A program made the position numbers and the translations under genes. The notes below the pieces were generated by a model, which saw nothing but the letters and a program-made list of their open reading frames with translations, was not told the origin of the DNA and made no database searches. From a virus, in the IMG/VR virus record IMGVR_UViG_3300047564_003671, positions 1 through 44,511 of that record: a stretch of DNA of 44,511 nucleotides. One strand, given 5' to 3'. This document shows, piece by piece, positions 1-44,511 of this stretch. Within the stretch, counting starts at the first letter, position 1. Each line of letters begins with the position of its first letter.

Positions 1-319
1 TTATTGTTGATGCTCTTTGTCTACTCCCAGCAGCGTCGGCAATACAAATTGCGGTACTATCTCTCATAAGTCTTTGAAAATATCCACTACTGTTGGAACT
101 GATAGCAGCATAAAAAGAAACTAAAATCAGTATTTTATTGGAAGTGCTTCTTGGTGTTATTGAAACATTAAATCCAGTAACATCTACCCAAGTTGTTTGT
201 GTAGTCGTTGAAAATGTATCAGTTTTTGTTGTACTTACAGTCTGTATAATACCTCCACCACTGGCACCAGCTGGAACTCCTCCACTTGGAACTATACTAT
301 TGGTTCTTATTTGGCTCAT
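1..319 (-). CDS. Tail-fibre-like structural protein, 3' end outside window
   Basis: The reading frame begins with ATG at 317-319 and runs off the left edge of the window without a stop. The visible 106 or so residues start MSQIRTNSIVPSGGVPAG, then a Thr/Ser-rich beta stretch (TVSTTKTDTFSTTTQTTWVDV) of the type that opens the head of many phage fibre and neck proteins. No catalytic motif is visible. It follows another fibre-like gene by 36 nt, so both are probably read from the late promoter at 809-818. The fibre role is inferred from composition and neighbours. Confidence 0.6.
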   Translation of the reverse strand, partial: MSQIRTNSIVPSGGVPAGASGGGIIQTVSTTKTDTFSTTTQTTWVDVTGFNVSITPRSTSNKILILVSFYAAISSNSSGYFQRLMRDSTAICIADAAGSRQRASTI

Positions 320-355
320 AACGTTTCCTGATTATCTTGATTGAATAGTGGGGAT

Positions 356-751
356 TTAACGGAAAACTCCCATAGAAGCACTTTCAATATCTCTTGGTCC
401 GCTACCGAGAGCATATGCATACATTTGAGCATAAGTTGTTGATCTATTAGCAAATGTTCCCGCTTCATAAGAACAACACGCGGCAACATTATCGTCAGAA
501 GCACTATGAAAGAGAGCAAAAGCTGAACTTGAAACAGCATTAGTCATAGTCATTCCATATTTCCCCGTACCTAAATCCGACAGGCTATTCACATTAAATG
601 AGGAACGAATGGCAAGAGTTCCTTGACCATTAAAGTTCACCCAAGCCCTAGCCAATTTGCCATTCTCAGTGCCGCCACTATTAGCAAACGTAACTACATC
701 ATTAAAACCAGAGCCATTATCTCTAATTGCATCGACCCTTAAAATACTCAT
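356..751 (-). CDS. Tail-fibre-like / virion structural protein
   Basis: A 131-aa protein starting MSILRVDAIRDNGSGFNDVV, an N-terminus seen in marine phage fibre proteins. It contains the stretch GKLARAWVNFNGQGTLAIRSSFNVNSLSDLGTGKY, resembling fibre head domains that precede a short variable tip. It has two adjacent cysteines (CC) near residue 90 and no signal peptide. A late promoter box lies about 60 nt upstream (809-818), which fits a virion component. Next to the partial fibre-like gene downstream it looks like part of a two-gene adhesin cassette. The specific receptor-binding role is inference. Confidence 0.6.
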   Translation of the reverse strand: MSILRVDAIRDNGSGFNDVVTFANSGGTENGKLARAWVNFNGQGTLAIRSSFNVNSLSDLGTGKYGMTMTNAVSSSAFALFHSASDDNVAACCSYEAGTFANRSTTYAQMYAYALGSGPRDIESASMGVFR

Positions 752-808
752 GATCCCCTACTTGCGTTCAGAAATAGTATGGATAAATCCATAACCGTTT
801 TACTTTTT

Positions 809-818
809 AGTATTTATC
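809..818 (-). promoter_or_regulatory. Late promoter box (T4 type)
   Basis: The minus strand reads GATAAATACT, a match to the T4/cyanophage late -10 element (N-TAAATA). It lies 58 nt upstream of the fibre-like gene starting at 751. The identical 10-mer occurs at 9788-9797 before another fibre gene. Confidence 0.6.
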
Positions 819-842
819 AAGTTTGTAAAACCCACTGCACAT

Positions 843-867
843 AAAAAAATCAGTAGTTTCACTACTG
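843..867 (-). terminator. Second, weaker rho-independent terminator
   Basis: The minus strand forms a 6-bp hairpin (CAGTAG / CTACTG, arms 862-867 and 851-856) followed by ATTTTTTT. It lies just beyond the stronger hairpin at 883-905 and would act as a backup terminator for the 893-1099 gene. Confidence 0.5.
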
Positions 868-878
868 GTTATTTATAC

Positions 879-905
879 AAAAAAAGACCTCATTATGAGG
901 TCTTT
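879..905 (-). terminator. Terminator whose loop is the stop codon of the upstream gene
   Basis: A perfect 10-bp stem (arms 896-905 and 883-892) has a 3-nt loop, 893-895, which on the minus strand is TAA, the stop codon of the 68-aa gene. A T-tract follows (879-885). Termination and stop are therefore fused into one 27-nt element. Confidence 0.85.
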
Positions 906-1099
906 GGTCTATTACGGATCCACTTTTTTGCGGTGTCTACGTTGTTACAAATTTTGAGTTGAGTACAGTTTCCAGTACCATCAGGACCAATCACCACGTA
1001 TCTTTTACTGTTTATGATTGGTACTATTCCATGGTCTTTATAGAAACATCCTGGGTGAACATCATCCAGGATACCAGGCATGGGGTCTTTTCTACTCAT
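893..1099 (-). CDS. Conserved hypothetical protein, 68 aa
   Basis: A small protein of 68 aa beginning MSRKDPMPGILDDVHPGCFYKD with the central motif KRYVVIGPDGTGNCTQLKICNN. It is not recognised; the YVVIGPDGTG segment looks like a short beta hairpin, and there is no membrane segment or signal peptide. ATG at 1097-1099 is the only good start. It is the last gene of the leftward early region, bounded upstream by the helicase terminator at 1163-1186 and downstream by its own terminator overlapping the stop codon. I saw no convincing promoter in the 100-nt gap before it. Confidence 0.7.
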   Translation of the reverse strand: MSRKDPMPGILDDVHPGCFYKDHGIVPIINSKRYVVIGPDGTGNCTQLKICNNVDTAKKWIRNRPKTS

Positions 1100-1162
1100 T
1101 TGAAATAATGGTCGTTTTTATCTGGAGGGATGACCTGTTGGGTCTGGCAAACGAAATTGCAG

Positions 1163-1186
1163 AAAAATCGGGGTTTTACCCCCGAT
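1163..1186 (-). terminator. Rho-independent terminator after helicase gene
   Basis: The minus strand forms a 7-bp stem ATCGGGG / CCCCGAT (arms 1180-1186 and 1167-1173) followed by TTTTT. It lies 14 nt beyond the helicase stop codon (1200). Confidence 0.85.
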
Positions 1187-1199
1187 GGCCACTGGGATC

Positions 1200-2429
1200 T
1201 TACCTGCGAACCACTGAGATTGCAGGTTGACCTTCGTTGAAGATGGTATCTACCACAGACTGAAGACGTTGTGCGGTGGAAATACCAACCTTAGAATACA
1301 CAGGAACACAGACAACACCAAAGGGTTTGTGATAGTTCCAGGTGTCACCAGGATTGACACTACCAGATGCAATGGCTTCACGGTCACGGGGATCCAAACG
1401 GATCACACGACCAATAGTCTGGGCCATCTCAATATAGTCCATGTTACGCATCAGGACACATGCAGTCAGTCCAGAGACGTTGATACCCTCTGCAAGGATA
1501 GAGTGGTGAAGAACAATGAACTTCTGGTTGATGTCACGACCCCACTCATTCAGGGTCTCAAAGAACTTCTCACGGTTGACTTTGACACCGTTGATGTTAG
1601 CCCCATGTTTGGAAGTAATCCACATCACGTTGTAACCACGGGAACGAACTTTGTGGTAGAAGTCAGTCTCAGTGAAGAGATTTGCAATGTGTTTGGTCTT
1701 CGCAGCCGTGATCAGAACTCTCTCCATATGATCGTTGTTGTCCAACGTGTTCAACAGGTTCTCACAGTCACGTTCTGCAATGTCACCACCGATAGCCATG
1801 GGGAGTTGGTTGACAACCACCTTGGGAGAGATGATTGCACCGTACTCAATCAGTTCAGAAGCTTGAACCTGTGCAAGAACCTGACCGTACACATCAACGT
1901 CATTCATCCCAGGCTTGGAGATGGTAACAGAATGTTTGGGAGTTGCAGTGAAGAAGAAACAACGACCACCAGTTTGAGAGTAATACTCAGTCGCGGGGAA
2001 GAAGTTACGTTTCACACTGTTGTGAGCCTCATCGAAATAGATGGTATCAACACGAATACCACTATCAACAACACGTTGCAGAGAGTTGTAGGTGGTAAAG
2101 ATGATACGACGGCTCATAGGAACCTGATAGAACCACTGACGGATCTTCTCAGGGTTGGTAGAAGAGAAGTGATGAGTTTCACCACTGTGGACATGCATCA
2201 CACGGCAGTTGGTGATAAACTCAAGGAACTCACTGGAGAGTTGTTCTGCAAGAAGAATACGGGGTGCAACAACAACAATAGTGTAGTTTGAAGGGAAACT
2301 ATCAAGTTCCCGCATTGCGTCGGTGATCATGCACAGGGTCTTACCACCACCAGTCGGGAGCAGAAGTTGTCCTTTATGATGAATACGCATTTCAGTAACA
2401 ACACGTTCTTGGTAGGGACGCAGTTGCAT
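1200..2429 (-). CDS. SF2 DEAH-box DNA/RNA helicase
   Basis: Superfamily 2 helicase of 409 aa. Counting from the ATG at 2427-2429, Walker A is PTGGGKT at 25-31, the DEAH box is at 133-136, SAT-like FFFTATPK follows, and motif VI is QTIGRVIRLDPRDR near the C-terminus. It would use ATP to unwind or remodel nucleic acid. It lacks the extra N-terminal domain of T4 UvsW, so it is a second, shorter phage helicase class rather than a clear UvsW orthologue. The frame extends to a TTG at 2462, but the ATG at 2429 has GAGG six nt upstream and lies just downstream of a sigma70-like promoter (2451-2479), so I prefer it. A strong terminator follows. Confidence 0.85.
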   Translation of the reverse strand: MQLRPYQERVVTEMRIHHKGQLLLPTGGGKTLCMITDAMRELDSFPSNYTIVVVAPRILLAEQLSSEFLEFITNCRVMHVHSGETHHFSSTNPEKIRQWFYQVPMSRRIIFTTYNSLQRVVDSGIRVDTIYFDEAHNSVKRNFFPATEYYSQTGGRCFFFTATPKHSVTISKPGMNDVDVYGQVLAQVQASELIEYGAIISPKVVVNQLPMAIGGDIAERDCENLLNTLDNNDHMERVLITAAKTKHIANLFTETDFYHKVRSRGYNVMWITSKHGANINGVKVNREKFFETLNEWGRDINQKFIVLHHSILAEGINVSGLTACVLMRNMDYIEMAQTIGRVIRLDPRDREAIASGSVNPGDTWNYHKPFGVVCVPVYSKVGISTAQRLQSVVDTIFNEGQPAISVVRR

Positions 2430-2450
2430 TGGAACCTCATCGATGTGGCC

Positions 2451-2479
2451 ATAATACGACAAAAGGGCCCCCGTGGCGA
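2451..2479 (-). promoter_or_regulatory. Sigma70-like early promoter for helicase
   Basis: The minus strand has TCGCCA (2474-2479), 17 bp, then TATTAT (2451-2456). Transcription would start about 12 nt before the ATG at 2429. The -35 is imperfect and overlaps a hairpin, so the call is moderate. Confidence 0.45.
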
Positions 2480-2485
2480 GGGTCC
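2464..2485 (-). terminator. Possible terminator after the 85-aa gene
   Basis: A GC-rich imperfect hairpin on the minus strand (GGACCCTC against GGGGGCCC, one A-C mismatch) is followed by TTTT. It overlaps the predicted helicase promoter, which would separate the two transcripts. Confidence 0.45.
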
Positions 2486-2505
2486 TGTGACGGTTGTGGA
2501 ACTGG

Positions 2506-2763
2506 TCAGGCGATACGGGTGATTAGAAGACCAGGAACACCACGAAGATTATACTTAGCAGTTTTAATCTTCCATCCCTTTTCAACAAGACGAGGAGGAA
2601 GTGTGGGTCGGTAACCTTTTTTGACAGCATCTTCAGTCATATGCGAAAACGGAATATGCATTTGATTTCCAACACTCCATTTTTCCCAGTTATACTTGGA
2701 TTGATTTTTATTGACAATCGGTTCAAGATACTGAAGATCGTCTTCGGTCAGAAAAGAGTACAT
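2506..2763 (-). CDS. Conserved hypothetical protein, 85 aa
   Basis: A small basic protein of 85 aa starting MYSFLTEDDLQYLEPIVNKNQ and ending VPGLLITRIA, rich in Lys, Tyr and Trp. It is not recognised. No membrane segment, signal peptide or metal-binding cysteine pattern is visible. The KWSVGNQMHIPFSHM segment resembles small phage proteins that modify host enzymes, but that is only a guess. It is the last gene of the transcript starting near 4490 and lies 46 nt downstream of the metallopeptidase gene. Confidence 0.65.
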   Translation of the reverse strand: MYSFLTEDDLQYLEPIVNKNQSKYNWEKWSVGNQMHIPFSHMTEDAVKKGYRPTLPPRLVEKGWKIKTAKYNLRGVPGLLITRIA

Positions 2764-2808
2764 GATGTAGTGTGAAGGTGGGTTGACTACGGTTTAAAGA
2801 TACCACCG

Positions 2809-3243
2809 TCAGTAGATGGTGGCAAGGTCTGATAGATAAAGATCCATTATGGATCCCTCCATCTGATGAGCTTCTACCTCCCATGGTAGATCCCTATATT
2901 CTGTGTCAGGATCAATCAGTTTCCCAAACCAATAATCTTTCTCATATTTGGTCTTGAATTGACCCAACACACGTTGTTTAACATGAATTAACTCATGGAA
3001 CAATGTGGACAAGTAAGCCATATCGTCCAGAGTATTATTCATCTCAATTAGAAACTCTCTAGGTCGGGAGTTTCGATCAAGAACCGTACAAGCCCCAAAG
3101 AGACCTTCACGGTTCAATCCTCTGTCCATGATGTCAATGTCTAGTTCATACTTACCAATGAAGTTTGATACAAACCAGTCCACAGCTGATCGGACAAGTT
3201 GTTTGCGGTGACGATAGCCACTAAACGAGAGGGCAATAGACAT
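2809..3243 (-). CDS. HExxH zinc metallopeptidase-like protein
   Basis: A 144-aa protein with HELIH at residues 83-87, the zinc-binding and catalytic HExxH signature. A downstream WEVEAH (121-126) offers glutamates as the third ligand. The layout resembles SprT-like and other small zincin folds that cleave proteins, often ones attached to DNA. The N-terminal region (SGYRHRKQLVRSAVDWFVSNF) is helical. The frame is open to a TTG at 3261, but ATG at 3241-3243 is the natural start; no good ribosome site is visible. It sits between the 51-aa and 85-aa genes in the methylase operon. Its substrate is unknown. Confidence 0.7.
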   Translation of the reverse strand: MSIALSFSGYRHRKQLVRSAVDWFVSNFIGKYELDIDIMDRGLNREGLFGACTVLDRNSRPREFLIEMNNTLDDMAYLSTLFHELIHVKQRVLGQFKTKYEKDYWFGKLIDPDTEYRDLPWEVEAHQMEGSIMDLYLSDLATIY

Positions 3244-3289
3244 AACCAATGAAGAAACCAAACACCAGAAATAACAAAAGCAAGTCTCA

Positions 3290-3445
3290 TCACATACTAG
3301 TCAAATTGAAACGATAGTTCTCAAGTTTTTTGTAGATCTCTGCATAGTCTACACCAAGAAATTCTTCTTGACGGTTCTTGTCACGAATGTCCATCAACTG
3401 CAATGCAGTCATAAGTGCGTCGATGTCTTGAAGAGAGAATTTCAT
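3290..3445 (-). CDS. Small conserved hypothetical protein, 51 aa
   Basis: A short ORF of 51 codons (ATG 3443-3445, TGA 3290-3292) encoding MKFSLQDIDALMTALQLMDI, then a charged stretch and ending RFNLTSM. It is predicted to be largely helical, with no membrane segment. It starts 2 nt after the methylase stop codon and is tightly packed in the operon, which supports it being real. Function unknown. Confidence 0.6.
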   Translation of the reverse strand: MKFSLQDIDALMTALQLMDIRDKNRQEEFLGVDYAEIYKKLENYRFNLTSM

Positions 3446-3447
3446 CT

Positions 3448-4236
3448 TTAGTAGTTGGTTATGTACAAGTGTTGGACCTTTGCACCAGAGTGGTTTTTGT
3501 TCTTCCCAAATCGTTGGGCATAAACAAAATCCTTAGTCTGAATGTTGAAGTCTTTATAGTTATCACGATAGAACTCGTGATCAGAATGAACGACCATCCA
3601 CTTGGCAGATGTGTTCTTCAGACATTCTAACAGATCCTCATGCAACTGTTGACCTCCATCTCCAGTAGTGTACCCCAGACGTTCCAGATACGGAGGATCC
3701 ACAAAGATAAAGTCACGATCTGTAATATCATCAAAAACGTCGATGGCACTTCCGTTTCTGATGTCACACTGTTTGAGAAACGTGTGATGATCTTCACTCA
3801 AATTACAGGAGAACTTCTTATAGTGGCCAAAGGGCACATTGAATTCACCTTTCGCATTGTATCTCTCCATTCCAGAGAAACACAATTGACGGACAATGAT
3901 GTAAGAAACGGCTTGAATAAGTTCGTTATCATTACTCCCATTGATTACATCACGGGCCTGATAAAACTGCGTCTCAAGTACATCATGGTCCTGTTTTCTC
4001 AACCAATCAACCACATCCCAGATCTCACCGAAGTGTTCTGGATCTGCGATCTCTTTGTAGAGATTGGTAACCATCTTGTTGGTATCATTCAGAATACCAA
4101 GTGTTTCTGTACCAAAAGTTACTGCGGCACCACCACAAAACGGTTCCACAATACGATCAAAATCCTTAGGCATCAACTCCTTGATGAGAGGAAGTTCCTT
4201 AGATTTTCCACCCTGATACTTGACAATCGGTTTCAT
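3448..4236 (-). CDS. dam: D12-class adenine-N6 DNA methyltransferase (Dam type)
   Basis: Class D12 DNA adenine methyltransferase of 262 aa, which would transfer a methyl group from S-adenosylmethionine to adenine N6, probably at a short palindrome such as GATC. The N-terminus is MKPIVKYQGGKSK; the AdoMet motif is FCGGAA at 33-38 and the catalytic motif DPPY at 180-183. Length matches T4 and E. coli Dam (about 260-280). The frame is open upstream to 4260, but MKPIVKYQGGK at 4236 is the family start. It belongs to the early operon from 4521. It may protect phage DNA from restriction or time replication events. Confidence 0.9.
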   Translation of the reverse strand: MKPIVKYQGGKSKELPLIKELMPKDFDRIVEPFCGGAAVTFGTETLGILNDTNKMVTNLYKEIADPEHFGEIWDVVDWLRKQDHDVLETQFYQARDVINGSNDNELIQAVSYIIVRQLCFSGMERYNAKGEFNVPFGHYKKFSCNLSEDHHTFLKQCDIRNGSAIDVFDDITDRDFIFVDPPYLERLGYTTGDGGQQLHEDLLECLKNTSAKWMVVHSDHEFYRDNYKDFNIQTKDFVYAQRFGKNKNHSGAKVQHLYITNY

Positions 4237-4261
4237 AATGACACACAAAAAACAATCCACC

Positions 4262-4300
4262 CGCAGTATATACGGGTGGACATATACATCGCAGTATATA
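4262..4300 (-). repeat. Direct repeat TATATACTGCG x2 upstream of the methylase
   Basis: The 11-mer TATATACTGCG occurs twice on the minus strand (4290-4300 and 4262-4272), 28 bp apart, filling the gap between the 54-aa gene and the methylase gene. It contains no good promoter and could be a protein-binding operator. The function is unknown. Confidence 0.45.
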
Positions 4301-4302
4301 AC

Positions 4303-4467
4303 TTACCAGTCGATCTCGTCCTGTTCCTCTACAGAAACCAAATGCACACTCTCTTCACCCTGAATATCAAGCATATTCTCCCAGTTGAAATCTTCAGGAT
4401 GGCTATCATCCAGAATATCAAGCTCCAGGACAACACGGTAACGACGTTTTTGCATCAAACTGGTCAT
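4303..4467 (-). CDS. Small acidic conserved hypothetical protein, 54 aa
   Basis: A 54-aa ORF (ATG 4465-4467, TAA 4303-4305). The N-terminus MTSLMQKRRYRVVLELDIL is basic then hydrophobic, and the rest is strongly acidic (DDSHPEDFNWENM, EEQDEIDW). A second in-frame ATG at 4455 (MQKRRYRVVLELD) is an alternative start. It is the first gene after the early promoter at 4493-4521. The acidic C-terminus is typical of small early phage proteins that bind host nucleic-acid enzymes, but no target can be named. Confidence 0.65.
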   Translation of the reverse strand: MTSLMQKRRYRVVLELDILDDSHPEDFNWENMLDIQGEESVHLVSVEEQDEIDW

Positions 4468-4492
4468 TGGTCAGGAACTGAACGACTTAACT

Positions 4493-4521
4493 AATATATC
4501 TAGGAAGGATGTCTTTGTCAA
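4493..4521 (-). promoter_or_regulatory. Strong sigma70-like early promoter
   Basis: The minus strand has a perfect TTGACA (4516-4521), 17 bp, then TATATT (4493-4498). It is placed 26 nt before the 54-aa gene and would drive the leftward methylase operon. Confidence 0.8.
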
Positions 4522-4530
4522 GGGGTTGTG

Positions 4531-4548
4531 GACGGTCGGGAAACCGTC
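4531..4548 (-). terminator. Hairpin overlapping the glycosyltransferase stop codon
   Basis: The minus strand has GACGGT / ACCGTC (6-bp stem, 6-nt loop) beginning inside the TGA stop at 4547-4549. There is no T-tract, so it may be an RNA 3' end stabiliser rather than an intrinsic terminator. Confidence 0.4.
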
Positions 4549-5605
4549 ACACACCATCCTCATCCCATCGTTCACCAAACTGATCCCTCTGCCGTTGGAA
4601 AGGATACTCAGTCCATCCATACTTTGGCCATTCAAGTTCATTCAGTTCTTTAGGAAATGATTTGAATACTTTTGGTGTTAACCAATCACTCACACCAATA
4701 GCTTCATCATGCCATTTGGATTTGTCATGCAAATAATCTTCTGGTCTTAGAAGAAAGATCCTGATGTGTTCATCAAAATTGGCACAGTAAAAGGCACCAA
4801 TATAACTCTCAGTACGAATAAAGTATTCATAATACTTCCAATAATCTTTCTGTTGAATACCAGCCCTGGTGTAGATTGAATGTTGTTCAAGTGGCAGACT
4901 GAAGACATCAATCAAGTCTTCTGTGTTACCCCACATAATGTGATCTTTGGGATGGAATGGAAAGTCTGGAAAACTACCACCGACCAAGATACGATTTCTT
5001 GGTTTAGTTTCATCATCATGAAATGTTATAACTCTAGTATTATTATTGAGGAAGTAATCATACATCCCCGTCATAGCCTGATGAGAATACTTTTGATCCG
5101 ATCGTATCTTGACGGAGAACTTTGTGGTTGCAGATTGAAGACCAGCAAGAGAGGAAACAATCTGAAGATTGCGATTACCAGTTCCAGCAATACTTGGGAA
5201 ACTACTTCTTACAAACTTAATTCTTGGATCTGAAACATCTTCTTTATCAGTATCCCAACAAGAGATTATGATTTGGTTAACAAATGGCAACTCAAGATAA
5301 TGTCTTGCAACTTCATCAGTATAGTCTGTGTATTGACCCTGAAGAATAATATCAATCTTAACATCAGTAAAAGACTTTGCATACTCAACAAGATCATCGA
5401 CAATCTCTTTATGGTCTCCAATGACATGAAGACAATTTGCAGCACGAACTAAGGCTTCCTTTGTGAGATTATTATCATTCGATCTTTCTGCGGTTCTCAT
5501 GTAGAAAGAGAAGGCAGCTGCAAGTTGCCCACGTTGTTCATACCAGATACCAAGATCGAAATTAATCTGTGGATCTTCTGGATTTTGAATGTATTGTTCA
5601 ATCAT
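4547..5605 (-). CDS. WavE-like glycosyltransferase with TPR-like N-terminus
   Basis: A 352-aa protein. Residues 1-60 form the TPR-like helical repeat common at the start of marine phage glycosyltransferases (DPQINFDLGIWYEQRGQLAAAFSFYMRTAER). The rest resembles the WavE/LPS-biosynthesis glycosyltransferase family: IIISCWDTD near 110, then FSVKIRSDQ near 165 and an acidic HDDE. It would transfer a sugar to a phage or host glycan. The frame allows ATG at 5611, but ATG 5605 gives the ATGA overlap seen at the other two joins of this cassette. It is the last of four coupled genes. Family assignment is by motif and not certain. Confidence 0.6.
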   Translation of the reverse strand: MIEQYIQNPEDPQINFDLGIWYEQRGQLAAAFSFYMRTAERSNDNNLTKEALVRAANCLHVIGDHKEIVDDLVEYAKSFTDVKIDIILQGQYTDYTDEVARHYLELPFVNQIIISCWDTDKEDVSDPRIKFVRSSFPSIAGTGNRNLQIVSSLAGLQSATTKFSVKIRSDQKYSHQAMTGMYDYFLNNNTRVITFHDDETKPRNRILVGGSFPDFPFHPKDHIMWGNTEDLIDVFSLPLEQHSIYTRAGIQQKDYWKYYEYFIRTESYIGAFYCANFDEHIRIFLLRPEDYLHDKSKWHDEAIGVSDWLTPKVFKSFPKELNELEWPKYGWTEYPFQRQRDQFGERWDEDGV

Positions 5606-6564
5606 AACCATTTAAACTTGTTAATGGGAAGTCGAATAAGAAATGATGCATTATCCTGAAAACCAAATGTAATCAGAAGATCATTTTTGTGAATTGCCAT
5701 ACCAGTTACAAATTCAATTTTAGCTCCCATCAAATTAAATTCATTACTACACCCAACTATATTCCAGTTCTTATCATAAGATATAAATCTATGAGTGTAG
5801 ATACCATCCTTTCTTCCCTGTTCATCTGGAGTGAATTGAACTTCATGAGTGATACAAAGATAATAATTACCCACAGTAACAAGATGTGATCCACCTCTAA
5901 GTTCACGAGGCAGATCTAGTTTATCTACTCCATTGAATACTGTAGTAAGTTTACCTGTATCAATATCATATTTCACAACCTGTACTGGATTAGCCCAACG
6001 AACAAAATGATAGGGTTTGTCAATAATTGGCATCCAGTTCTTCTCACAGTAAGAATTATCTGGGCTTGGTATTCTATATCGACGATGTTCTTTAATTACT
6101 CTCCCATTCCAATAAATCTCAGAGAGTTCCATTCTTCCTTCACCATTATCTGTAGTGTCTCTACGAACTCCACAGAGATAAAGTTTATTGTCCCACTTTA
6201 CAACTCTGGCATCTTCTAGACCATGAAATAACCATTTGGGGGGAACATCACAGTCACTAGTGTCAACTTCACTGAACATTTTTACAGTAAAGTTTTCGTT
6301 CAATTCAGTAAAGATATTAGTTGTTCCTAAGATCCTTGTACTCTCTGGTTGCATGTGACATAGAGATCCATACCTGTTTGGAAATCTACGGTTTTCTGCA
6401 TGATAGAGAACATAGTTTACACTACGAAGATTTACAAATACTCTATCACCATCAACATGAACTGATGGGTTCATTATTCCAGTTTTACCAAGTTCTTGAT
6501 TTGGTATAAAAAGAGGGTGAACACTTCCACCCTCTTTTAGAACATATTCACAAAAGGAAATCAT
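5602..6564 (-). CDS. GH130-like five-bladed beta-propeller protein
   Basis: A 320-aa protein whose motifs match the GH130/DUF377 beta-propeller group (mannoside phosphorylases and relatives): MNPSVHVDGDRVFVNLRSVNY near 30-50, WLFHGLEDARVVKWDNKLYL near 110-130, RRDTTDNGEGRM, then EKNWMPI and LRGGSHLVTV. GLEDARV carries the Asp expected in the sugar-binding pocket. It would bind or cleave an oligosaccharide, perhaps trimming glycans made by the adjacent transferase. It overlaps its neighbours by ATGA at both ends (6561-6564 and 5602-5605). Catalysis has not been shown for phage members. Confidence 0.6.
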   Translation of the reverse strand: MISFCEYVLKEGGSVHPLFIPNQELGKTGIMNPSVHVDGDRVFVNLRSVNYVLYHAENRRFPNRYGSLCHMQPESTRILGTTNIFTELNENFTVKMFSEVDTSDCDVPPKWLFHGLEDARVVKWDNKLYLCGVRRDTTDNGEGRMELSEIYWNGRVIKEHRRYRIPSPDNSYCEKNWMPIIDKPYHFVRWANPVQVVKYDIDTGKLTTVFNGVDKLDLPRELRGGSHLVTVGNYYLCITHEVQFTPDEQGRKDGIYTHRFISYDKNWNIVGCSNEFNLMGAKIEFVTGMAIHKNDLLITFGFQDNASFLIRLPINKFKWL

Positions 6565-7115
6565 CGTTCAGTGTGAAAAAAGAATACTTGTGTTAATCGC
6601 CCAGTATGAAGATTATCTCCAAAATATTGAAGAGAACTGTGCCATTGGTCCGCAGCAAATAAGATCAACCTATTATAAACATTACCAACTTCAGCAACTA
6701 ATTCCCACTTGGTCATGTCTGCACCAGGAAGAGTAGAATACTCATACCCTCTAAGTGTACCATCGATTTTAGATCTAAAAAAACCAGTTCCTCCCTCGAT
6801 TGGAGCATCTGGTGTCAAATATAAAACTCCTGCCCAATTATTATAATCATCACTGTGTATCCAACTTCTATCAAGACAAGTAGTTAGTTGAAATGATCCA
6901 CTATATCCTTCTGGACCATCTAACCAATTTGTGACTTCACCAGAGTACAAACGAACAATGTCTTGTATTTGTTGTTTTGTACCTTCATTCATAAAGTTAC
7001 TAGTCCTAGAGCCAGGATAGTTACCCATGACATGAAAGTTTTGTGCAAGAGCAAAGGCTCTTACATCATCTGGATTTTGATAAAAGTCATCAATAACGAT
7101 AAGTTCTGTTTTCAT
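6561..7115 (-). CDS. 2OG-Fe(II) oxygenase-like protein (DUF6445 type)
   Basis: A 184-aa cupin-fold protein. H87-x-D89 (IHSDD) and distal H159 (QWHSS) form the iron facial triad, and R173 (GRLTQ) would hold 2-oxoglutarate. GGTGFF near 108-113 is typical of DUF6445 oxygenases. It would hydroxylate a protein side chain or small molecule. The track frame begins at a TTG at 7121, but ATG at 7115 overlaps the preceding stop as ATGA and begins MKTELIVIDDFY, the family N-terminus. It is the second of two adjacent oxygenases from different subfamilies. The substrate is unknown. Confidence 0.75.
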   Translation of the reverse strand: MKTELIVIDDFYQNPDDVRAFALAQNFHVMGNYPGSRTSNFMNEGTKQQIQDIVRLYSGEVTNWLDGPEGYSGSFQLTTCLDRSWIHSDDYNNWAGVLYLTPDAPIEGGTGFFRSKIDGTLRGYEYSTLPGADMTKWELVAEVGNVYNRLILFAADQWHSSLQYFGDNLHTGRLTQVFFFHTER

Positions 7116-7669
7116 CGCCAACGAGGTCCTTCAAACCAACAAACAACACTATTACGCAATCCTTTTGTAACTGGTGTTACCCAATGTGGCGTCCAAGATG
7201 GGAACCAAATCACAGTTCCTTGCCCAGAATAATTTTGAGGTTGTTCACCTTGAACTTCAAGATTTAACTCACCACCTTCATACGTGGCTGGATCGGTAAG
7301 TTGTAATACTACAGATAACTTTCGATGTTTATTGGTTCTGTTCATCCAAAAAACATCATGATGTCTCTTGTATTGGCCTTCATAAGTCTCTTCATATTCA
7401 GCCAACTGCATGTATCGAAGAGTGTCAATATGAAAACCGAAGTATTCTTCGTTGACCTTTGTGGTCATTTTCCACATTTTGGCAAAAACATCTTCGTAGA
7501 TGTTTTCAAACATCCACTTCACTTTACTGGTACGATATTTCCTGTCTGGATTTTCACCATCAACGCCCATATTTGCCATGTCCTCTGGCAAATCTTTTCC
7601 TATTTCCAAAATACTTTCACATTCATCTGGAGAGAAAGCATCTCTCCAGATTACCCACTCAGCGTTCAT
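7112..7669 (-). CDS. 2OG-Fe(II) oxygenase, prolyl-4-hydroxylase (PKHD) type
   Basis: A 185-aa oxygenase of the PiuC/prolyl 4-hydroxylase group, widespread in cyanophages. H103-x-D105 (RHHDVFW) and H162 (WTPHWV) form the iron triad, and R172 (GLRNSVV) binds 2-oxoglutarate. The C-terminus CWFEGPRW is typical. It oxidises a substrate while decarboxylating 2-oxoglutarate; since cyanobacterial 2-oxoglutarate signals nitrogen status, regulatory roles have been proposed. It is first in the ATGA-coupled cassette and lies downstream of the collagen fibre gene. That fibre is rich in Gly-Pro-Thr, so a Pro-hydroxylase substrate is possible but unproven. Confidence 0.85.
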   Translation of the reverse strand: MNAEWVIWRDAFSPDECESILEIGKDLPEDMANMGVDGENPDRKYRTSKVKWMFENIYEDVFAKMWKMTTKVNEEYFGFHIDTLRYMQLAEYEETYEGQYKRHHDVFWMNRTNKHRKLSVVLQLTDPATYEGGELNLEVQGEQPQNYSGQGTVIWFPSWTPHWVTPVTKGLRNSVVCWFEGPRWR

Positions 7670-7672
7670 AAA

Positions 7673-7696
7673 GCCACATACTTCACTGTATATGGC
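7673..7696 (-). terminator. Hairpin between fibre gene and oxygenase cassette
   Basis: The minus strand forms a 9-bp stem GCCATATAC / GTATGTGGC (one T-G pair, 6-nt loop). It ends 4 nt before the oxygenase ATG. It has only TTT after it, so it could be a weak terminator or a structure limiting translation of the downstream cassette. Confidence 0.5.
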
Positions 7697-7704
7697 TGAT
7701 TATA

Positions 7705-9225
7705 TCACTTACCTTCTAGATTTTCAACTCTTTCATTGAGTTCTTTAATACCTTGCCACAGAACTGCGGTGATATTTGGATAACCAACTGCAAGAGATCC
7801 AGTTGTTTCATTGCGACTTACAAGTTCTGGAAGAACTTTTTGAATATCCTGTGCAATAAATCCAATACTCTTAGATCCCTGTTCTTTCCAATTGTACCTA
7901 ACACCATCAAGTCTCTTGATAATGTCAATTGCATTTTCAATAGGTTGAATATTTTCTTTCAGATGGAAGTCTGAGGTATTGTAAAGAATATTGGAACCAC
8001 CATCCCAATACAGTTCAGAATCTGTATATGGAGTTGTATTAGTTCCTTGTGCAGTAACACCAACCAAATATCTTGCAGTGGCAGTATTTGAGTTTGTGGT
8101 GTTAATTGTGTTTGATGGACCGGCAGGACCTGTTGGGCCCTGAACACCTTGAGGACCTTGAGGACCTGTTGGACCCGTAGGGCCTGTTGGACCTGTAGGA
8201 CCCTGAACACCTTGAGCACCTTGAGGACCTGTTGGACCCTGTACACCTTGAGGTCCAGTAGGACCTGTTGGACCTGTAGGGCCTGTTGGACCTGTAGGAC
8301 CCTGAACACCTTGAGCACCTTGAGGACCTGTTGGACCCTGTACACCTTGAGCACCTTGAGGGCCCTGAACACCTTGAGGGCCAGTAGGACCTGTAGGACC
8401 TTGAACACCTTGAGGACCTGTAGGACCCGTTGGACCTGTGGGGCCTTGAACACCTTGAGGGCCAGTAGGACCTGTAGGACCTGTAGGACCCTGAACACCT
8501 TGAGCACCTTGAGGGCCAGTAGGACCTTGAACACCTTGAGGACCTGTTGGACCCTGAACACCTTGAGGACCTGTAGGACCAACTACAGCAGCATTAGAGA
8601 TCGTAGCTTTCTTAAGTGTACCACCAGAAAGAACAGGAATGTAATCACCAGAAAGAGGTGAAGCTTCTTCGGTTAAATTGGCAACATCAAGGTTTGTGGC
8701 TGTACCAATCAGTTTGGTTGCAGTAATAATACCAACACCCTTAATGTCATTTGTATTGCCATTGATAGTAACAGATCCACCACCAACAGTGAGAATACCA
8801 GTAATTCTTGCATCGCCATTTACAACCAGAGCTGTTAATCCAGCACCAGGAGTTCCAATTGTTGCACCTGCAGAAACAAATGCATGGGTAAAATATCCTT
8901 CTCTCCACTCAGTAGTCGCAGCACCAACTTTAAAGGTTTGATGAACATCAGGGATCAGATCGGAGTTGATCTGAGCATTAACCTTAAGGGTATCCGATGC
9001 AGCATTACCAATCGTAGTAATACCAGTAATTTCAAGGTTAGTGAATGAAACATCACTGATACTTAAGTTGGCGATTGTAGCGACACCAGTTACATTAAGA
9101 TCAGTAACTCCAATACCTGTAGCACCAATGACATGGGCACCACCAATATCTAACCTATCACCGATAGGAAGTTCTTTAATTTGATTTGTTGACGAATCAA
9201 CAATAAGAGGAATTCTATCAGCCAT
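7705..9225 (-). CDS. Collagen-repeat tail fibre with S74 self-cleaving chaperone
   Basis: A 506-aa fibre. Residues 1-215 are a beta-structured shaft ([17 protein letters not shown] repeats), about 215-370 are collagen-like Gly-X-Y triplets ([10 protein letters not shown] units), and about 417-506 form a peptidase S74 intramolecular chaperone ([16 protein letters not shown], then [18 protein letters not shown]). In this family the Ser-Lys dyad (Ser of SDFHLKE) cuts off the C-terminal chaperone after the fibre has trimerised. The fibre lies beside a second fibre-like gene. The DNA of the collagen block is highly repetitive, so its length may vary between isolates by slippage or recombination. 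Confidence 0.85.
8118..8582 (-). repeat. Tandem collagen-triplet coding repeat
   Basis: About 465 bp of 9-nt-based repeats encoding GPTGPQG(V/A)QG. The units differ mainly at third codon positions, and longer blocks of 60-70 bp recur almost unchanged. This is a likely slippage hotspot. Confidence 0.85.
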
Positions 9226-9227
9226 TT

Positions 9228-9737
9228 TTATACTACAGTGTTGAAGAAGGTTTCGATAAGTGAGTGAGTTGTAATACCAACAGTTGTTCTAAAAGGAACT
9301 AAGGCGTTCTCAGTGACATTCACATTGCTTCCAAATCTTCCAGTCACTGTATTTATTCCAGCGACAATTGTAACCATAACTGCATCATTCTTGCTTCCAG
9401 TACCTTGTGCAATTCTGGTCATTACAGGAAGAATGTGTTCGTCAGTGCCTCCTTCAACATCACCAAAAGATAATCCGCCAAGCCCGTCAGTTTTGATGAC
9501 TTGGCCGGCGGATCCGTCTGATGTTGGATATGTAAGCCCACTGATTGTACCAACCCCACTTACCTTAAGGTTGGTAAGATTAGAACCGATTTCAACTACA
9601 GTAGCAATACCAGTGTTAACTTCAGCAAACAGTTTACCATCATATGTGTTTAGAGCTAGTTCTCCTAACTCCAAGTCATCAATATGAGGTACTTTGCCCT
9701 GCACCGCAGAGCGCTTTAGTTTAACTTTCGATGCCAT
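9228..9737 (-). CDS. Tail-fibre-like structural protein
   Basis: A 169-aa protein whose N-terminus [20 protein letters not shown] and [18 protein letters not shown] match the attachment head found on many phage fibres, especially those of marine phages. It ends in a beta-rich tip ([14 protein letters not shown]). It is followed 2 nt later by the collagen fibre gene. A late promoter box (9788-9797) sits 51 nt upstream. It may be an adaptor or short fibre subunit. Confidence 0.65.
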
Positions 9738-9768
9738 GTGGCTACTCTAGTGGTATGTACCAGTGAAA

Positions 9769-9782
9769 CCGATATCTATCGG
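9769..9782 (-). other. Palindromic hairpin in 5' leader
   Basis: CCGATA and TATCGG face each other with a 2-nt gap, downstream of the late promoter at 9788-9797. In the late transcript it would lie at or near the 5' end. It could stabilise the mRNA or act as a weak terminator for the preceding gene. Confidence 0.35.
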
Positions 9783-9787
9783 CTTTT

Positions 9788-9797
9788 AGTATTTATC
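9788..9797 (-). promoter_or_regulatory. Late promoter box for fibre genes
   Basis: GATAAATACT on the minus strand, identical to the box at 809-818. It overlaps the TGA stop of the 94-aa gene (9796-9798). Confidence 0.6.
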
Positions 9798-10080
9798 AGA
9801 GAAGAGGGTTCTCTCCAAGACAATCTTCCCAACACTGTTTCATCTGTTCTGTTACACCCAGGAGACTTGTAGATGTAATCTCATGAGTGTCACAACAATC
9901 AGTACAATCACGAAGATGTTGTTTCTTTGCAGCAATCTCAGCCTGTTTTGCAGTATCACCTGCTTCAACAGCTCTCATGAACTCAACATCAAGGGCATCC
10001 AGAAGAGGTTTTCTAACCTCTCTCATCTTGTCCTTGTGGAGTTCTCTTACTTTTGATACGTCGATACCTAGTTTAGCCAT
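9796..10080 (-). CDS. Conserved hypothetical protein with CxxCC motif
   Basis: A 94-aa, mostly helical protein (MAKLGIDVSKVRELHKDKMREV...). It contains a cysteine cluster RDCTDCCDTHE near residue 60 and another Cys near the C-terminus (QCWEDCLGEN), suggesting metal binding or disulphides. It lies between the giant structural gene and the fibre genes, in a run of three small ORFs, where fibre-assembly helpers are often found. No family is recognised, so a chaperone role is only contextual. Confidence 0.6.
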   Translation of the reverse strand: MAKLGIDVSKVRELHKDKMREVRKPLLDALDVEFMRAVEAGDTAKQAEIAAKKQHLRDCTDCCDTHEITSTSLLGVTEQMKQCWEDCLGENPLL

Positions 10081-10083
10081 TTA

Positions 10084-10290
10084 TCAAGCCTCGTCGAAAG
10101 TCCAAGCGTTTCTGTATGTTCTATCGGATGGAATAGCCGATACGGGAACAATCTCGTAAGGCTTACCATAAGGTACATCTTGTACCAACCTATCAATAGA
10201 AGGGCAACTTGGAGATGGAACCAAGATGCTCACACCACCCTCATCATTTGGGTAGATTACTCTATAATTTGTTACTTCGTTGTCAGCCAT
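10084..10290 (-). CDS. Conserved phage protein, 68 aa, near fibre genes
   Basis: A 68-aa protein with the motif NYRVIYPNDEGGVSILVPSP, then VPYGKPYEIVPVSAIPSDRTYRNAW. The IYPNDEGGVSIL...PSDRTYRNAW pattern recurs in small genes next to tail-fibre genes of many phages; the function is unknown. It is followed 3 nt later by the 94-aa gene. It probably helps fibre folding or attachment, by context only. Confidence 0.65.
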   Translation of the reverse strand: MADNEVTNYRVIYPNDEGGVSILVPSPSCPSIDRLVQDVPYGKPYEIVPVSAIPSDRTYRNAWTFDEA

Positions 10291-10297
10291 TGGTAAT

Positions 10298-10483
10298 CTA
10301 GTTTTCTGTGTTATTTAGGTTGACTTTTTGTTCCAAGATGGCTAGAGTTTCTAGACCACCTTGGAGCTTAAGGAAGTGTTCCTTTTTCTTATTTAGTTCA
10401 TTTTCAAGATTAATAATCTCTTCCTTGACTTTCTCGATTTGTTTTAGAAAATCTTCTTTAATTTCAATTAAATGATCGCCCAT
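10298..10483 (-). CDS. Small coiled-coil protein
   Basis: A 61-aa protein that is almost entirely heptad-like: FLKQIEKVKEEIINLENELNKKKEHFLKL, then LETLAILEQKVNLN. A single coiled coil is predicted, probably oligomeric. Its ATG (10481-10483) overlaps the last 16 nt of the giant structural gene, so translation is coupled. It may be a fibre assembly factor or a trimerisation partner; function unknown. Confidence 0.65.
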   Translation of the reverse strand: MGDHLIEIKEDFLKQIEKVKEEIINLENELNKKKEHFLKLQGGLETLAILEQKVNLNNTEN

Positions 10484-13400
10484 GTTGCATCCGTGTCAAC
10501 TGTAACTGTAAAACCACTACTGATGATGATAGGGCCAACAGACATGGAATTAAAATCAACTCCATTATGTGAGGCTGGAATAGTAACATCTTCAGCAATA
10601 GTATTTCTTGATTGTTTAATCACACCATATGTATCAACCCATTGAGGGTCTCCATTGATCGCCATCTTACCAGCGAGATCAAAAGTAGCTCTTGGGATTG
10701 TAGAACCAATACCAACTCTTGCGGTTGATCCAGCACCAACGAAGAATACTGAAGAACCAGCACCGACTTGGAAAGAAGCTCTTCCAGATCCATTACCAAT
10801 AAATCCAGCATCACCAACAGCAACACCAAGACCCGCAGCAGTTGTAAGACCAACAGCCTTACCTTCTGTGATTGGTTGTAAGTAACCAGAAGTCAGAACT
10901 GCGCCATTGATCTTGAAGAATGATCCAGAAGAAATATTAATATCACCAACAACATCCAGAGCATATCCTGGAGTTAATGTATTGACACCAACACGATTTG
11001 TTGATGCATTGACAAAGAGAGTTCCTCCATCAACAATAACATTATTAGCGACAGACAGAGAACTCAGGTTACCAACAGCAGTCAAGAAGGAACTTGTAAT
11101 TCCAGAATGAAGTGTTGAACCACTCAGGACTGGAGTGCCACCAATGTAGTATGTGTCTCCGACTGCAACATTTACACCATCAGTATTAATGGTTGTCTCA
11201 GCAACTGTTACGGTATCAAAGTAACCATTGGACCATCTGACCAAATTGGATCCAAGAGTATATGTACTGTCGGCTTCTGGAAGAATGTTTCTAGAAGTAA
11301 TGACACCGACATTATTGATGCCCGTTGCATTTAATCCAGCGACAGTGGAAACACCAGTAATTCTGAGGTTTCTACCCGTCAGTTCATCATAAGAAAGATC
11401 ACCATCAACAGTAAGATTACCAGCAATTCTAACGTTGTTAGAGAATGTGGCGATACCAGTTACAGTCAGTGCAGCACCAACTCTTGCATTACCAGTAACC
11501 CTCCAATCTGCAGCTGTACCAGCAACAGAAACATTAACTGTCTGGAAAGTTACGTCTTGGAATGTAGTTGTTCCAGAGAAAGTAGAGATACCTGTAAGTG
11601 AAAGATTGTCAGCAACAATCTGACCACGAACATCAAGTCCACTCTGACTTCCAATACGGGAAGCACTGGTAGAACCAACACCAACAGAATTAAGGCTCAG
11701 TCTGGTCTCATCACCTTCGGTAGAAACTAAACCAAATCTCTTCCATCCAGCACTGGTATATACCCAACCAAGATATCCACCAGATGTAGGAGTAGAACTG
11801 AATACAAGGTCACCTTCAATACCAGCAGCAGTTGGTTTTGATCCAGAATATGTGATTGTTCTAGCCTGATCAAGACCAGCAGAGATGTCAAGGAAGACAA
11901 CTTCAACACCATCATCGGAGGTTGATGTCAGTTTTTCTGTGACTTGTGTTGGTGCGTTAAGTTTAACGGTTGTATTGTTAATACCATCAACAACCAGACC
12001 TTCACGAACATTGACACTATCAAAGATAACGTCAAGTCTTCCACTGGTTGCGTCGGAAGTTGCATCAGCACCAGTTACAGTTGGAACAGGAATTTGGAAG
12101 GTAGTTTCTGTACCATCCAGTGAACTTACTCTTCTGTTACCAATGTAAAAGTCACCGGCATCATTCATACCAGTGTAAACAACCGATCCACCCTTTTGTT
12201 GAATAGATTGTGACAGGAACTGTTCAATTCTTGTCAACACTCTATCCTGTTTCTGAGGCATACCAGTTGAGTAGTTACCTGGACCATAACCAAGGTATTC
12301 AAAGGTATGTCCAGAAGCACGAAGAATGGAGTATCTTCTGTTCTCAGTTGGAATTACACGAATTTTCTTGATAACTGATGTACCATCATGTTTTTCAGTT
12401 CTTGATCCAAGTTGTCCTCTAAGAACTGTGGCCTGATTAGATGTGAAATCACTTGCAATTCTGATGATCTCACCATCGATCTGTGCATAGTCGCCCTTAT
12501 AAAAACCAGAACTATTTGAAAGTATCAGAGTAGTTGATGTTGTGCTGATACCTGCAGCATCAATCGTTGTGCTGATACCTGCAACAAAAGGAACGTGTCT
12601 CTGACCGATTTTCTCATCACCAGATCTAGTCAATCCACCATGAGCACCATAAACAATAGGAAGAACATTACCACCAGAGACGTAGGCGGTGGGAACAAAG
12701 TCTTCAGTGAACTTGAAAGTAAATGTGTTGATGCCAACTCTTTCATTTACAATAAACTCACCGTTGTAAATCGTTTGTGCAACACCGACAATCTTGAATG
12801 GATTATTAACGTTTAATCCATGTGGGATTGTAGTGGTAACAGTGACAATACCCGTTGTGCGATCAGTATATGCAATGGTACTGATACCAGGAGCATCACC
12901 AGCCAGGAAGAAGAAACCAGTATGAATACCTGTTGTTGGAGCAACATAAACACCAGGATTAGATCCAACATTATAAGTTACAGATTTGGATGTCAGGGCT
13001 GTAATTGTGTGAATACCAGAGTATCCAGAGTTGTATCTATTTCCCGAAGTTCCAACACCAACAATTTGAAGTGCATCACCAATATTGTTATTGATTGCAC
13101 TGACACTTACAGTTGCATCAGCATTACCTGCGTTGATAGTTAAACTATCACCAACTACATATGCAGAACCACCATCAACAATAGTGAGTGAAGTGACAGT
13201 TTGTGCAGCACTTACAACAACATTTGCAGTTGCACCTTCACCACTTCCACCAGTCAGACTGACGTTATAAAGAGTGGTTGATACACCAGGGCCATATCCA
13301 GTACCAGCAGTTGGAGTTCCAAGAGTAATAATACTGTTAAAGTTATGTTGTACATTCGTGAATACAGTAGAAACACCAGAAGAAGAACTTACTGCACCTG

Positions 13401-16400
13401 TTACTGCATATCCAATTCTGTTACTGACAAGGAAGTTGTTTGCAAATTCCTTAGTGATACTCTTCTTAAGATCGTTAGTTACAACTTGACCAATCAGGTT
13501 ACCTACAGCAAAACTTGATGCTGCATGTGGATCCATATTGAAGTTATTTGCATCAAACTGTGGATACAGATCTTCAATTTGTTGGTTGAATTTATTATCA
13601 CTAAACTCATTGACAACAGGAGAAATACTTGAATCTACACATGTTAAGTGGTAGACACCATCCTGTTTGTTATATTCATGTGGTTTAAGAGTTTCAACAC
13701 GATAGATTGTGTAACTATCCTTGTACTCTTTTCTTGAAACCGTAGGTAGATTTTGATTTCTGATCGATACCGTATCTGTAAAAGTACCAGGATTAGGATC
13801 AGCTACGCCAAACAAAACTTCAAATCCTTTGGAACTTGTGATACCAACTACAGTCTTAGTTACGTTATAACCAGAGTTTGCTGCACCAACTGTATTAGTA
13901 GAACTATAAATGTTGGCAAAGTGAACTTTATCTCCCACAACAAAGTTGTGTGGTTTCTCAGTTACAACGGTGGTGATACCAGTGTTTGTACTACGATCAA
14001 CACTCTTCAGAATACGAAGGTTTCTTTGTACATTGACACTTGGAATTGTGTTTGTAAAATCAGAAGCAGTTGTTACACCAACAGTACTAGATTCTGCAAT
14101 TGAATATCCAGTAACAGGTGGTTTGGCATCAGCAATCTCTTTTGGAATTACATATCTCAGTTTATAAATTTTATCCGTTAATGATCTGGTATCTTCTCTT
14201 CTTCTGAAGAATGTCTTTCCAGTTCTAGGTCCAATTGCAACCTGATTGTTTACAATTTGTTGCCAAAGTTCATTTGAAGATGTTGTAATACCACCACGAA
14301 CATACCAGTTTTCGTTTTCTTCATCATATTGAATTGGATGTCCAAAACTACCAGGGATCTTGTCAGTTACTCTAGAGACAACAGTGAGAACACCACCAAG
14401 ATTATTATCGATAGTAATGAAGTTACCAGATCCACCAAGAATAGCCTCATTTTCACTTCTTGCAAGTTTGATCTGATCTGCAGTCAATGATTCATTCTGA
14501 GAATCATTTGTAACGGCATAGTAGATCTCATTAGTATCAATACCATCTGGTAAGTAACCATCATCTGCAATGACACGAACACTTTCACCAGCATATAACT
14601 TATGATTTGTTGTAAATGTAATTACACTGTTTGAAATACTATTTGCGGCACCAACTCTACCAACCTTATATTGTTTCGCACCGATGTCTCCCTCAGATCC
14701 ATCAGGATTGAGCATTCTAATTGGTGATCTAAATGTTCCAACACCAGCAATGGTTACATAGAGGTGGTCATTCTCAGTCTCATACATACCACCAATTCTG
14801 TATCCATCAACAATATTTGGTGGAAGAACATCAGGATCAGTAAATCCATCAAGGAACAGTTTGGCAGTTGTACCTACACCAACAGGAGCTGTGGTAAGTC
14901 CAACATTCAGAGCAAGCCACTCAACAGTCTTGTTAGACTTAACTTGACTTTGTGGAGGAACGATGTGTGTGATGTATCCCCTATTATCTCTATCATATGC
15001 AGTATCTTTAAATCCTATAGATGCAAGAGATTTGGCTCCAAAGTTTGAGTTGGAGTTGGTGATAGACATGTCACCACCACTGTCGGCAATGAAATGTTTT
15101 GCATAACCAATCGCAAATACAGAAACCGTTTGAATAAAGGAATCGTTAGAACACTTAATATGATAGTTCTCATACGATGGTTTGTATATTGAACTACTAT
15201 TCAGATACAGTGGTTTCTGGCTATCATCAACAGTGGCTACATTATCATATTGTCCAGTTGTTGAATTGTAGTACAAGAAGGCATTGTCATCTTTCTGAAG
15301 AGATACACCAGTAAACTGGGCGACAACCATGGACTTAAAGCCTGTCGCTTTAGATCCATCGGCGTGCATACCATTCATACCATATGTGGATCTCATTGAG
15401 ATGTTAAACACATATGGAGATGCACCAGATACACTATCAGTATCAGCAATTACTACCTCATCACCAACAAGGTCTGGCAGACCATCCAGAGGAGCACTAG
15501 AGGCTTGATAGGTAAAGATACGATCACTAGATACACCAGTTACTGTAAAGTTACCATTGTAAATGGTGGGGTATGTATTGATACCCGAAATCCTAATAGG
15601 GCTATCGACAACAAGCCCGTGAGATGTAGAACAATCTACTGTAATGGTTGTCGATGTATTTGTCTTAGAACCAGCACCAGCCTTAATACTAGAAATACCA
15701 ACATTGTTAGCAAACAGAGGTGCAACAATCTGATATTCAGGCAGTTTAGACTGCATGTCAACCGTGCCTGGAAAATCACCAATTGCACGACCAGAACTAT
15801 CACCATAGGCTCTTTGAACCTTATGGTAATACATCTGAAGGTCAGTTGTGGCAGATGATGTACCAATGCCAACACCATTCACACCATCTGCATATTCAAA
15901 TGCAGTCAGTTTGTGGTGTGAGAAGTTTGGACTATATCTATTTGTTGTGTAATCTTTGTATGCAGAACCTGTGGGGTCTGCATCAAAAACTGTAAACTGC
16001 CAGAAATAAGTACCACCAGTAAGACGGAAGATTGATGAGTTTGTTACTGCATCATTCGTTGGATCTGGTACAAACTTTGGTCTGATTTTTGTCTTACGGA
16101 GATCAAGACCAACAAGAGAAACACCACGAGGGATAATTACGCCACCCTCGACAGAGTTGAACTTATGGAGTTCGTTACCAGAATCATCTAAATTATAATT
16201 ACTTAAATTTGTTAGTTGAGATAAAGTTTGTACAGTTCCATTTCTATCTCTATATGAAGCTGCGGTAGGATCTGCGGGATCTACGACTACACTGTATCCA
16301 GGTCTATTATCAATTTCATGTGTACCAGGATACAGGAGAACTGTAGTGCGATCAAATTTATCATTATTTTGACCAATTTGATACGAAAATCTAGCTGCCT

Positions 16401-16551
16401 CAAGCAGGGCTCTCTGAATAGTCTTGAAGGGTTTTGTTAATGAGTTACCCTGGTTCTCAATACTATCGGTTGCGTCTAGATCAGTTGGATTAACATAGAG
16501 GATGTTACCTTCAACATTCTTCAGGAAATTCTCTAGTCTACTTAAAGGCAT
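10468..16551 (-). CDS. Giant virion structural protein (baseplate/fibre), 2027 aa
   Basis: The largest gene here, 2027 aa. The N-terminus (MPLSRLENFLKNVEGNILYV...SLTKPFKTIQRALLEAA) opens with the pectate-lyase-like beta-helix start typical of a large cyanophage structural protein. The central part has many beta repeats (GxGY...TVSGGxG type). The last 350 aa are fibre-like (GISTFSGTTTFQDVTF, VAGDLT, TATWAII end). It probably forms the long tail fibre shaft or a baseplate-attached adhesin. A late promoter box is 36 nt upstream. It is reminiscent of gp10-type proteins but that link is not established by what I can see. Confidence 0.75.
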   Translation of the reverse strand: MPLSRLENFLKNVEGNILYVNPTDLDATDSIENQGNSLTKPFKTIQRALLEAARFSYQIGQNNDKFDRTTVLLYPGTHEIDNRPGYSVVVDPADPTAASYRDRNGTVQTLSQLTNLSNYNLDDSGNELHKFNSVEGGVIIPRGVSLVGLDLRKTKIRPKFVPDPTNDAVTNSSIFRLTGGTYFWQFTVFDADPTGSAYKDYTTNRYSPNFSHHKLTAFEYADGVNGVGIGTSSATTDLQMYYHKVQRAYGDSSGRAIGDFPGTVDMQSKLPEYQIVAPLFANNVGISSIKAGAGSKTNTSTTITVDCSTSHGLVVDSPIRISGINTYPTIYNGNFTVTGVSSDRIFTYQASSAPLDGLPDLVGDEVVIADTDSVSGASPYVFNISMRSTYGMNGMHADGSKATGFKSMVVAQFTGVSLQKDDNAFLYYNSTTGQYDNVATVDDSQKPLYLNSSSIYKPSYENYHIKCSNDSFIQTVSVFAIGYAKHFIADSGGDMSITNSNSNFGAKSLASIGFKDTAYDRDNRGYITHIVPPQSQVKSNKTVEWLALNVGLTTAPVGVGTTAKLFLDGFTDPDVLPPNIVDGYRIGGMYETENDHLYVTIAGVGTFRSPIRMLNPDGSEGDIGAKQYKVGRVGAANSISNSVITFTTNHKLYAGESVRVIADDGYLPDGIDTNEIYYAVTNDSQNESLTADQIKLARSENEAILGGSGNFITIDNNLGGVLTVVSRVTDKIPGSFGHPIQYDEENENWYVRGGITTSSNELWQQIVNNQVAIGPRTGKTFFRRREDTRSLTDKIYKLRYVIPKEIADAKPPVTGYSIAESSTVGVTTASDFTNTIPSVNVQRNLRILKSVDRSTNTGITTVVTEKPHNFVVGDKVHFANIYSSTNTVGAANSGYNVTKTVVGITSSKGFEVLFGVADPNPGTFTDTVSIRNQNLPTVSRKEYKDSYTIYRVETLKPHEYNKQDGVYHLTCVDSSISPVVNEFSDNKFNQQIEDLYPQFDANNFNMDPHAASSFAVGNLIGQVVTNDLKKSITKEFANNFLVSNRIGYAVTGAVSSSSGVSTVFTNVQHNFNSIITLGTPTAGTGYGPGVSTTLYNVSLTGGSGEGATANVVVSAAQTVTSLTIVDGGSAYVVGDSLTINAGNADATVSVSAINNNIGDALQIVGVGTSGNRYNSGYSGIHTITALTSKSVTYNVGSNPGVYVAPTTGIHTGFFFLAGDAPGISTIAYTDRTTGIVTVTTTIPHGLNVNNPFKIVGVAQTIYNGEFIVNERVGINTFTFKFTEDFVPTAYVSGGNVLPIVYGAHGGLTRSGDEKIGQRHVPFVAGISTTIDAAGISTTSTTLILSNSSGFYKGDYAQIDGEIIRIASDFTSNQATVLRGQLGSRTEKHDGTSVIKKIRVIPTENRRYSILRASGHTFEYLGYGPGNYSTGMPQKQDRVLTRIEQFLSQSIQQKGGSVVYTGMNDAGDFYIGNRRVSSLDGTETTFQIPVPTVTGADATSDATSGRLDVIFDSVNVREGLVVDGINNTTVKLNAPTQVTEKLTSTSDDGVEVVFLDISAGLDQARTITYSGSKPTAAGIEGDLVFSSTPTSGGYLGWVYTSAGWKRFGLVSTEGDETRLSLNSVGVGSTSASRIGSQSGLDVRGQIVADNLSLTGISTFSGTTTFQDVTFQTVNVSVAGTAADWRVTGNARVGAALTVTGIATFSNNVRIAGNLTVDGDLSYDELTGRNLRITGVSTVAGLNATGINNVGVITSRNILPEADSTYTLGSNLVRWSNGYFDTVTVAETTINTDGVNVAVGDTYYIGGTPVLSGSTLHSGITSSFLTAVGNLSSLSVANNVIVDGGTLFVNASTNRVGVNTLTPGYALDVVGDINISSGSFFKINGAVLTSGYLQPITEGKAVGLTTAAGLGVAVGDAGFIGNGSGRASFQVGAGSSVFFVGAGSTARVGIGSTIPRATFDLAGKMAINGDPQWVDTYGVIKQSRNTIAEDVTIPASHNGVDFNSMSVGPIIISSGFTVTVDTDATWAII

Positions 16552-16586
16552 TTCGCTATCCTGCGGCGTACAAGATTTCTTCTCCT

Positions 16587-16595
16587 TATATTTAG
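16587..16595 (-). promoter_or_regulatory. Late promoter box for giant structural gene
   Basis: CTAAATATA on the minus strand, followed by AAGGAG. It lies 36 nt before the ATG at 16551 and about 10 nt downstream of tRNA-Pro. Confidence 0.5.
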
Positions 16596-16607
16596 ACGAT
16601 TATAATA

Positions 16608-16681
16608 TCGGGGCGACACGACTTGAACGTGCGACCTGAAGCTCCCAAAGCCCCTGCTCTACCAAACTGAGCTACGCCCCG
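16608..16681 (-). tRNA. tRNA-Pro (anticodon UGG)
   Basis: A complete cloverleaf on the minus strand: acceptor CGGGGCG/CGCCCCG with C1-G72 as in bacterial tRNA-Pro, D-arm CTCAGTTTGGTAGAG, anticodon loop TTTGGGA (anticodon TGG), T-loop TTCAAGT, and discriminator A73; CCA is not encoded. It reads CCA codons. Its first 10 nt overlap the 3' end of the HNH gene. Confidence 0.95.
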
Positions 16682-17043
16682 TTATAGTGTTCAATTCTGT
16701 GACAGTTAGAACACAGAACCTCACACTTGTTTAATTCTTCCATCACTTTTTTCCAAGACCTATGTCTCGCAATAACACAAGGATTACCTTCTTTATTGTC
16801 GTCCGTGTGATGAAATTCTAAAGCCCTATAATCACTGTATCCACAACGATTGCATTTTAGGGTCTTTTTGTATTCCCTAAACTTGTCCATTCTAGCACCA
16901 CTCTCTTTGAGTTTTTGCTTGGAATAACAAGGAATACACTTGTGTCTGTAATACTGAACTCCCTCAATTATACCCGCACTTGGAAAGTAGGATAAGTCTA
17001 GAGGTTTCTCACAATTACATTCTTTACAAGTTCTCAAATTCAT
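16672..17043 (-). CDS. HNH endonuclease inserted in the tRNA cluster
   Basis: A 123-aa HNH nuclease. An N-terminal zinc pair (CKECNCEKP and CIPCYSKQK) is followed by CNRCGYSDYRALEFHHTDDNKEGN and the terminal CEVLCSNCHRIEH, giving the HNH core and a second zinc site. It would nick or cleave DNA at a recognition sequence, as in homing endonucleases. The ATG at 17041-17043 is preferred over an upstream TTG. It sits between tRNA-Thr and tRNA-Pro and its stop lies inside tRNA-Pro. A late promoter box (17071-17078) is just upstream. Its AT-rich flanks and position suggest a mobile insertion. Confidence 0.85.
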   Translation of the reverse strand: MNLRTCKECNCEKPLDLSYFPSAGIIEGVQYYRHKCIPCYSKQKLKESGARMDKFREYKKTLKCNRCGYSDYRALEFHHTDDNKEGNPCVIARHRSWKKVMEELNKCEVLCSNCHRIEHYNGA

Positions 17044-17046
17044 ATT

Positions 17047-17069
17047 GGGAAACAAATATGTATTCCCAA
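17047..17069 (-). repeat. Inverted repeat upstream of the HNH gene
   Basis: TGGGAA and TTTCCCA face each other around an AT-rich centre, just upstream of the HNH ATG and downstream of its late promoter. It is a possible translation-blocking hairpin. Confidence 0.4.
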
Positions 17070-17070
17070 A

Positions 17071-17078
17071 TATTTATA
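17071..17078 (-). promoter_or_regulatory. Late promoter box for HNH gene
   Basis: TATAAATA on the minus strand, a perfect T4-type late element, 28 nt upstream of the HNH start. The other three homing-type genes in this window have the same arrangement. Confidence 0.6.
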
Positions 17079-17085
17079 TTTGAGA

Positions 17086-17158
17086 AGCCCCCGACAAGAC
17101 TTGAACTTGCGACATCGGCTTTACAAAAGCCGCGCTCTACCAGCTGAGCTACAAGGGC
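17086..17158 (-). tRNA. tRNA-Thr (anticodon UGU)
   Basis: Cloverleaf on the minus strand: acceptor GCCCTTG/CGGGGGC with two G-U pairs, anticodon stem CGGCT/AGCCG, loop TTTGTAA (anticodon TGT), T-loop TTCAAGT, discriminator T73. It reads ACA codons. CCA is not encoded. Confidence 0.95.
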
Positions 17159-17159
17159 A

Positions 17160-17231
17160 AATGGGTCATAAGACCCAGGGGAGGGGATCCCGACCAGGGC
17201 GAAAAGTTTAAGGTCTTATTCCCGAAGACCA
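17160..17231 (-). other. Inter-tRNA spacer with two hairpins, no gene
   Basis: A spacer between tRNA-Leu and tRNA-Thr. It holds two hairpins on the minus strand, GGTCTT...AAGACC at 17213-17231 and GGGTC...GACCC at 17163-17176. They could mark RNA processing points. I found no tRNA or ORF here. Confidence 0.4.
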
Positions 17232-17316
17232 TAGGACGAGAGAGACTTGAACTCTCACGGGACTAACTCCCAGCGGCTTTTAAGGCCGATGCGTCTACCG
17301 ATTCCGCCACCGTCCC
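17232..17316 (-). tRNA. tRNA-Leu (anticodon UAA)
   Basis: Class II tRNA on the minus strand: acceptor GGGACGG/TCGTCCT, D-arm GGCGGAATCGGTAGACGC, anticodon loop CTTAAAA (anticodon TAA), long variable arm GGGAGTTAGTCCC, T-loop TTCAAGT, discriminator A73. The outermost acceptor pair is G-U. It reads UUA codons. Confidence 0.95.
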
Positions 17317-17324
17317 AAAAAAAC

Positions 17325-17504
17325 TCAGAACAAACTAAGTTGATCTTCGTTATTTAAGACATATGTAGGAGGATGAAATGCACAATACTCATTGAATGTA
17401 ATCTTCATCTCTTTCCACGATAAACCACAATTAGATGCAGCTTTTGGAACGTTCCACTTAGCGGAGAACAACATCTCCATTGACTTACGGGTTTCTGGTC
17501 TCAT
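17325..17504 (-). CDS. Small conserved hypothetical protein in tRNA cluster, 59 aa
   Basis: A 59-aa ORF (ATG 17502-17504, TGA 17325-17327) starting MRPETRKSMEMLFSAKWNVPK and continuing with a WKEMKITFNEYCAFHPP segment that looks like a helical DNA-binding element. The Arg- and Lys-rich start and single Cys pair fit a small nucleic-acid-binding protein, but no family is certain. It sits between tRNA-Gly and tRNA-Leu on the same early transcript. No ribosome site of strength is visible. Confidence 0.65.
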   Translation of the reverse strand: MRPETRKSMEMLFSAKWNVPKAASNCGLSWKEMKITFNEYCAFHPPTYVLNNEDQLSLF

Positions 17505-17520
17505 GATTAAAATACTAGAG

Positions 17521-17591
17521 AGCGGGCGACGAGGTTCGAACTCGTGACAGGAGCTTGGAAGGCTCGCGTGTTACCTCTACACCACGCCCGC
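17521..17591 (-). tRNA. tRNA-Gly (anticodon UCC)
   Basis: Cloverleaf on the minus strand: acceptor GCGGGCG/CGCCCGC, anticodon stem GAGC/GCTC, loop CTTCCAA (anticodon TCC), T-loop TTCGAAC, discriminator T73. It reads GGA codons. Its first 15 nt overlap the end of the upstream 70-aa gene. Confidence 0.95.
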
Positions 17592-17789
17592 AGTTTGTGA
17601 AACGAGAGGAGATGCATAAGAGACATCAACACCAAACTCATGACTAACATCAATAATACTCATAACTTGGTAAAACTCTTCAACGGTATCGCAAAGAACT
17701 TCACGTTCGTCACCAAGATTACTGGTGATGTAAAAAGCACGACGAGAAAGGTCAATAACAACTTTAGTTACGAACTCTTCTTCGATCAT
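17577..17789 (-). CDS. Small conserved hypothetical protein, 70 aa, overlapping tRNA-Gly
   Basis: A 70-aa protein: MIEEEFVTKVVIDLSRRAFYITSNL, then DEREVLCDTVEEFYQVMSIID. It has a beta-alpha feel with acidic residues and no membrane segment. The stop codon lies within tRNA-Gly (15-nt overlap), so an mRNA and a tRNA precursor share sequence. It is the first gene after the early promoter at 17816-17844. Function unknown. Confidence 0.7.
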   Translation of the reverse strand: MIEEEFVTKVVIDLSRRAFYITSNLGDEREVLCDTVEEFYQVMSIIDVSHEFGVDVSYASPLVSQTAGVV

Positions 17790-17815
17790 TGGGTGTCCCC
17801 CTCGATTACCTATGT

Positions 17816-17844
17816 ATAATACCAGGACTAGAGGACCCTGGCAA
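17816..17844 (-). promoter_or_regulatory. Sigma70-like early promoter for tRNA cluster
   Basis: The minus strand has TTGCCA (17839-17844), 17 bp, then TATTAT (17816-17821) preceded by TGG, an extended -10. It would transcribe the 70-aa gene, four tRNAs and the 59-aa ORF. It overlaps the end of the spacer after the 17856 gene. Confidence 0.75.
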
Positions 17845-17855
17845 GGGGGCCTGTG

Positions 17856-18641
17856 TCACCTGAGGAACAGGCTATTATAGGTACTGTCTGAGAAGGCGGT
17901 TAGAACTCCAACAAGAACGTCGTTCTCTGTTTGTGCATCTTGCATGGCTCTAAGACATCCCCATCTTTCCAATTCAGATTTCCATCTCTGAGTTCTAATC
18001 TTATTCACCACACCAACATAATCGGATAGTTGAGTTCTAAGAGTAGATATTTCACCATCTTTTCTAGTAATTTCTGTTTGTGTAGTGACACATGTTGCGG
18101 AAGACCCAAGACTTACACGAACACCAGCAGAGTAAGAAGAATTATTTTGAGTGATTACTAAAAATGTACCGATACCAGGACCAAACGTACTACTTGCATC
18201 TGTAAGAATACCCGTAGTGACTGTAAATGGATTTGATGATGTACTTGAAAATCCCCAGATGTTTGCAGTGACCGTATCATAATATTCTCCAGCATAACCA
18301 GTCAAACATGTTGAGATACCACCTTGCCAACCAGTTGTACCAATTCCACACCTACTAGTATCTACAATACCGCAAGTATTCACAGTACTAACACCAACAG
18401 CCTGCGTGATGAGAGTTACAATCTCATTCTTAAGAATATTAATAGATTGTCCGATCGAAACAATCTTATTATCAAGCCCCTTGATTGCAGGATCATAGGC
18501 CTCAATTAAGGAATTGGTATAGTCTATTCTCTGTTGTAAAGGAGATATTGTACCTATCCCAGCAACGTCATTGTTTCTATCAATTCTTTCAGTAATATCT
18601 TTAAGAACGAATTCTATTCTTGCATCATTGGTTTCTGGCAT
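17856..18641 (-). CDS. Virion structural protein with coiled-coil ends
   Basis: A 261-aa protein. The N-terminal 85 residues are helical (DITERIDRNNDV..., LDNKIVSIGQSINILKNEIV), the middle is beta-rich and Gly/Ser/Thr-rich with four cysteines (STVNTCGIVDTSRCG, GISTCLTG), and the C-terminus is again helical (LRTQLSDYVGVVNKIRTQRW). It looks like a baseplate or tail-tip component. It overlaps the 340-aa gene by 1 nt and is the last gene of the run that starts with gp5. Function unknown. Confidence 0.65.
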   Translation of the reverse strand: MPETNDARIEFVLKDITERIDRNNDVAGIGTISPLQQRIDYTNSLIEAYDPAIKGLDNKIVSIGQSINILKNEIVTLITQAVGVSTVNTCGIVDTSRCGIGTTGWQGGISTCLTGYAGEYYDTVTANIWGFSSTSSNPFTVTTGILTDASSTFGPGIGTFLVITQNNSSYSAGVRVSLGSSATCVTTQTEITRKDGEISTLRTQLSDYVGVVNKIRTQRWKSELERWGCLRAMQDAQTENDVLVGVLTAFSDSTYNSLFLR

Positions 18642-19663
18642 TAGTCTTCACCTCCTTCCCATTGAGTATTTCTTCTGTCATAGTCCCAACCACCGATTAA
18701 GAAACTATTGTTTCCACCAGGATAATCATCTGGTGTTTCACCTTCATAAACAACATGAAGTTTTTCTTCTGTGTTCATTGGATTTACCCATCTTGCAGCC
18801 CAAATCTCATAATAACAGTGAATAGAAGAACCTTGGTTATTCTTCACAATGACTGTTTTACCCCACTCAATCTTATCAACGTATAACTCTTGATAAGACC
18901 CAACAGAAGTTAAGGTAACGGTGATACTTTCTGGATCAATCAAACCATCCCAGTATTCTGGGAGATCAATTTTATTGGATCCCTTGAGAGTTCCACGAAT
19001 GTAAATTCCTGGTTCTGGGCCCTCAGCAACAATGTGACGAATTCTCTTGTTTTTTTGTCTTACATGAGGAATGTCAAATGAAGAAAGAAGTTTATTACCA
19101 CTTGCAACACCAGTCAATGCACCCACAAAAGTTGGAGCAGTAACATTTCCAGTTGCATTGACAGTTCCAACAACAGATAGATTACCAGCAATTGACATAT
19201 TGCCCGCACTACTTCTGTTTGGTGCGGCTTCTTCAATATTTGGTTCTGCCTTTGTAGTACCACCAACTTCTACACTTTTTCCAATCTTATTAAAGACACC
19301 CAAAAACTGCATGAGACCAAAGGCATAACCAACACCATTGGAATTCCAAACCGAATTTGTGTTGACAATACCATTGAAGTTAGCTGCAATTGGTGCGAAT
19401 ACATTTATTCCAACTGTAGGATGAAACACATGCATTCCAGCTAATGATGCAGGGCCAGAAGTTGGAGGTACTGGTCCAACATAAACAGTTCCTAAAGCTG
19501 GTGTCAAGAGAGGGGCAACACCAATTTGTACTGGGCCGTTGAGGATACTCAATCCACCATAAAGAGACTTACTGTATGGTATGATCTGTGCCTTTGTAAT
19601 CCCAGAAGATAATTGTGACCCTACAGTAAGTAGTGGTCCGTTAAGAGAAGAAAAACTAGACAT
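18641..19663 (-). CDS. Virion structural / fibre-tip protein
   Basis: A 340-aa protein. The N-terminal 130 residues are hydrophobic and Gly/Pro-rich (GPLLTVGSQLSSGITKAQII, ALGTVYVGPVPPTSGPASLAG). A fibre-type repeat follows (MSIAGNLSVVGTVNATGNV), and the C-terminal 160 residues form a distinct knob (IPHVRQKNKRIRHIVAEGPE, WARW-like end) that recurs at the ends of cyanophage fibres. It is probably part of a short fibre or baseplate spike. It is adjacent to and co-transcribed with the other hub genes. Confidence 0.65.
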   Translation of the reverse strand: MSSFSSLNGPLLTVGSQLSSGITKAQIIPYSKSLYGGLSILNGPVQIGVAPLLTPALGTVYVGPVPPTSGPASLAGMHVFHPTVGINVFAPIAANFNGIVNTNSVWNSNGVGYAFGLMQFLGVFNKIGKSVEVGGTTKAEPNIEEAAPNRSSAGNMSIAGNLSVVGTVNATGNVTAPTFVGALTGVASGNKLLSSFDIPHVRQKNKRIRHIVAEGPEPGIYIRGTLKGSNKIDLPEYWDGLIDPESITVTLTSVGSYQELYVDKIEWGKTVIVKNNQGSSIHCYYEIWAARWVNPMNTEEKLHVVYEGETPDDYPGGNNSFLIGGWDYDRRNTQWEGGED

Positions 19664-20253
19664 TATATTCCAAGGAAAGACTTTGCAACGTTACCGATTT
19701 TTGTAATTAAGGATGATGTTGGAAAATCAGATGCTTGTACTAAATTCAGTACACCTCCAACAACTTCACCATAAGCTTTACCAAGCAAAGTAAAATCTTT
19801 AGTTGCAAGTAACTTAAGTTGTGTACCTTCAACTCTAAGATCAGGAGCAGTGATCTTCATGGCTTTATTAGCCTGAATTAAAATATCACCATCATTATTG
19901 TCACGGGTTCCATTCGCATCGATGATAATATTATCAGCTCTCAGTATAAGATCTCCATCAAGGGCTTCAATAACAATATCACCATGTTTTGCCTGAATGA
20001 TCTTTGCACAGTTCAGAGGATCTTCTACATCAGTCTTTACCTTTTTAAGGTTTTGTCCTAATGATTCTACAGACCTGCCACTTGCAGCCATCTGATGATC
20101 TTCACTGGTGCCATTCTGATACCAACCCTGACCAGAACCAAGATTGGTTAAAACACGATAACTTACAACACCATAAGGAGAGTTCATACCGCTCTCTTGG
20201 CGATATCTCCTCTTCTCATCTATATCAAAGTCACCCCTTCCTGCGTTTGGCAT
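19663..20253 (-). CDS. Baseplate-associated protein with beta-helix-like core
   Basis: A 196-aa protein. Residues 1-65 are charged and Gly-rich (MPNAGRGDFDIDEKRRYRQE). Residues 85-150 show the short repetitive strands DIVIEALDGDLILRADNIII and GDILIQANKAMKITAP, a pattern typical of a small triple-stranded beta-helix. It directly follows gp5, which itself carries a beta-structured C-terminus, so it may extend the central spike or hub. The stop of gp5 and the ATG here share one base. Confidence 0.6.
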   Translation of the reverse strand: MPNAGRGDFDIDEKRRYRQESGMNSPYGVVSYRVLTNLGSGQGWYQNGTSEDHQMAASGRSVESLGQNLKKVKTDVEDPLNCAKIIQAKHGDIVIEALDGDLILRADNIIIDANGTRDNNDGDILIQANKAMKITAPDLRVEGTQLKLLATKDFTLLGKAYGEVVGGVLNLVQASDFPTSSLITKIGNVAKSFLGI

Positions 20254-22442
20254 TATCTACTTACACAATTGATTACTTGAACAACCTTGGCAGGATCCAG
20301 AGGTTGAGACAGTTCATTCACACCAGTGAACCTAAGAACTGCACTCAAGTCTGCACCGATACCAGTAGGACTATTTATTGTGATTTCTGGAATTGATGTA
20401 AATCCAGTTCCTCTACCAGCCTCACCATTACAAATTTCCACAGCAACAATCTTTCCACCAAGAATGACTGGTTTCAGACAAGATCCATTACCAGCATCCA
20501 AAGTGGTATCATCTGGATTATATCCGAAACCAGGATTGTTGACTTCTACAGTATCAATCTGTCCTACAAGTTCATCGACTTCATTTCCAGTGGCAGGATT
20601 TCCAGGAATAGTTCCCTCACTTGTAATAACATCCCCATTATTATTCAAATATCCATAACCACCATTATCAATCACAATTCTTACAATACCACCGTTTTCA
20701 ATGATTGCACGGCCTCTTGCACCCGAACCATTACCACATGCATCACGGAAGGTAACATATGGTGGTTTGTCTGGAGAATATCCAAACCCAATATCGGTCA
20801 TATTGACACCAATAATCTCACCAAGATTATTGACAACTGCATTTGCAGCTCCACCAATACCATCTCCACCAAAAATTTGAACTTGGGGTGGGCCACATCT
20901 TAAAACTTTGGTAGGGCATCCACCAACAATGGATGCAACATATTGTGCATTGGCTTGTTGTTCAGGTGTCAAACTGAACATACTATCAACATTGTTAGAG
21001 GCTTCATCTAAGAAACCACCAACAGTTTGTTTTGTCTTTCCATTTTCATCAACCGCAGTTGTGATGTTTAGAATGGAAATACTCTTGAAGATCTTATTTG
21101 CATCATCCTTTTCTTGTTGAGAAGGTCCATATGCATTACTAAAACTAGAAGGTAGTGGGCACTTAAATCCATCACATCCAATGAACTTATAAATGATGCC
21201 GATGTACTTAAGAGCCTGACCGATAATCTCATTTACCTTACCTAAGGCACCACCAAGAGTTTCTGTGAGAGTATCAAGAATTGGACCAATCGCCTGTTGC
21301 ATATCATTGAGAAGTTTGTTCATGATTGCACCCATGAACTGTTCCGCAGCACATAGAGGTGCGTTAACAAAGTTACCAACGAGAGCAATAAGAAAATCTT
21401 TGATTGTCTTCAACAATGCCTTAATAAGGTTCTCAAAGATACAATAGATCTGGTCCATGATCTTCTTATTGGCTTCACCAAAAATTGGAACAAGTTCATC
21501 TGCAAGTGATGTTCCAATAAACTGGCTAATTTTCTCACCGATCAAAGAAAACAAATAGTCACGGACAGAGTTAAAAACTCCAGTCATAATCTTTGCAATT
21601 TTCTTTGCAATCAAATCAATCTCACCTTGAAGATTGGTAAGAACACCAGTAATCCCATTCACATAGAAGTTTGCATAACCCTGTACGGTGAGAAGGAACT
21701 CTGTAAAATCTGCGAGGGCACCAGTAATTTCGGAAACGGCACCATCTCTTTTACATGTTGGTCTATTTGTTCTTATGTTTAAAAGTCCATGGTGTGTCTC
21801 TGCAGCATCACCCATACCCTTCTTAGTAGAAGGTTCATTTGTTTTACTTGGTCTAATAGTCTTATCACGGGTAGGTCTACCAGTGATAGGATCTCTTACA
21901 TATTTGGGAGATGCATTATAAGTTTCTTCTGGGATTGGATCTTTCGTGGCTATTTTAGTACCAGCAGTTTCTCCTGTGGGGCTTCCCTCAAGTGCATCTT
22001 TTAAACCAGCACTATTAATATCTTTCGGTGCAGATCCTTTGAGTGGTGGTTGATTGTCAAAGGCTCTCTTGTGTCTATAGAAGACACCTACGATACATGG
22101 TTTCTGTTCATCTTCACCATCCATCCAGAAACCAAAAACGCTCTCACCACCCTCCAACATGTGAGTTTGTTCTTTAAACCCATAACCAGAGGCCAACATT
22201 GGAGATGCAAGAAGGTTGGCCCATGGTAGATCACGGGGATTTGTGATGTTATCGTGATATCCTACTACCTTTACTTTTACGCGATTATAATATACGTCAA
22301 TCTCGGGTTCATTAGATTTTAAACCAACTTCTTTATCGTTAGTTAGAAGTCCACCATCGGCCCAGGCGGATCGGGGAGCAACAACACCGATCCACCAATT
22401 TACATTTTTACCAAAACTAGTAGAACCGTCAAGTAAATCCAT
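20253..22442 (-). CDS. gp5: gp5-like baseplate hub protein lacking the lysozyme domain
   Basis: A 729-aa protein. The N-terminal OB-fold domain matches T4 gp5 (NWWIGVVAPRSAW, YYNRVKVKVVGYHD, LPWANLLASPMLASGYG), which joins the gp27 hub and the tail tube. T4 gp5 continues with a T4-lysozyme-like domain and a beta-helix needle; here no such lysozyme motif is visible. Instead there is an Ala/Ile-rich helical middle and a C-terminal block with repeated GFGYSPD/GYGYLNN/GFGYNPDD motifs. A late promoter box lies 19 nt upstream. The missing lytic activity may come from the transglycosylase gene at 25762. Confidence 0.85.
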   Translation of the reverse strand: MDLLDGSTSFGKNVNWWIGVVAPRSAWADGGLLTNDKEVGLKSNEPEIDVYYNRVKVKVVGYHDNITNPRDLPWANLLASPMLASGYGFKEQTHMLEGGESVFGFWMDGEDEQKPCIVGVFYRHKRAFDNQPPLKGSAPKDINSAGLKDALEGSPTGETAGTKIATKDPIPEETYNASPKYVRDPITGRPTRDKTIRPSKTNEPSTKKGMGDAAETHHGLLNIRTNRPTCKRDGAVSEITGALADFTEFLLTVQGYANFYVNGITGVLTNLQGEIDLIAKKIAKIMTGVFNSVRDYLFSLIGEKISQFIGTSLADELVPIFGEANKKIMDQIYCIFENLIKALLKTIKDFLIALVGNFVNAPLCAAEQFMGAIMNKLLNDMQQAIGPILDTLTETLGGALGKVNEIIGQALKYIGIIYKFIGCDGFKCPLPSSFSNAYGPSQQEKDDANKIFKSISILNITTAVDENGKTKQTVGGFLDEASNNVDSMFSLTPEQQANAQYVASIVGGCPTKVLRCGPPQVQIFGGDGIGGAANAVVNNLGEIIGVNMTDIGFGYSPDKPPYVTFRDACGNGSGARGRAIIENGGIVRIVIDNGGYGYLNNNGDVITSEGTIPGNPATGNEVDELVGQIDTVEVNNPGFGYNPDDTTLDAGNGSCLKPVILGGKIVAVEICNGEAGRGTGFTSIPEITINSPTGIGADLSAVLRFTGVNELSQPLDPAKVVQVINCVSR

Positions 22443-22460
22443 TAAAGCCCAAGATTTTCA

Positions 22461-22470
22461 GTTATTTATC
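22461..22470 (-). promoter_or_regulatory. Late promoter box for gp5 operon
   Basis: GATAAATAAC on the minus strand, directly 3' of the CP12 stop codon (22471-22473) and 19 nt before the gp5 ATG. Confidence 0.6.
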
Positions 22471-22683
22471 TCAGTCTTCGTAAACTCTACACTCAGATGC
22501 ATCAGGATGAGTATCACAATACAATTCAAGTGGAGTTGGATCGTGTTGTTCACCAGGATGATGTTCTTTGTATGCCTTCAAAGCTTCCAGTTCTTCCTCT
22601 GTGTGTCTACGAGCCTGTGGAGAGATAGTAGGATCACTGAGAAGATCTTCGTCTGCTTGAATGTGTTTGTCGATGTTTTCCAT
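22471..22683 (-). CDS. cp12: CP12-like Calvin-cycle regulator
   Basis: A 70-aa protein whose C-terminus, LELYCDTHPDASECRVYED, matches the conserved CP12 tail (C-x8-C followed by x-V-Y-x-D). CP12 is a disordered protein that, when its cysteine pair is oxidised, bridges GAPDH and phosphoribulokinase and switches off the Calvin cycle. The N-terminal helical part (IDKHIQADEDLLSDP) is a phage-type variant, and the host AWD-VEEL core is not obvious. Phage CP12 is thought to divert ATP and NADPH to nucleotide synthesis. It sits between gp27-like and gp5, unusual for an auxiliary metabolic gene. Confidence 0.8.
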   Translation of the reverse strand: MENIDKHIQADEDLLSDPTISPQARRHTEEELEALKAYKEHHPGEQHDPTPLELYCDTHPDASECRVYED

Positions 22684-22702
22684 GTTTCTGTTGCAGTATG
22701 AA

Positions 22703-22710
22703 CTATTTAA
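22703..22710 (-). promoter_or_regulatory. Possible late-type promoter box before CP12
   Basis: TTAAATAG on the minus strand overlaps the stop region of the gp27-like gene, 20 nt before the CP12 ATG. It is a weaker match than the other late boxes. Confidence 0.3.
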
Positions 22711-23975
22711 CTATCTTTGTTTATACCATATGTATCTCTAATCAATCTTAGATTGGTATAAGACGCATCCGATGTGTAGGAATGTCTAAGATCTTTAATA
22801 AGATACACTCCAGACTTATCTTTGTCAATACCTCTGTTACTTGACAACAAACTAACACTAATAGGAAGTCCTGCCTCAAGTTCAAGGTTAAATGGAACTG
22901 TAATCCTCAATGAAATAGATTGCATCGACATATATTTCATTCTAGCCTGTGTAACTGTTTGGTGTGGATTGTATTCTCCATTTCCTGCATTGTTATATGC
23001 AATCTTACCATCAGTATTCATCGTTCCATCAACGAAGAAACTGATAGATTGAAATCCACCATTTTCATTTACACTAAAATCAAGTTCATCAATACTATCT
23101 CCAAAGTGTGTTTGTCTCTTTGCAACCTCGGCCCAATTTAAATCCTGACCAACAGGAGCTCCCAGAGAATGTACGTTGTAATAGGATGCACTATCACTAT
23201 ACATTCCAGTTCTCATTTGACTGATGATATCCTGATCTCTTTCAAAGAATGGTTTGAAGATATAAAAGTTAGAAATCGTATCTGTTTCATCAACAACTTC
23301 ACTTTGATAGAACTCTTGAACTACATTACTTTTTGCATTTGATGCAATGGTATCAATACTCTTGAAATTATATCCACTCTTTGTTTCCCAGAATAAGAAA
23401 CCTGCGCGATCTGTTCCTGCACCATCAGAGCTGCCAGTTTTCGAAATAGACCTTTTAGCTAGCCAATAGATTGCCTTGAAAGGCATCCAATAGTTACCGA
23501 AGAAACCATCAGCATTTGCAGTTTCTTCAATATCAAAATTCTTATCAGTTCTTAGATTTGTTGTAAGAATAGTTTCAACGTGAGAACTAATCTTGACCGT
23601 TGGTTCATATCTTTGCGTCAGTCTTCTCTGTTCATTATAGACTGCATCTGGCGTCATGAAGTTGACAGCAAACACCGTTGTAGTTGAAGTTGTATTGAGT
23701 TCCTGAGTTCCTTGAATACGAAGATCATCAAAACTCAACACACCACTAGGATGTTCTATCTTTAGAGTTGCACGTTCTGTACCTCTGGTTTTAATCAGGG
23801 ATAGAGCTTTCTCCGTTCCCGCAAAAGTTGCAACTAATTTGACAACTGGTTCAAAAATACTCTCACCATAATCAAGTGAAAGAAGTGCGGTGATTTCTCC
23901 ACCAAGAGATATTTGATCTCCAGAACGACTGAAGATGGAAAACTCTCTAACAACTACGCTCTTGATGTAAGACAT
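22707..23975 (-). CDS. gp27: gp27-like baseplate hub protein
   Basis: A 422-aa protein (T4 gp27 is 391). The C-terminal DKDKSGVYLIKDLRHSYTSDASYTNLRLIRDTYG is typical of tail-hub proteins (gp27/VgrG/gpD fold), and the first strand region (SLGGEITALLSLDYGESIFEP) with KIEHPSGVLSFDDLRIQGT supports the same fold. gp27 forms the trimeric hub that carries gp5 and connects tube to spike. It lies two genes from gp5 with CP12 between them. Identity is by pattern and gene order, not by strong sequence match. Confidence 0.65.
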   Translation of the reverse strand: MSYIKSVVVREFSIFSRSGDQISLGGEITALLSLDYGESIFEPVVKLVATFAGTEKALSLIKTRGTERATLKIEHPSGVLSFDDLRIQGTQELNTTSTTTVFAVNFMTPDAVYNEQRRLTQRYEPTVKISSHVETILTTNLRTDKNFDIEETANADGFFGNYWMPFKAIYWLAKRSISKTGSSDGAGTDRAGFLFWETKSGYNFKSIDTIASNAKSNVVQEFYQSEVVDETDTISNFYIFKPFFERDQDIISQMRTGMYSDSASYYNVHSLGAPVGQDLNWAEVAKRQTHFGDSIDELDFSVNENGGFQSISFFVDGTMNTDGKIAYNNAGNGEYNPHQTVTQARMKYMSMQSISLRITVPFNLELEAGLPISVSLLSSNRGIDKDKSGVYLIKDLRHSYTSDASYTNLRLIRDTYGINKDS

Positions 23976-25759
23976 TAACCGACGATGTAATAGATTTCTT
24001 GAATTTCTACACTAGTATCTATACCCAAGGACGCAATGTCCATGGATTTTGGTGTACCAAGAATGGTACTCTGTGGACCTCTTGGTACTACCAGAGGTTC
24101 AATCATTGGAGATCTTGTGGAGTTTTTAATTACGTCTGTAATTCTATCTTTATAGTTGATTAGAGTTGATGGATCAAGAAGTTCATTCTTATACAGTTCC
24201 TTCAACAGAGGATCAATATCAAGTTTTACTTTCTTGTGATAGTTCAGCAGGAACCTGAACACATCGTCATCAATTTGTGTTGGTGGATCACCAAGTAATC
24301 CAGTTTGTCTAAGAACTTTCTCATAGAAACCATAGTTAGGAATACCCTCTTTGGTTTTTTTTGCACCAAGAAGATAGTTCATGAACTGTTCTCTAACTTC
24401 TGGGTGATCAAGTTGCATGAAGTGACCAATAGATCCAGGTTGGGCAACACCTCTGGCTCGACCAGATTTCAAGATATCAATCGCGTCACTAATTTGACCA
24501 GAACTATATTTGTTTGGACCAAATAATCTATCAGCGTTTATTGGTTTCTTTCGTATTGGTGCAGATGTTACACCGAAAATTCTCTCTGTAATTTCATCCG
24601 TGCGTCCATAAACTCTCTTTACTAACTCATCTACATCCTTTCTTGCAAGTTGAGAATAGACATTCGAAGGATCCATGAATTGTTCAATTTGATCTTCAAG
24701 CCCCAAATCTTTAAGAGCTTGAGTGATTGCACGTTCTTCATTGGTCATTGCAGGACCCTTTCTAAACATACCACCACTTTGAAATCCTCTCATCAGGGGT
24801 TGTCTAGAAACCACCTGTGGACCACCCAAACGACGACCAGTGGCTGTTGGAAGACCCCTTACAATCTCTCCATAAGGTGTTGAGAATGGCGGAGTTGCAG
24901 TAGTTGCAGGTGTTCTAGGTGCAACCATACCTGGTGTCAGTGGACCAGGTTTAGCCATTGGTCTTGCAGGTTGAGGACCAATTGGAATATCACCATATGT
25001 TGATGTCCTTGGTCTAGCCACAGGAACTGCACCACGACCTTCAAACATTCCCTGTGCAAATCTCTGAGCTCTTGGACCCAAAAGTCTAAGTAAGGTTGGA
25101 GATGCTGCAAAAAGACTTGCAGCAGTTCCAAATCCACCAGTGCCAAGATCAAACGCCATCGCAGTTCCTGGTTTTTCTTTCAGGAACTTTTCAAAGCTTG
25201 TTGTAACTTCTGTTAGTTTCCTGTCAATACCTTTTGCAATTCCATATCCAGGAATACCCTCAAAATCAGGAAGTGGTGGAATTAATGGAGGAATTGTTGG
25301 GATTGGTATTCTTTCCCACCAAGGTTTTTCTCTAGTTTTTGGTTGTTCCTGTTCCTGTTGTTGAGTTTGTGGTTGAGTTTGTGGTTGTTCCTGTGGTTGT
25401 TGTTGAGGTGTTGGAATAGGAGGAGTTGGAGGTTTTATCTTTGGAAACTTTGGTATTGGAATACCAGATGGTGCAGTAATGTCTGGCTCACCAAAGATAT
25501 TACCAGCAACTGCAGACTGACCAGGAATAATAGGAATATTTGTTCTTAATCTTCTATCAAGTGCAGAGATTGTATCAAGATCTTTCTTTAGAGTACTATT
25601 GTCTCTACGAAGTTGATCTACAATCGCAGACGTTCTTAAACTTGCAGTTCGAATAGAACTTGAAAATGAGGCAACTTCACTTTCCGTGGCGCCACCAAGT
25701 TGTTGTACGGCACGGTCTCTTTCAAATGGAGTTAGATCTTTAATAGGATTGAATTTCAT
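23975..25759 (-). CDS. Pro/Gln-rich tail hub or tape-measure candidate
   Basis: A 594-aa protein. The N-terminus has a helical coiled stretch (SIRTASLRTSAIVDQLRRDNSTLKKDLDTI). Residues about 105-165 are a disordered Pro/Gln linker (PTPPIPTPQQQPQEQPQTQ), followed by a Gly/Ala-rich stretch and an alpha-helical C-terminal half. T4 gp29, the tape measure, is 590 aa, and this gene occupies the position of T4 genes 28-29 next to gp27. It may be the tape measure or a hub plug; nothing in the sequence decides it. It overlaps gp27 by 1 nt. Confidence 0.55.
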   Translation of the reverse strand: MKFNPIKDLTPFERDRAVQQLGGATESEVASFSSSIRTASLRTSAIVDQLRRDNSTLKKDLDTISALDRRLRTNIPIIPGQSAVAGNIFGEPDITAPSGIPIPKFPKIKPPTPPIPTPQQQPQEQPQTQPQTQQQEQEQPKTREKPWWERIPIPTIPPLIPPLPDFEGIPGYGIAKGIDRKLTEVTTSFEKFLKEKPGTAMAFDLGTGGFGTAASLFAASPTLLRLLGPRAQRFAQGMFEGRGAVPVARPRTSTYGDIPIGPQPARPMAKPGPLTPGMVAPRTPATTATPPFSTPYGEIVRGLPTATGRRLGGPQVVSRQPLMRGFQSGGMFRKGPAMTNEERAITQALKDLGLEDQIEQFMDPSNVYSQLARKDVDELVKRVYGRTDEITERIFGVTSAPIRKKPINADRLFGPNKYSSGQISDAIDILKSGRARGVAQPGSIGHFMQLDHPEVREQFMNYLLGAKKTKEGIPNYGFYEKVLRQTGLLGDPPTQIDDDVFRFLLNYHKKVKLDIDPLLKELYKNELLDPSTLINYKDRITDVIKNSTRSPMIEPLVVPRGPQSTILGTPKSMDIASLGIDTSVEIQEIYYIVG

Positions 25760-25761
25760 GA

Positions 25762-27255
25762 TTATACCGCAAACATACTTTCATAACCAGTGTTGACCAG
25801 TCTAGGTTCAATTGATGCAACATCATCCTGTTGTCCAAAAGCCGACACTGGTTTTGGTCTGTTTAATTCTCTTTGAACTCTAGCATCAATAACAATTGGA
25901 GCTCTCATTGTTGGACCAATACTTGCAATTGATGCAGATGATGGTGTTACTGGTGCAGCTGCCCGATTTAGTTCTGGTGCCTTTGGAGGTTCGGTTGCAG
26001 GACCAGCTCCTGGTGCCTTTGGAGGCGCAACAGGTTTAGGTTCAAGTGTTGGATATTTTTTCTGTCTTCTCTGTAAAACTGGTGCAGCAGCTTCTGCCTT
26101 TGTAATTACACCATCATTATTTGCGTCAAGACCTCTATTTTGTTGATATCCTTGTTTAGCCACAGAGGCAGATACATATTGACCGAATATACCACCACCA
26201 TCTTTAGTAAAGAGTGCTGCATCCATGTCAGCTCCCTGAGCAGCAGGGAGGAGAACACTCATGTAAACATCATCAAGACTTGCACCTTGAAGACCTTTGT
26301 TCTTCAAATATTTTTCAACATATTTCAACTGTTCAAGTCGGGTCATACCCTTCAAGTCTTCAACAGTTGTTCCAAGTCCTCGTGCAGTTGAAGGTATGAA
26401 CTGAAGAAGTCCAGTAGCAAGACTATCAGGATTTTGGATTGAAGGACTAAAAGTTCCTCCAGTTTCAAAGTCCATAACAGCTAACAAATCAAGAGGGCTC
26501 ATGCCAAGATTTTTGGCTATCTTATTAACTTCCTCAATAAACGACTTGTCCTTAAAGATATCTCCTTTATATCTTGTTGGATCAATAGGAGTTGTATCAA
26601 TTGGTTGTTTTGTTGCTTCCTTGAAGGCATCAATAATACCACCCATGAATGCAGTCAAAGATGCAGTGATCAAAGCCTGAACCGATGACTGTGTGGCACC
26701 TACTGCGGCAGAAACACCAGGAATGGCTTGCATCGTTCTCTTGAACGTTGCTTCTCTTCTTCTATCAGCTCTTCTTTGAGATCTTAACTTGTCTCTTAAA
26801 GTAAGATCCTGTTGTTTATCTTCAATTACTTGATCTCTATATTTCTTCTCTATAGATGCACTACTCGCAAGTGCAAGTTGAATATTTGCAATGTTGCGAT
26901 TTATTCTTTCAATCTCTAGTATGATGTTACCAAGACCACGAACAACCTGACCTCTTGGTGCATCAATAATTTCTGGAACTTCAGTTTGTTGTGGTACAAA
27001 AGTGCTTGTGCTTTGTACTAATGGTTCTGGAATAAGAATGTTTGGTGCATCATCACCCTGGTAAGGATATCCATACTCCTCTGCACCAAAGAATGATAAT
27101 GCTCTTGATCTTCTCTCTTCTTCACTTAACTGAATTAACTCTGTAGAACTAGGTTGAGATTTGCCAAAGAAAGACCCAACAAGACTGCCTGGATCTGGAG
27201 ATCCACCAGTTGTTGACATTAACTTTGATAAGATCGACCCTAGTCCTAATGACAT
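25762..27255 (-). CDS. Tail protein with lytic transglycosylase (SLT) and EF-hand
   Basis: A 497-aa protein. Residues 105-175 are a basic coiled coil, about 180-215 a hydrophobic segment (AIPGVSAAVGATQSSVQALI), and 245-345 a soluble lytic transglycosylase domain with catalytic Glu264 in DFETGG and the GLLQFIPSTARGLG motif. DANNDGVITKAE (377-388) is an EF-hand calcium loop. It would cleave peptidoglycan beta-1,4 bonds during DNA injection, replacing the lysozyme absent from gp5. It lies directly after the gp26/gp51 chaperone pair, the usual place of a tape measure protein. The C-terminus is Pro/Ala-rich. Confidence 0.8.
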   Translation of the reverse strand: MSLGLGSILSKLMSTTGGSPDPGSLVGSFFGKSQPSSTELIQLSEEERRSRALSFFGAEEYGYPYQGDDAPNILIPEPLVQSTSTFVPQQTEVPEIIDAPRGQVVRGLGNIILEIERINRNIANIQLALASSASIEKKYRDQVIEDKQQDLTLRDKLRSQRRADRRREATFKRTMQAIPGVSAAVGATQSSVQALITASLTAFMGGIIDAFKEATKQPIDTTPIDPTRYKGDIFKDKSFIEEVNKIAKNLGMSPLDLLAVMDFETGGTFSPSIQNPDSLATGLLQFIPSTARGLGTTVEDLKGMTRLEQLKYVEKYLKNKGLQGASLDDVYMSVLLPAAQGADMDAALFTKDGGGIFGQYVSASVAKQGYQQNRGLDANNDGVITKAEAAAPVLQRRQKKYPTLEPKPVAPPKAPGAGPATEPPKAPELNRAAAPVTPSSASIASIGPTMRAPIVIDARVQRELNRPKPVSAFGQQDDVASIEPRLVNTGYESMFAV

Positions 27256-27437
27256 TAACCTAAACCGTTATCCTGTTGATGTTTGAGTTTCTCAGCGTCA
27301 AGATAGTTCCTCAACAGGGAAACGTAAATATCACGTTCCCACGGCATCATATTTTCAATCTCTGTCAAAGAGTATTTATGGTACTGCATCAACGAAAAGT
27401 TGAGTTGATAGTATGACTCCGCAGTGATGTGAGCCAT
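27255..27437 (-). CDS. gp51: gp51-like tail/hub assembly chaperone
   Basis: A 60-aa protein: MAHITAESYYQLNFSLMQYHKYSLTEIENMMPWERDIYVSLLRN. The helical Tyr/Leu-rich pattern and MPWERDIY motif resemble short T4 gp51-like and GpE-type chaperones that act on tape-measure and hub proteins. It can start at ATG 27437 (2 nt after the gp26 stop, TGA-GT-ATG) or be produced as a gp26 fusion by -1 frameshifting at 27446-27452, because its frame is open through the slippery site. It immediately precedes the transglycosylase protein. Function is inferred. Confidence 0.6.
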   Translation of the reverse strand: MAHITAESYYQLNFSLMQYHKYSLTEIENMMPWERDIYVSLLRNYLDAEKLKHQQDNGLG

Positions 27438-27456
27438 ACTCACCCGAAAAAACTTG
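27429..27456 (-). promoter_or_regulatory. Candidate programmed -1 ribosomal frameshift site
   Basis: In the gp26 frame the codons are AGT TTT TTC GGG TGA, so the heptamer T TTT TTC (27452-27446) fits X XXY YYZ. Slipping back one base continues as CGG GTG AGT ATG into the gp51-like ORF. A short stem, GTGAG/CTCAC (27443-27429), follows 2 nt later and could stimulate slippage. Confidence 0.55.
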
Positions 27457-28153
27457 AAAGTCCCTCCAAAGTCACTTCATTCTCAACACCAGTATTAGGA
27501 TTAGTAACAGTGATGGTGTGTGAAAGTTTTGGCATTGTCTCAAAGAACTTCTCAACTTCTTTGAACTGTACTGAATTGAACTGTTCAATGAAGTTTACTA
27601 GTTCTTCTTTTGTACAGTCTTTCGCTTCCCAAGCCTCATCTTCACTAAAAACAATGTCAATACAAGAAGCAACAACTTCAAAAGTACTATCAACATCTGC
27701 ACTGAAACTAAAGTTTTCGTTCACAAATTGTTCCAATGATGGATACTTCATTCTTACGGTGTAAGTATCATCAAGTTTGATATCAGTACTGTGTTTCTTA
27801 TCTTTCTTGACTTGGATCTCGTCAATATACACAGTCACATTAACTTCCGTTTGACCGTCATCTGGGCATCGAACAATCAAGTCTACACTCTCACCAACAG
27901 ACTTTGCACGGATGTTGAGGAACAGATACTCAATATCAAAGGTAGGAAGTTCATCTACCTTGATACCTCTAGTTAAAATGCAATTCTTCAGGACATCCTT
28001 AATAGCTCTAGTAATATCTTTTGGATCTCCACTCTCAATTGCAAGAATGAGGATTTTTTCTTCTTTTACTAGAAATGGTCTGTATTTAACTTTCTTTCCG
28101 TTCGATGGTAAAGTCAGTTCATACGAAGGTGTAACAATTGTAGGTAATGGCAT
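27440..28153 (-). CDS. gp26: gp26-type baseplate hub assembly protein
   Basis: A 237-aa protein of the T4 baseplate hub (gp26) family: MPLPTIVTPSYELTLPSNGK, VKYRPFLVKEEKILILAIES, GDPKDITRAIKDVLKNCI, and DIEYLFLNIRAKSVGE. T4 gp26 (208 aa) is needed for hub assembly. The 3' end contains T TTT TTC at 27446-27452, two codons before the TGA, a canonical -1 slippery heptamer. A late promoter box is 18 nt upstream. A 299-aa fusion product would be made by frameshifting. Confidence 0.8.
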   Translation of the reverse strand: MPLPTIVTPSYELTLPSNGKKVKYRPFLVKEEKILILAIESGDPKDITRAIKDVLKNCILTRGIKVDELPTFDIEYLFLNIRAKSVGESVDLIVRCPDDGQTEVNVTVYIDEIQVKKDKKHSTDIKLDDTYTVRMKYPSLEQFVNENFSFSADVDSTFEVVASCIDIVFSEDEAWEAKDCTKEELVNFIEQFNSVQFKEVEKFFETMPKLSHTITVTNPNTGVENEVTLEGLSSFFG

Positions 28154-28170
28154 AATGAGAGGGTCAGTGA

Positions 28171-28179
28171 TTTATTTAG
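28171..28179 (-). promoter_or_regulatory. Late promoter box before gp26
   Basis: CTAAATAAA on the minus strand in the 31-nt gap between gp54 and gp26, matching the cyanophage late consensus. Confidence 0.45.
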
Positions 28180-28184
28180 AGTGA

Positions 28185-29036
28185 TTATGCAGTGTTAGGG
28201 CCTGGTCCAAAGTTTCCTTGGAATACTGGTGGAGTTGTTACTTCTTCTCCTCTTGGATTTACTCCAGGAACATTCTGTTGAGGACCACCAAAAGATCCTC
28301 CTCTATTGGTAATTTCAAAGAGTTCCTGAAGTGTACCAGCACCAGTCAGTGCAATACCACCACCAGTTGCATCAAGAAGATTTTGTTCCCAGAGTTGTTG
28401 TTGTCTAATGATTGTTTCTGGTTCTTCGGAAATAGTTACACTATTCACAATATATCTGTCATATCTAAAGGTTACATTCAATTGTAACACATTTGATCCA
28501 TTATAACTTACAGGTGTTGAAGAAACAGAATATGGCCAAGCTCTAAAGAATGTGTATGCGATAGAACCACTCCTTTGTTGGAATGCATCCTTATTGAACT
28601 TCCAGAGTTGAATATCACATTTATAGAAATCTGGATATGTCAATCTCATTACTTGGGAGTTACGACCACCTCTACTTGACTTTAAGGGATTAATATACTC
28701 TATCCAAGATTCAAAAAATTTCATCACGTTATAACCATAGTCAACATAAAACGTGAAGGTTATGTCATCATAAATTCTTGAATATGGTGTTCTTTCAGTA
28801 ATACCTTGACGATCCCCAGCAACCTCAATATCAGCAAATGAGGATCCTGGGAGAACTGCATCACAAACATATAAACCTAGATCTTCTGCAACAAATCTAT
28901 TGGTAACTCCTCTTAATGAAGCGGCTCTCAAAACACCAGCATTCATTTGGAAGAATGCCTGATAGTGGTTTGTTAGTGCTACCTTTTGGAATCTAGACTT
29001 GATATCATCTATTTGATACAGTTGTGGAATAGGCAT
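28185..29036 (-). CDS. gp54: gp54-like baseplate tail-tube initiator
   Basis: A 283-aa protein with tube-like features: MPIPQLYQIDDIKSRFQKVALTNHYQ, IYDDITFTFYVDYGYNVMKFFESWIEYINPLK, and DFYKCDIQLWKF. This is typical of gp19/gp54 family folds, where gp54 (T4, 320 aa) starts the tail tube on the baseplate. The C-terminal 60 residues are Gly/Pro/Asn-rich and disordered. It begins 7 nt after a minus-strand late promoter region that overlaps the divergent gp4 promoter. gp19 is the alternative identity, but the neighbouring hub genes favour gp54. Confidence 0.65.
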   Translation of the reverse strand: MPIPQLYQIDDIKSRFQKVALTNHYQAFFQMNAGVLRAASLRGVTNRFVAEDLGLYVCDAVLPGSSFADIEVAGDRQGITERTPYSRIYDDITFTFYVDYGYNVMKFFESWIEYINPLKSSRGGRNSQVMRLTYPDFYKCDIQLWKFNKDAFQQRSGSIAYTFFRAWPYSVSSTPVSYNGSNVLQLNVTFRYDRYIVNSVTISEEPETIIRQQQLWEQNLLDATGGGIALTGAGTLQELFEITNRGGSFGGPQQNVPGVNPRGEEVTTPPVFQGNFGPGPNTA

Positions 29037-29041
29037 TGGGC

Positions 29042-29049
29042 TATAAATA
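29042..29049 (+). promoter_or_regulatory. Late promoter box for gp4 operon
   Basis: TATAAATA, a perfect match, 26 nt upstream of the gp4 ATG. It faces the minus-strand box at 29069-29077, so the two transcripts begin within a few bases of each other. Confidence 0.7.
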
Positions 29050-29068
29050 GATATCAGCCAGTTAAGAG

Positions 29069-29077
29069 TTATTTATG
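29069..29077 (-). promoter_or_regulatory. Late promoter box for gp54
   Basis: CATAAATAA on the minus strand, overlapping the gp4 start codon (29075-29077). It is 33 nt before the gp54 ATG. Confidence 0.55.
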
Positions 29078-29515
29078 AGTTATAGCGGGAAGTACAAGCC
29101 TTCCAACCCAAAGAAGTACAAAGGTGACCCAACAAACATCGTCTATAGATCTCTTTGGGAAAGAAAATTTATGAAATACTGTGATGATAATGAGAATATT
29201 CTTGAATGGGGCAGTGAAGAGTTCTGTGTCCCATATAAAGATCCAGTGACAGGAAAGAAGAGAAGGTACTTCCCAGATTTTTACATCAAATACATTGACG
29301 CGACTGGCAAAATGCGTCGAATGGTTGTAGAGATCAAACCCGCAAAACAGTGTAAAGAACCAAATCCAAATCCCCCAAAGAAAACAAAGGCTTGGATCAA
29401 CGAAGTTTACACCTGGGGTACTAATCAAGCTAAATGGAAGGCTTGCAAAGAATTCTGTGATGATCGTCTTTGGGAATTTAAGATATTCACCGAAAAAGAG
29501 TTGGGTATTAAATGA
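29075..29515 (+). CDS. gp4: gp4 head completion protein
   Basis: A 146-aa protein matching T4 gp4 (gp50/65; 150 aa): MSYSGKYKPSNPKKYKGDPT, IVYRSLWERKFMKYCDDNE, LEWGSEEFCVPYKDPVTGKKRRYFPDFYIKY, and VVEIKPAKQ. The PDF...VEIK spacing is that of a PD-(D/E)XK nuclease fold of the TnsA group. It is needed to finish the packaged head before tail joining. It opens the only plus-strand operon here, and its stop overlaps the next ATG. Confidence 0.9.
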   Translation: MSYSGKYKPSNPKKYKGDPTNIVYRSLWERKFMKYCDDNENILEWGSEEFCVPYKDPVTGKKRRYFPDFYIKYIDATGKMRRMVVEIKPAKQCKEPNPNPPKKTKAWINEVYTWGTNQAKWKACKEFCDDRLWEFKIFTEKELGIK

Positions 29516-30021
29516 GTATCGCATCTATCGTTAAATCTGAAGCTGGAGGGAAAAATCGCAGCCGCGATTGGTATCGTGGTACTCTCATGAAAGTTCTACA
29601 GAACTATCAGGGTCCACAATATGATGATCCAGATAACGATAGAGATCAATATGGTCCAGCAGAAGGAGGTGAATTGTACTTCTTCAACTATATTGCAACC
29701 AAACCCAATAGACTGAAGTATTACGACCAGTTCCCACTGACATACATAATTAATACTTTCCCAGATGGATTTCTGGGAGCAAACTTACATTACTTAGAAC
29801 CAAAACTAAGGAAAGGTGTTGCATTATCTCTTCTAAATAGTGGAGATGGTGTAATTGTACCCAATAAGACCTTACATAGGTATTACTTTGGTGGGATACA
29901 AGGTGGCATAATGAGAGTTCCAGAAGCAGAGATGGCTGACGTGTCACTGTTACCAACCGAAAAATTTGTTACTCCAAATGGAGTTGAATATCCTTCCTAT
30001 AGAGTATGGAGGGATAAGTAA
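29512..30021 (+). CDS. Conserved phage protein, structural context
   Basis: A 169-aa protein: MSIASIVKSEAGGKNRSRDWYRGTLMKVL, then RLKYYDQFPLTYIINTFPDGFLGANLHYLEPKLR. The YYDxFPL...GFLGxNLHYL motif occurs in several T4-like and marine phages near head-tail joining genes; its role is unknown. ATG at 29512 overlaps the gp4 TGA (ATGA), and the gp48 ATG overlaps its own stop. By order it could be a tail-completion or baseplate helper, which I cannot decide from the sequence. Confidence 0.65.
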   Translation: MSIASIVKSEAGGKNRSRDWYRGTLMKVLQNYQGPQYDDPDNDRDQYGPAEGGELYFFNYIATKPNRLKYYDQFPLTYIINTFPDGFLGANLHYLEPKLRKGVALSLLNSGDGVIVPNKTLHRYYFGGIQGGIMRVPEAEMADVSLLPTEKFVTPNGVEYPSYRVWRDK

Positions 30022-31526
30022 TGTCATTTGCAGCACAAACACAGAAATCAAAACTATACAAAACTCAAGCCGGTGCTCAATACTATATTGAGATTGATGA
30101 AAACAGTGAGTACTATAGGGTCATAGGAGTACAAAATAAAAGTGATTATGACAACAACTTTGGTACGGTAATTTATGAAGAATCCGTCAGTAGAATGTCA
30201 AAAGACGGAAGTACTCTTGAAAAGGTAACGGATAAAGCTCTTCAAAATTACGGAGGAATTACATTTGCAAATAGAGCTAGAAATATCGTAGGAGCCGCAT
30301 ATAAAGGTTCATATTCAAGAGATGACCTCGCGCAGTTTGATGGCGCATGGTGGGTTGCAGATAGAAACACGGCACCTGCAACACCTAATAGTTCTCCTGG
30401 CACTGGAACTGCCCCTGGTGCAGATGTACAAACACAGATCCAAGAAGGTCTTGATCAGGCGACAATTGGGTTAAATCAAGATAGGGCCAAAGATCTTGCC
30501 ATAAACACAGCAACACTACCACAAATCAGTAAAGCTTCTCTTAGATATCCAGAAGATCTGGATATGAATATTCAAGATACGTTGATGATCCATACCTTCC
30601 AATATGAACCAGCAAGAGGATTACCAACGATTGATCAGGCAACAGATAACGCTAGATTTTTAAGAACTGCCTCTATTGATTCAAAAGGTGGTAGAAGATC
30701 AAAGATCTTATCCACAATTATTCTCCCAATTCCCAATGCAGTTGGTGATAGTAATTCTGTTGCATGGGGTGGAGGACAATTTAGTTCCGTTGCAGGAACT
30801 TTAGGTGGAGAAATTAATAATGCAATTTTTGGTTCTTTAGGAGCTGGTCCAGATACAAGTGCATGGCAAAAATTTGAAGATATTTCGAATACAGTTGCGG
30901 GTGGAATAACTGGTGCAATAAGAGGTGCAGGGCAACTGATCTCAAACCCATATGTTCAAAGGAAGGCTTTATTGGATAACCTTGCAGCTGCGGCCGCAAA
31001 ATTGGGTGTAAATGTCGATGTAACTCAGGTTATTACAAGAACTGGTGGTGTTGTAGAAAATCCTAATTTAGAACTTCTCTTTACGGGACCATCACTCAGG
31101 ACTTTCCAATTTACCGTTAGATTTACTCCAAGAAGCCCTTCAGAATCCGTAGTTGTAAGAAAGATAATCAGAGTGTTAAAACAACACTCTGCGGTTAAAA
31201 AAGGTGTAACTCTTGGTACTGTTGGATTTGATAATAAAAACTTACTTCTTGGTACTCCTGATGTATTTGTTCTTAAATACATTCAGGCAGGTCCTCCAGG
31301 AGAACAAAGAGAGATCAAAGGTCTTACTAAGATGAAGACCTGTGCATTAACCAACCTTTCAGTTGATTACACTGGTGAGGCTGGTAGATGGGCTGCATAC
31401 GATGGAGATAGTCAACCAGTTACCACTTTGGTGACTATGAACTTCGCAGAACTTGCACCCATTTACGATACAGACTATATCAATAGTTTTGGTGATGAAG
31501 ATTCAATTGACGACGTAGGATTCTAA
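30021..31526 (+). CDS. gp48: gp48-like baseplate tail-tube cap
   Basis: A 501-aa protein. The first 120 residues are an added N-terminal region (KLYKTQAGAQYYIEIDENSEYYRVIGVQNKS...). The core from about residue 170 (ASLRYPEDLDMNIQDTLMIHTFQYEPARG, RSKILSTIILPIPNAVGDSNSVAWGGGQF) and the end (LFTGPSLRTFQFTVRFTPRSPSESVVVRKIIRVLKQHSA) match gp48, which caps the baseplate and starts the tube. T4 gp48 is 364 aa, so this is longer. It is coupled to the flanking genes by 1-nt overlaps. Good match by motif and order. Confidence 0.75.
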   Translation: MSFAAQTQKSKLYKTQAGAQYYIEIDENSEYYRVIGVQNKSDYDNNFGTVIYEESVSRMSKDGSTLEKVTDKALQNYGGITFANRARNIVGAAYKGSYSRDDLAQFDGAWWVADRNTAPATPNSSPGTGTAPGADVQTQIQEGLDQATIGLNQDRAKDLAINTATLPQISKASLRYPEDLDMNIQDTLMIHTFQYEPARGLPTIDQATDNARFLRTASIDSKGGRRSKILSTIILPIPNAVGDSNSVAWGGGQFSSVAGTLGGEINNAIFGSLGAGPDTSAWQKFEDISNTVAGGITGAIRGAGQLISNPYVQRKALLDNLAAAAAKLGVNVDVTQVITRTGGVVENPNLELLFTGPSLRTFQFTVRFTPRSPSESVVVRKIIRVLKQHSAVKKGVTLGTVGFDNKNLLLGTPDVFVLKYIQAGPPGEQREIKGLTKMKTCALTNLSVDYTGEAGRWAAYDGDSQPVTTLVTMNFAELAPIYDTDYINSFGDEDSIDDVGF

Positions 31527-32179
31527 TGGCTAACTTTCTTAGACAACTTCCAGACTTAGACTACCCATCTCTGTTGAACGATAGACAGAGTAGTGGAGAC
31601 ACTGTTCGCGTCAAGAACCTTTTTAGAAGGGTTAGGGTCAGAGAAGATTACTTCTCCAATTTAGTTCAATTCACAAAATACAAGATTACTGGTGATGATA
31701 GACCAGACAACGTGGCTGAGAAAGTTTATGGTAATGCAGATCTTGATTGGATTGTACTAATTTCTAACAATATCATTGATATTAAAAATGAATGGCCAAT
31801 GACTGAATACGATTTGAACCTTTATCTGAATGATAAGTACTCAGAAAAAGAATTAGTTCAAATCCACCATTATGAGACTATTGAATGGAGAGACAGAGAT
31901 AATCAGTTAATTGTTCCATCAGGTCAAATTGTCGATGAAAGTTTTAAAGTCGAATATTTGAAAGGAACTCAGGTTGTATCTGTTTCTCCAATTAAATCAG
32001 TTTCTGTCTTTGAGTGGGAAATTTCCAAAAACGAAGAAAAGAGGAATATTAACCTTATTAACACAGAATACGTTGGAACCGTTATTAACGAATATGAGAA
32101 AATTATGAAATATGGTAAATCTTCTCAATATATCAATGAGAGACTGAAGAAGACAGAGAACATTAGAATTACAGGCTAA
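31526..32179 (+). CDS. gp53: gp53 baseplate wedge subunit
   Basis: A 217-aa protein (T4 gp53 is 196) beginning MANFLRQLPDLDYPSLLNDRQ with the family motif RPDNVAEKVYGNADLDWIVLISNNI, followed by LNDKYSEKELVQIHHYETIEW. gp53 bridges wedge subunits of the baseplate and has a LysM-like fold in T4. The TAA stop runs straight into the bidirectional terminator. It completes the plus-strand operon gp4, 169-aa protein, gp48, gp53. Confidence 0.85.
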   Translation: MANFLRQLPDLDYPSLLNDRQSSGDTVRVKNLFRRVRVREDYFSNLVQFTKYKITGDDRPDNVAEKVYGNADLDWIVLISNNIIDIKNEWPMTEYDLNLYLNDKYSEKELVQIHHYETIEWRDRDNQLIVPSGQIVDESFKVEYLKGTQVVSVSPIKSVSVFEWEISKNEEKRNINLINTEYVGTVINEYEKIMKYGKSSQYINERLKKTENIRITG

Positions 32180-32228
32180 AAAAAAACTGGGGCCGACCCT
32201 GACAGGTCAAAAAGCCCCAGAATTTTTT
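32178..32228. terminator. Bidirectional terminator between convergent operons
   Basis: A 7-bp GC-rich stem CTGGGGC/GCCCCAG (32187-32193 and 32214-32220) with a nested GACC/GGTC hairpin in its loop. It is flanked by a run of A (32178-32186) and a run of T (32221-32228), so it ends gp53 on the plus strand and the 69-aa gene on the minus strand. Confidence 0.9.
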
Positions 32229-32233
32229 TCCCG

Positions 32234-32443
32234 CTATTTTTGGAAACAAGTAGCGTTTTTGGTGGCCGGAACATCGTTCCAGTGTCTCACTACCCCCGCA
32301 ACAATGAATACATTAGTGATGAGATAAGTGAGAAATATAACAGTCCGTAGACCAGCCACGACATCTGATTCTTTGTCATCTTTGGTAGCCTTTTCCCCTA
32401 TGGATTTGGCCCAGTACCTCCAGAACGTTTTTTGTTTACTCAC
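32234..32443 (-). CDS. Small membrane protein, 69 aa
   Basis: A 69-aa protein: MSKQKTFWRYWAKSIGEKATKDDKESD, then one membrane segment VVAGLRTVIFLTYLITNVFIVAGVVRHW. The basic N-terminus should stay in the cytoplasm. It follows gp32 with a 4-nt ATGA-type overlap (32440-32443). It is a conserved type in cyanophages with no known role. It is last before the bidirectional terminator. Confidence 0.75.
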   Translation of the reverse strand: MSKQKTFWRYWAKSIGEKATKDDKESDVVAGLRTVIFLTYLITNVFIVAGVVRHWNDVPATKNATCFQK

Positions 32444-33372
32444 TCTTCAGCAAGTTTCTGGAAGTAAGACAGAGCATCATCTTCATCTTCATCACTGTAA
32501 CCACCACCAACTGCAACAGGTTCACGGTTGAGGTTGTTCAGTTCGTTACGGAGACCATCGTCAAGATCACGAACAGGACCACGGAAGTCATCTTCGTCCT
32601 CAACTTCTTCAGCAACAGGACGACGGGTGGAAGTAGCGTTACCCAGAACATTGTCCAGACGCTTCTTCAGAGTATCGTAGTCCTTGAACTGATCTTGTGC
32701 AACCAGTTCTTGCAGAGAGAACTCTTTCTTCCAGAGAGCTTCAAGTGCATCATCATCACCATCAAGAAGTGCGGAAGGGCGGGCAAACTCAGAACTGTCA
32801 TAGTTCCAATAACCTGCAACCTTCTTGATCTTGATCTTGAAGTCTGCACCCTGCCAGAAGTCAAAAGGATTGATGGGATCTTCATCTTCGAACTCAGGTT
32901 GCATCGCAGCCATCACCTTGTCGAAGATTTTCTTACCAAACTTGTAGAGGAAGACCTTACCTTCGTTCTGAGGATTTGCAGGATCCTTCACAACGTAGAT
33001 GTTGGAGTAGTAAGAGAGTTTACGTTTCTGTTTCCGTGCAGTCTCTTTGTCTGCATCAGAACCAGAGTTCCACAGACGGGTGTTGAGTTCAGACACGGGA
33101 TCTTTCTGACCCAGAGTAGTCAGAGAGTTTTCGATATACCAACCACCAGGACCTTGGAAGGCATGGGTGTACATCTTCACCCAGGGAAGTTCTTCACCTT
33201 CAGGTGCGGGGAGGAAACGGACAACGGCATAACCGTTACCAGACTTGTCCATTTCAGGTTTCCACAGGCGGTCATCACCACCTTGAGGAGAATTCATCTT
33301 CTCAACTTCCTTGACCAGTTTGGAAGTCAGAGAACCCAGTTTGGACTGTTTTTTAAGGTCAGAAAAAGACAT
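32440..33372 (-). CDS. gp32: gp32 single-stranded DNA-binding protein, no zinc ligands
   Basis: A 310-aa protein matching T4 gp32 (301 aa): FSDLKKQSKLGSLTSKLVKEV with the basic LAST-like box, YAVVRFLPAPEGEELPWVKMYTHAF, YYSNIYVVKDPANPQNEGKVFLYKFGKKIFDKV, and a very acidic tail (DALSYFQKLAEE). It coats ssDNA in replication and recombination. It has no cysteine anywhere, so the C-x9-C-x2-C zinc site of T4 gp32 is absent. ATG 33372 is the family start; a frame runs upstream to a TTG at 33450. An early promoter (33421-33450) lies just ahead. It is in T4 order with gp33 and gp59. Confidence 0.9.
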   Translation of the reverse strand: MSFSDLKKQSKLGSLTSKLVKEVEKMNSPQGGDDRLWKPEMDKSGNGYAVVRFLPAPEGEELPWVKMYTHAFQGPGGWYIENSLTTLGQKDPVSELNTRLWNSGSDADKETARKQKRKLSYYSNIYVVKDPANPQNEGKVFLYKFGKKIFDKVMAAMQPEFEDEDPINPFDFWQGADFKIKIKKVAGYWNYDSSEFARPSALLDGDDDALEALWKKEFSLQELVAQDQFKDYDTLKKRLDNVLGNATSTRRPVAEEVEDEDDFRGPVRDLDDGLRNELNNLNREPVAVGGGYSDEDEDDALSYFQKLAEE

Positions 33373-33420
33373 TAGATTACCTCGGATTGAGTTGGATTTG
33401 GCCTTTGTGGTGGCAGAGTT

Positions 33421-33450
33421 ATCGTACCAGGGGAGGGACCTACTTGTCAA
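33421..33450 (-). promoter_or_regulatory. Sigma70-like early promoter for gp32
   Basis: TTGACA (33445-33450), 18 bp, extended -10 TGGTACGAT (TACGAT at 33421-33426) on the minus strand. The -35 sits in the loop of an inverted repeat (AGGGAC/GTCCCT, 33434-33456) and overlaps the end of the DUF1825 gene. Confidence 0.65.
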
Positions 33451-33781
33451 GTCCCTTATCGACCATCTTACGCAAGTTTTTGATGGTCATGTGCATGTTG
33501 TTGAACAGGTCTCCAGGATCCACCGAACCTGGGAACCCCAGCATTTGAGCTGCGTTCACGATGTTCTCTTTGATTTGCAATGCTTCGGGATCATCAGAAA
33601 GAGAAACCCGTGTGTACATAATGCGTTGTTTTTCAAGTAAGTTTTCCAACTTAGTAAGATGTTCATACTGATCCTCCTGTGACATGGCAGGAAACTTCAT
33701 CGCATCTTTGTAGATTTCTTCTTGAAGTTCATTGATTTCTACAAGTCCAGCACGAACTTGAGGACTACTTAGAAAACTCAT
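33440..33781 (-). CDS. DUF1825-like conserved protein
   Basis: A 113-aa helical protein: MSFLSSPQVRAGLVEINELQEEIYKDAMKFP, LTKLENLLEKQRIMYTRVSLSDDPEALQIKENI. The LEKQRIMYTRVSLSDDPEA motif is the hallmark of DUF1825, a cyanobacterial and cyanophage family of unknown function. It sits between gp59 and gp32, where T4 has none, and overlaps gp59 by ATGA. No membrane segment. It could be a host-derived regulator of replication or of photosynthetic metabolism. Confidence 0.75.
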   Translation of the reverse strand: MSFLSSPQVRAGLVEINELQEEIYKDAMKFPAMSQEDQYEHLTKLENLLEKQRIMYTRVSLSDDPEALQIKENIVNAAQMLGFPGSVDPGDLFNNMHMTIKNLRKMVDKGLDK

Positions 33782-34371
33782 AGAACTTTCTCCTTCAGGA
33801 TTTTTCTATAACGAAGCACGTCAATATTTAGAAATGAACCGTACTTCTTGATTTTGAGGGAAACCGTACTCCAGATTGGGTCATCCAGTTTCTTATCAAA
33901 GTCTTTCACAAAACCCAAAATCTTATCTAGAATAATCAAGGTCTCAATAGAGATCTCTTTTCTAAGATAAGACTTCAAGATTTTCGGATGTTGGCCTTGA
34001 GTATGGAAGTAACTGTCGAAATTATCTCTTGTAAAGATTGTTTCAACTTCGTTTCCGAATAGGTAGGACAAGGATTGGTTTCGTTTTTGCCATTCCTTGA
34101 AGTTGGTTTCTCCATTTTGAATAATCTCTCCTATCCAGACTTTACCAGGGTCTTCACTGGAAATAAAGTTTGCAATGAAATACTGTAGGATTTCGTCATC
34201 ATCTTTCTTCCGTGACATCCTCTCAAAAAAATATCTGTCACGTCGTTTGTTGAAAGACGCAACAGATGCACGGGATTTTCCACCGTATTTTACATAATCA
34301 TAATTATCCTTGGTGAAGTGGTTCTTCATCGCAAGATAGGTTTTGTAACAATCAAAAGGTGACACTTTCAC
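33778..34371 (-). CDS. gp59: gp59 helicase loader
   Basis: A 197-aa basic protein matching T4 gp59 (217 aa): VSPFDCYKTYLAMKNHFTKDNYDYVKYGGKSRASVASFNKRRDRYFFERMSRK, then GQHPKILKSYLRKEISIETLIILDKILGF. gp59 loads the replicative helicase gp41 onto gp32-coated ssDNA at forks and recombination intermediates. The start codon is GTG at 34369-34371, overlapping the gp33 TGA (GTGA). Order gp33-gp59-gp32 is as in T4. Confidence 0.85.
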   Translation of the reverse strand: MKVSPFDCYKTYLAMKNHFTKDNYDYVKYGGKSRASVASFNKRRDRYFFERMSRKKDDDEILQYFIANFISSEDPGKVWIGEIIQNGETNFKEWQKRNQSLSYLFGNEVETIFTRDNFDSYFHTQGQHPKILKSYLRKEISIETLIILDKILGFVKDFDKKLDDPIWSTVSLKIKKYGSFLNIDVLRYRKILKEKVL

Positions 34372-34625
34372 AGGGGCAATCGTGCGCGTGATGTACGTTT
34401 GAGGAAGTTGAGTTCAATGGCCTCAGCCTTGATCTTTTCTTTCAGTGGTTTACTGATCAACTTCGCAACTGATTCCAACTCAATCTTGTTTTCATCGCAA
34501 TAGTGAACAATTGCATCAATGTAGTTCAAGTCATCATTGTACTTAACAAGATCTTCGATGTCTTGTGCGAATTTTGTCTGACACAAAAACTTTTCTTTGA
34601 GTGCCTTGTCCAGATCCTTATTCAT
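34368..34625 (-). CDS. gp33: gp33 late-transcription co-activator
   Basis: An 85-aa protein. The C-terminal half, LNYIDAIVHYCDENKIELESVAKLISKPLKEKIKAEAIELNFLKRTSRARLPL, closely follows the pattern of T4 gp33 (112 aa), including the final R-LP. gp33 binds RNA polymerase beta flap and, with the sliding clamp gp45, activates late promoters. Start ATG 34625 lies inside the exonuclease stop region (8-nt overlap). A longer frame opens 21 nt upstream but lacks sense. It explains the TAAATA late boxes in this window. Confidence 0.8.
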   Translation of the reverse strand: MNKDLDKALKEKFLCQTKFAQDIEDLVKYNDDLNYIDAIVHYCDENKIELESVAKLISKPLKEKIKAEAIELNFLKRTSRARLPL

Positions 34626-35292
34626 TGGAGAGCTTATGAGTAACAAATTCTTTAATGTATCGAACTAATAACTTAATATACTCGTCTTTGTTTCTTTTGT
34701 CAAATACTTTAACTTCACCAGAGGAAGTTGTCATAATTGTGATCAACTTCTTGACTGGAATACCAGTCATCTCATAGTACATACATGCGTATGCAGTTTC
34801 TTGAACGAAGTAGTTCTCTAACCACTTCTCTGGTTTAATTTTGTCTGAAGTTTTAAAGTCAATGATAGCAAGCTCGCCGTCGTACTCCGCAATACAATCA
34901 ACACGCCCAGCAATACCGAAATACTCAGAATAAAGGGTACGCTCAATAGCATGTATATTATTAATACGATCAAGGAACGGTTTGGCGGAGTGGAACATGA
35001 ACTGGGTTGCTGGAAGGTGGTTGTCCCAGATGAGTTCTTTACCTTCAAGATAAGACTGTGCCGCTTCATGAAAATCAGTGCCTCTAGTTGTGGCTTTCTT
35101 GGTGATGCGATTGGCTTCTTCCTCACCAATTTTCTTTCTCCAGTCAATAAAAGTTTGACGATTATAGAAAGAGGTGACTGAGGTGATCGAAGGCCCCCAG
35201 TCACCACTTGGAAGAAGATAGAGACGACAACCGTTGGTTTCTTTTTTCTCTAGTTCAACGTCACCCAGATAATTATGATAAGTTCTTTGCAT
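34618..35292 (-). CDS. MGME1/Cas4-like PD-(D/E)XK exonuclease
   Basis: A 224-aa nuclease of the RecB-like PD-(D/E)XK group. GTDFHEAA (71-78) gives the helix-motif His75, GIAGRVDCIAEYDGE places the metal-binding Asp132, and LAIIDFKTS gives Asp145 and Lys147. QETAYACMYYE (164-174) is the conserved Q-x-x-A-Y motif. MGME1-like enzymes digest single-stranded DNA with a free end. It probably trims ssDNA in recombination-dependent replication. It overlaps PhoH by one base (TAATG) and gp33 by 8 nt. Confidence 0.8.
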   Translation of the reverse strand: MQRTYHNYLGDVELEKKETNGCRLYLLPSGDWGPSITSVTSFYNRQTFIDWRKKIGEEEANRITKKATTRGTDFHEAAQSYLEGKELIWDNHLPATQFMFHSAKPFLDRINNIHAIERTLYSEYFGIAGRVDCIAEYDGELAIIDFKTSDKIKPEKWLENYFVQETAYACMYYEMTGIPVKKLITIMTTSSGEVKVFDKRNKDEYIKLLVRYIKEFVTHKLSNE

Positions 35293-36047
35293 TAGAGATT
35301 AAGAGCCATTTTCTTCATAATGTATTCACGAACCAAACCAGAACGAACGATGTCATCCACACCAAATTCAACCATCTCAAAACTTTCATTCATTTGTTCG
35401 ATGATCTTCATGAAGTCAAGGATACCATTACGTTCGTAGGTCTTTTGAAGGTCCGTTTGGGATGCATCACCACAGAAAATGATCTTGCAGTTCTCACCCA
35501 CACGGGTAATTATACTATCAAGTTCGTGGAAATTCAAGTTTTGGGCCTCATCAATCAACAGAATTGAATCGTCGAAAGTTGTACCACGAAGGAATGATGT
35601 AGACCAGAAAGAGATTGTTTCCTGAGACTTGAGATTACCATAGAGCATCTCAAAATCTGCATCACTAGGCATTTCAAACATATACTTTACCATGTTCTTA
35701 TAAGGGATCTGGTAAAGAGCCGATTTGTCTTCATGATCTCCAGGAAGGAAACCAATCTCACGGGTTGCAACCAATGAACGAACGATGTAAATCTTTTTGT
35801 AAGGAGTGTACTCGTTCAGAACATCTTTGAGTGCATTGTAGAGTGCGATAAAAGTTTTACCAGTACCTGCACATCCATATGCAAACAAGTTCTTACCCTC
35901 ATCATATGCATCAAACAACTTTTGTTGGTTTGGAGTAAGCGGTTCGATATCTATTAAGAAGTCATTATTAATAGGTTTCTTTCGCTTCATCTGTTTGGAT
36001 GTGTAACCAACACCGATGGGTTCAGAGGACTTCCTTTTTCTCGCCAT
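35292..36047 (-). CDS. phoH: PhoH-like ATPase
   Basis: A 251-aa P-loop ATPase: Walker A GCAGTGKT at 58-65, Walker B ILLIDEAQN near 170, and the PhoH VRSLVATREIGFLPGDHEDK segment. PhoH proteins are widespread in cyanophages; cellular members belong to the Pho regulon and are linked to RNA metabolism, but the phage role is unclear. The first 30 residues are a basic extension. It is followed without gap by the exonuclease. I see no obvious Pho box upstream. Confidence 0.9.
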   Translation of the reverse strand: MARKRKSSEPIGVGYTSKQMKRKKPINNDFLIDIEPLTPNQQKLFDAYDEGKNLFAYGCAGTGKTFIALYNALKDVLNEYTPYKKIYIVRSLVATREIGFLPGDHEDKSALYQIPYKNMVKYMFEMPSDADFEMLYGNLKSQETISFWSTSFLRGTTFDDSILLIDEAQNLNFHELDSIITRVGENCKIIFCGDASQTDLQKTYERNGILDFMKIIEQMNESFEMVEFGVDDIVRSGLVREYIMKKMALNL

Positions 36048-36048
36048 A

Positions 36049-36297
36049 CTAGAGTTTCTTTACTTTAGAACCAGGAGCTTGTGATGCTTTATGAAGGACA
36101 TCATTCCAGCCTGGATTTCTGGAAATCAGTTTGTTCCTCCAATCACCCACTTCTGTCGCCATGGGAGCAGTAGATGGATCAGACCAATCACGGGTCCAAT
36201 CTGGATTATCCTTTAACCACTGATCCCAGTCATTAATACTCATTACAACTTCTTTTTGTTCACCTGTCTCGGTGTTCACTACGGGGTATGTCGGCAA
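36049..36297 (-). CDS. Conserved hypothetical protein, 82 aa
   Basis: An 82-aa protein: MPTYPVVNTETGEQKEVVMSINDWDQWLKDNPDWTRDW, ending with EVGDWRNKLISRNPGWNDVLHKASQAPGSKVKKL. The MPTYPV...TGE pattern is like FmdB-type zinc ribbon starts, but no cysteines remain, so it would not bind zinc. It is conserved in cyanophages. It lies 1 nt from PhoH and 12 nt after the HNH gene; the HNH probably inserted upstream of it. Confidence 0.7.
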   Translation of the reverse strand: MPTYPVVNTETGEQKEVVMSINDWDQWLKDNPDWTRDWSDPSTAPMATEVGDWRNKLISRNPGWNDVLHKASQAPGSKVKKL

Positions 36298-36309
36298 AAT
36301 AACAAATCC

Positions 36310-36819
36310 TCAATAACAATGTTTATAAGCGGGTGACGCTCTTCTCTTTATTTTTGAAACAAGAGAAGGAGCGATGTTGTATTTAGAAGCCAGTGTAACA
36401 CCTTTTTCATCACTATTCAAAATGTCTTTGACTTGATCATCGGTTAATTTTCGTTTAGTTTTGCGCATTCTTTGAATGGCTTCAGGACTACAACAAACTC
36501 TACCCTTTAATGCTTCACTTCTTCTTTTTTTATGTTCTTCAGTTTGTTTTCTACCTAACATCGATTGTCTTTTCTTTTCTTGTATTTCTGGAGTATTTGG
36601 AGTATTACTACCACCTATTTTTGATTTTAAGTATTGTATTTGTTCTTTTCCTATTTGTCCAGAAAGACATTTCCAAGCAAGATAATCTCTTTCATCTTTT
36701 TTTCTAGTCCATTCGGCATAATGCCACATAGCATGTTGTGTTGTGGACAATTCTACTAGATTTTCTTTAAGATTAGTTCCACCTTCATACTTTGGTATTA
36801 TGTGATGTTTATGTTTCAT
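36310..36819 (-). CDS. HNH homing endonuclease with NUMOD3-like and helix-turn-helix parts
   Basis: A 169-aa HNH nuclease: HKHHIIPKYEGGTNLKENLVELSTTQHAMWHYAEW gives the active-site His pair and the Asn/His. A NUMOD3-like segment follows (SMLGRKQTEEHKKRRSEALKG), and a helix-turn-helix at the end (DILNSDEKGVTLASKYNIAPSLVSKIKRR). Such modular HNH proteins are homing endonucleases. It sits between thyX and the 82-aa gene, AT-richer than both. Its late promoter lies in the palindrome just upstream (36826-36855). Insertion between operon genes is inferred. Confidence 0.85.
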   Translation of the reverse strand: MKHKHHIIPKYEGGTNLKENLVELSTTQHAMWHYAEWTRKKDERDYLAWKCLSGQIGKEQIQYLKSKIGGSNTPNTPEIQEKKRQSMLGRKQTEEHKKRRSEALKGRVCCSPEAIQRMRKTKRKLTDDQVKDILNSDEKGVTLASKYNIAPSLVSKIKRRASPAYKHCY

Positions 36820-36825
36820 TTATTT

Positions 36826-36855
36826 TATCCTGTTATAAATATTTATAACAGGATA
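36826..36855. repeat. Perfect 30-bp palindrome with two late boxes
   Basis: A perfect inverted repeat centred between 36840 and 36841. Each strand has one TATAAATA (36834-36841 plus, 36840-36847 minus), so it could act as a late promoter in both directions, and as RNA it could form a hairpin after thyX. It separates the thyX stop (36864) from the HNH ATG (36819). Confidence 0.8.
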
Positions 36856-36863
36856 GATGTTAT

Positions 36864-37499
36864 TTAGGCCCACTCAAGGGCTTCTGCAACGGTGGGAAAC
36901 TGTTCAACAAAGATCTTCTTGCAATCATCTGCAATCCGCATGTGTTCCAGTTGAGTACCGTTTGCACTTCTAAGATTAATATAATGGATCCAAGAACGGC
37001 AAGAACCTGACATATAGATCCTGGTAGGAGTTGCAAGAGGCAACACAAAACGAGCGCACTCCTTTGCAATATCTGCATCAAGAAGTTCTTTGTAGAGTTT
37101 CATCCCTGCTTCAAAGTGATCATTGATTTTCAACCACAGATCTTCTTTCAATTCCTGAGGAAGATCATCGGTAGAATTCTGACGGTTTTTGGTATCCTGA
37201 CGACGAAGTTCGGGGACAGGAATACTTTCTCCAAGAAGAGAACTATCGGCATAACGTTGCGAGAACTCCTGATAGGTGAATGAACGGTGACGGAGGATCT
37301 GGGCCGCAATCGCCCTGGTAGTCTCAATCTCAAGCGTCATGAAAGACTGTTCAAAGACGCTCCAGTGGTTGTGTTTGATACAGTACCTCAAAAGACCCGC
37401 ATAGTTATCATTCTCTTGATTGGCGGGGTTAGAGACGCGAGCCACGTATGCCATGGTCTTCTCTGCGTCTGGTGTCACACTGATCAGTTTTACAGTCAT
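36864..37499 (-). CDS. thyX: ThyX flavin-dependent thymidylate synthase
   Basis: A 211-aa enzyme with the ThyX motif RHRSFTYQEFSQRY at 70-83 (RHR-x-S/T...SxRY). It makes dTMP from dUMP using FAD and NADPH, feeding phage DNA synthesis. C-terminal SWIHYINLRSANGTQLEHMRIADDC is the substrate-binding region. ATG at 37499 (MTVKLISVTP) is the family start; a longer frame begins at 37517. It follows the signal-peptide protein, overlapping slightly. Downstream is the palindrome and the HNH gene. Confidence 0.95.
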   Translation of the reverse strand: MTVKLISVTPDAEKTMAYVARVSNPANQENDNYAGLLRYCIKHNHWSVFEQSFMTLEIETTRAIAAQILRHRSFTYQEFSQRYADSSLLGESIPVPELRRQDTKNRQNSTDDLPQELKEDLWLKINDHFEAGMKLYKELLDADIAKECARFVLPLATPTRIYMSGSCRSWIHYINLRSANGTQLEHMRIADDCKKIFVEQFPTVAEALEWA

Positions 37500-37507
37500 T
37501 TCTTTAC

Positions 37508-37882
37508 TCAATCCCAACTAACATTTTGAACCAAAAATCCTGGCATTACATAGGTCCAGGCACCTGGGTCACCAACTCCACCAACTTTATACTCCCACTT
37601 GTACTCAAACTTATTGTGACTATCCCAAGTCATATAACCTTGTTCTTTATCAAACCGACCCTTGATGGTAAGAGAGTGTTTGTTGGAGTAGATGTTACGA
37701 GTACGCAATGCACCACCCTTCTCACGGGTTTCAATTACTACACAAGTATCTGGGTAAGTGGCAAGACCTTGTTCCAACATGCAGGGAGTTTCATATCGAA
37801 AAGGTCGATAAGTTTTTTCAGGAGTTGCAAGTGCAGGAGATGCAAAGAGAAGTGAAGCAATAATAAAAAGTTTTTTCATCAT
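37508..37882 (-). CDS. Secreted/periplasmic conserved protein, 124 aa
   Basis: A 124-aa protein with a clear signal peptide: MMKKLFIIASLLFASPALA with a likely cleavage after ALA. The mature part has two cysteines (ETPCMLEQGLATYPDTCVVIE) that could form a disulphide. It is conserved in cyanophages with unknown function. The ATG overlaps the previous stop (ATGA, with a second ATG 3 nt later). Export to the host periplasm suggests a role in the cell envelope, perhaps in lysis control or superinfection exclusion. Confidence 0.75.
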   Translation of the reverse strand: MMKKLFIIASLLFASPALATPEKTYRPFRYETPCMLEQGLATYPDTCVVIETREKGGALRTRNIYSNKHSLTIKGRFDKEQGYMTWDSHNKFEYKWEYKVGGVGDPGAWTYVMPGFLVQNVSWD

Positions 37883-38061
37883 TCCTCGGTGGACTTTTTC
37901 TTTAACTTACGGATGCGTTTGAGTTCCTTCAGTTCTGCCTTGATCATTTGATAGGCAGTCTCTGAGTTTATCTTGTCACCTAGTTCCATGGCAACAATAA
38001 TGTCAACCCTAGTTCCAAAGTGTGATAGGGCCTTTTCGAAACAATCTAGATCTTCATACAT
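37879..38061 (-). CDS. Small basic conserved protein, 60 aa
   Basis: A 60-aa protein starting MYEDLDCFEKALSHFGTRVDI and ending KAELKELKRIRKLKKKSTEE, a strongly basic helical tail. It is probably conserved in cyanophages and its role is unknown. ATG 38061 is inside the end of the preceding gene (8-nt overlap). A longer frame upstream (to 38205) only shadows that gene, so I reject it. Confidence 0.65.
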   Translation of the reverse strand: MYEDLDCFEKALSHFGTRVDIIVAMELGDKINSETAYQMIKAELKELKRIRKLKKKSTEE

Positions 38062-38263
38062 CGTAGATCCTATACCTCCCATAGTCAGTGTAATAAGCCT
38101 TGAAGAACATAATGACACCTGCAGAGATTTCATTTCCCTGTGAGACCCAATCATGGGCACACTCATAGATTGATTGGGATGAATACTTTGGAGAACCATC
38201 TTCACTTAACTCTCCGCCAAATTTCTGGAGGAGAATATCAAGAACTTCTTGTCGTAGTTTCAT
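38054..38263 (-). CDS. Conserved hypothetical protein, 69 aa
   Basis: A protein of 69 aa from ATG 38263 (MKLRQEVLDILLQKFGGEL), or 80 aa if it starts at ATG 38296 with the ATGA overlap of the HNH gene. The region has GSPKYSSQSIYECAHDWVSQGNEISAGVIMFFKAYY. Before the HNH insertion the natural start was probably 38263. Mostly helical; no membrane segment is certain. It is followed by the 60-aa gene with an 8-nt overlap. Function unknown. Confidence 0.65.
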   Translation of the reverse strand: MKLRQEVLDILLQKFGGELSEDGSPKYSSQSIYECAHDWVSQGNEISAGVIMFFKAYYTDYGRYRIYDV

Positions 38264-38292
38264 TCGATTATCACCATATCTCCAATCGGTTC

Positions 38293-38802
38293 TCATAACA
38301 TCTCAACCAGTTTGTAATGTTTATGGTGATCTCTTTCACCAGTGTAAGTTTTATGGAGGTTTTGTTTAGTAAGACTATGTTTCTTACAGAAATTAGTGAG
38401 ATTTTCTATTTCAAGTAAAAAACCCTCTGGAGTTTTCACTAACCACCTTTTAGAATTATCTGGAATTTTAAAAACATTATTCCTAATGGCATCATCGATA
38501 TTATCTTTAATAGTTCCCCAAGCAAGATTACTTAGTTGATTATTATCTTTATCATCATCAAGATGTCTAACAACTTCGAAGTTATTTGGGTTTGGTATAA
38601 AAGCTAAAGCTAATAATCGATGAAGAGATGTATGTTTTCTTTTTCCAGATATATGTTGGAGAGAATAACAAGTGTATCCTCTTCTATGTTTTACTCCACT
38701 AATGAATTCTTTTTTCTTTAGAGAGAAAACTTTTCCATTTGAATGGATTTCATATCCAGGAAACTCTTCAAGAATTTTTTTAGAGACCATCTCCATCATC
38801 AT
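38293..38802 (-). CDS. HNH homing endonuclease (NUMOD4/HNH_3 type)
   Basis: A 169-aa protein at most. The N-terminal NUMOD4-like motif is EFPGYEIHSNGKVFSLKK, and the HNH_3 core is LHRLLALAFIPNPNNFEVVRHLDDDKDNNQLSNLAWGT. The C-terminus carries a helix-turn-helix-like part (LTNFCKKHSLTKQNLHKTYTG). Possible starts are ATG 38802, 38799, 38796 or 38790; 38790 (MVSKKILEEFPGYE) is most family-like. It overlaps the 73-aa gene upstream by up to 23 nt and the next gene by ATGA. A late box (38826-38833) lies inside the upstream gene. Recent insertion is likely. Confidence 0.85.
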   Translation of the reverse strand: MMMEMVSKKILEEFPGYEIHSNGKVFSLKKKEFISGVKHRRGYTCYSLQHISGKRKHTSLHRLLALAFIPNPNNFEVVRHLDDDKDNNQLSNLAWGTIKDNIDDAIRNNVFKIPDNSKRWLVKTPEGFLLEIENLTNFCKKHSLTKQNLHKTYTGERDHHKHYKLVEML

Positions 38803-39001
38803 CGTTTACTTGATAATAAGTAAAATTATTTAGTGATTTGATATGGTCATCATCATCATCTTCAAATACTTCATCATAATCACTTACTTTATAATTTATA
38901 TCTTGAAGGTAAGACTGAGTATCTGAATAGATTTCTGATTCAAGTTCTTCTACTACCTCTCTTAAAGCGGCTAATAGAACTTTAAGCTTGGCTTTGTTCA
39001 T
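38780..39001 (-). CDS. Conserved hypothetical acidic protein, 73 aa
   Basis: A 73-aa protein: MNKAKLKVLLAALREVVEELESEIYSDTQSYLQDIN, then a very acidic region (YDEVFEDDDDDHIKSLNNF) and NDDDGDGL. The N-terminal helix and acidic tail are typical of small cyanophage early proteins. The HNH gene begins within its last codons, so the C-terminus may have been altered by the insertion. It lies right after a sigma70-like promoter (39025-39053). Function unknown. Confidence 0.7.
   Translation of the reverse strand: MNKAKLKVLLAALREVVEELESEIYSDTQSYLQDINYKVSDYDEVFEDDDDDHIKSLNNFTYYQVNDDDGDGL
38826..38833 (-). promoter_or_regulatory. Late promoter box inside the 73-aa gene
   Basis: CTAAATAA on the minus strand, 24-43 nt before the candidate HNH starts, encoded within the SLNN codons of the upstream gene. 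Confidence 0.45.
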
Positions 39002-39024
39002 GTCCTTTGAACCCTTACAGAGTT

Positions 39025-39053
39025 ATTGTATCTAGATTTCGGGGTCTTGGCAA
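39025..39053 (-). promoter_or_regulatory. Sigma70-like early promoter
   Basis: TTGCCA (39048-39053), 17 bp, TACAAT (39025-39030) on the minus strand, 24 nt before the 73-aa gene and just beyond a terminator. Confidence 0.7.
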
Positions 39054-39056
39054 GCA

Positions 39057-39088
39057 CAAAAAAAAGAGGGAGACCTCAGTCCCCCTCT
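39057..39088 (-). terminator. Terminator with stop codon in its loop
   Basis: A 10-bp stem with one G-T pair (arms 39079-39088 and 39065-39074) and a 4-nt loop, 39075-39078, which contains the TGA (39076-39078) of the 51-aa gene. A run of T follows (39057-39065). Confidence 0.85.
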
Positions 39089-39231
39089 AGGTTCCACATC
39101 TTCTCAAACCACTCATCTAAGTGGATGACGTAACATGACCAATAATTACACCCTCTGTAAGTGAGTTGATAACAGGCGGGTGGCCTGTTATCTCTATCCA
39201 TATCATCAGTGTGATATGTGTAGTTCTCCAT
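39076..39231 (-). CDS. Small conserved protein, 51 aa (Trp/Tyr/Cys-rich)
   Basis: A 51-aa ORF (ATG 39229-39231). Sequence MENYTYHTDDMDRDNRPPAC, then a Tyr/Trp/Cys-rich stretch NYWSCYVIHLDEWFEKMW. The ATG overlaps the previous TAA as TAATG, so translation is coupled. Its TGA is in the loop of the terminator. It is the last of a chain of tiny early genes. Function unknown. Confidence 0.65.
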   Translation of the reverse strand: MENYTYHTDDMDRDNRPPACYQLTYRGCNYWSCYVIHLDEWFEKMWNLEGD

Positions 39232-39329
39232 TACTTTGTACCAACCAACTGTGCAAGTTGTGCCTGGTGACGACGGGTTTCTTTTTGTTGCTTCTCTTTA
39301 ATGAGTTGCAGGAAGTTCAGCTTTTGCAT
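39231..39329 (-). CDS. Tiny Gln-rich protein, 32 aa
   Basis: A 32-aa ORF, MQKLNFLQLIKEKQQKETRR and onwards to HQAQLAQLVGTK. It is basic, helical and Gln-rich. The ATG overlaps the preceding TGA (TGATG) and its TAA overlaps the next ATG (TAATG). Both couplings and its position support it being translated, despite the size. Function unknown. Confidence 0.5.
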   Translation of the reverse strand: MQKLNFLQLIKEKQQKETRRHQAQLAQLVGTK

Positions 39330-39466
39330 CACTTGTGCCCCTCCTTTACAAACTTGACGCCACGATAGACTTCATTTTGTTGTTGGGGTTGTTGCATCAT
39401 TTGTTGTTGATACTCCAGACGCTTCTGGGTATCATACTCGATGCCACGATAAACGACTTTAGACAT
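39329..39466 (-). CDS. Small protein with YRG repeats, 45 aa (DUF4278-like)
   Basis: A 45-aa ORF starting MSKVVYRGIEYDTQKRLEYQ and ending NEVYRGVKFVKEGHK. The YRGIEY and YRGVKF pair is the hallmark of the small cyanobacterial DUF4278 family; a QQ-rich linker separates them. An AAGGAG site 8 nt before the ATG is one of the best ribosome sites here. It follows the METLLL gene by 39 nt and is coupled to the next ORF. Confidence 0.65.
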   Translation of the reverse strand: MSKVVYRGIEYDTQKRLEYQQQMMQQPQQQNEVYRGVKFVKEGHK

Positions 39467-39505
39467 TAGGGTTCTCCTTAGTTTTTTAGGTTAAAGAGCG
39501 TTCCT

Positions 39506-39661
39506 TCAGTCGGCTTTTGCGTCTATTTTACATTCCTTCTTTGTCACTTGTCTAAGTTCCCATATGATATCATTCCTAATTTGAGGACTGATACCTTGAT
39601 AGGTGTTAACTCTGGACATGATCAGTTGTGCCTGGAGACACGTTAGAAGGAGTGTTTCCAT
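39506..39661 (-). CDS. Small conserved early protein, 51 aa
   Basis: A 51-aa ORF (ATG 39659-39661): METLLLTCLQAQLIMSRVNT, then YQGISPQIRNDIIWELRQVT and the end KKECKIDAKAD. The start has a hydrophobic, signal-peptide-like stretch; the rest is helical with Cys near the end. It recurs in cyanophages, function unknown. It is first after the early promoter at 39732-39760, with a 5' hairpin in its leader. Confidence 0.65.
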   Translation of the reverse strand: METLLLTCLQAQLIMSRVNTYQGISPQIRNDIIWELRQVTKKECKIDAKAD

Positions 39662-39696
39662 AGATGAACGTTCCGTTCCGAGTCGGCTTACTTCCG

Positions 39697-39718
39697 TTCG
39701 TTATTCGCAAATAACGAA
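39697..39718 (-). other. 9-bp hairpin in early transcript leader
   Basis: Arms 39710-39718 and 39697-39705 (AATAACGAA/TTCGTTATT) enclose a 4-nt loop. It begins about 6 nt downstream of the predicted start site and may protect the 5' end or bind a regulator. Confidence 0.5.
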
Positions 39719-39731
39719 TGAACGTAAGGTC

Positions 39732-39760
39732 ATAATAGACCTGTTAGATTATATAGTCAA
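39732..39760 (-). promoter_or_regulatory. Sigma70-like early promoter for tiny-gene operon
   Basis: TTGACT (39755-39760), 17 bp, TATTAT (39732-39737) on the minus strand. Confidence 0.75.
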
Positions 39761-39778
39761 ATACTTTTGTAACTTATG

Positions 39779-40117
39779 TTACAATTCTGGGTTCTCTTCA
39801 TATTCCTTAGTAAGTCTGTCAATGATTGTCTCTTGACCACTAAGTTTTTGAATTTGAAACAGATTTGACTTTGTATATTTCTTAAGTTTCTTATATCTCT
39901 TTACAACTTTCTTCATCTCTTGCATGTTGACAGTGTAGTTGTCAAGGTTTTGACGAGGATCAGTTACCTCAACCTCATCAACCATGTCACGACCACCAAC
40001 AAAGCCACCAGTCTCGGCTACTTTGAATTCTGGCTTGTATCCACCAGCACCAAGACCAAGTTGTTTGTTTTCTTCTTCTCTTTTCTCTGCTTCCTCAAGC
40101 ATCTCTTCGTGTGTCAT
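39779..40117 (-). CDS. Conserved hypothetical charged protein, 112 aa
   Basis: A 112-aa protein: MTHEEMLEEAEKREEENKQLG at the start is a charged coiled coil, the middle is Gly/Asp-rich (GGFVGGRDMVDEVEVTDPRQN), and the end is basic and helical (KKVVKRYKKLKKYTKSNLF). It overlaps the previous gene by ATGA. It is the last gene before the next early promoter. No enzyme motif. Possible DNA or RNA binding through its Lys-rich region. Confidence 0.65.
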   Translation of the reverse strand: MTHEEMLEEAEKREEENKQLGLGAGGYKPEFKVAETGGFVGGRDMVDEVEVTDPRQNLDNYTVNMQEMKKVVKRYKKLKKYTKSNLFQIQKLSGQETIIDRLTKEYEENPEL

Positions 40118-40413
40118 TTCTTTTTCTTGTCAGATTCATTTCTAGACATCCAAAGTTTAGGATTGACGTTACCATCAGTCCACTTCCAATGTTGAATTAC
40201 ATTATAACCAAAAACTTCATGGTATGCATCGAAGATAGGAACTTGAAGCCCCATCACGATGTCATACCATGTTTCATCTCCATCTTTACAACAAACAAGA
40301 TAACTTGAAGATGGTAAAGATTTATCTTTTGCAGCTTCTGGATCGCAGTTGGAATGGATGACGGTGGCGCCCATCCGTTTCATCTTCTGGACATCACCGC
40401 TTCCTAATACCAT
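40114..40413 (-). CDS. Conserved cyanophage protein, 99 aa
   Basis: A 99-aa protein from ATG 40413 (TGATG overlap with the previous stop, GGAGG seven nt upstream): MVLGSGDVQKMKRMGATVIH, SSSYLVCCKDGDETWYDIVMGLQVPIFDAYHE and WKWTDGNVNPKLW. It has several cysteines and no clear family. A longer frame to 40425 would need a TTG start. Conserved in cyanophages. Function unknown. Confidence 0.65.
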   Translation of the reverse strand: MVLGSGDVQKMKRMGATVIHSNCDPEAAKDKSLPSSSYLVCCKDGDETWYDIVMGLQVPIFDAYHEVFGYNVIQHWKWTDGNVNPKLWMSRNESDKKKK

Positions 40414-40874
40414 CAGGACCTCCAACCCCAGTTGATCTCTGGGAAGGCCTCTGCAACTACGTCCTTAGTTAGTGCGTACTTATCAGACAACTTCTTATCT
40501 TTGGTAAGACAGATGACCTCAGCTTCCTCAGCATGAAGACGTTCCAGAAGTTGAATGAACATACTCTCACGACGCAGAGGTGCAAGACTATCATTACCAC
40601 CTTTGACAAAGTGATAAAGGTTCTTGTACTCAGAAGTCAGTCGATTGTGATCAGTCCCTTTTGGAGCCTCATTGGGATTATAAGGAACTTCACCCTCAGG
40701 AAGCATACTCTTTGCAGTATCGTCAAAATTCCAGATAAGAATAGAACGAAGTGCAGGAGAATCATACTCCTGAAGGATCTCAATTTTTTTAGCCTTTGAT
40801 CGGGCTTTTGTTACAGCATCAAGAATTTCACTCACCAACGGATTGGGAGGTAATTTAGTTTTCGTAGCAGGCAT
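40413..40874 (-). CDS. DUF6433-like conserved protein, 153 aa
   Basis: A 153-aa protein: KLPPNPLVSEILDAVTKARSKAKKIEILQEYDSPALRSILIWNFDD, then KGTDHNRLTSEYKNLYHFVKGGNDSLAPLRRESMFIQLLERLHAEEAE. This is the DUF6433 pattern found in T4-like phages, of unknown function. The family is conserved near replication genes. It lies 2 nt after the 78-aa membrane protein gene and is coupled (TGATG) to the 99-aa gene. Confidence 0.7.
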   Translation of the reverse strand: MPATKTKLPPNPLVSEILDAVTKARSKAKKIEILQEYDSPALRSILIWNFDDTAKSMLPEGEVPYNPNEAPKGTDHNRLTSEYKNLYHFVKGGNDSLAPLRRESMFIQLLERLHAEEAEVICLTKDKKLSDKYALTKDVVAEAFPEINWGWRS

Positions 40875-40876
40875 GA

Positions 40877-41113
40877 TTACTCGTCGTCTTCGTAATAATT
40901 TTCGTCGTCGATTACAAATCGAAGTGCAGTTAGTTCGGTACTAAGTAAGTTTCCATCCGTATCATACATTTCAGGATGGGTTGTGACTTGCGCAGTTTTA
41001 AGTTCCATGTATTCGTTGTACTTTTCACTTGCAAACCATCCAACCACAAACCCAACTAATGTACCACCCAGGCAGAAGAGGGTGGAAAAAACAAGCGTTA
41101 CTCCTATTAACAT
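40877..41113 (-). CDS. Small membrane protein, 78 aa
   Basis: A 78-aa protein with an N-terminal membrane segment, MLIGVTLVFSTLFCLGGTLVGFVVGWF, and a soluble acidic C-terminus containing HPEMYDTDGNLL and ALRFVIDDEN. The MYDTDG...LRF ending is a conserved cyanophage pattern. An AGGA site precedes the ATG. It sits between the 116-aa and DUF6433 genes. Possibly an envelope-associated early protein; function unknown. Confidence 0.75.
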   Translation of the reverse strand: MLIGVTLVFSTLFCLGGTLVGFVVGWFASEKYNEYMELKTAQVTTHPEMYDTDGNLLSTELTALRFVIDDENYYEDDE

Positions 41114-41173
41114 TTTCCTATCCTAGAGAGAGACAACAAATGAAACTTACTTACATCCTCCCAACTCTCTGGT

Positions 41174-41524
41174 TTATTTAGAGACCTTCTTGCGTCTTCC
41201 AGGTTTCTTATCATGACTGTATTTCCAGGCATCTTGAAGTATACCATAGAGATACTCTTTGATCTTCCTGGCTTGAGGCTTTGGAATGTGTCCATAGGCC
41301 TCACGTAGAAATTTGTGATTGTAGTCACTTCCACCCTCAAGATATTCCTCTAGTTCATTGACAAGATCACTGAGTTCAGTTGCAGTTGAACTAGTAATAA
41401 ACTCTTCTACTTCAGCTCTTTTTGTTCCACGAACTTTTAGATAGTCATAAAATTTTAGGACAAATTGTCCTTCAAATGCATAGTCAATGGCTCGGTCAAC
41501 GTCGTAGTAGAGTTCACTGGTCAT
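41174..41524 (-). CDS. Conserved hypothetical protein, 116 aa
   Basis: A 116-aa protein from ATG 41524 (TAATG overlap with the glutaredoxin stop): MTSELYYDVDRAIDYAFEGQ, FVLKFYDYLKVRGTKRAEVEEFI, SDLVNELEEYLEGGSDYNHKF, ending in a very basic tail HDKKPGRRKKVSK. The tail suggests nucleic-acid binding. It is conserved in cyanophages. No family function. The frame extends upstream only as a shadow of the glutaredoxin gene. Confidence 0.65.
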   Translation of the reverse strand: MTSELYYDVDRAIDYAFEGQFVLKFYDYLKVRGTKRAEVEEFITSSTATELSDLVNELEEYLEGGSDYNHKFLREAYGHIPKPQARKIKEYLYGILQDAWKYSHDKKPGRRKKVSK

Positions 41525-41760
41525 TACACAATCCCTTGTTCTCGTAGATATTTTACAGTGTCTGTACACCCACCTAGTTTGTGATCATCCATGACCACCT
41601 GAGGGAACGTAGATCCCTCACCAAACTCACTATAGAATTGATCACGATCAAAGTCAACATTGAGTTTGTATTCAGTAAACATTAGATCCTTACCAATAAG
41701 AACCTGTTTGACCATCTCACAATAAGGACAGCCTTCTTTAGAATAAACAGTGAATGTCAT
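41524..41760 (-). CDS. nrdC: Glutaredoxin (NrdC-like)
   Basis: A 78-aa glutaredoxin: redox centre CPYC at 11-14, cis-Pro in TFPQVV near 52-54, and GGCTD for glutathione binding. It reduces disulphides; in T4-like phages it serves as electron donor to ribonucleotide reductase. Length fits bacterial Grx (about 80). It is coupled to the 116-aa gene. No reductase gene is visible in this window. Confidence 0.9.
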   Translation of the reverse strand: MTFTVYSKEGCPYCEMVKQVLIGKDLMFTEYKLNVDFDRDQFYSEFGEGSTFPQVVMDDHKLGGCTDTVKYLREQGIV

Positions 41761-41771
41761 TTCTTTATATA

Positions 41772-41957
41772 TCAGTTGATTTGGTTTTCACACCTAGAAT
41801 AAAAAGTTCCATTAACGTAACAAGATTTACCAGGTTCATAGTACCTGGTAATTTGTGGTTGTGATCTATCAATCACACAGTAATCACCTTGACCAGTGAT
41901 AAACTCATTCGCACAATACTGTAACAGAAATGGTGCCAGAATTTTAAGAGAATACAT
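41772..41957 (-). CDS. Secreted small Cys-rich protein, 61 aa
   Basis: A 61-aa protein. The hydrophobic start MYSLKILAPFLLQYCANEF resembles an uncleaved or lipoprotein-type signal. The rest has GQGDYCVIDRSQ, GKSCYVNGTFYSRC, so four cysteines in all. It overlaps the upstream gene by 14 nt and precedes glutaredoxin by 11 nt. It is probably exported and disulphide-bonded; function unknown. Confidence 0.6.
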   Translation of the reverse strand: MYSLKILAPFLLQYCANEFITGQGDYCVIDRSQPQITRYYEPGKSCYVNGTFYSRCENQIN

Positions 41958-42324
41958 GAAGGTCTGTGTGACGGACTTCCTGTATCATACCATCCCTGAA
42001 GTACACATGACAAGAGGGCCACTTCGAATAGTATGCGTCCCATTTGGCAGGATAGATCTCCACCACCTTGAAAAGGTAAACAGGTTTTACTCTTCCATGA
42101 TTGCCATTTGGAACCACATCATAAAACTTCAAAACGTGGGTTCTTTCTTCTTCTGGGATTTCGTGATAATCCTGAGTACCAGAATAATCAATCTCAAACA
42201 GTTGACCTGCAGGAGAGATCCAGTAATCATTCATACAACAATCTAAATCTTTTGTTTGAAGTTCTCTGTGTAGATATCCAGGACCTAAGTCATAAGAACT
42301 TCTTACAGTGTCAAACATACCCAT
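41944..42324 (-). CDS. Conserved hypothetical protein, 126 aa
   Basis: A 126-aa protein from ATG 42324 (GGAG nine nt upstream): MGMFDTVRSSYDLGPGYLHRELQTKDLDCCMNDYWISPAGQLFEIDYSGT. The MFDTV...ELQTKDL...YWIDP-like motif is found in many phages and gene-transfer clusters (small MGMFD-type proteins) without known role. A longer frame runs upstream across the psbD terminator and is rejected. It starts just after psbD termination and may be read through. Confidence 0.75.
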   Translation of the reverse strand: MGMFDTVRSSYDLGPGYLHRELQTKDLDCCMNDYWISPAGQLFEIDYSGTQDYHEIPEEERTHVLKFYDVVPNGNHGRVKPVYLFKVVEIYPAKWDAYYSKWPSCHVYFRDGMIQEVRHTDLHVFS

Positions 42325-42337
42325 TCTTTTTCTCCAT

Positions 42338-42378
42338 AAAAAAGAGGGTATGTACTGGATTTTGCCAGTTACCCTCTT
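42338..42378 (-). terminator. Terminator after psbD
   Basis: A long hairpin on the minus strand with outer arms AAGAGGGTA/TACCCTCTT (42370-42378 and 42342-42350) and inner arms ACTGG/CCAGT, followed by TTTTTT. It lies 27 nt beyond the psbD stop codon. Confidence 0.9.
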
Positions 42379-42404
42379 GATGCGCCGACGATATTCAGTT
42401 GTAT

Positions 42405-43466
42405 TTAGAGAGCATTGCCACGAGGCATAATTTCCTCTGGAAACTGGAAATTTTCGTGAGGTTGATCCACTGTAGCCATCCATACTCTCAAGCCTTCATT
42501 CAAAAGCTGATTTTTTGTATAGAACGTTTCAAATTCTGGATCCTCTGCTGCTCTAATCTCTTGTGATACAAAATCGTAAGCTCTAAGATTAAGTGCAAGA
42601 CCAATAATACCGATGCTACTGGTCCAAAGGCCCATAACAGGAACAAACAACATAAAGAAGTGTAACCAACGCTTATTGCTGAATGCAATACCGAAAATCT
42701 GCGACCAAAAACGGTTCGCTGTAACCATGGAATATGTTTCCTCTTCTTGAGTTGGTTCAAAAGCTTTGAACGTATTCGCTTGATCACTGTCTTCAAAGAG
42801 GGTGTTCTCAACTGTTGCTCCATGGATCGCACAAAGTAATGCTCCTCCCAGTATACCAGCAACTCCCATCATGTGAAAGGGGTTGAGTGTCCAGTTGTGG
42901 AAACCTTGTAGGAAAAGTAAGAACCTAAAGATCGCTGCAACGCCAAACGATGGCGCAAAGAACCAACTGGACTGTCCGAGAGGGTACATGAGAAAAACAG
43001 ACACAAAGACAGCAATCGGACCAGAAAAGGCGATAGCATTGTACGGTCTAATCCCTACTAAACGTGCGATTTCAAATTGACGCAACATGAAACCTATAAG
43101 ACTGAAGGCTCCGTGGAGCGCCACAAAAGTCCATAGTCCCCCAAGTTGGAACCAGCGGACGATATCTCCCTGAGCCTCAGGGCCCCAGAGAAGAAGAAGA
43201 GAATGACCCATACTATCTGCTGGAGTACTAACTGCCGCAGTAAGAAAGTTTGCACCCTCAAGATAACTGGATGCAAGGCCATGAGTGTACCAACTCGTAA
43301 CGAAAGTTGTCCCAGTAAGCCAACCACCAAGAGCAAGATAAGCTGTGGGAAAAAGAAGTAATCCAGACCAACCAACAAAAACGAAACGATCTCTCTTAAG
43401 CCAGTCGTCAAGGACATCGAACCAACCTCGTTGTGAAATGGGCGGGGAAAGTGTTGAAGAAGTCAT
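42405..43466 (-). CDS. psbD: Photosystem II D2 protein
   Basis: A full-length 353-aa D2 protein with five membrane helices. Key segments are [41 protein letters not shown] with the His that ligates P680 chlorophyll and the non-heme iron, and [18 protein letters not shown]. The C-terminus is [13 protein letters not shown]2 pairs with D1 in the PSII core and turns over under light. The phage copy keeps photosynthesis going during infection. A strong AGGAGG ribosome site is 6 nt before the ATG. Early and late promoter boxes overlap upstream. Confidence 0.98.
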
Positions 43467-43487
43467 AGCCTCCTATCGTGTTTCTCA

Positions 43488-43521
43488 TATTTAGTTTACA
43501 ATACTTAATAATAGATGTCAA
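43488..43521 (-). promoter_or_regulatory. Stacked early and late promoters for psbD
   Basis: TTGACA (43516-43521), 17 bp, TAAACT (43493-43498), overlapped by the late box CTAAATA (43488-43494), all on the minus strand. The -35 contains the TGA stop of the upstream gene. Confidence 0.55.
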
Positions 43522-43772
43522 CTCATTGGTTGAGAAGGAACCACAGGATTACGAGAGACATTCTTAATCACAATAAACGCATCATGTTGATACTTGACTG
43601 TGCCGTATGGGGGTGCCCACTTTGGATTGGCATCTTCTGTTTGATCAATACCAGTGAAACAAACACCACCAACATCTACACGAAGTTCATCATCACTGTC
43701 CCATCCAAGTTGTTGTAGGACAATTGCAAGTTGCCCCAACATATCAGCACTCGGGTACTTCTTCTGCATCAT
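43518..43772 (-). CDS. Conserved hypothetical protein, 84 aa
   Basis: An 84-aa protein from ATG 43772 with GAGGAG 7 nt upstream: MMQKKYPSADMLGQLAIVLQQLGWDSDDELRVDVG, GVCFTGIDQTEDANPKWAPPYGTVKY and HDAFIVIKNVSRNPVVP. It looks soluble, alpha/beta. It sits between the 46-aa gene and psbD. The frame opens upstream to 43805 but that overlaps the 46-aa gene further. Unknown function. Confidence 0.65.
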   Translation of the reverse strand: MMQKKYPSADMLGQLAIVLQQLGWDSDDELRVDVGGVCFTGIDQTEDANPKWAPPYGTVKYQHDAFIVIKNVSRNPVVPSQPMS

Positions 43773-43884
43773 TACGTTCTCCTCTGGTTCCAGGTTTCCA
43801 ATCATCTTTCTTTAGGTAATAAAGGTTTGGCCAAGTGTCTTGTATTATATCACGAAGTTTATAAGGTGTATCTGTGTTTATCAT
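43744..43884 (-). CDS. Small conserved protein, 46 aa
   Basis: A 46-aa protein from ATG 43884: MINTDTPYKLRDIIQDTWPN, then LYYLKKDDWKPGTRGERNDAEEVPEC. The start overlaps the stop of the membrane peptide gene as ATGA. Two short helices, a charged tail and a terminal Cys. The 3' end overlaps the 84-aa gene by 29 nt. Function unknown. Confidence 0.55.
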   Translation of the reverse strand: MINTDTPYKLRDIIQDTWPNLYYLKKDDWKPGTRGERNDAEEVPEC

Positions 43885-44003
43885 CCCCAATAAATTACTC
43901 CAAGAGTGAAGAAAAGGAATATAAGAACTGTGAATACCATTGTGCCTACACCAAACCAGATAACCCACTTAGGCATGGGTTCGTGTTGAGGATTATGAGA
44001 CAT
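43881..44003 (-). CDS. Single-pass membrane peptide, 40 aa
   Basis: A 40-aa ORF: MSHNPQHEPMPKWVIWFGVG, TMVFTVLIFLFFTLGVIYWG, one transmembrane helix with a short soluble N-terminus. The ATG lies in the last 11 nt of the HNH gene, so the coding regions overlap. It is linked by ATGA to the 46-aa gene. It may associate with the thylakoid or plasma membrane, given that it lies next to psbA and psbD. Confidence 0.65.
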   Translation of the reverse strand: MSHNPQHEPMPKWVIWFGVGTMVFTVLIFLFFTLGVIYWG

Positions 44004-44364
44004 TAAGGTAAACAATCATTTTATGAAGAGTATCTATATTATCTCCAACTAAACCCAGTGCAGTGTTGCAGTTATTGCAAAGAACACCTCTTATCTTATT
44101 TGTAGAGTGACAATGATCGATACACTTCTTGGTTAGTTCCACATCACATATCTGGCAGTTCTCATTTTTCATCAAGTCATTATATTGGTCCTCCGTGAGT
44201 TTAAACTTTCTACGCATAAACTCATGGGGTTTATAATATTTTTTACGATTGTCGGTGGAACATTTTTTGCATTTTGGTTGCAATCCAACACTACCAGAAG
44301 CATAAGTTCTCTTATGAAAGGAACTTTCTGGTAAAGATTGATTACACCTTGAACATATTTTCAT
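43993..44364 (-). CDS. Endonuclease VII-type HNH nuclease downstream of psbA
   Basis: A 123-aa protein. An N-terminal zinc ribbon (CSRCNQSLPESSFHKR, CKKCSTDNRKKYY) is followed by an endonuclease VII-like core: KLTEDQYNDLMKNENCQICD, CIDHCHSTNKIRGVLCNNCN. CxxC, DHCH and CNNCN give the zinc and His-Me active site, and NTALGLVGDNIDTL is the family end. Endonuclease VII resolves branched DNA, but small free-standing versions act as homing nucleases. It lies between psbA and the psbD group and has its own late box (44390-44397). Confidence 0.85.
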   Translation of the reverse strand: MKICSRCNQSLPESSFHKRTYASGSVGLQPKCKKCSTDNRKKYYKPHEFMRRKFKLTEDQYNDLMKNENCQICDVELTKKCIDHCHSTNKIRGVLCNNCNTALGLVGDNIDTLHKMIVYLNVS

Positions 44365-44388
44365 TAATGTAATGCGTATTTTCTATAC

Positions 44389-44511
44389 TTATTTATAAAA
44401 AAAGAGACCCTTTCGGGTCTCTAAAGAACTTATAAAGTTTTTATCAACCAATCGCAGGACAGTAAGAGCAACAGGAGTTGTCTCAGCAGCAGCGAGGTCA
44501 AGAGGGAAGTT
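44389..44511 (-). CDS. psbA: Photosystem II D1 C-terminus, frameshifted near the end (partial)
   Basis: Only the 3' end is present, entering from the right edge. The frame AAC TTC CCT reads NFPLDLAAAETTPVALT, the D1 C-terminal extension. The expected ending is then APAIG and TGA, but one base is missing near 44459-44460, so the frame reads VLRLVDKNFISSLETRKGL and so on to a TAA at 44389-44391, inside the late box of the next gene. The normal stop would be TGA at 44444-44446. Mature D1 ends at the Ala after LDL, so the shift affects only the part that is cut off. Could also be a sequence error near the contig end. Confidence 0.85.
   Translation of the reverse strand, partial: NFPLDLAAAETTPVALTVLRLVDKNFISSLETRKGLFFYK
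44390..44397 (-). promoter_or_regulatory. Late promoter box for endonuclease VII-type gene
   Basis: TATAAATA on the minus strand, directly after the T-tract of the psbA terminator, 26 nt before the nuclease ATG. Confidence 0.6.
44398..44422 (-). terminator. Terminator after psbA
   Basis: An 8-bp stem AGAGACCC/GGGTCTCT with a GAAA loop (arms 44415-44422 and 44403-44410), then TTTTTT, on the minus strand. It lies about 22 nt after the normal psbA stop position. Confidence 0.9.

Follow-up and report, generated by a model that had tools for sequence, protein, structure and literature searches.

A putative −1 frameshift joining gp26 to a gp51-like chaperone domain in T4-like cyanophages and their relatives

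Introduction

In phage lambda, the short and long tail chaperones gpG and gpGT are linked by a −1 frameshift at the slippery site G GGA AAG, and neither form of a chaperone pair of this type is expected in virions. Vladimirov, Gautam and Davidson reportedly identified the T4-like tail assembly chaperones in 2022 (cited in PMC10885494). PMC12846349 credits that study with slippery sites of the poly-T type in the TAC-N genes of T4-like phages. On this account the kind of system treated here is already published, and the gp26/gp51 pair itself probably is too; a sequence-only reading of the DNA analysed here, which knew of no description of a frameshift in T4-like gp26/gp51, is to be corrected on this point. 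PMC3004832 lists both T4 gp26 and T4 gp51 as chaperones of hub assembly, and gp51 as absent from the final particle. As for stimulatory elements, in Escherichia coli dnaX a 5-nt spacer is followed by a hairpin of 11 bp (PMC8861025), and Shine-Dalgarno sequences stimulate −1 frameshifting from a distance of 9–14 nt (PMC5009743).

Here we describe the gp26/gp51 junction in IMG/VR virus record IMGVR_UViG_3300047564_003671, of which the whole stretch of 44,511 nt was analysed (the window), and compare it with related loci.

Results

The gp26 gene and its −1 frame

A psbD-like photosystem II D2 gene (Photo_RC, 42405–43466) marks the window as cyanophage DNA. The window also encodes a protein resembling tail fibres, with GPTGPQG collagen repeats and a Peptidase_S74 chaperone domain at its C-terminus (7705–9225), and carries two endonuclease-type genes, one like HNH/NUMOD4 homing endonucleases (38293–38802) and one like Endonuclease VII (43993–44364), as well as two further HNH-like ORFs with no Pfam match (16672–17055 and 36310–36819).

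The gp26-like gene lies on the minus strand (27440..28153) and encodes a predicted short chaperone (TAC-N) of 237 aa, which matches PF12322 (T4_baseplate; E 4.5e-75, 252.5 bits against a curated cut-off of 24.5 bits) and phrog_150 (E 3.3e-81). PF12322 is present in a single copy in the record, and tblastn across 719 phage records found one place per record. An AlphaFold2 model of gp26 (pLDDT 89.1) had the HK97 TAC (HK97 gp13; 2ob9) as its rank 2 structure match in the PDB, at a level below significance (E 0.95, probability 0.30), and a PDB sequence search with the gp26 profile gave no match.

The 3′ end of gp26 reads ACT TTG GAG GGA CTT TCA AGT TTT TTC GGG TGA, so that the protein ends in ...TLEGLSSFFG at a TGA stop (27440..27442, minus strand). 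The heptamer T TTT TTC (27452 down to 27446, minus strand) stands in the X XXY YYZ register for −1 slippage and is followed by one sense codon and then the stop. At this point the −1 frame is open from stop to stop over 27476–27255. Splicing gp26 through TTC to the −1 frame, one base back, yields 299 aa containing ...GLSSFFRVSMAHITAESYYQLNF..., in which the −1-frame extension (27258..27446, minus strand) forms a gp51-like domain (TAC-NC for the whole). Both the register and the length of this fusion had been given in the sequence-only reading and were reproduced exactly. A search with the gp51-like part hits phrog_634, annotated as “baseplate hub assembly catalyst” (E 2.1e-25), and the single phrog_150 profile spans gp26 together with the gp51 end, with profile positions 242–277 falling in the gp51-like part. 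At the level of sequence, the two predicted products are a short and a long form with a common N-terminal domain.

The next gene encodes an SLT protein (25762–27255) with partial hub/tail PHROG matches. Its proposed place as the tape measure was not confirmed, as T4 gp29, the T4 tape measure, matched neither this protein nor the 594-aa protein that follows.

The locus very probably represents a programmed −1 ribosomal frameshift of the lambda gpG/gpGT type, giving a short/long pair of tail chaperones. This was also the proposal of the earlier reading, and the comparisons below support it. The patterns that the earlier reading had named as counting against it (relatives without the heptamer, other frame relations, or a gp51 always made only from its own ATG) do not describe the related loci as a group.

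Conservation of the heptamer

Related loci were collected by IMG/VR scans with gp26 of the window, S-RIM12, P-HM2, HTVC008M and ValKK3, to which named phages were added; viral-contig scans with T4 gp26, HTVC008M and ValKK3 as queries contributed few extra loci. In the resulting set the gp26 end could be read at 266 loci, which were reduced to 108 representatives at 80% protein identity. This is the comparison of junctions that had been suggested from the window alone, and it revealed an in-register TTTTTT(C/A/T) in 263 of the 266 loci, beyond what codon chance would give. The base after the six Ts is C in 230, A in 22 and T in 11, and the distance from heptamer start to gp26 stop is 7–13 nt. 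The three exceptions are the distant Vibrio phages D495 and YC and locus L265, where an internal stop breaks the gp26 frame; L265 is nevertheless 99% identical to HTVC008M, and the break probably reflects an error in sequencing or decay of this copy.

Elements flanking the slip site

A Shine-Dalgarno-like GGAGG (27463..27467, minus strand) lies 10 nt upstream of the heptamer and is a candidate 5′ stimulator. GGAGG occurs within 30 nt upstream in 34/108 representatives, against 6.9 expected and a maximum of 14 in 200 draws when synonymous codons are redrawn. The spacing is exactly 10 nt for GGAGG in 33/108 and for GAGG in 30/108.

Downstream, the spacer GGGTG (27441..27445, minus strand), which ends on the TG of the gp26 stop codon, separates the heptamer from a candidate stimulatory stem. 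Its 5′ arm AGTATGGCTC (27431..27440) and 3′ arm GAGTCATACT (27410..27419; both minus strand) form 10–11 bp that covary and begin exactly 5 nt after the heptamer. A shorter GTGAG/CTCAC stem 2 nt after the heptamer, which had been noticed earlier, is not the conserved one and was set aside for this longer stem at the canonical 5-nt spacing. The 51-nt window fold has a predicted energy of −15.8 kcal/mol (z −3.73).

Clades A, B and C all have the same 5-nt spacing between heptamer and stem, with stems that differ in sequence among the three (AGTATGGCTCA/TGAGTCATACT, GCCCTC/GAGGGC and GGGCTCTC/GAGAGCCT). RNAalifold over whole clades produced a consensus for none of A, C and D, because the stems differ in sequence, and stem support was instead expressed as counts over named structures. 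The covariation score was reached by 0/500, 1/500 and 0/500 shuffles in the three clades, counts that are supportive and not a probability, since the stems overlap coding sequence, the cells are non-independent and the structures were named from the same sequences. Stem partners that were slid out of position pair far less than the true partners. Relative to dinucleotide shuffles, the fold is most stable in the 40 nt right after the heptamer, with a mean z of −1.75 over the 108 representatives and −2.75 in the clade of the window. Structure at about 5–9 nt downstream is found in the window, in clades A and B and in part of clade C, where only some members have the full stem; in clade D the stem is weak or later, and some outgroups have no clear stem. 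Within clade C (L229–L262), a strong stem of the GGGCTCTC/GAGAGCC type tends to accompany TTTTTTA, and the stem tends to be weaker in phages with TTTTTTC, a pattern suggestive of mutual compensation between heptamer and stem.

Translation of the −1 frame from the slip site

The −1 relation of gp26 and gp51 is constant across the related loci, and in every sufficiently long locus the −1 frame closes after 57–69 codons. The distance from the slip site to a YY motif is 10 residues in nearly all, and this spacing and the −1 register hold while the gp26 stop shifts among −7, −10 and −13.

GenBank records annotate gp51 as a separate gene, and free gp51 could be made by stop/start coupling, from an ATG just past the gp26 stop or an overlapping GTG, with no fusion. 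The window has such an in-frame ATG (27435..27437, minus strand) at the usual annotation point of gp51; 27 of the 32 clade A representatives carry ATG at the same codon, and the Vibrio phages D495 (L093:1640–1700) and YC (L095:1680–1740) keep the −1 register with a TAATG stop/start overlap and no heptamer. The last two cases indicate that coupling can replace the fusion. As a general account of the junction it is nonetheless improbable. No representative of clades B, C or D has ATG at the start codon position of the window, an in-frame ATG is absent before the conserved gp51 domain in 57/106 representatives, and in 48/106 the −1 frame contains no ATG, GTG or TTG at all between slip site and YY motif. 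In clades C and D no start codon precedes residues that are fixed in the protein while their third base is free; the codons right after the slip site in clade D, to which S-RIM12 belongs, specify Ala (21/21), Leu (21/21) and His (21/21) in this manner. In these clades the −1-frame protein is constrained from the slip site onward, before any start codon is reached. In the window, GGAGG lies 25 nt from the gp51 ATG, a distance too great to serve initiation. The counterpart in T4, gp51, runs unbroken as a single chain over the junction, and coupling would leave the conservation of the six Ts, the Shine-Dalgarno spacing and the stem unexplained.

If translation enters the −1 frame by frameshifting, the annotated starts need revision. 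The GenBank gp51 starts of S-RIM12 (L083:1762), syn9 (L084:1771), P-HM2 (L085:1789) and HTVC008M (L086:1753) lie 50–90 nt past the gp26 stop, so that the conserved HxxLxxYYxxNF part is lost; these late starts look like misannotations that arose because the frameshift was not recognised. Because of the ATG shortly after its slip site, the window phage could also make free gp51 in addition.

Codon choice at the slip site

Polymerase slippage at the same run would give an identical frame: an extra U added on T6, in a homopolymer with a stem behind it, would lead to the fusion by ordinary translation of an edited mRNA. The run is six and at most seven Ts across all loci, which is short beside the nine A or T used in bacterial cases (PMC5009743), and a Shine-Dalgarno-like element at 10 nt targets ribosomes and not polymerase, so we consider transcriptional slippage very improbable.

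The codons themselves show that the heptamer is conserved beyond the demands of the protein. All six Ts are kept in 108/108 representatives despite synonymous and amino-acid changes. The preceding codon is AGT, TCT, GAT, AAT or GCT (Ser, Asp, Asn, Ala) with a third base that is always T, while the T-ending share of codons for these residues elsewhere is 34–80%. Elsewhere in gp26, T6 in register was found at 16 of 24,479 codons, and 16/358 other F-F/F-L dipeptides are slippery, compared with 108/108 at the slip site. An internal control from the same phages, the Phe-Phe of FFETM, is slippery in 3/51, against 51/51 at the slip site. That Phe-Phe is kept merely as protein sequence, with its codons a matter of chance and no recoding, would agree with its retention in most members and in several T4-type gp26 proteins, and can be dismissed almost entirely, as the codons are fixed only at the slip site, a change of the second Phe to Leu is always to TTA, and the T4-type gp26 genes (heptamer in 0/7, Phe-Phe in 4/7) code it as TTC TTT.

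Relationship to T4 gp26 and gp51

Both T4 proteins match PF12322 (gp26, E 8.8e-64; gp51, E 3.9e-52). Against a fusion profile built from 103 conceptual fusions, T4 gp26 matches up to position 236, adjoining the slip site, and T4 gp51 matches positions 23–281, gapless at the junction. By profile similarity the predicted fusion is homologous to T4 gp51, and the window gp26 to T4 gp26, with T4 gp26 corresponding to the short form and T4 gp51 to the long form, colinear with the fusion. The organisation differs: T4 has two divergently transcribed paralogous genes without the heptamer, whereas the window phage has one locus with the putative frameshift. The observation by Sullivan et al. (2010; PMC3037559) that cyanophage gp51 is without the first ~200 residues would be explained in this way, since gp26, attached through the putative frameshift, would supply the absent N-terminus.

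In the phylogenetic tree, which is unrooted, a branch (99/96) separates T4-type gp26 and gp51, which lie together, from all 19 single-gene lineages. The Vibrio phages D495 and YC group with nACB2, which has T TTT TTT, and for this reason their loss of the heptamer looks secondary; their TAATG overlap in the retained −1 register suggests a switch from frameshift to reinitiation. In a small sample, frameshift-type members are found inside and outside Straboviridae and the duplicated type only inside, a taxonomic distribution on which we read the duplication as derived.

Discussion

From these features we infer that slippage occurs at the gp26/gp51 junction, at some rate, and that both products have a role. 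The GGAGG 10 nt behind the heptamer would pair with 16S rRNA while the 10–11-bp stem 5 nt ahead of it would block the mRNA channel, and in a fraction of passages both tRNA-Phe would slip one base back (TTT/TTC to TTT/TTT). The unslipped majority would meet the stop one codon on and release the 237-aa gp26 (TAC-N), and slipped ribosomes would read on to produce the 299-aa gp26–gp51 fusion (TAC-NC). If the pair works as gpG and gpGT do in lambda, the short form may coat the tape measure, the minor long form may recruit the tail tube protein, and both would depart before the virion is complete.

We favour, with moderate confidence, an origin of the dnaX-like cassette (Shine-Dalgarno at 10 nt, T6, stem at 5 nt) from the ancestral mode of the chaperone pair, which the T4-type phages would have replaced by one duplication and a Vibrio lineage by a stop/start overlap. 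That ancestral mode would belong to a broad T4-related group of Kyanoviridae, a Pelagibacter myophage, Vibrio ValKK3- and Aeromonas PX29-type Straboviridae, pf16, Otagovirus, Menderavirus, ACP17 and an Ackermannviridae member. In the literature searched, to which the full text of the 2022 study did not belong, we found neither the Shine-Dalgarno element and the covarying stem at 5 nt nor any mention that the system extends to members from Pelagibacter, Otagovirus, Menderavirus and Ackermannviridae. Under the predicted frameshift, a number of cyanophage records would carry wrong gp51 starts, the abundant marine T4-like phages would have a testable switch in tail assembly, and evolution would have provided a clean case in which frameshift, duplication and coupling can be compared as means of setting a two-protein ratio.

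Among known systems, lambda is the counterpart in presumed function. Its chaperones belong by sequence to a different protein family, while the window gp26 is of the T4 baseplate type (PF12322), and the window has T TTT TTC as its slippery site together with a dnaX-like Shine-Dalgarno element and stem. A poly-T site also marks the TAC locus of Vandenendeviridae/Andersonviridae (PMC12846349), a phage lineage other than that of the window, in which TAC-N ends on an invariant GTTTTT and the −1 frame continues open into TAC-NC. In signal architecture the window locus resembles E. coli dnaX, with which it shares a Shine-Dalgarno-like element ~10 nt upstream, a homopolymeric heptamer, the 5-nt spacer and a hairpin of 11 bp; the genes are unrelated, the heptamer is of U in the window and of A in dnaX, and the frameshift that shortens the product of dnaX is predicted to lengthen that of gp26.
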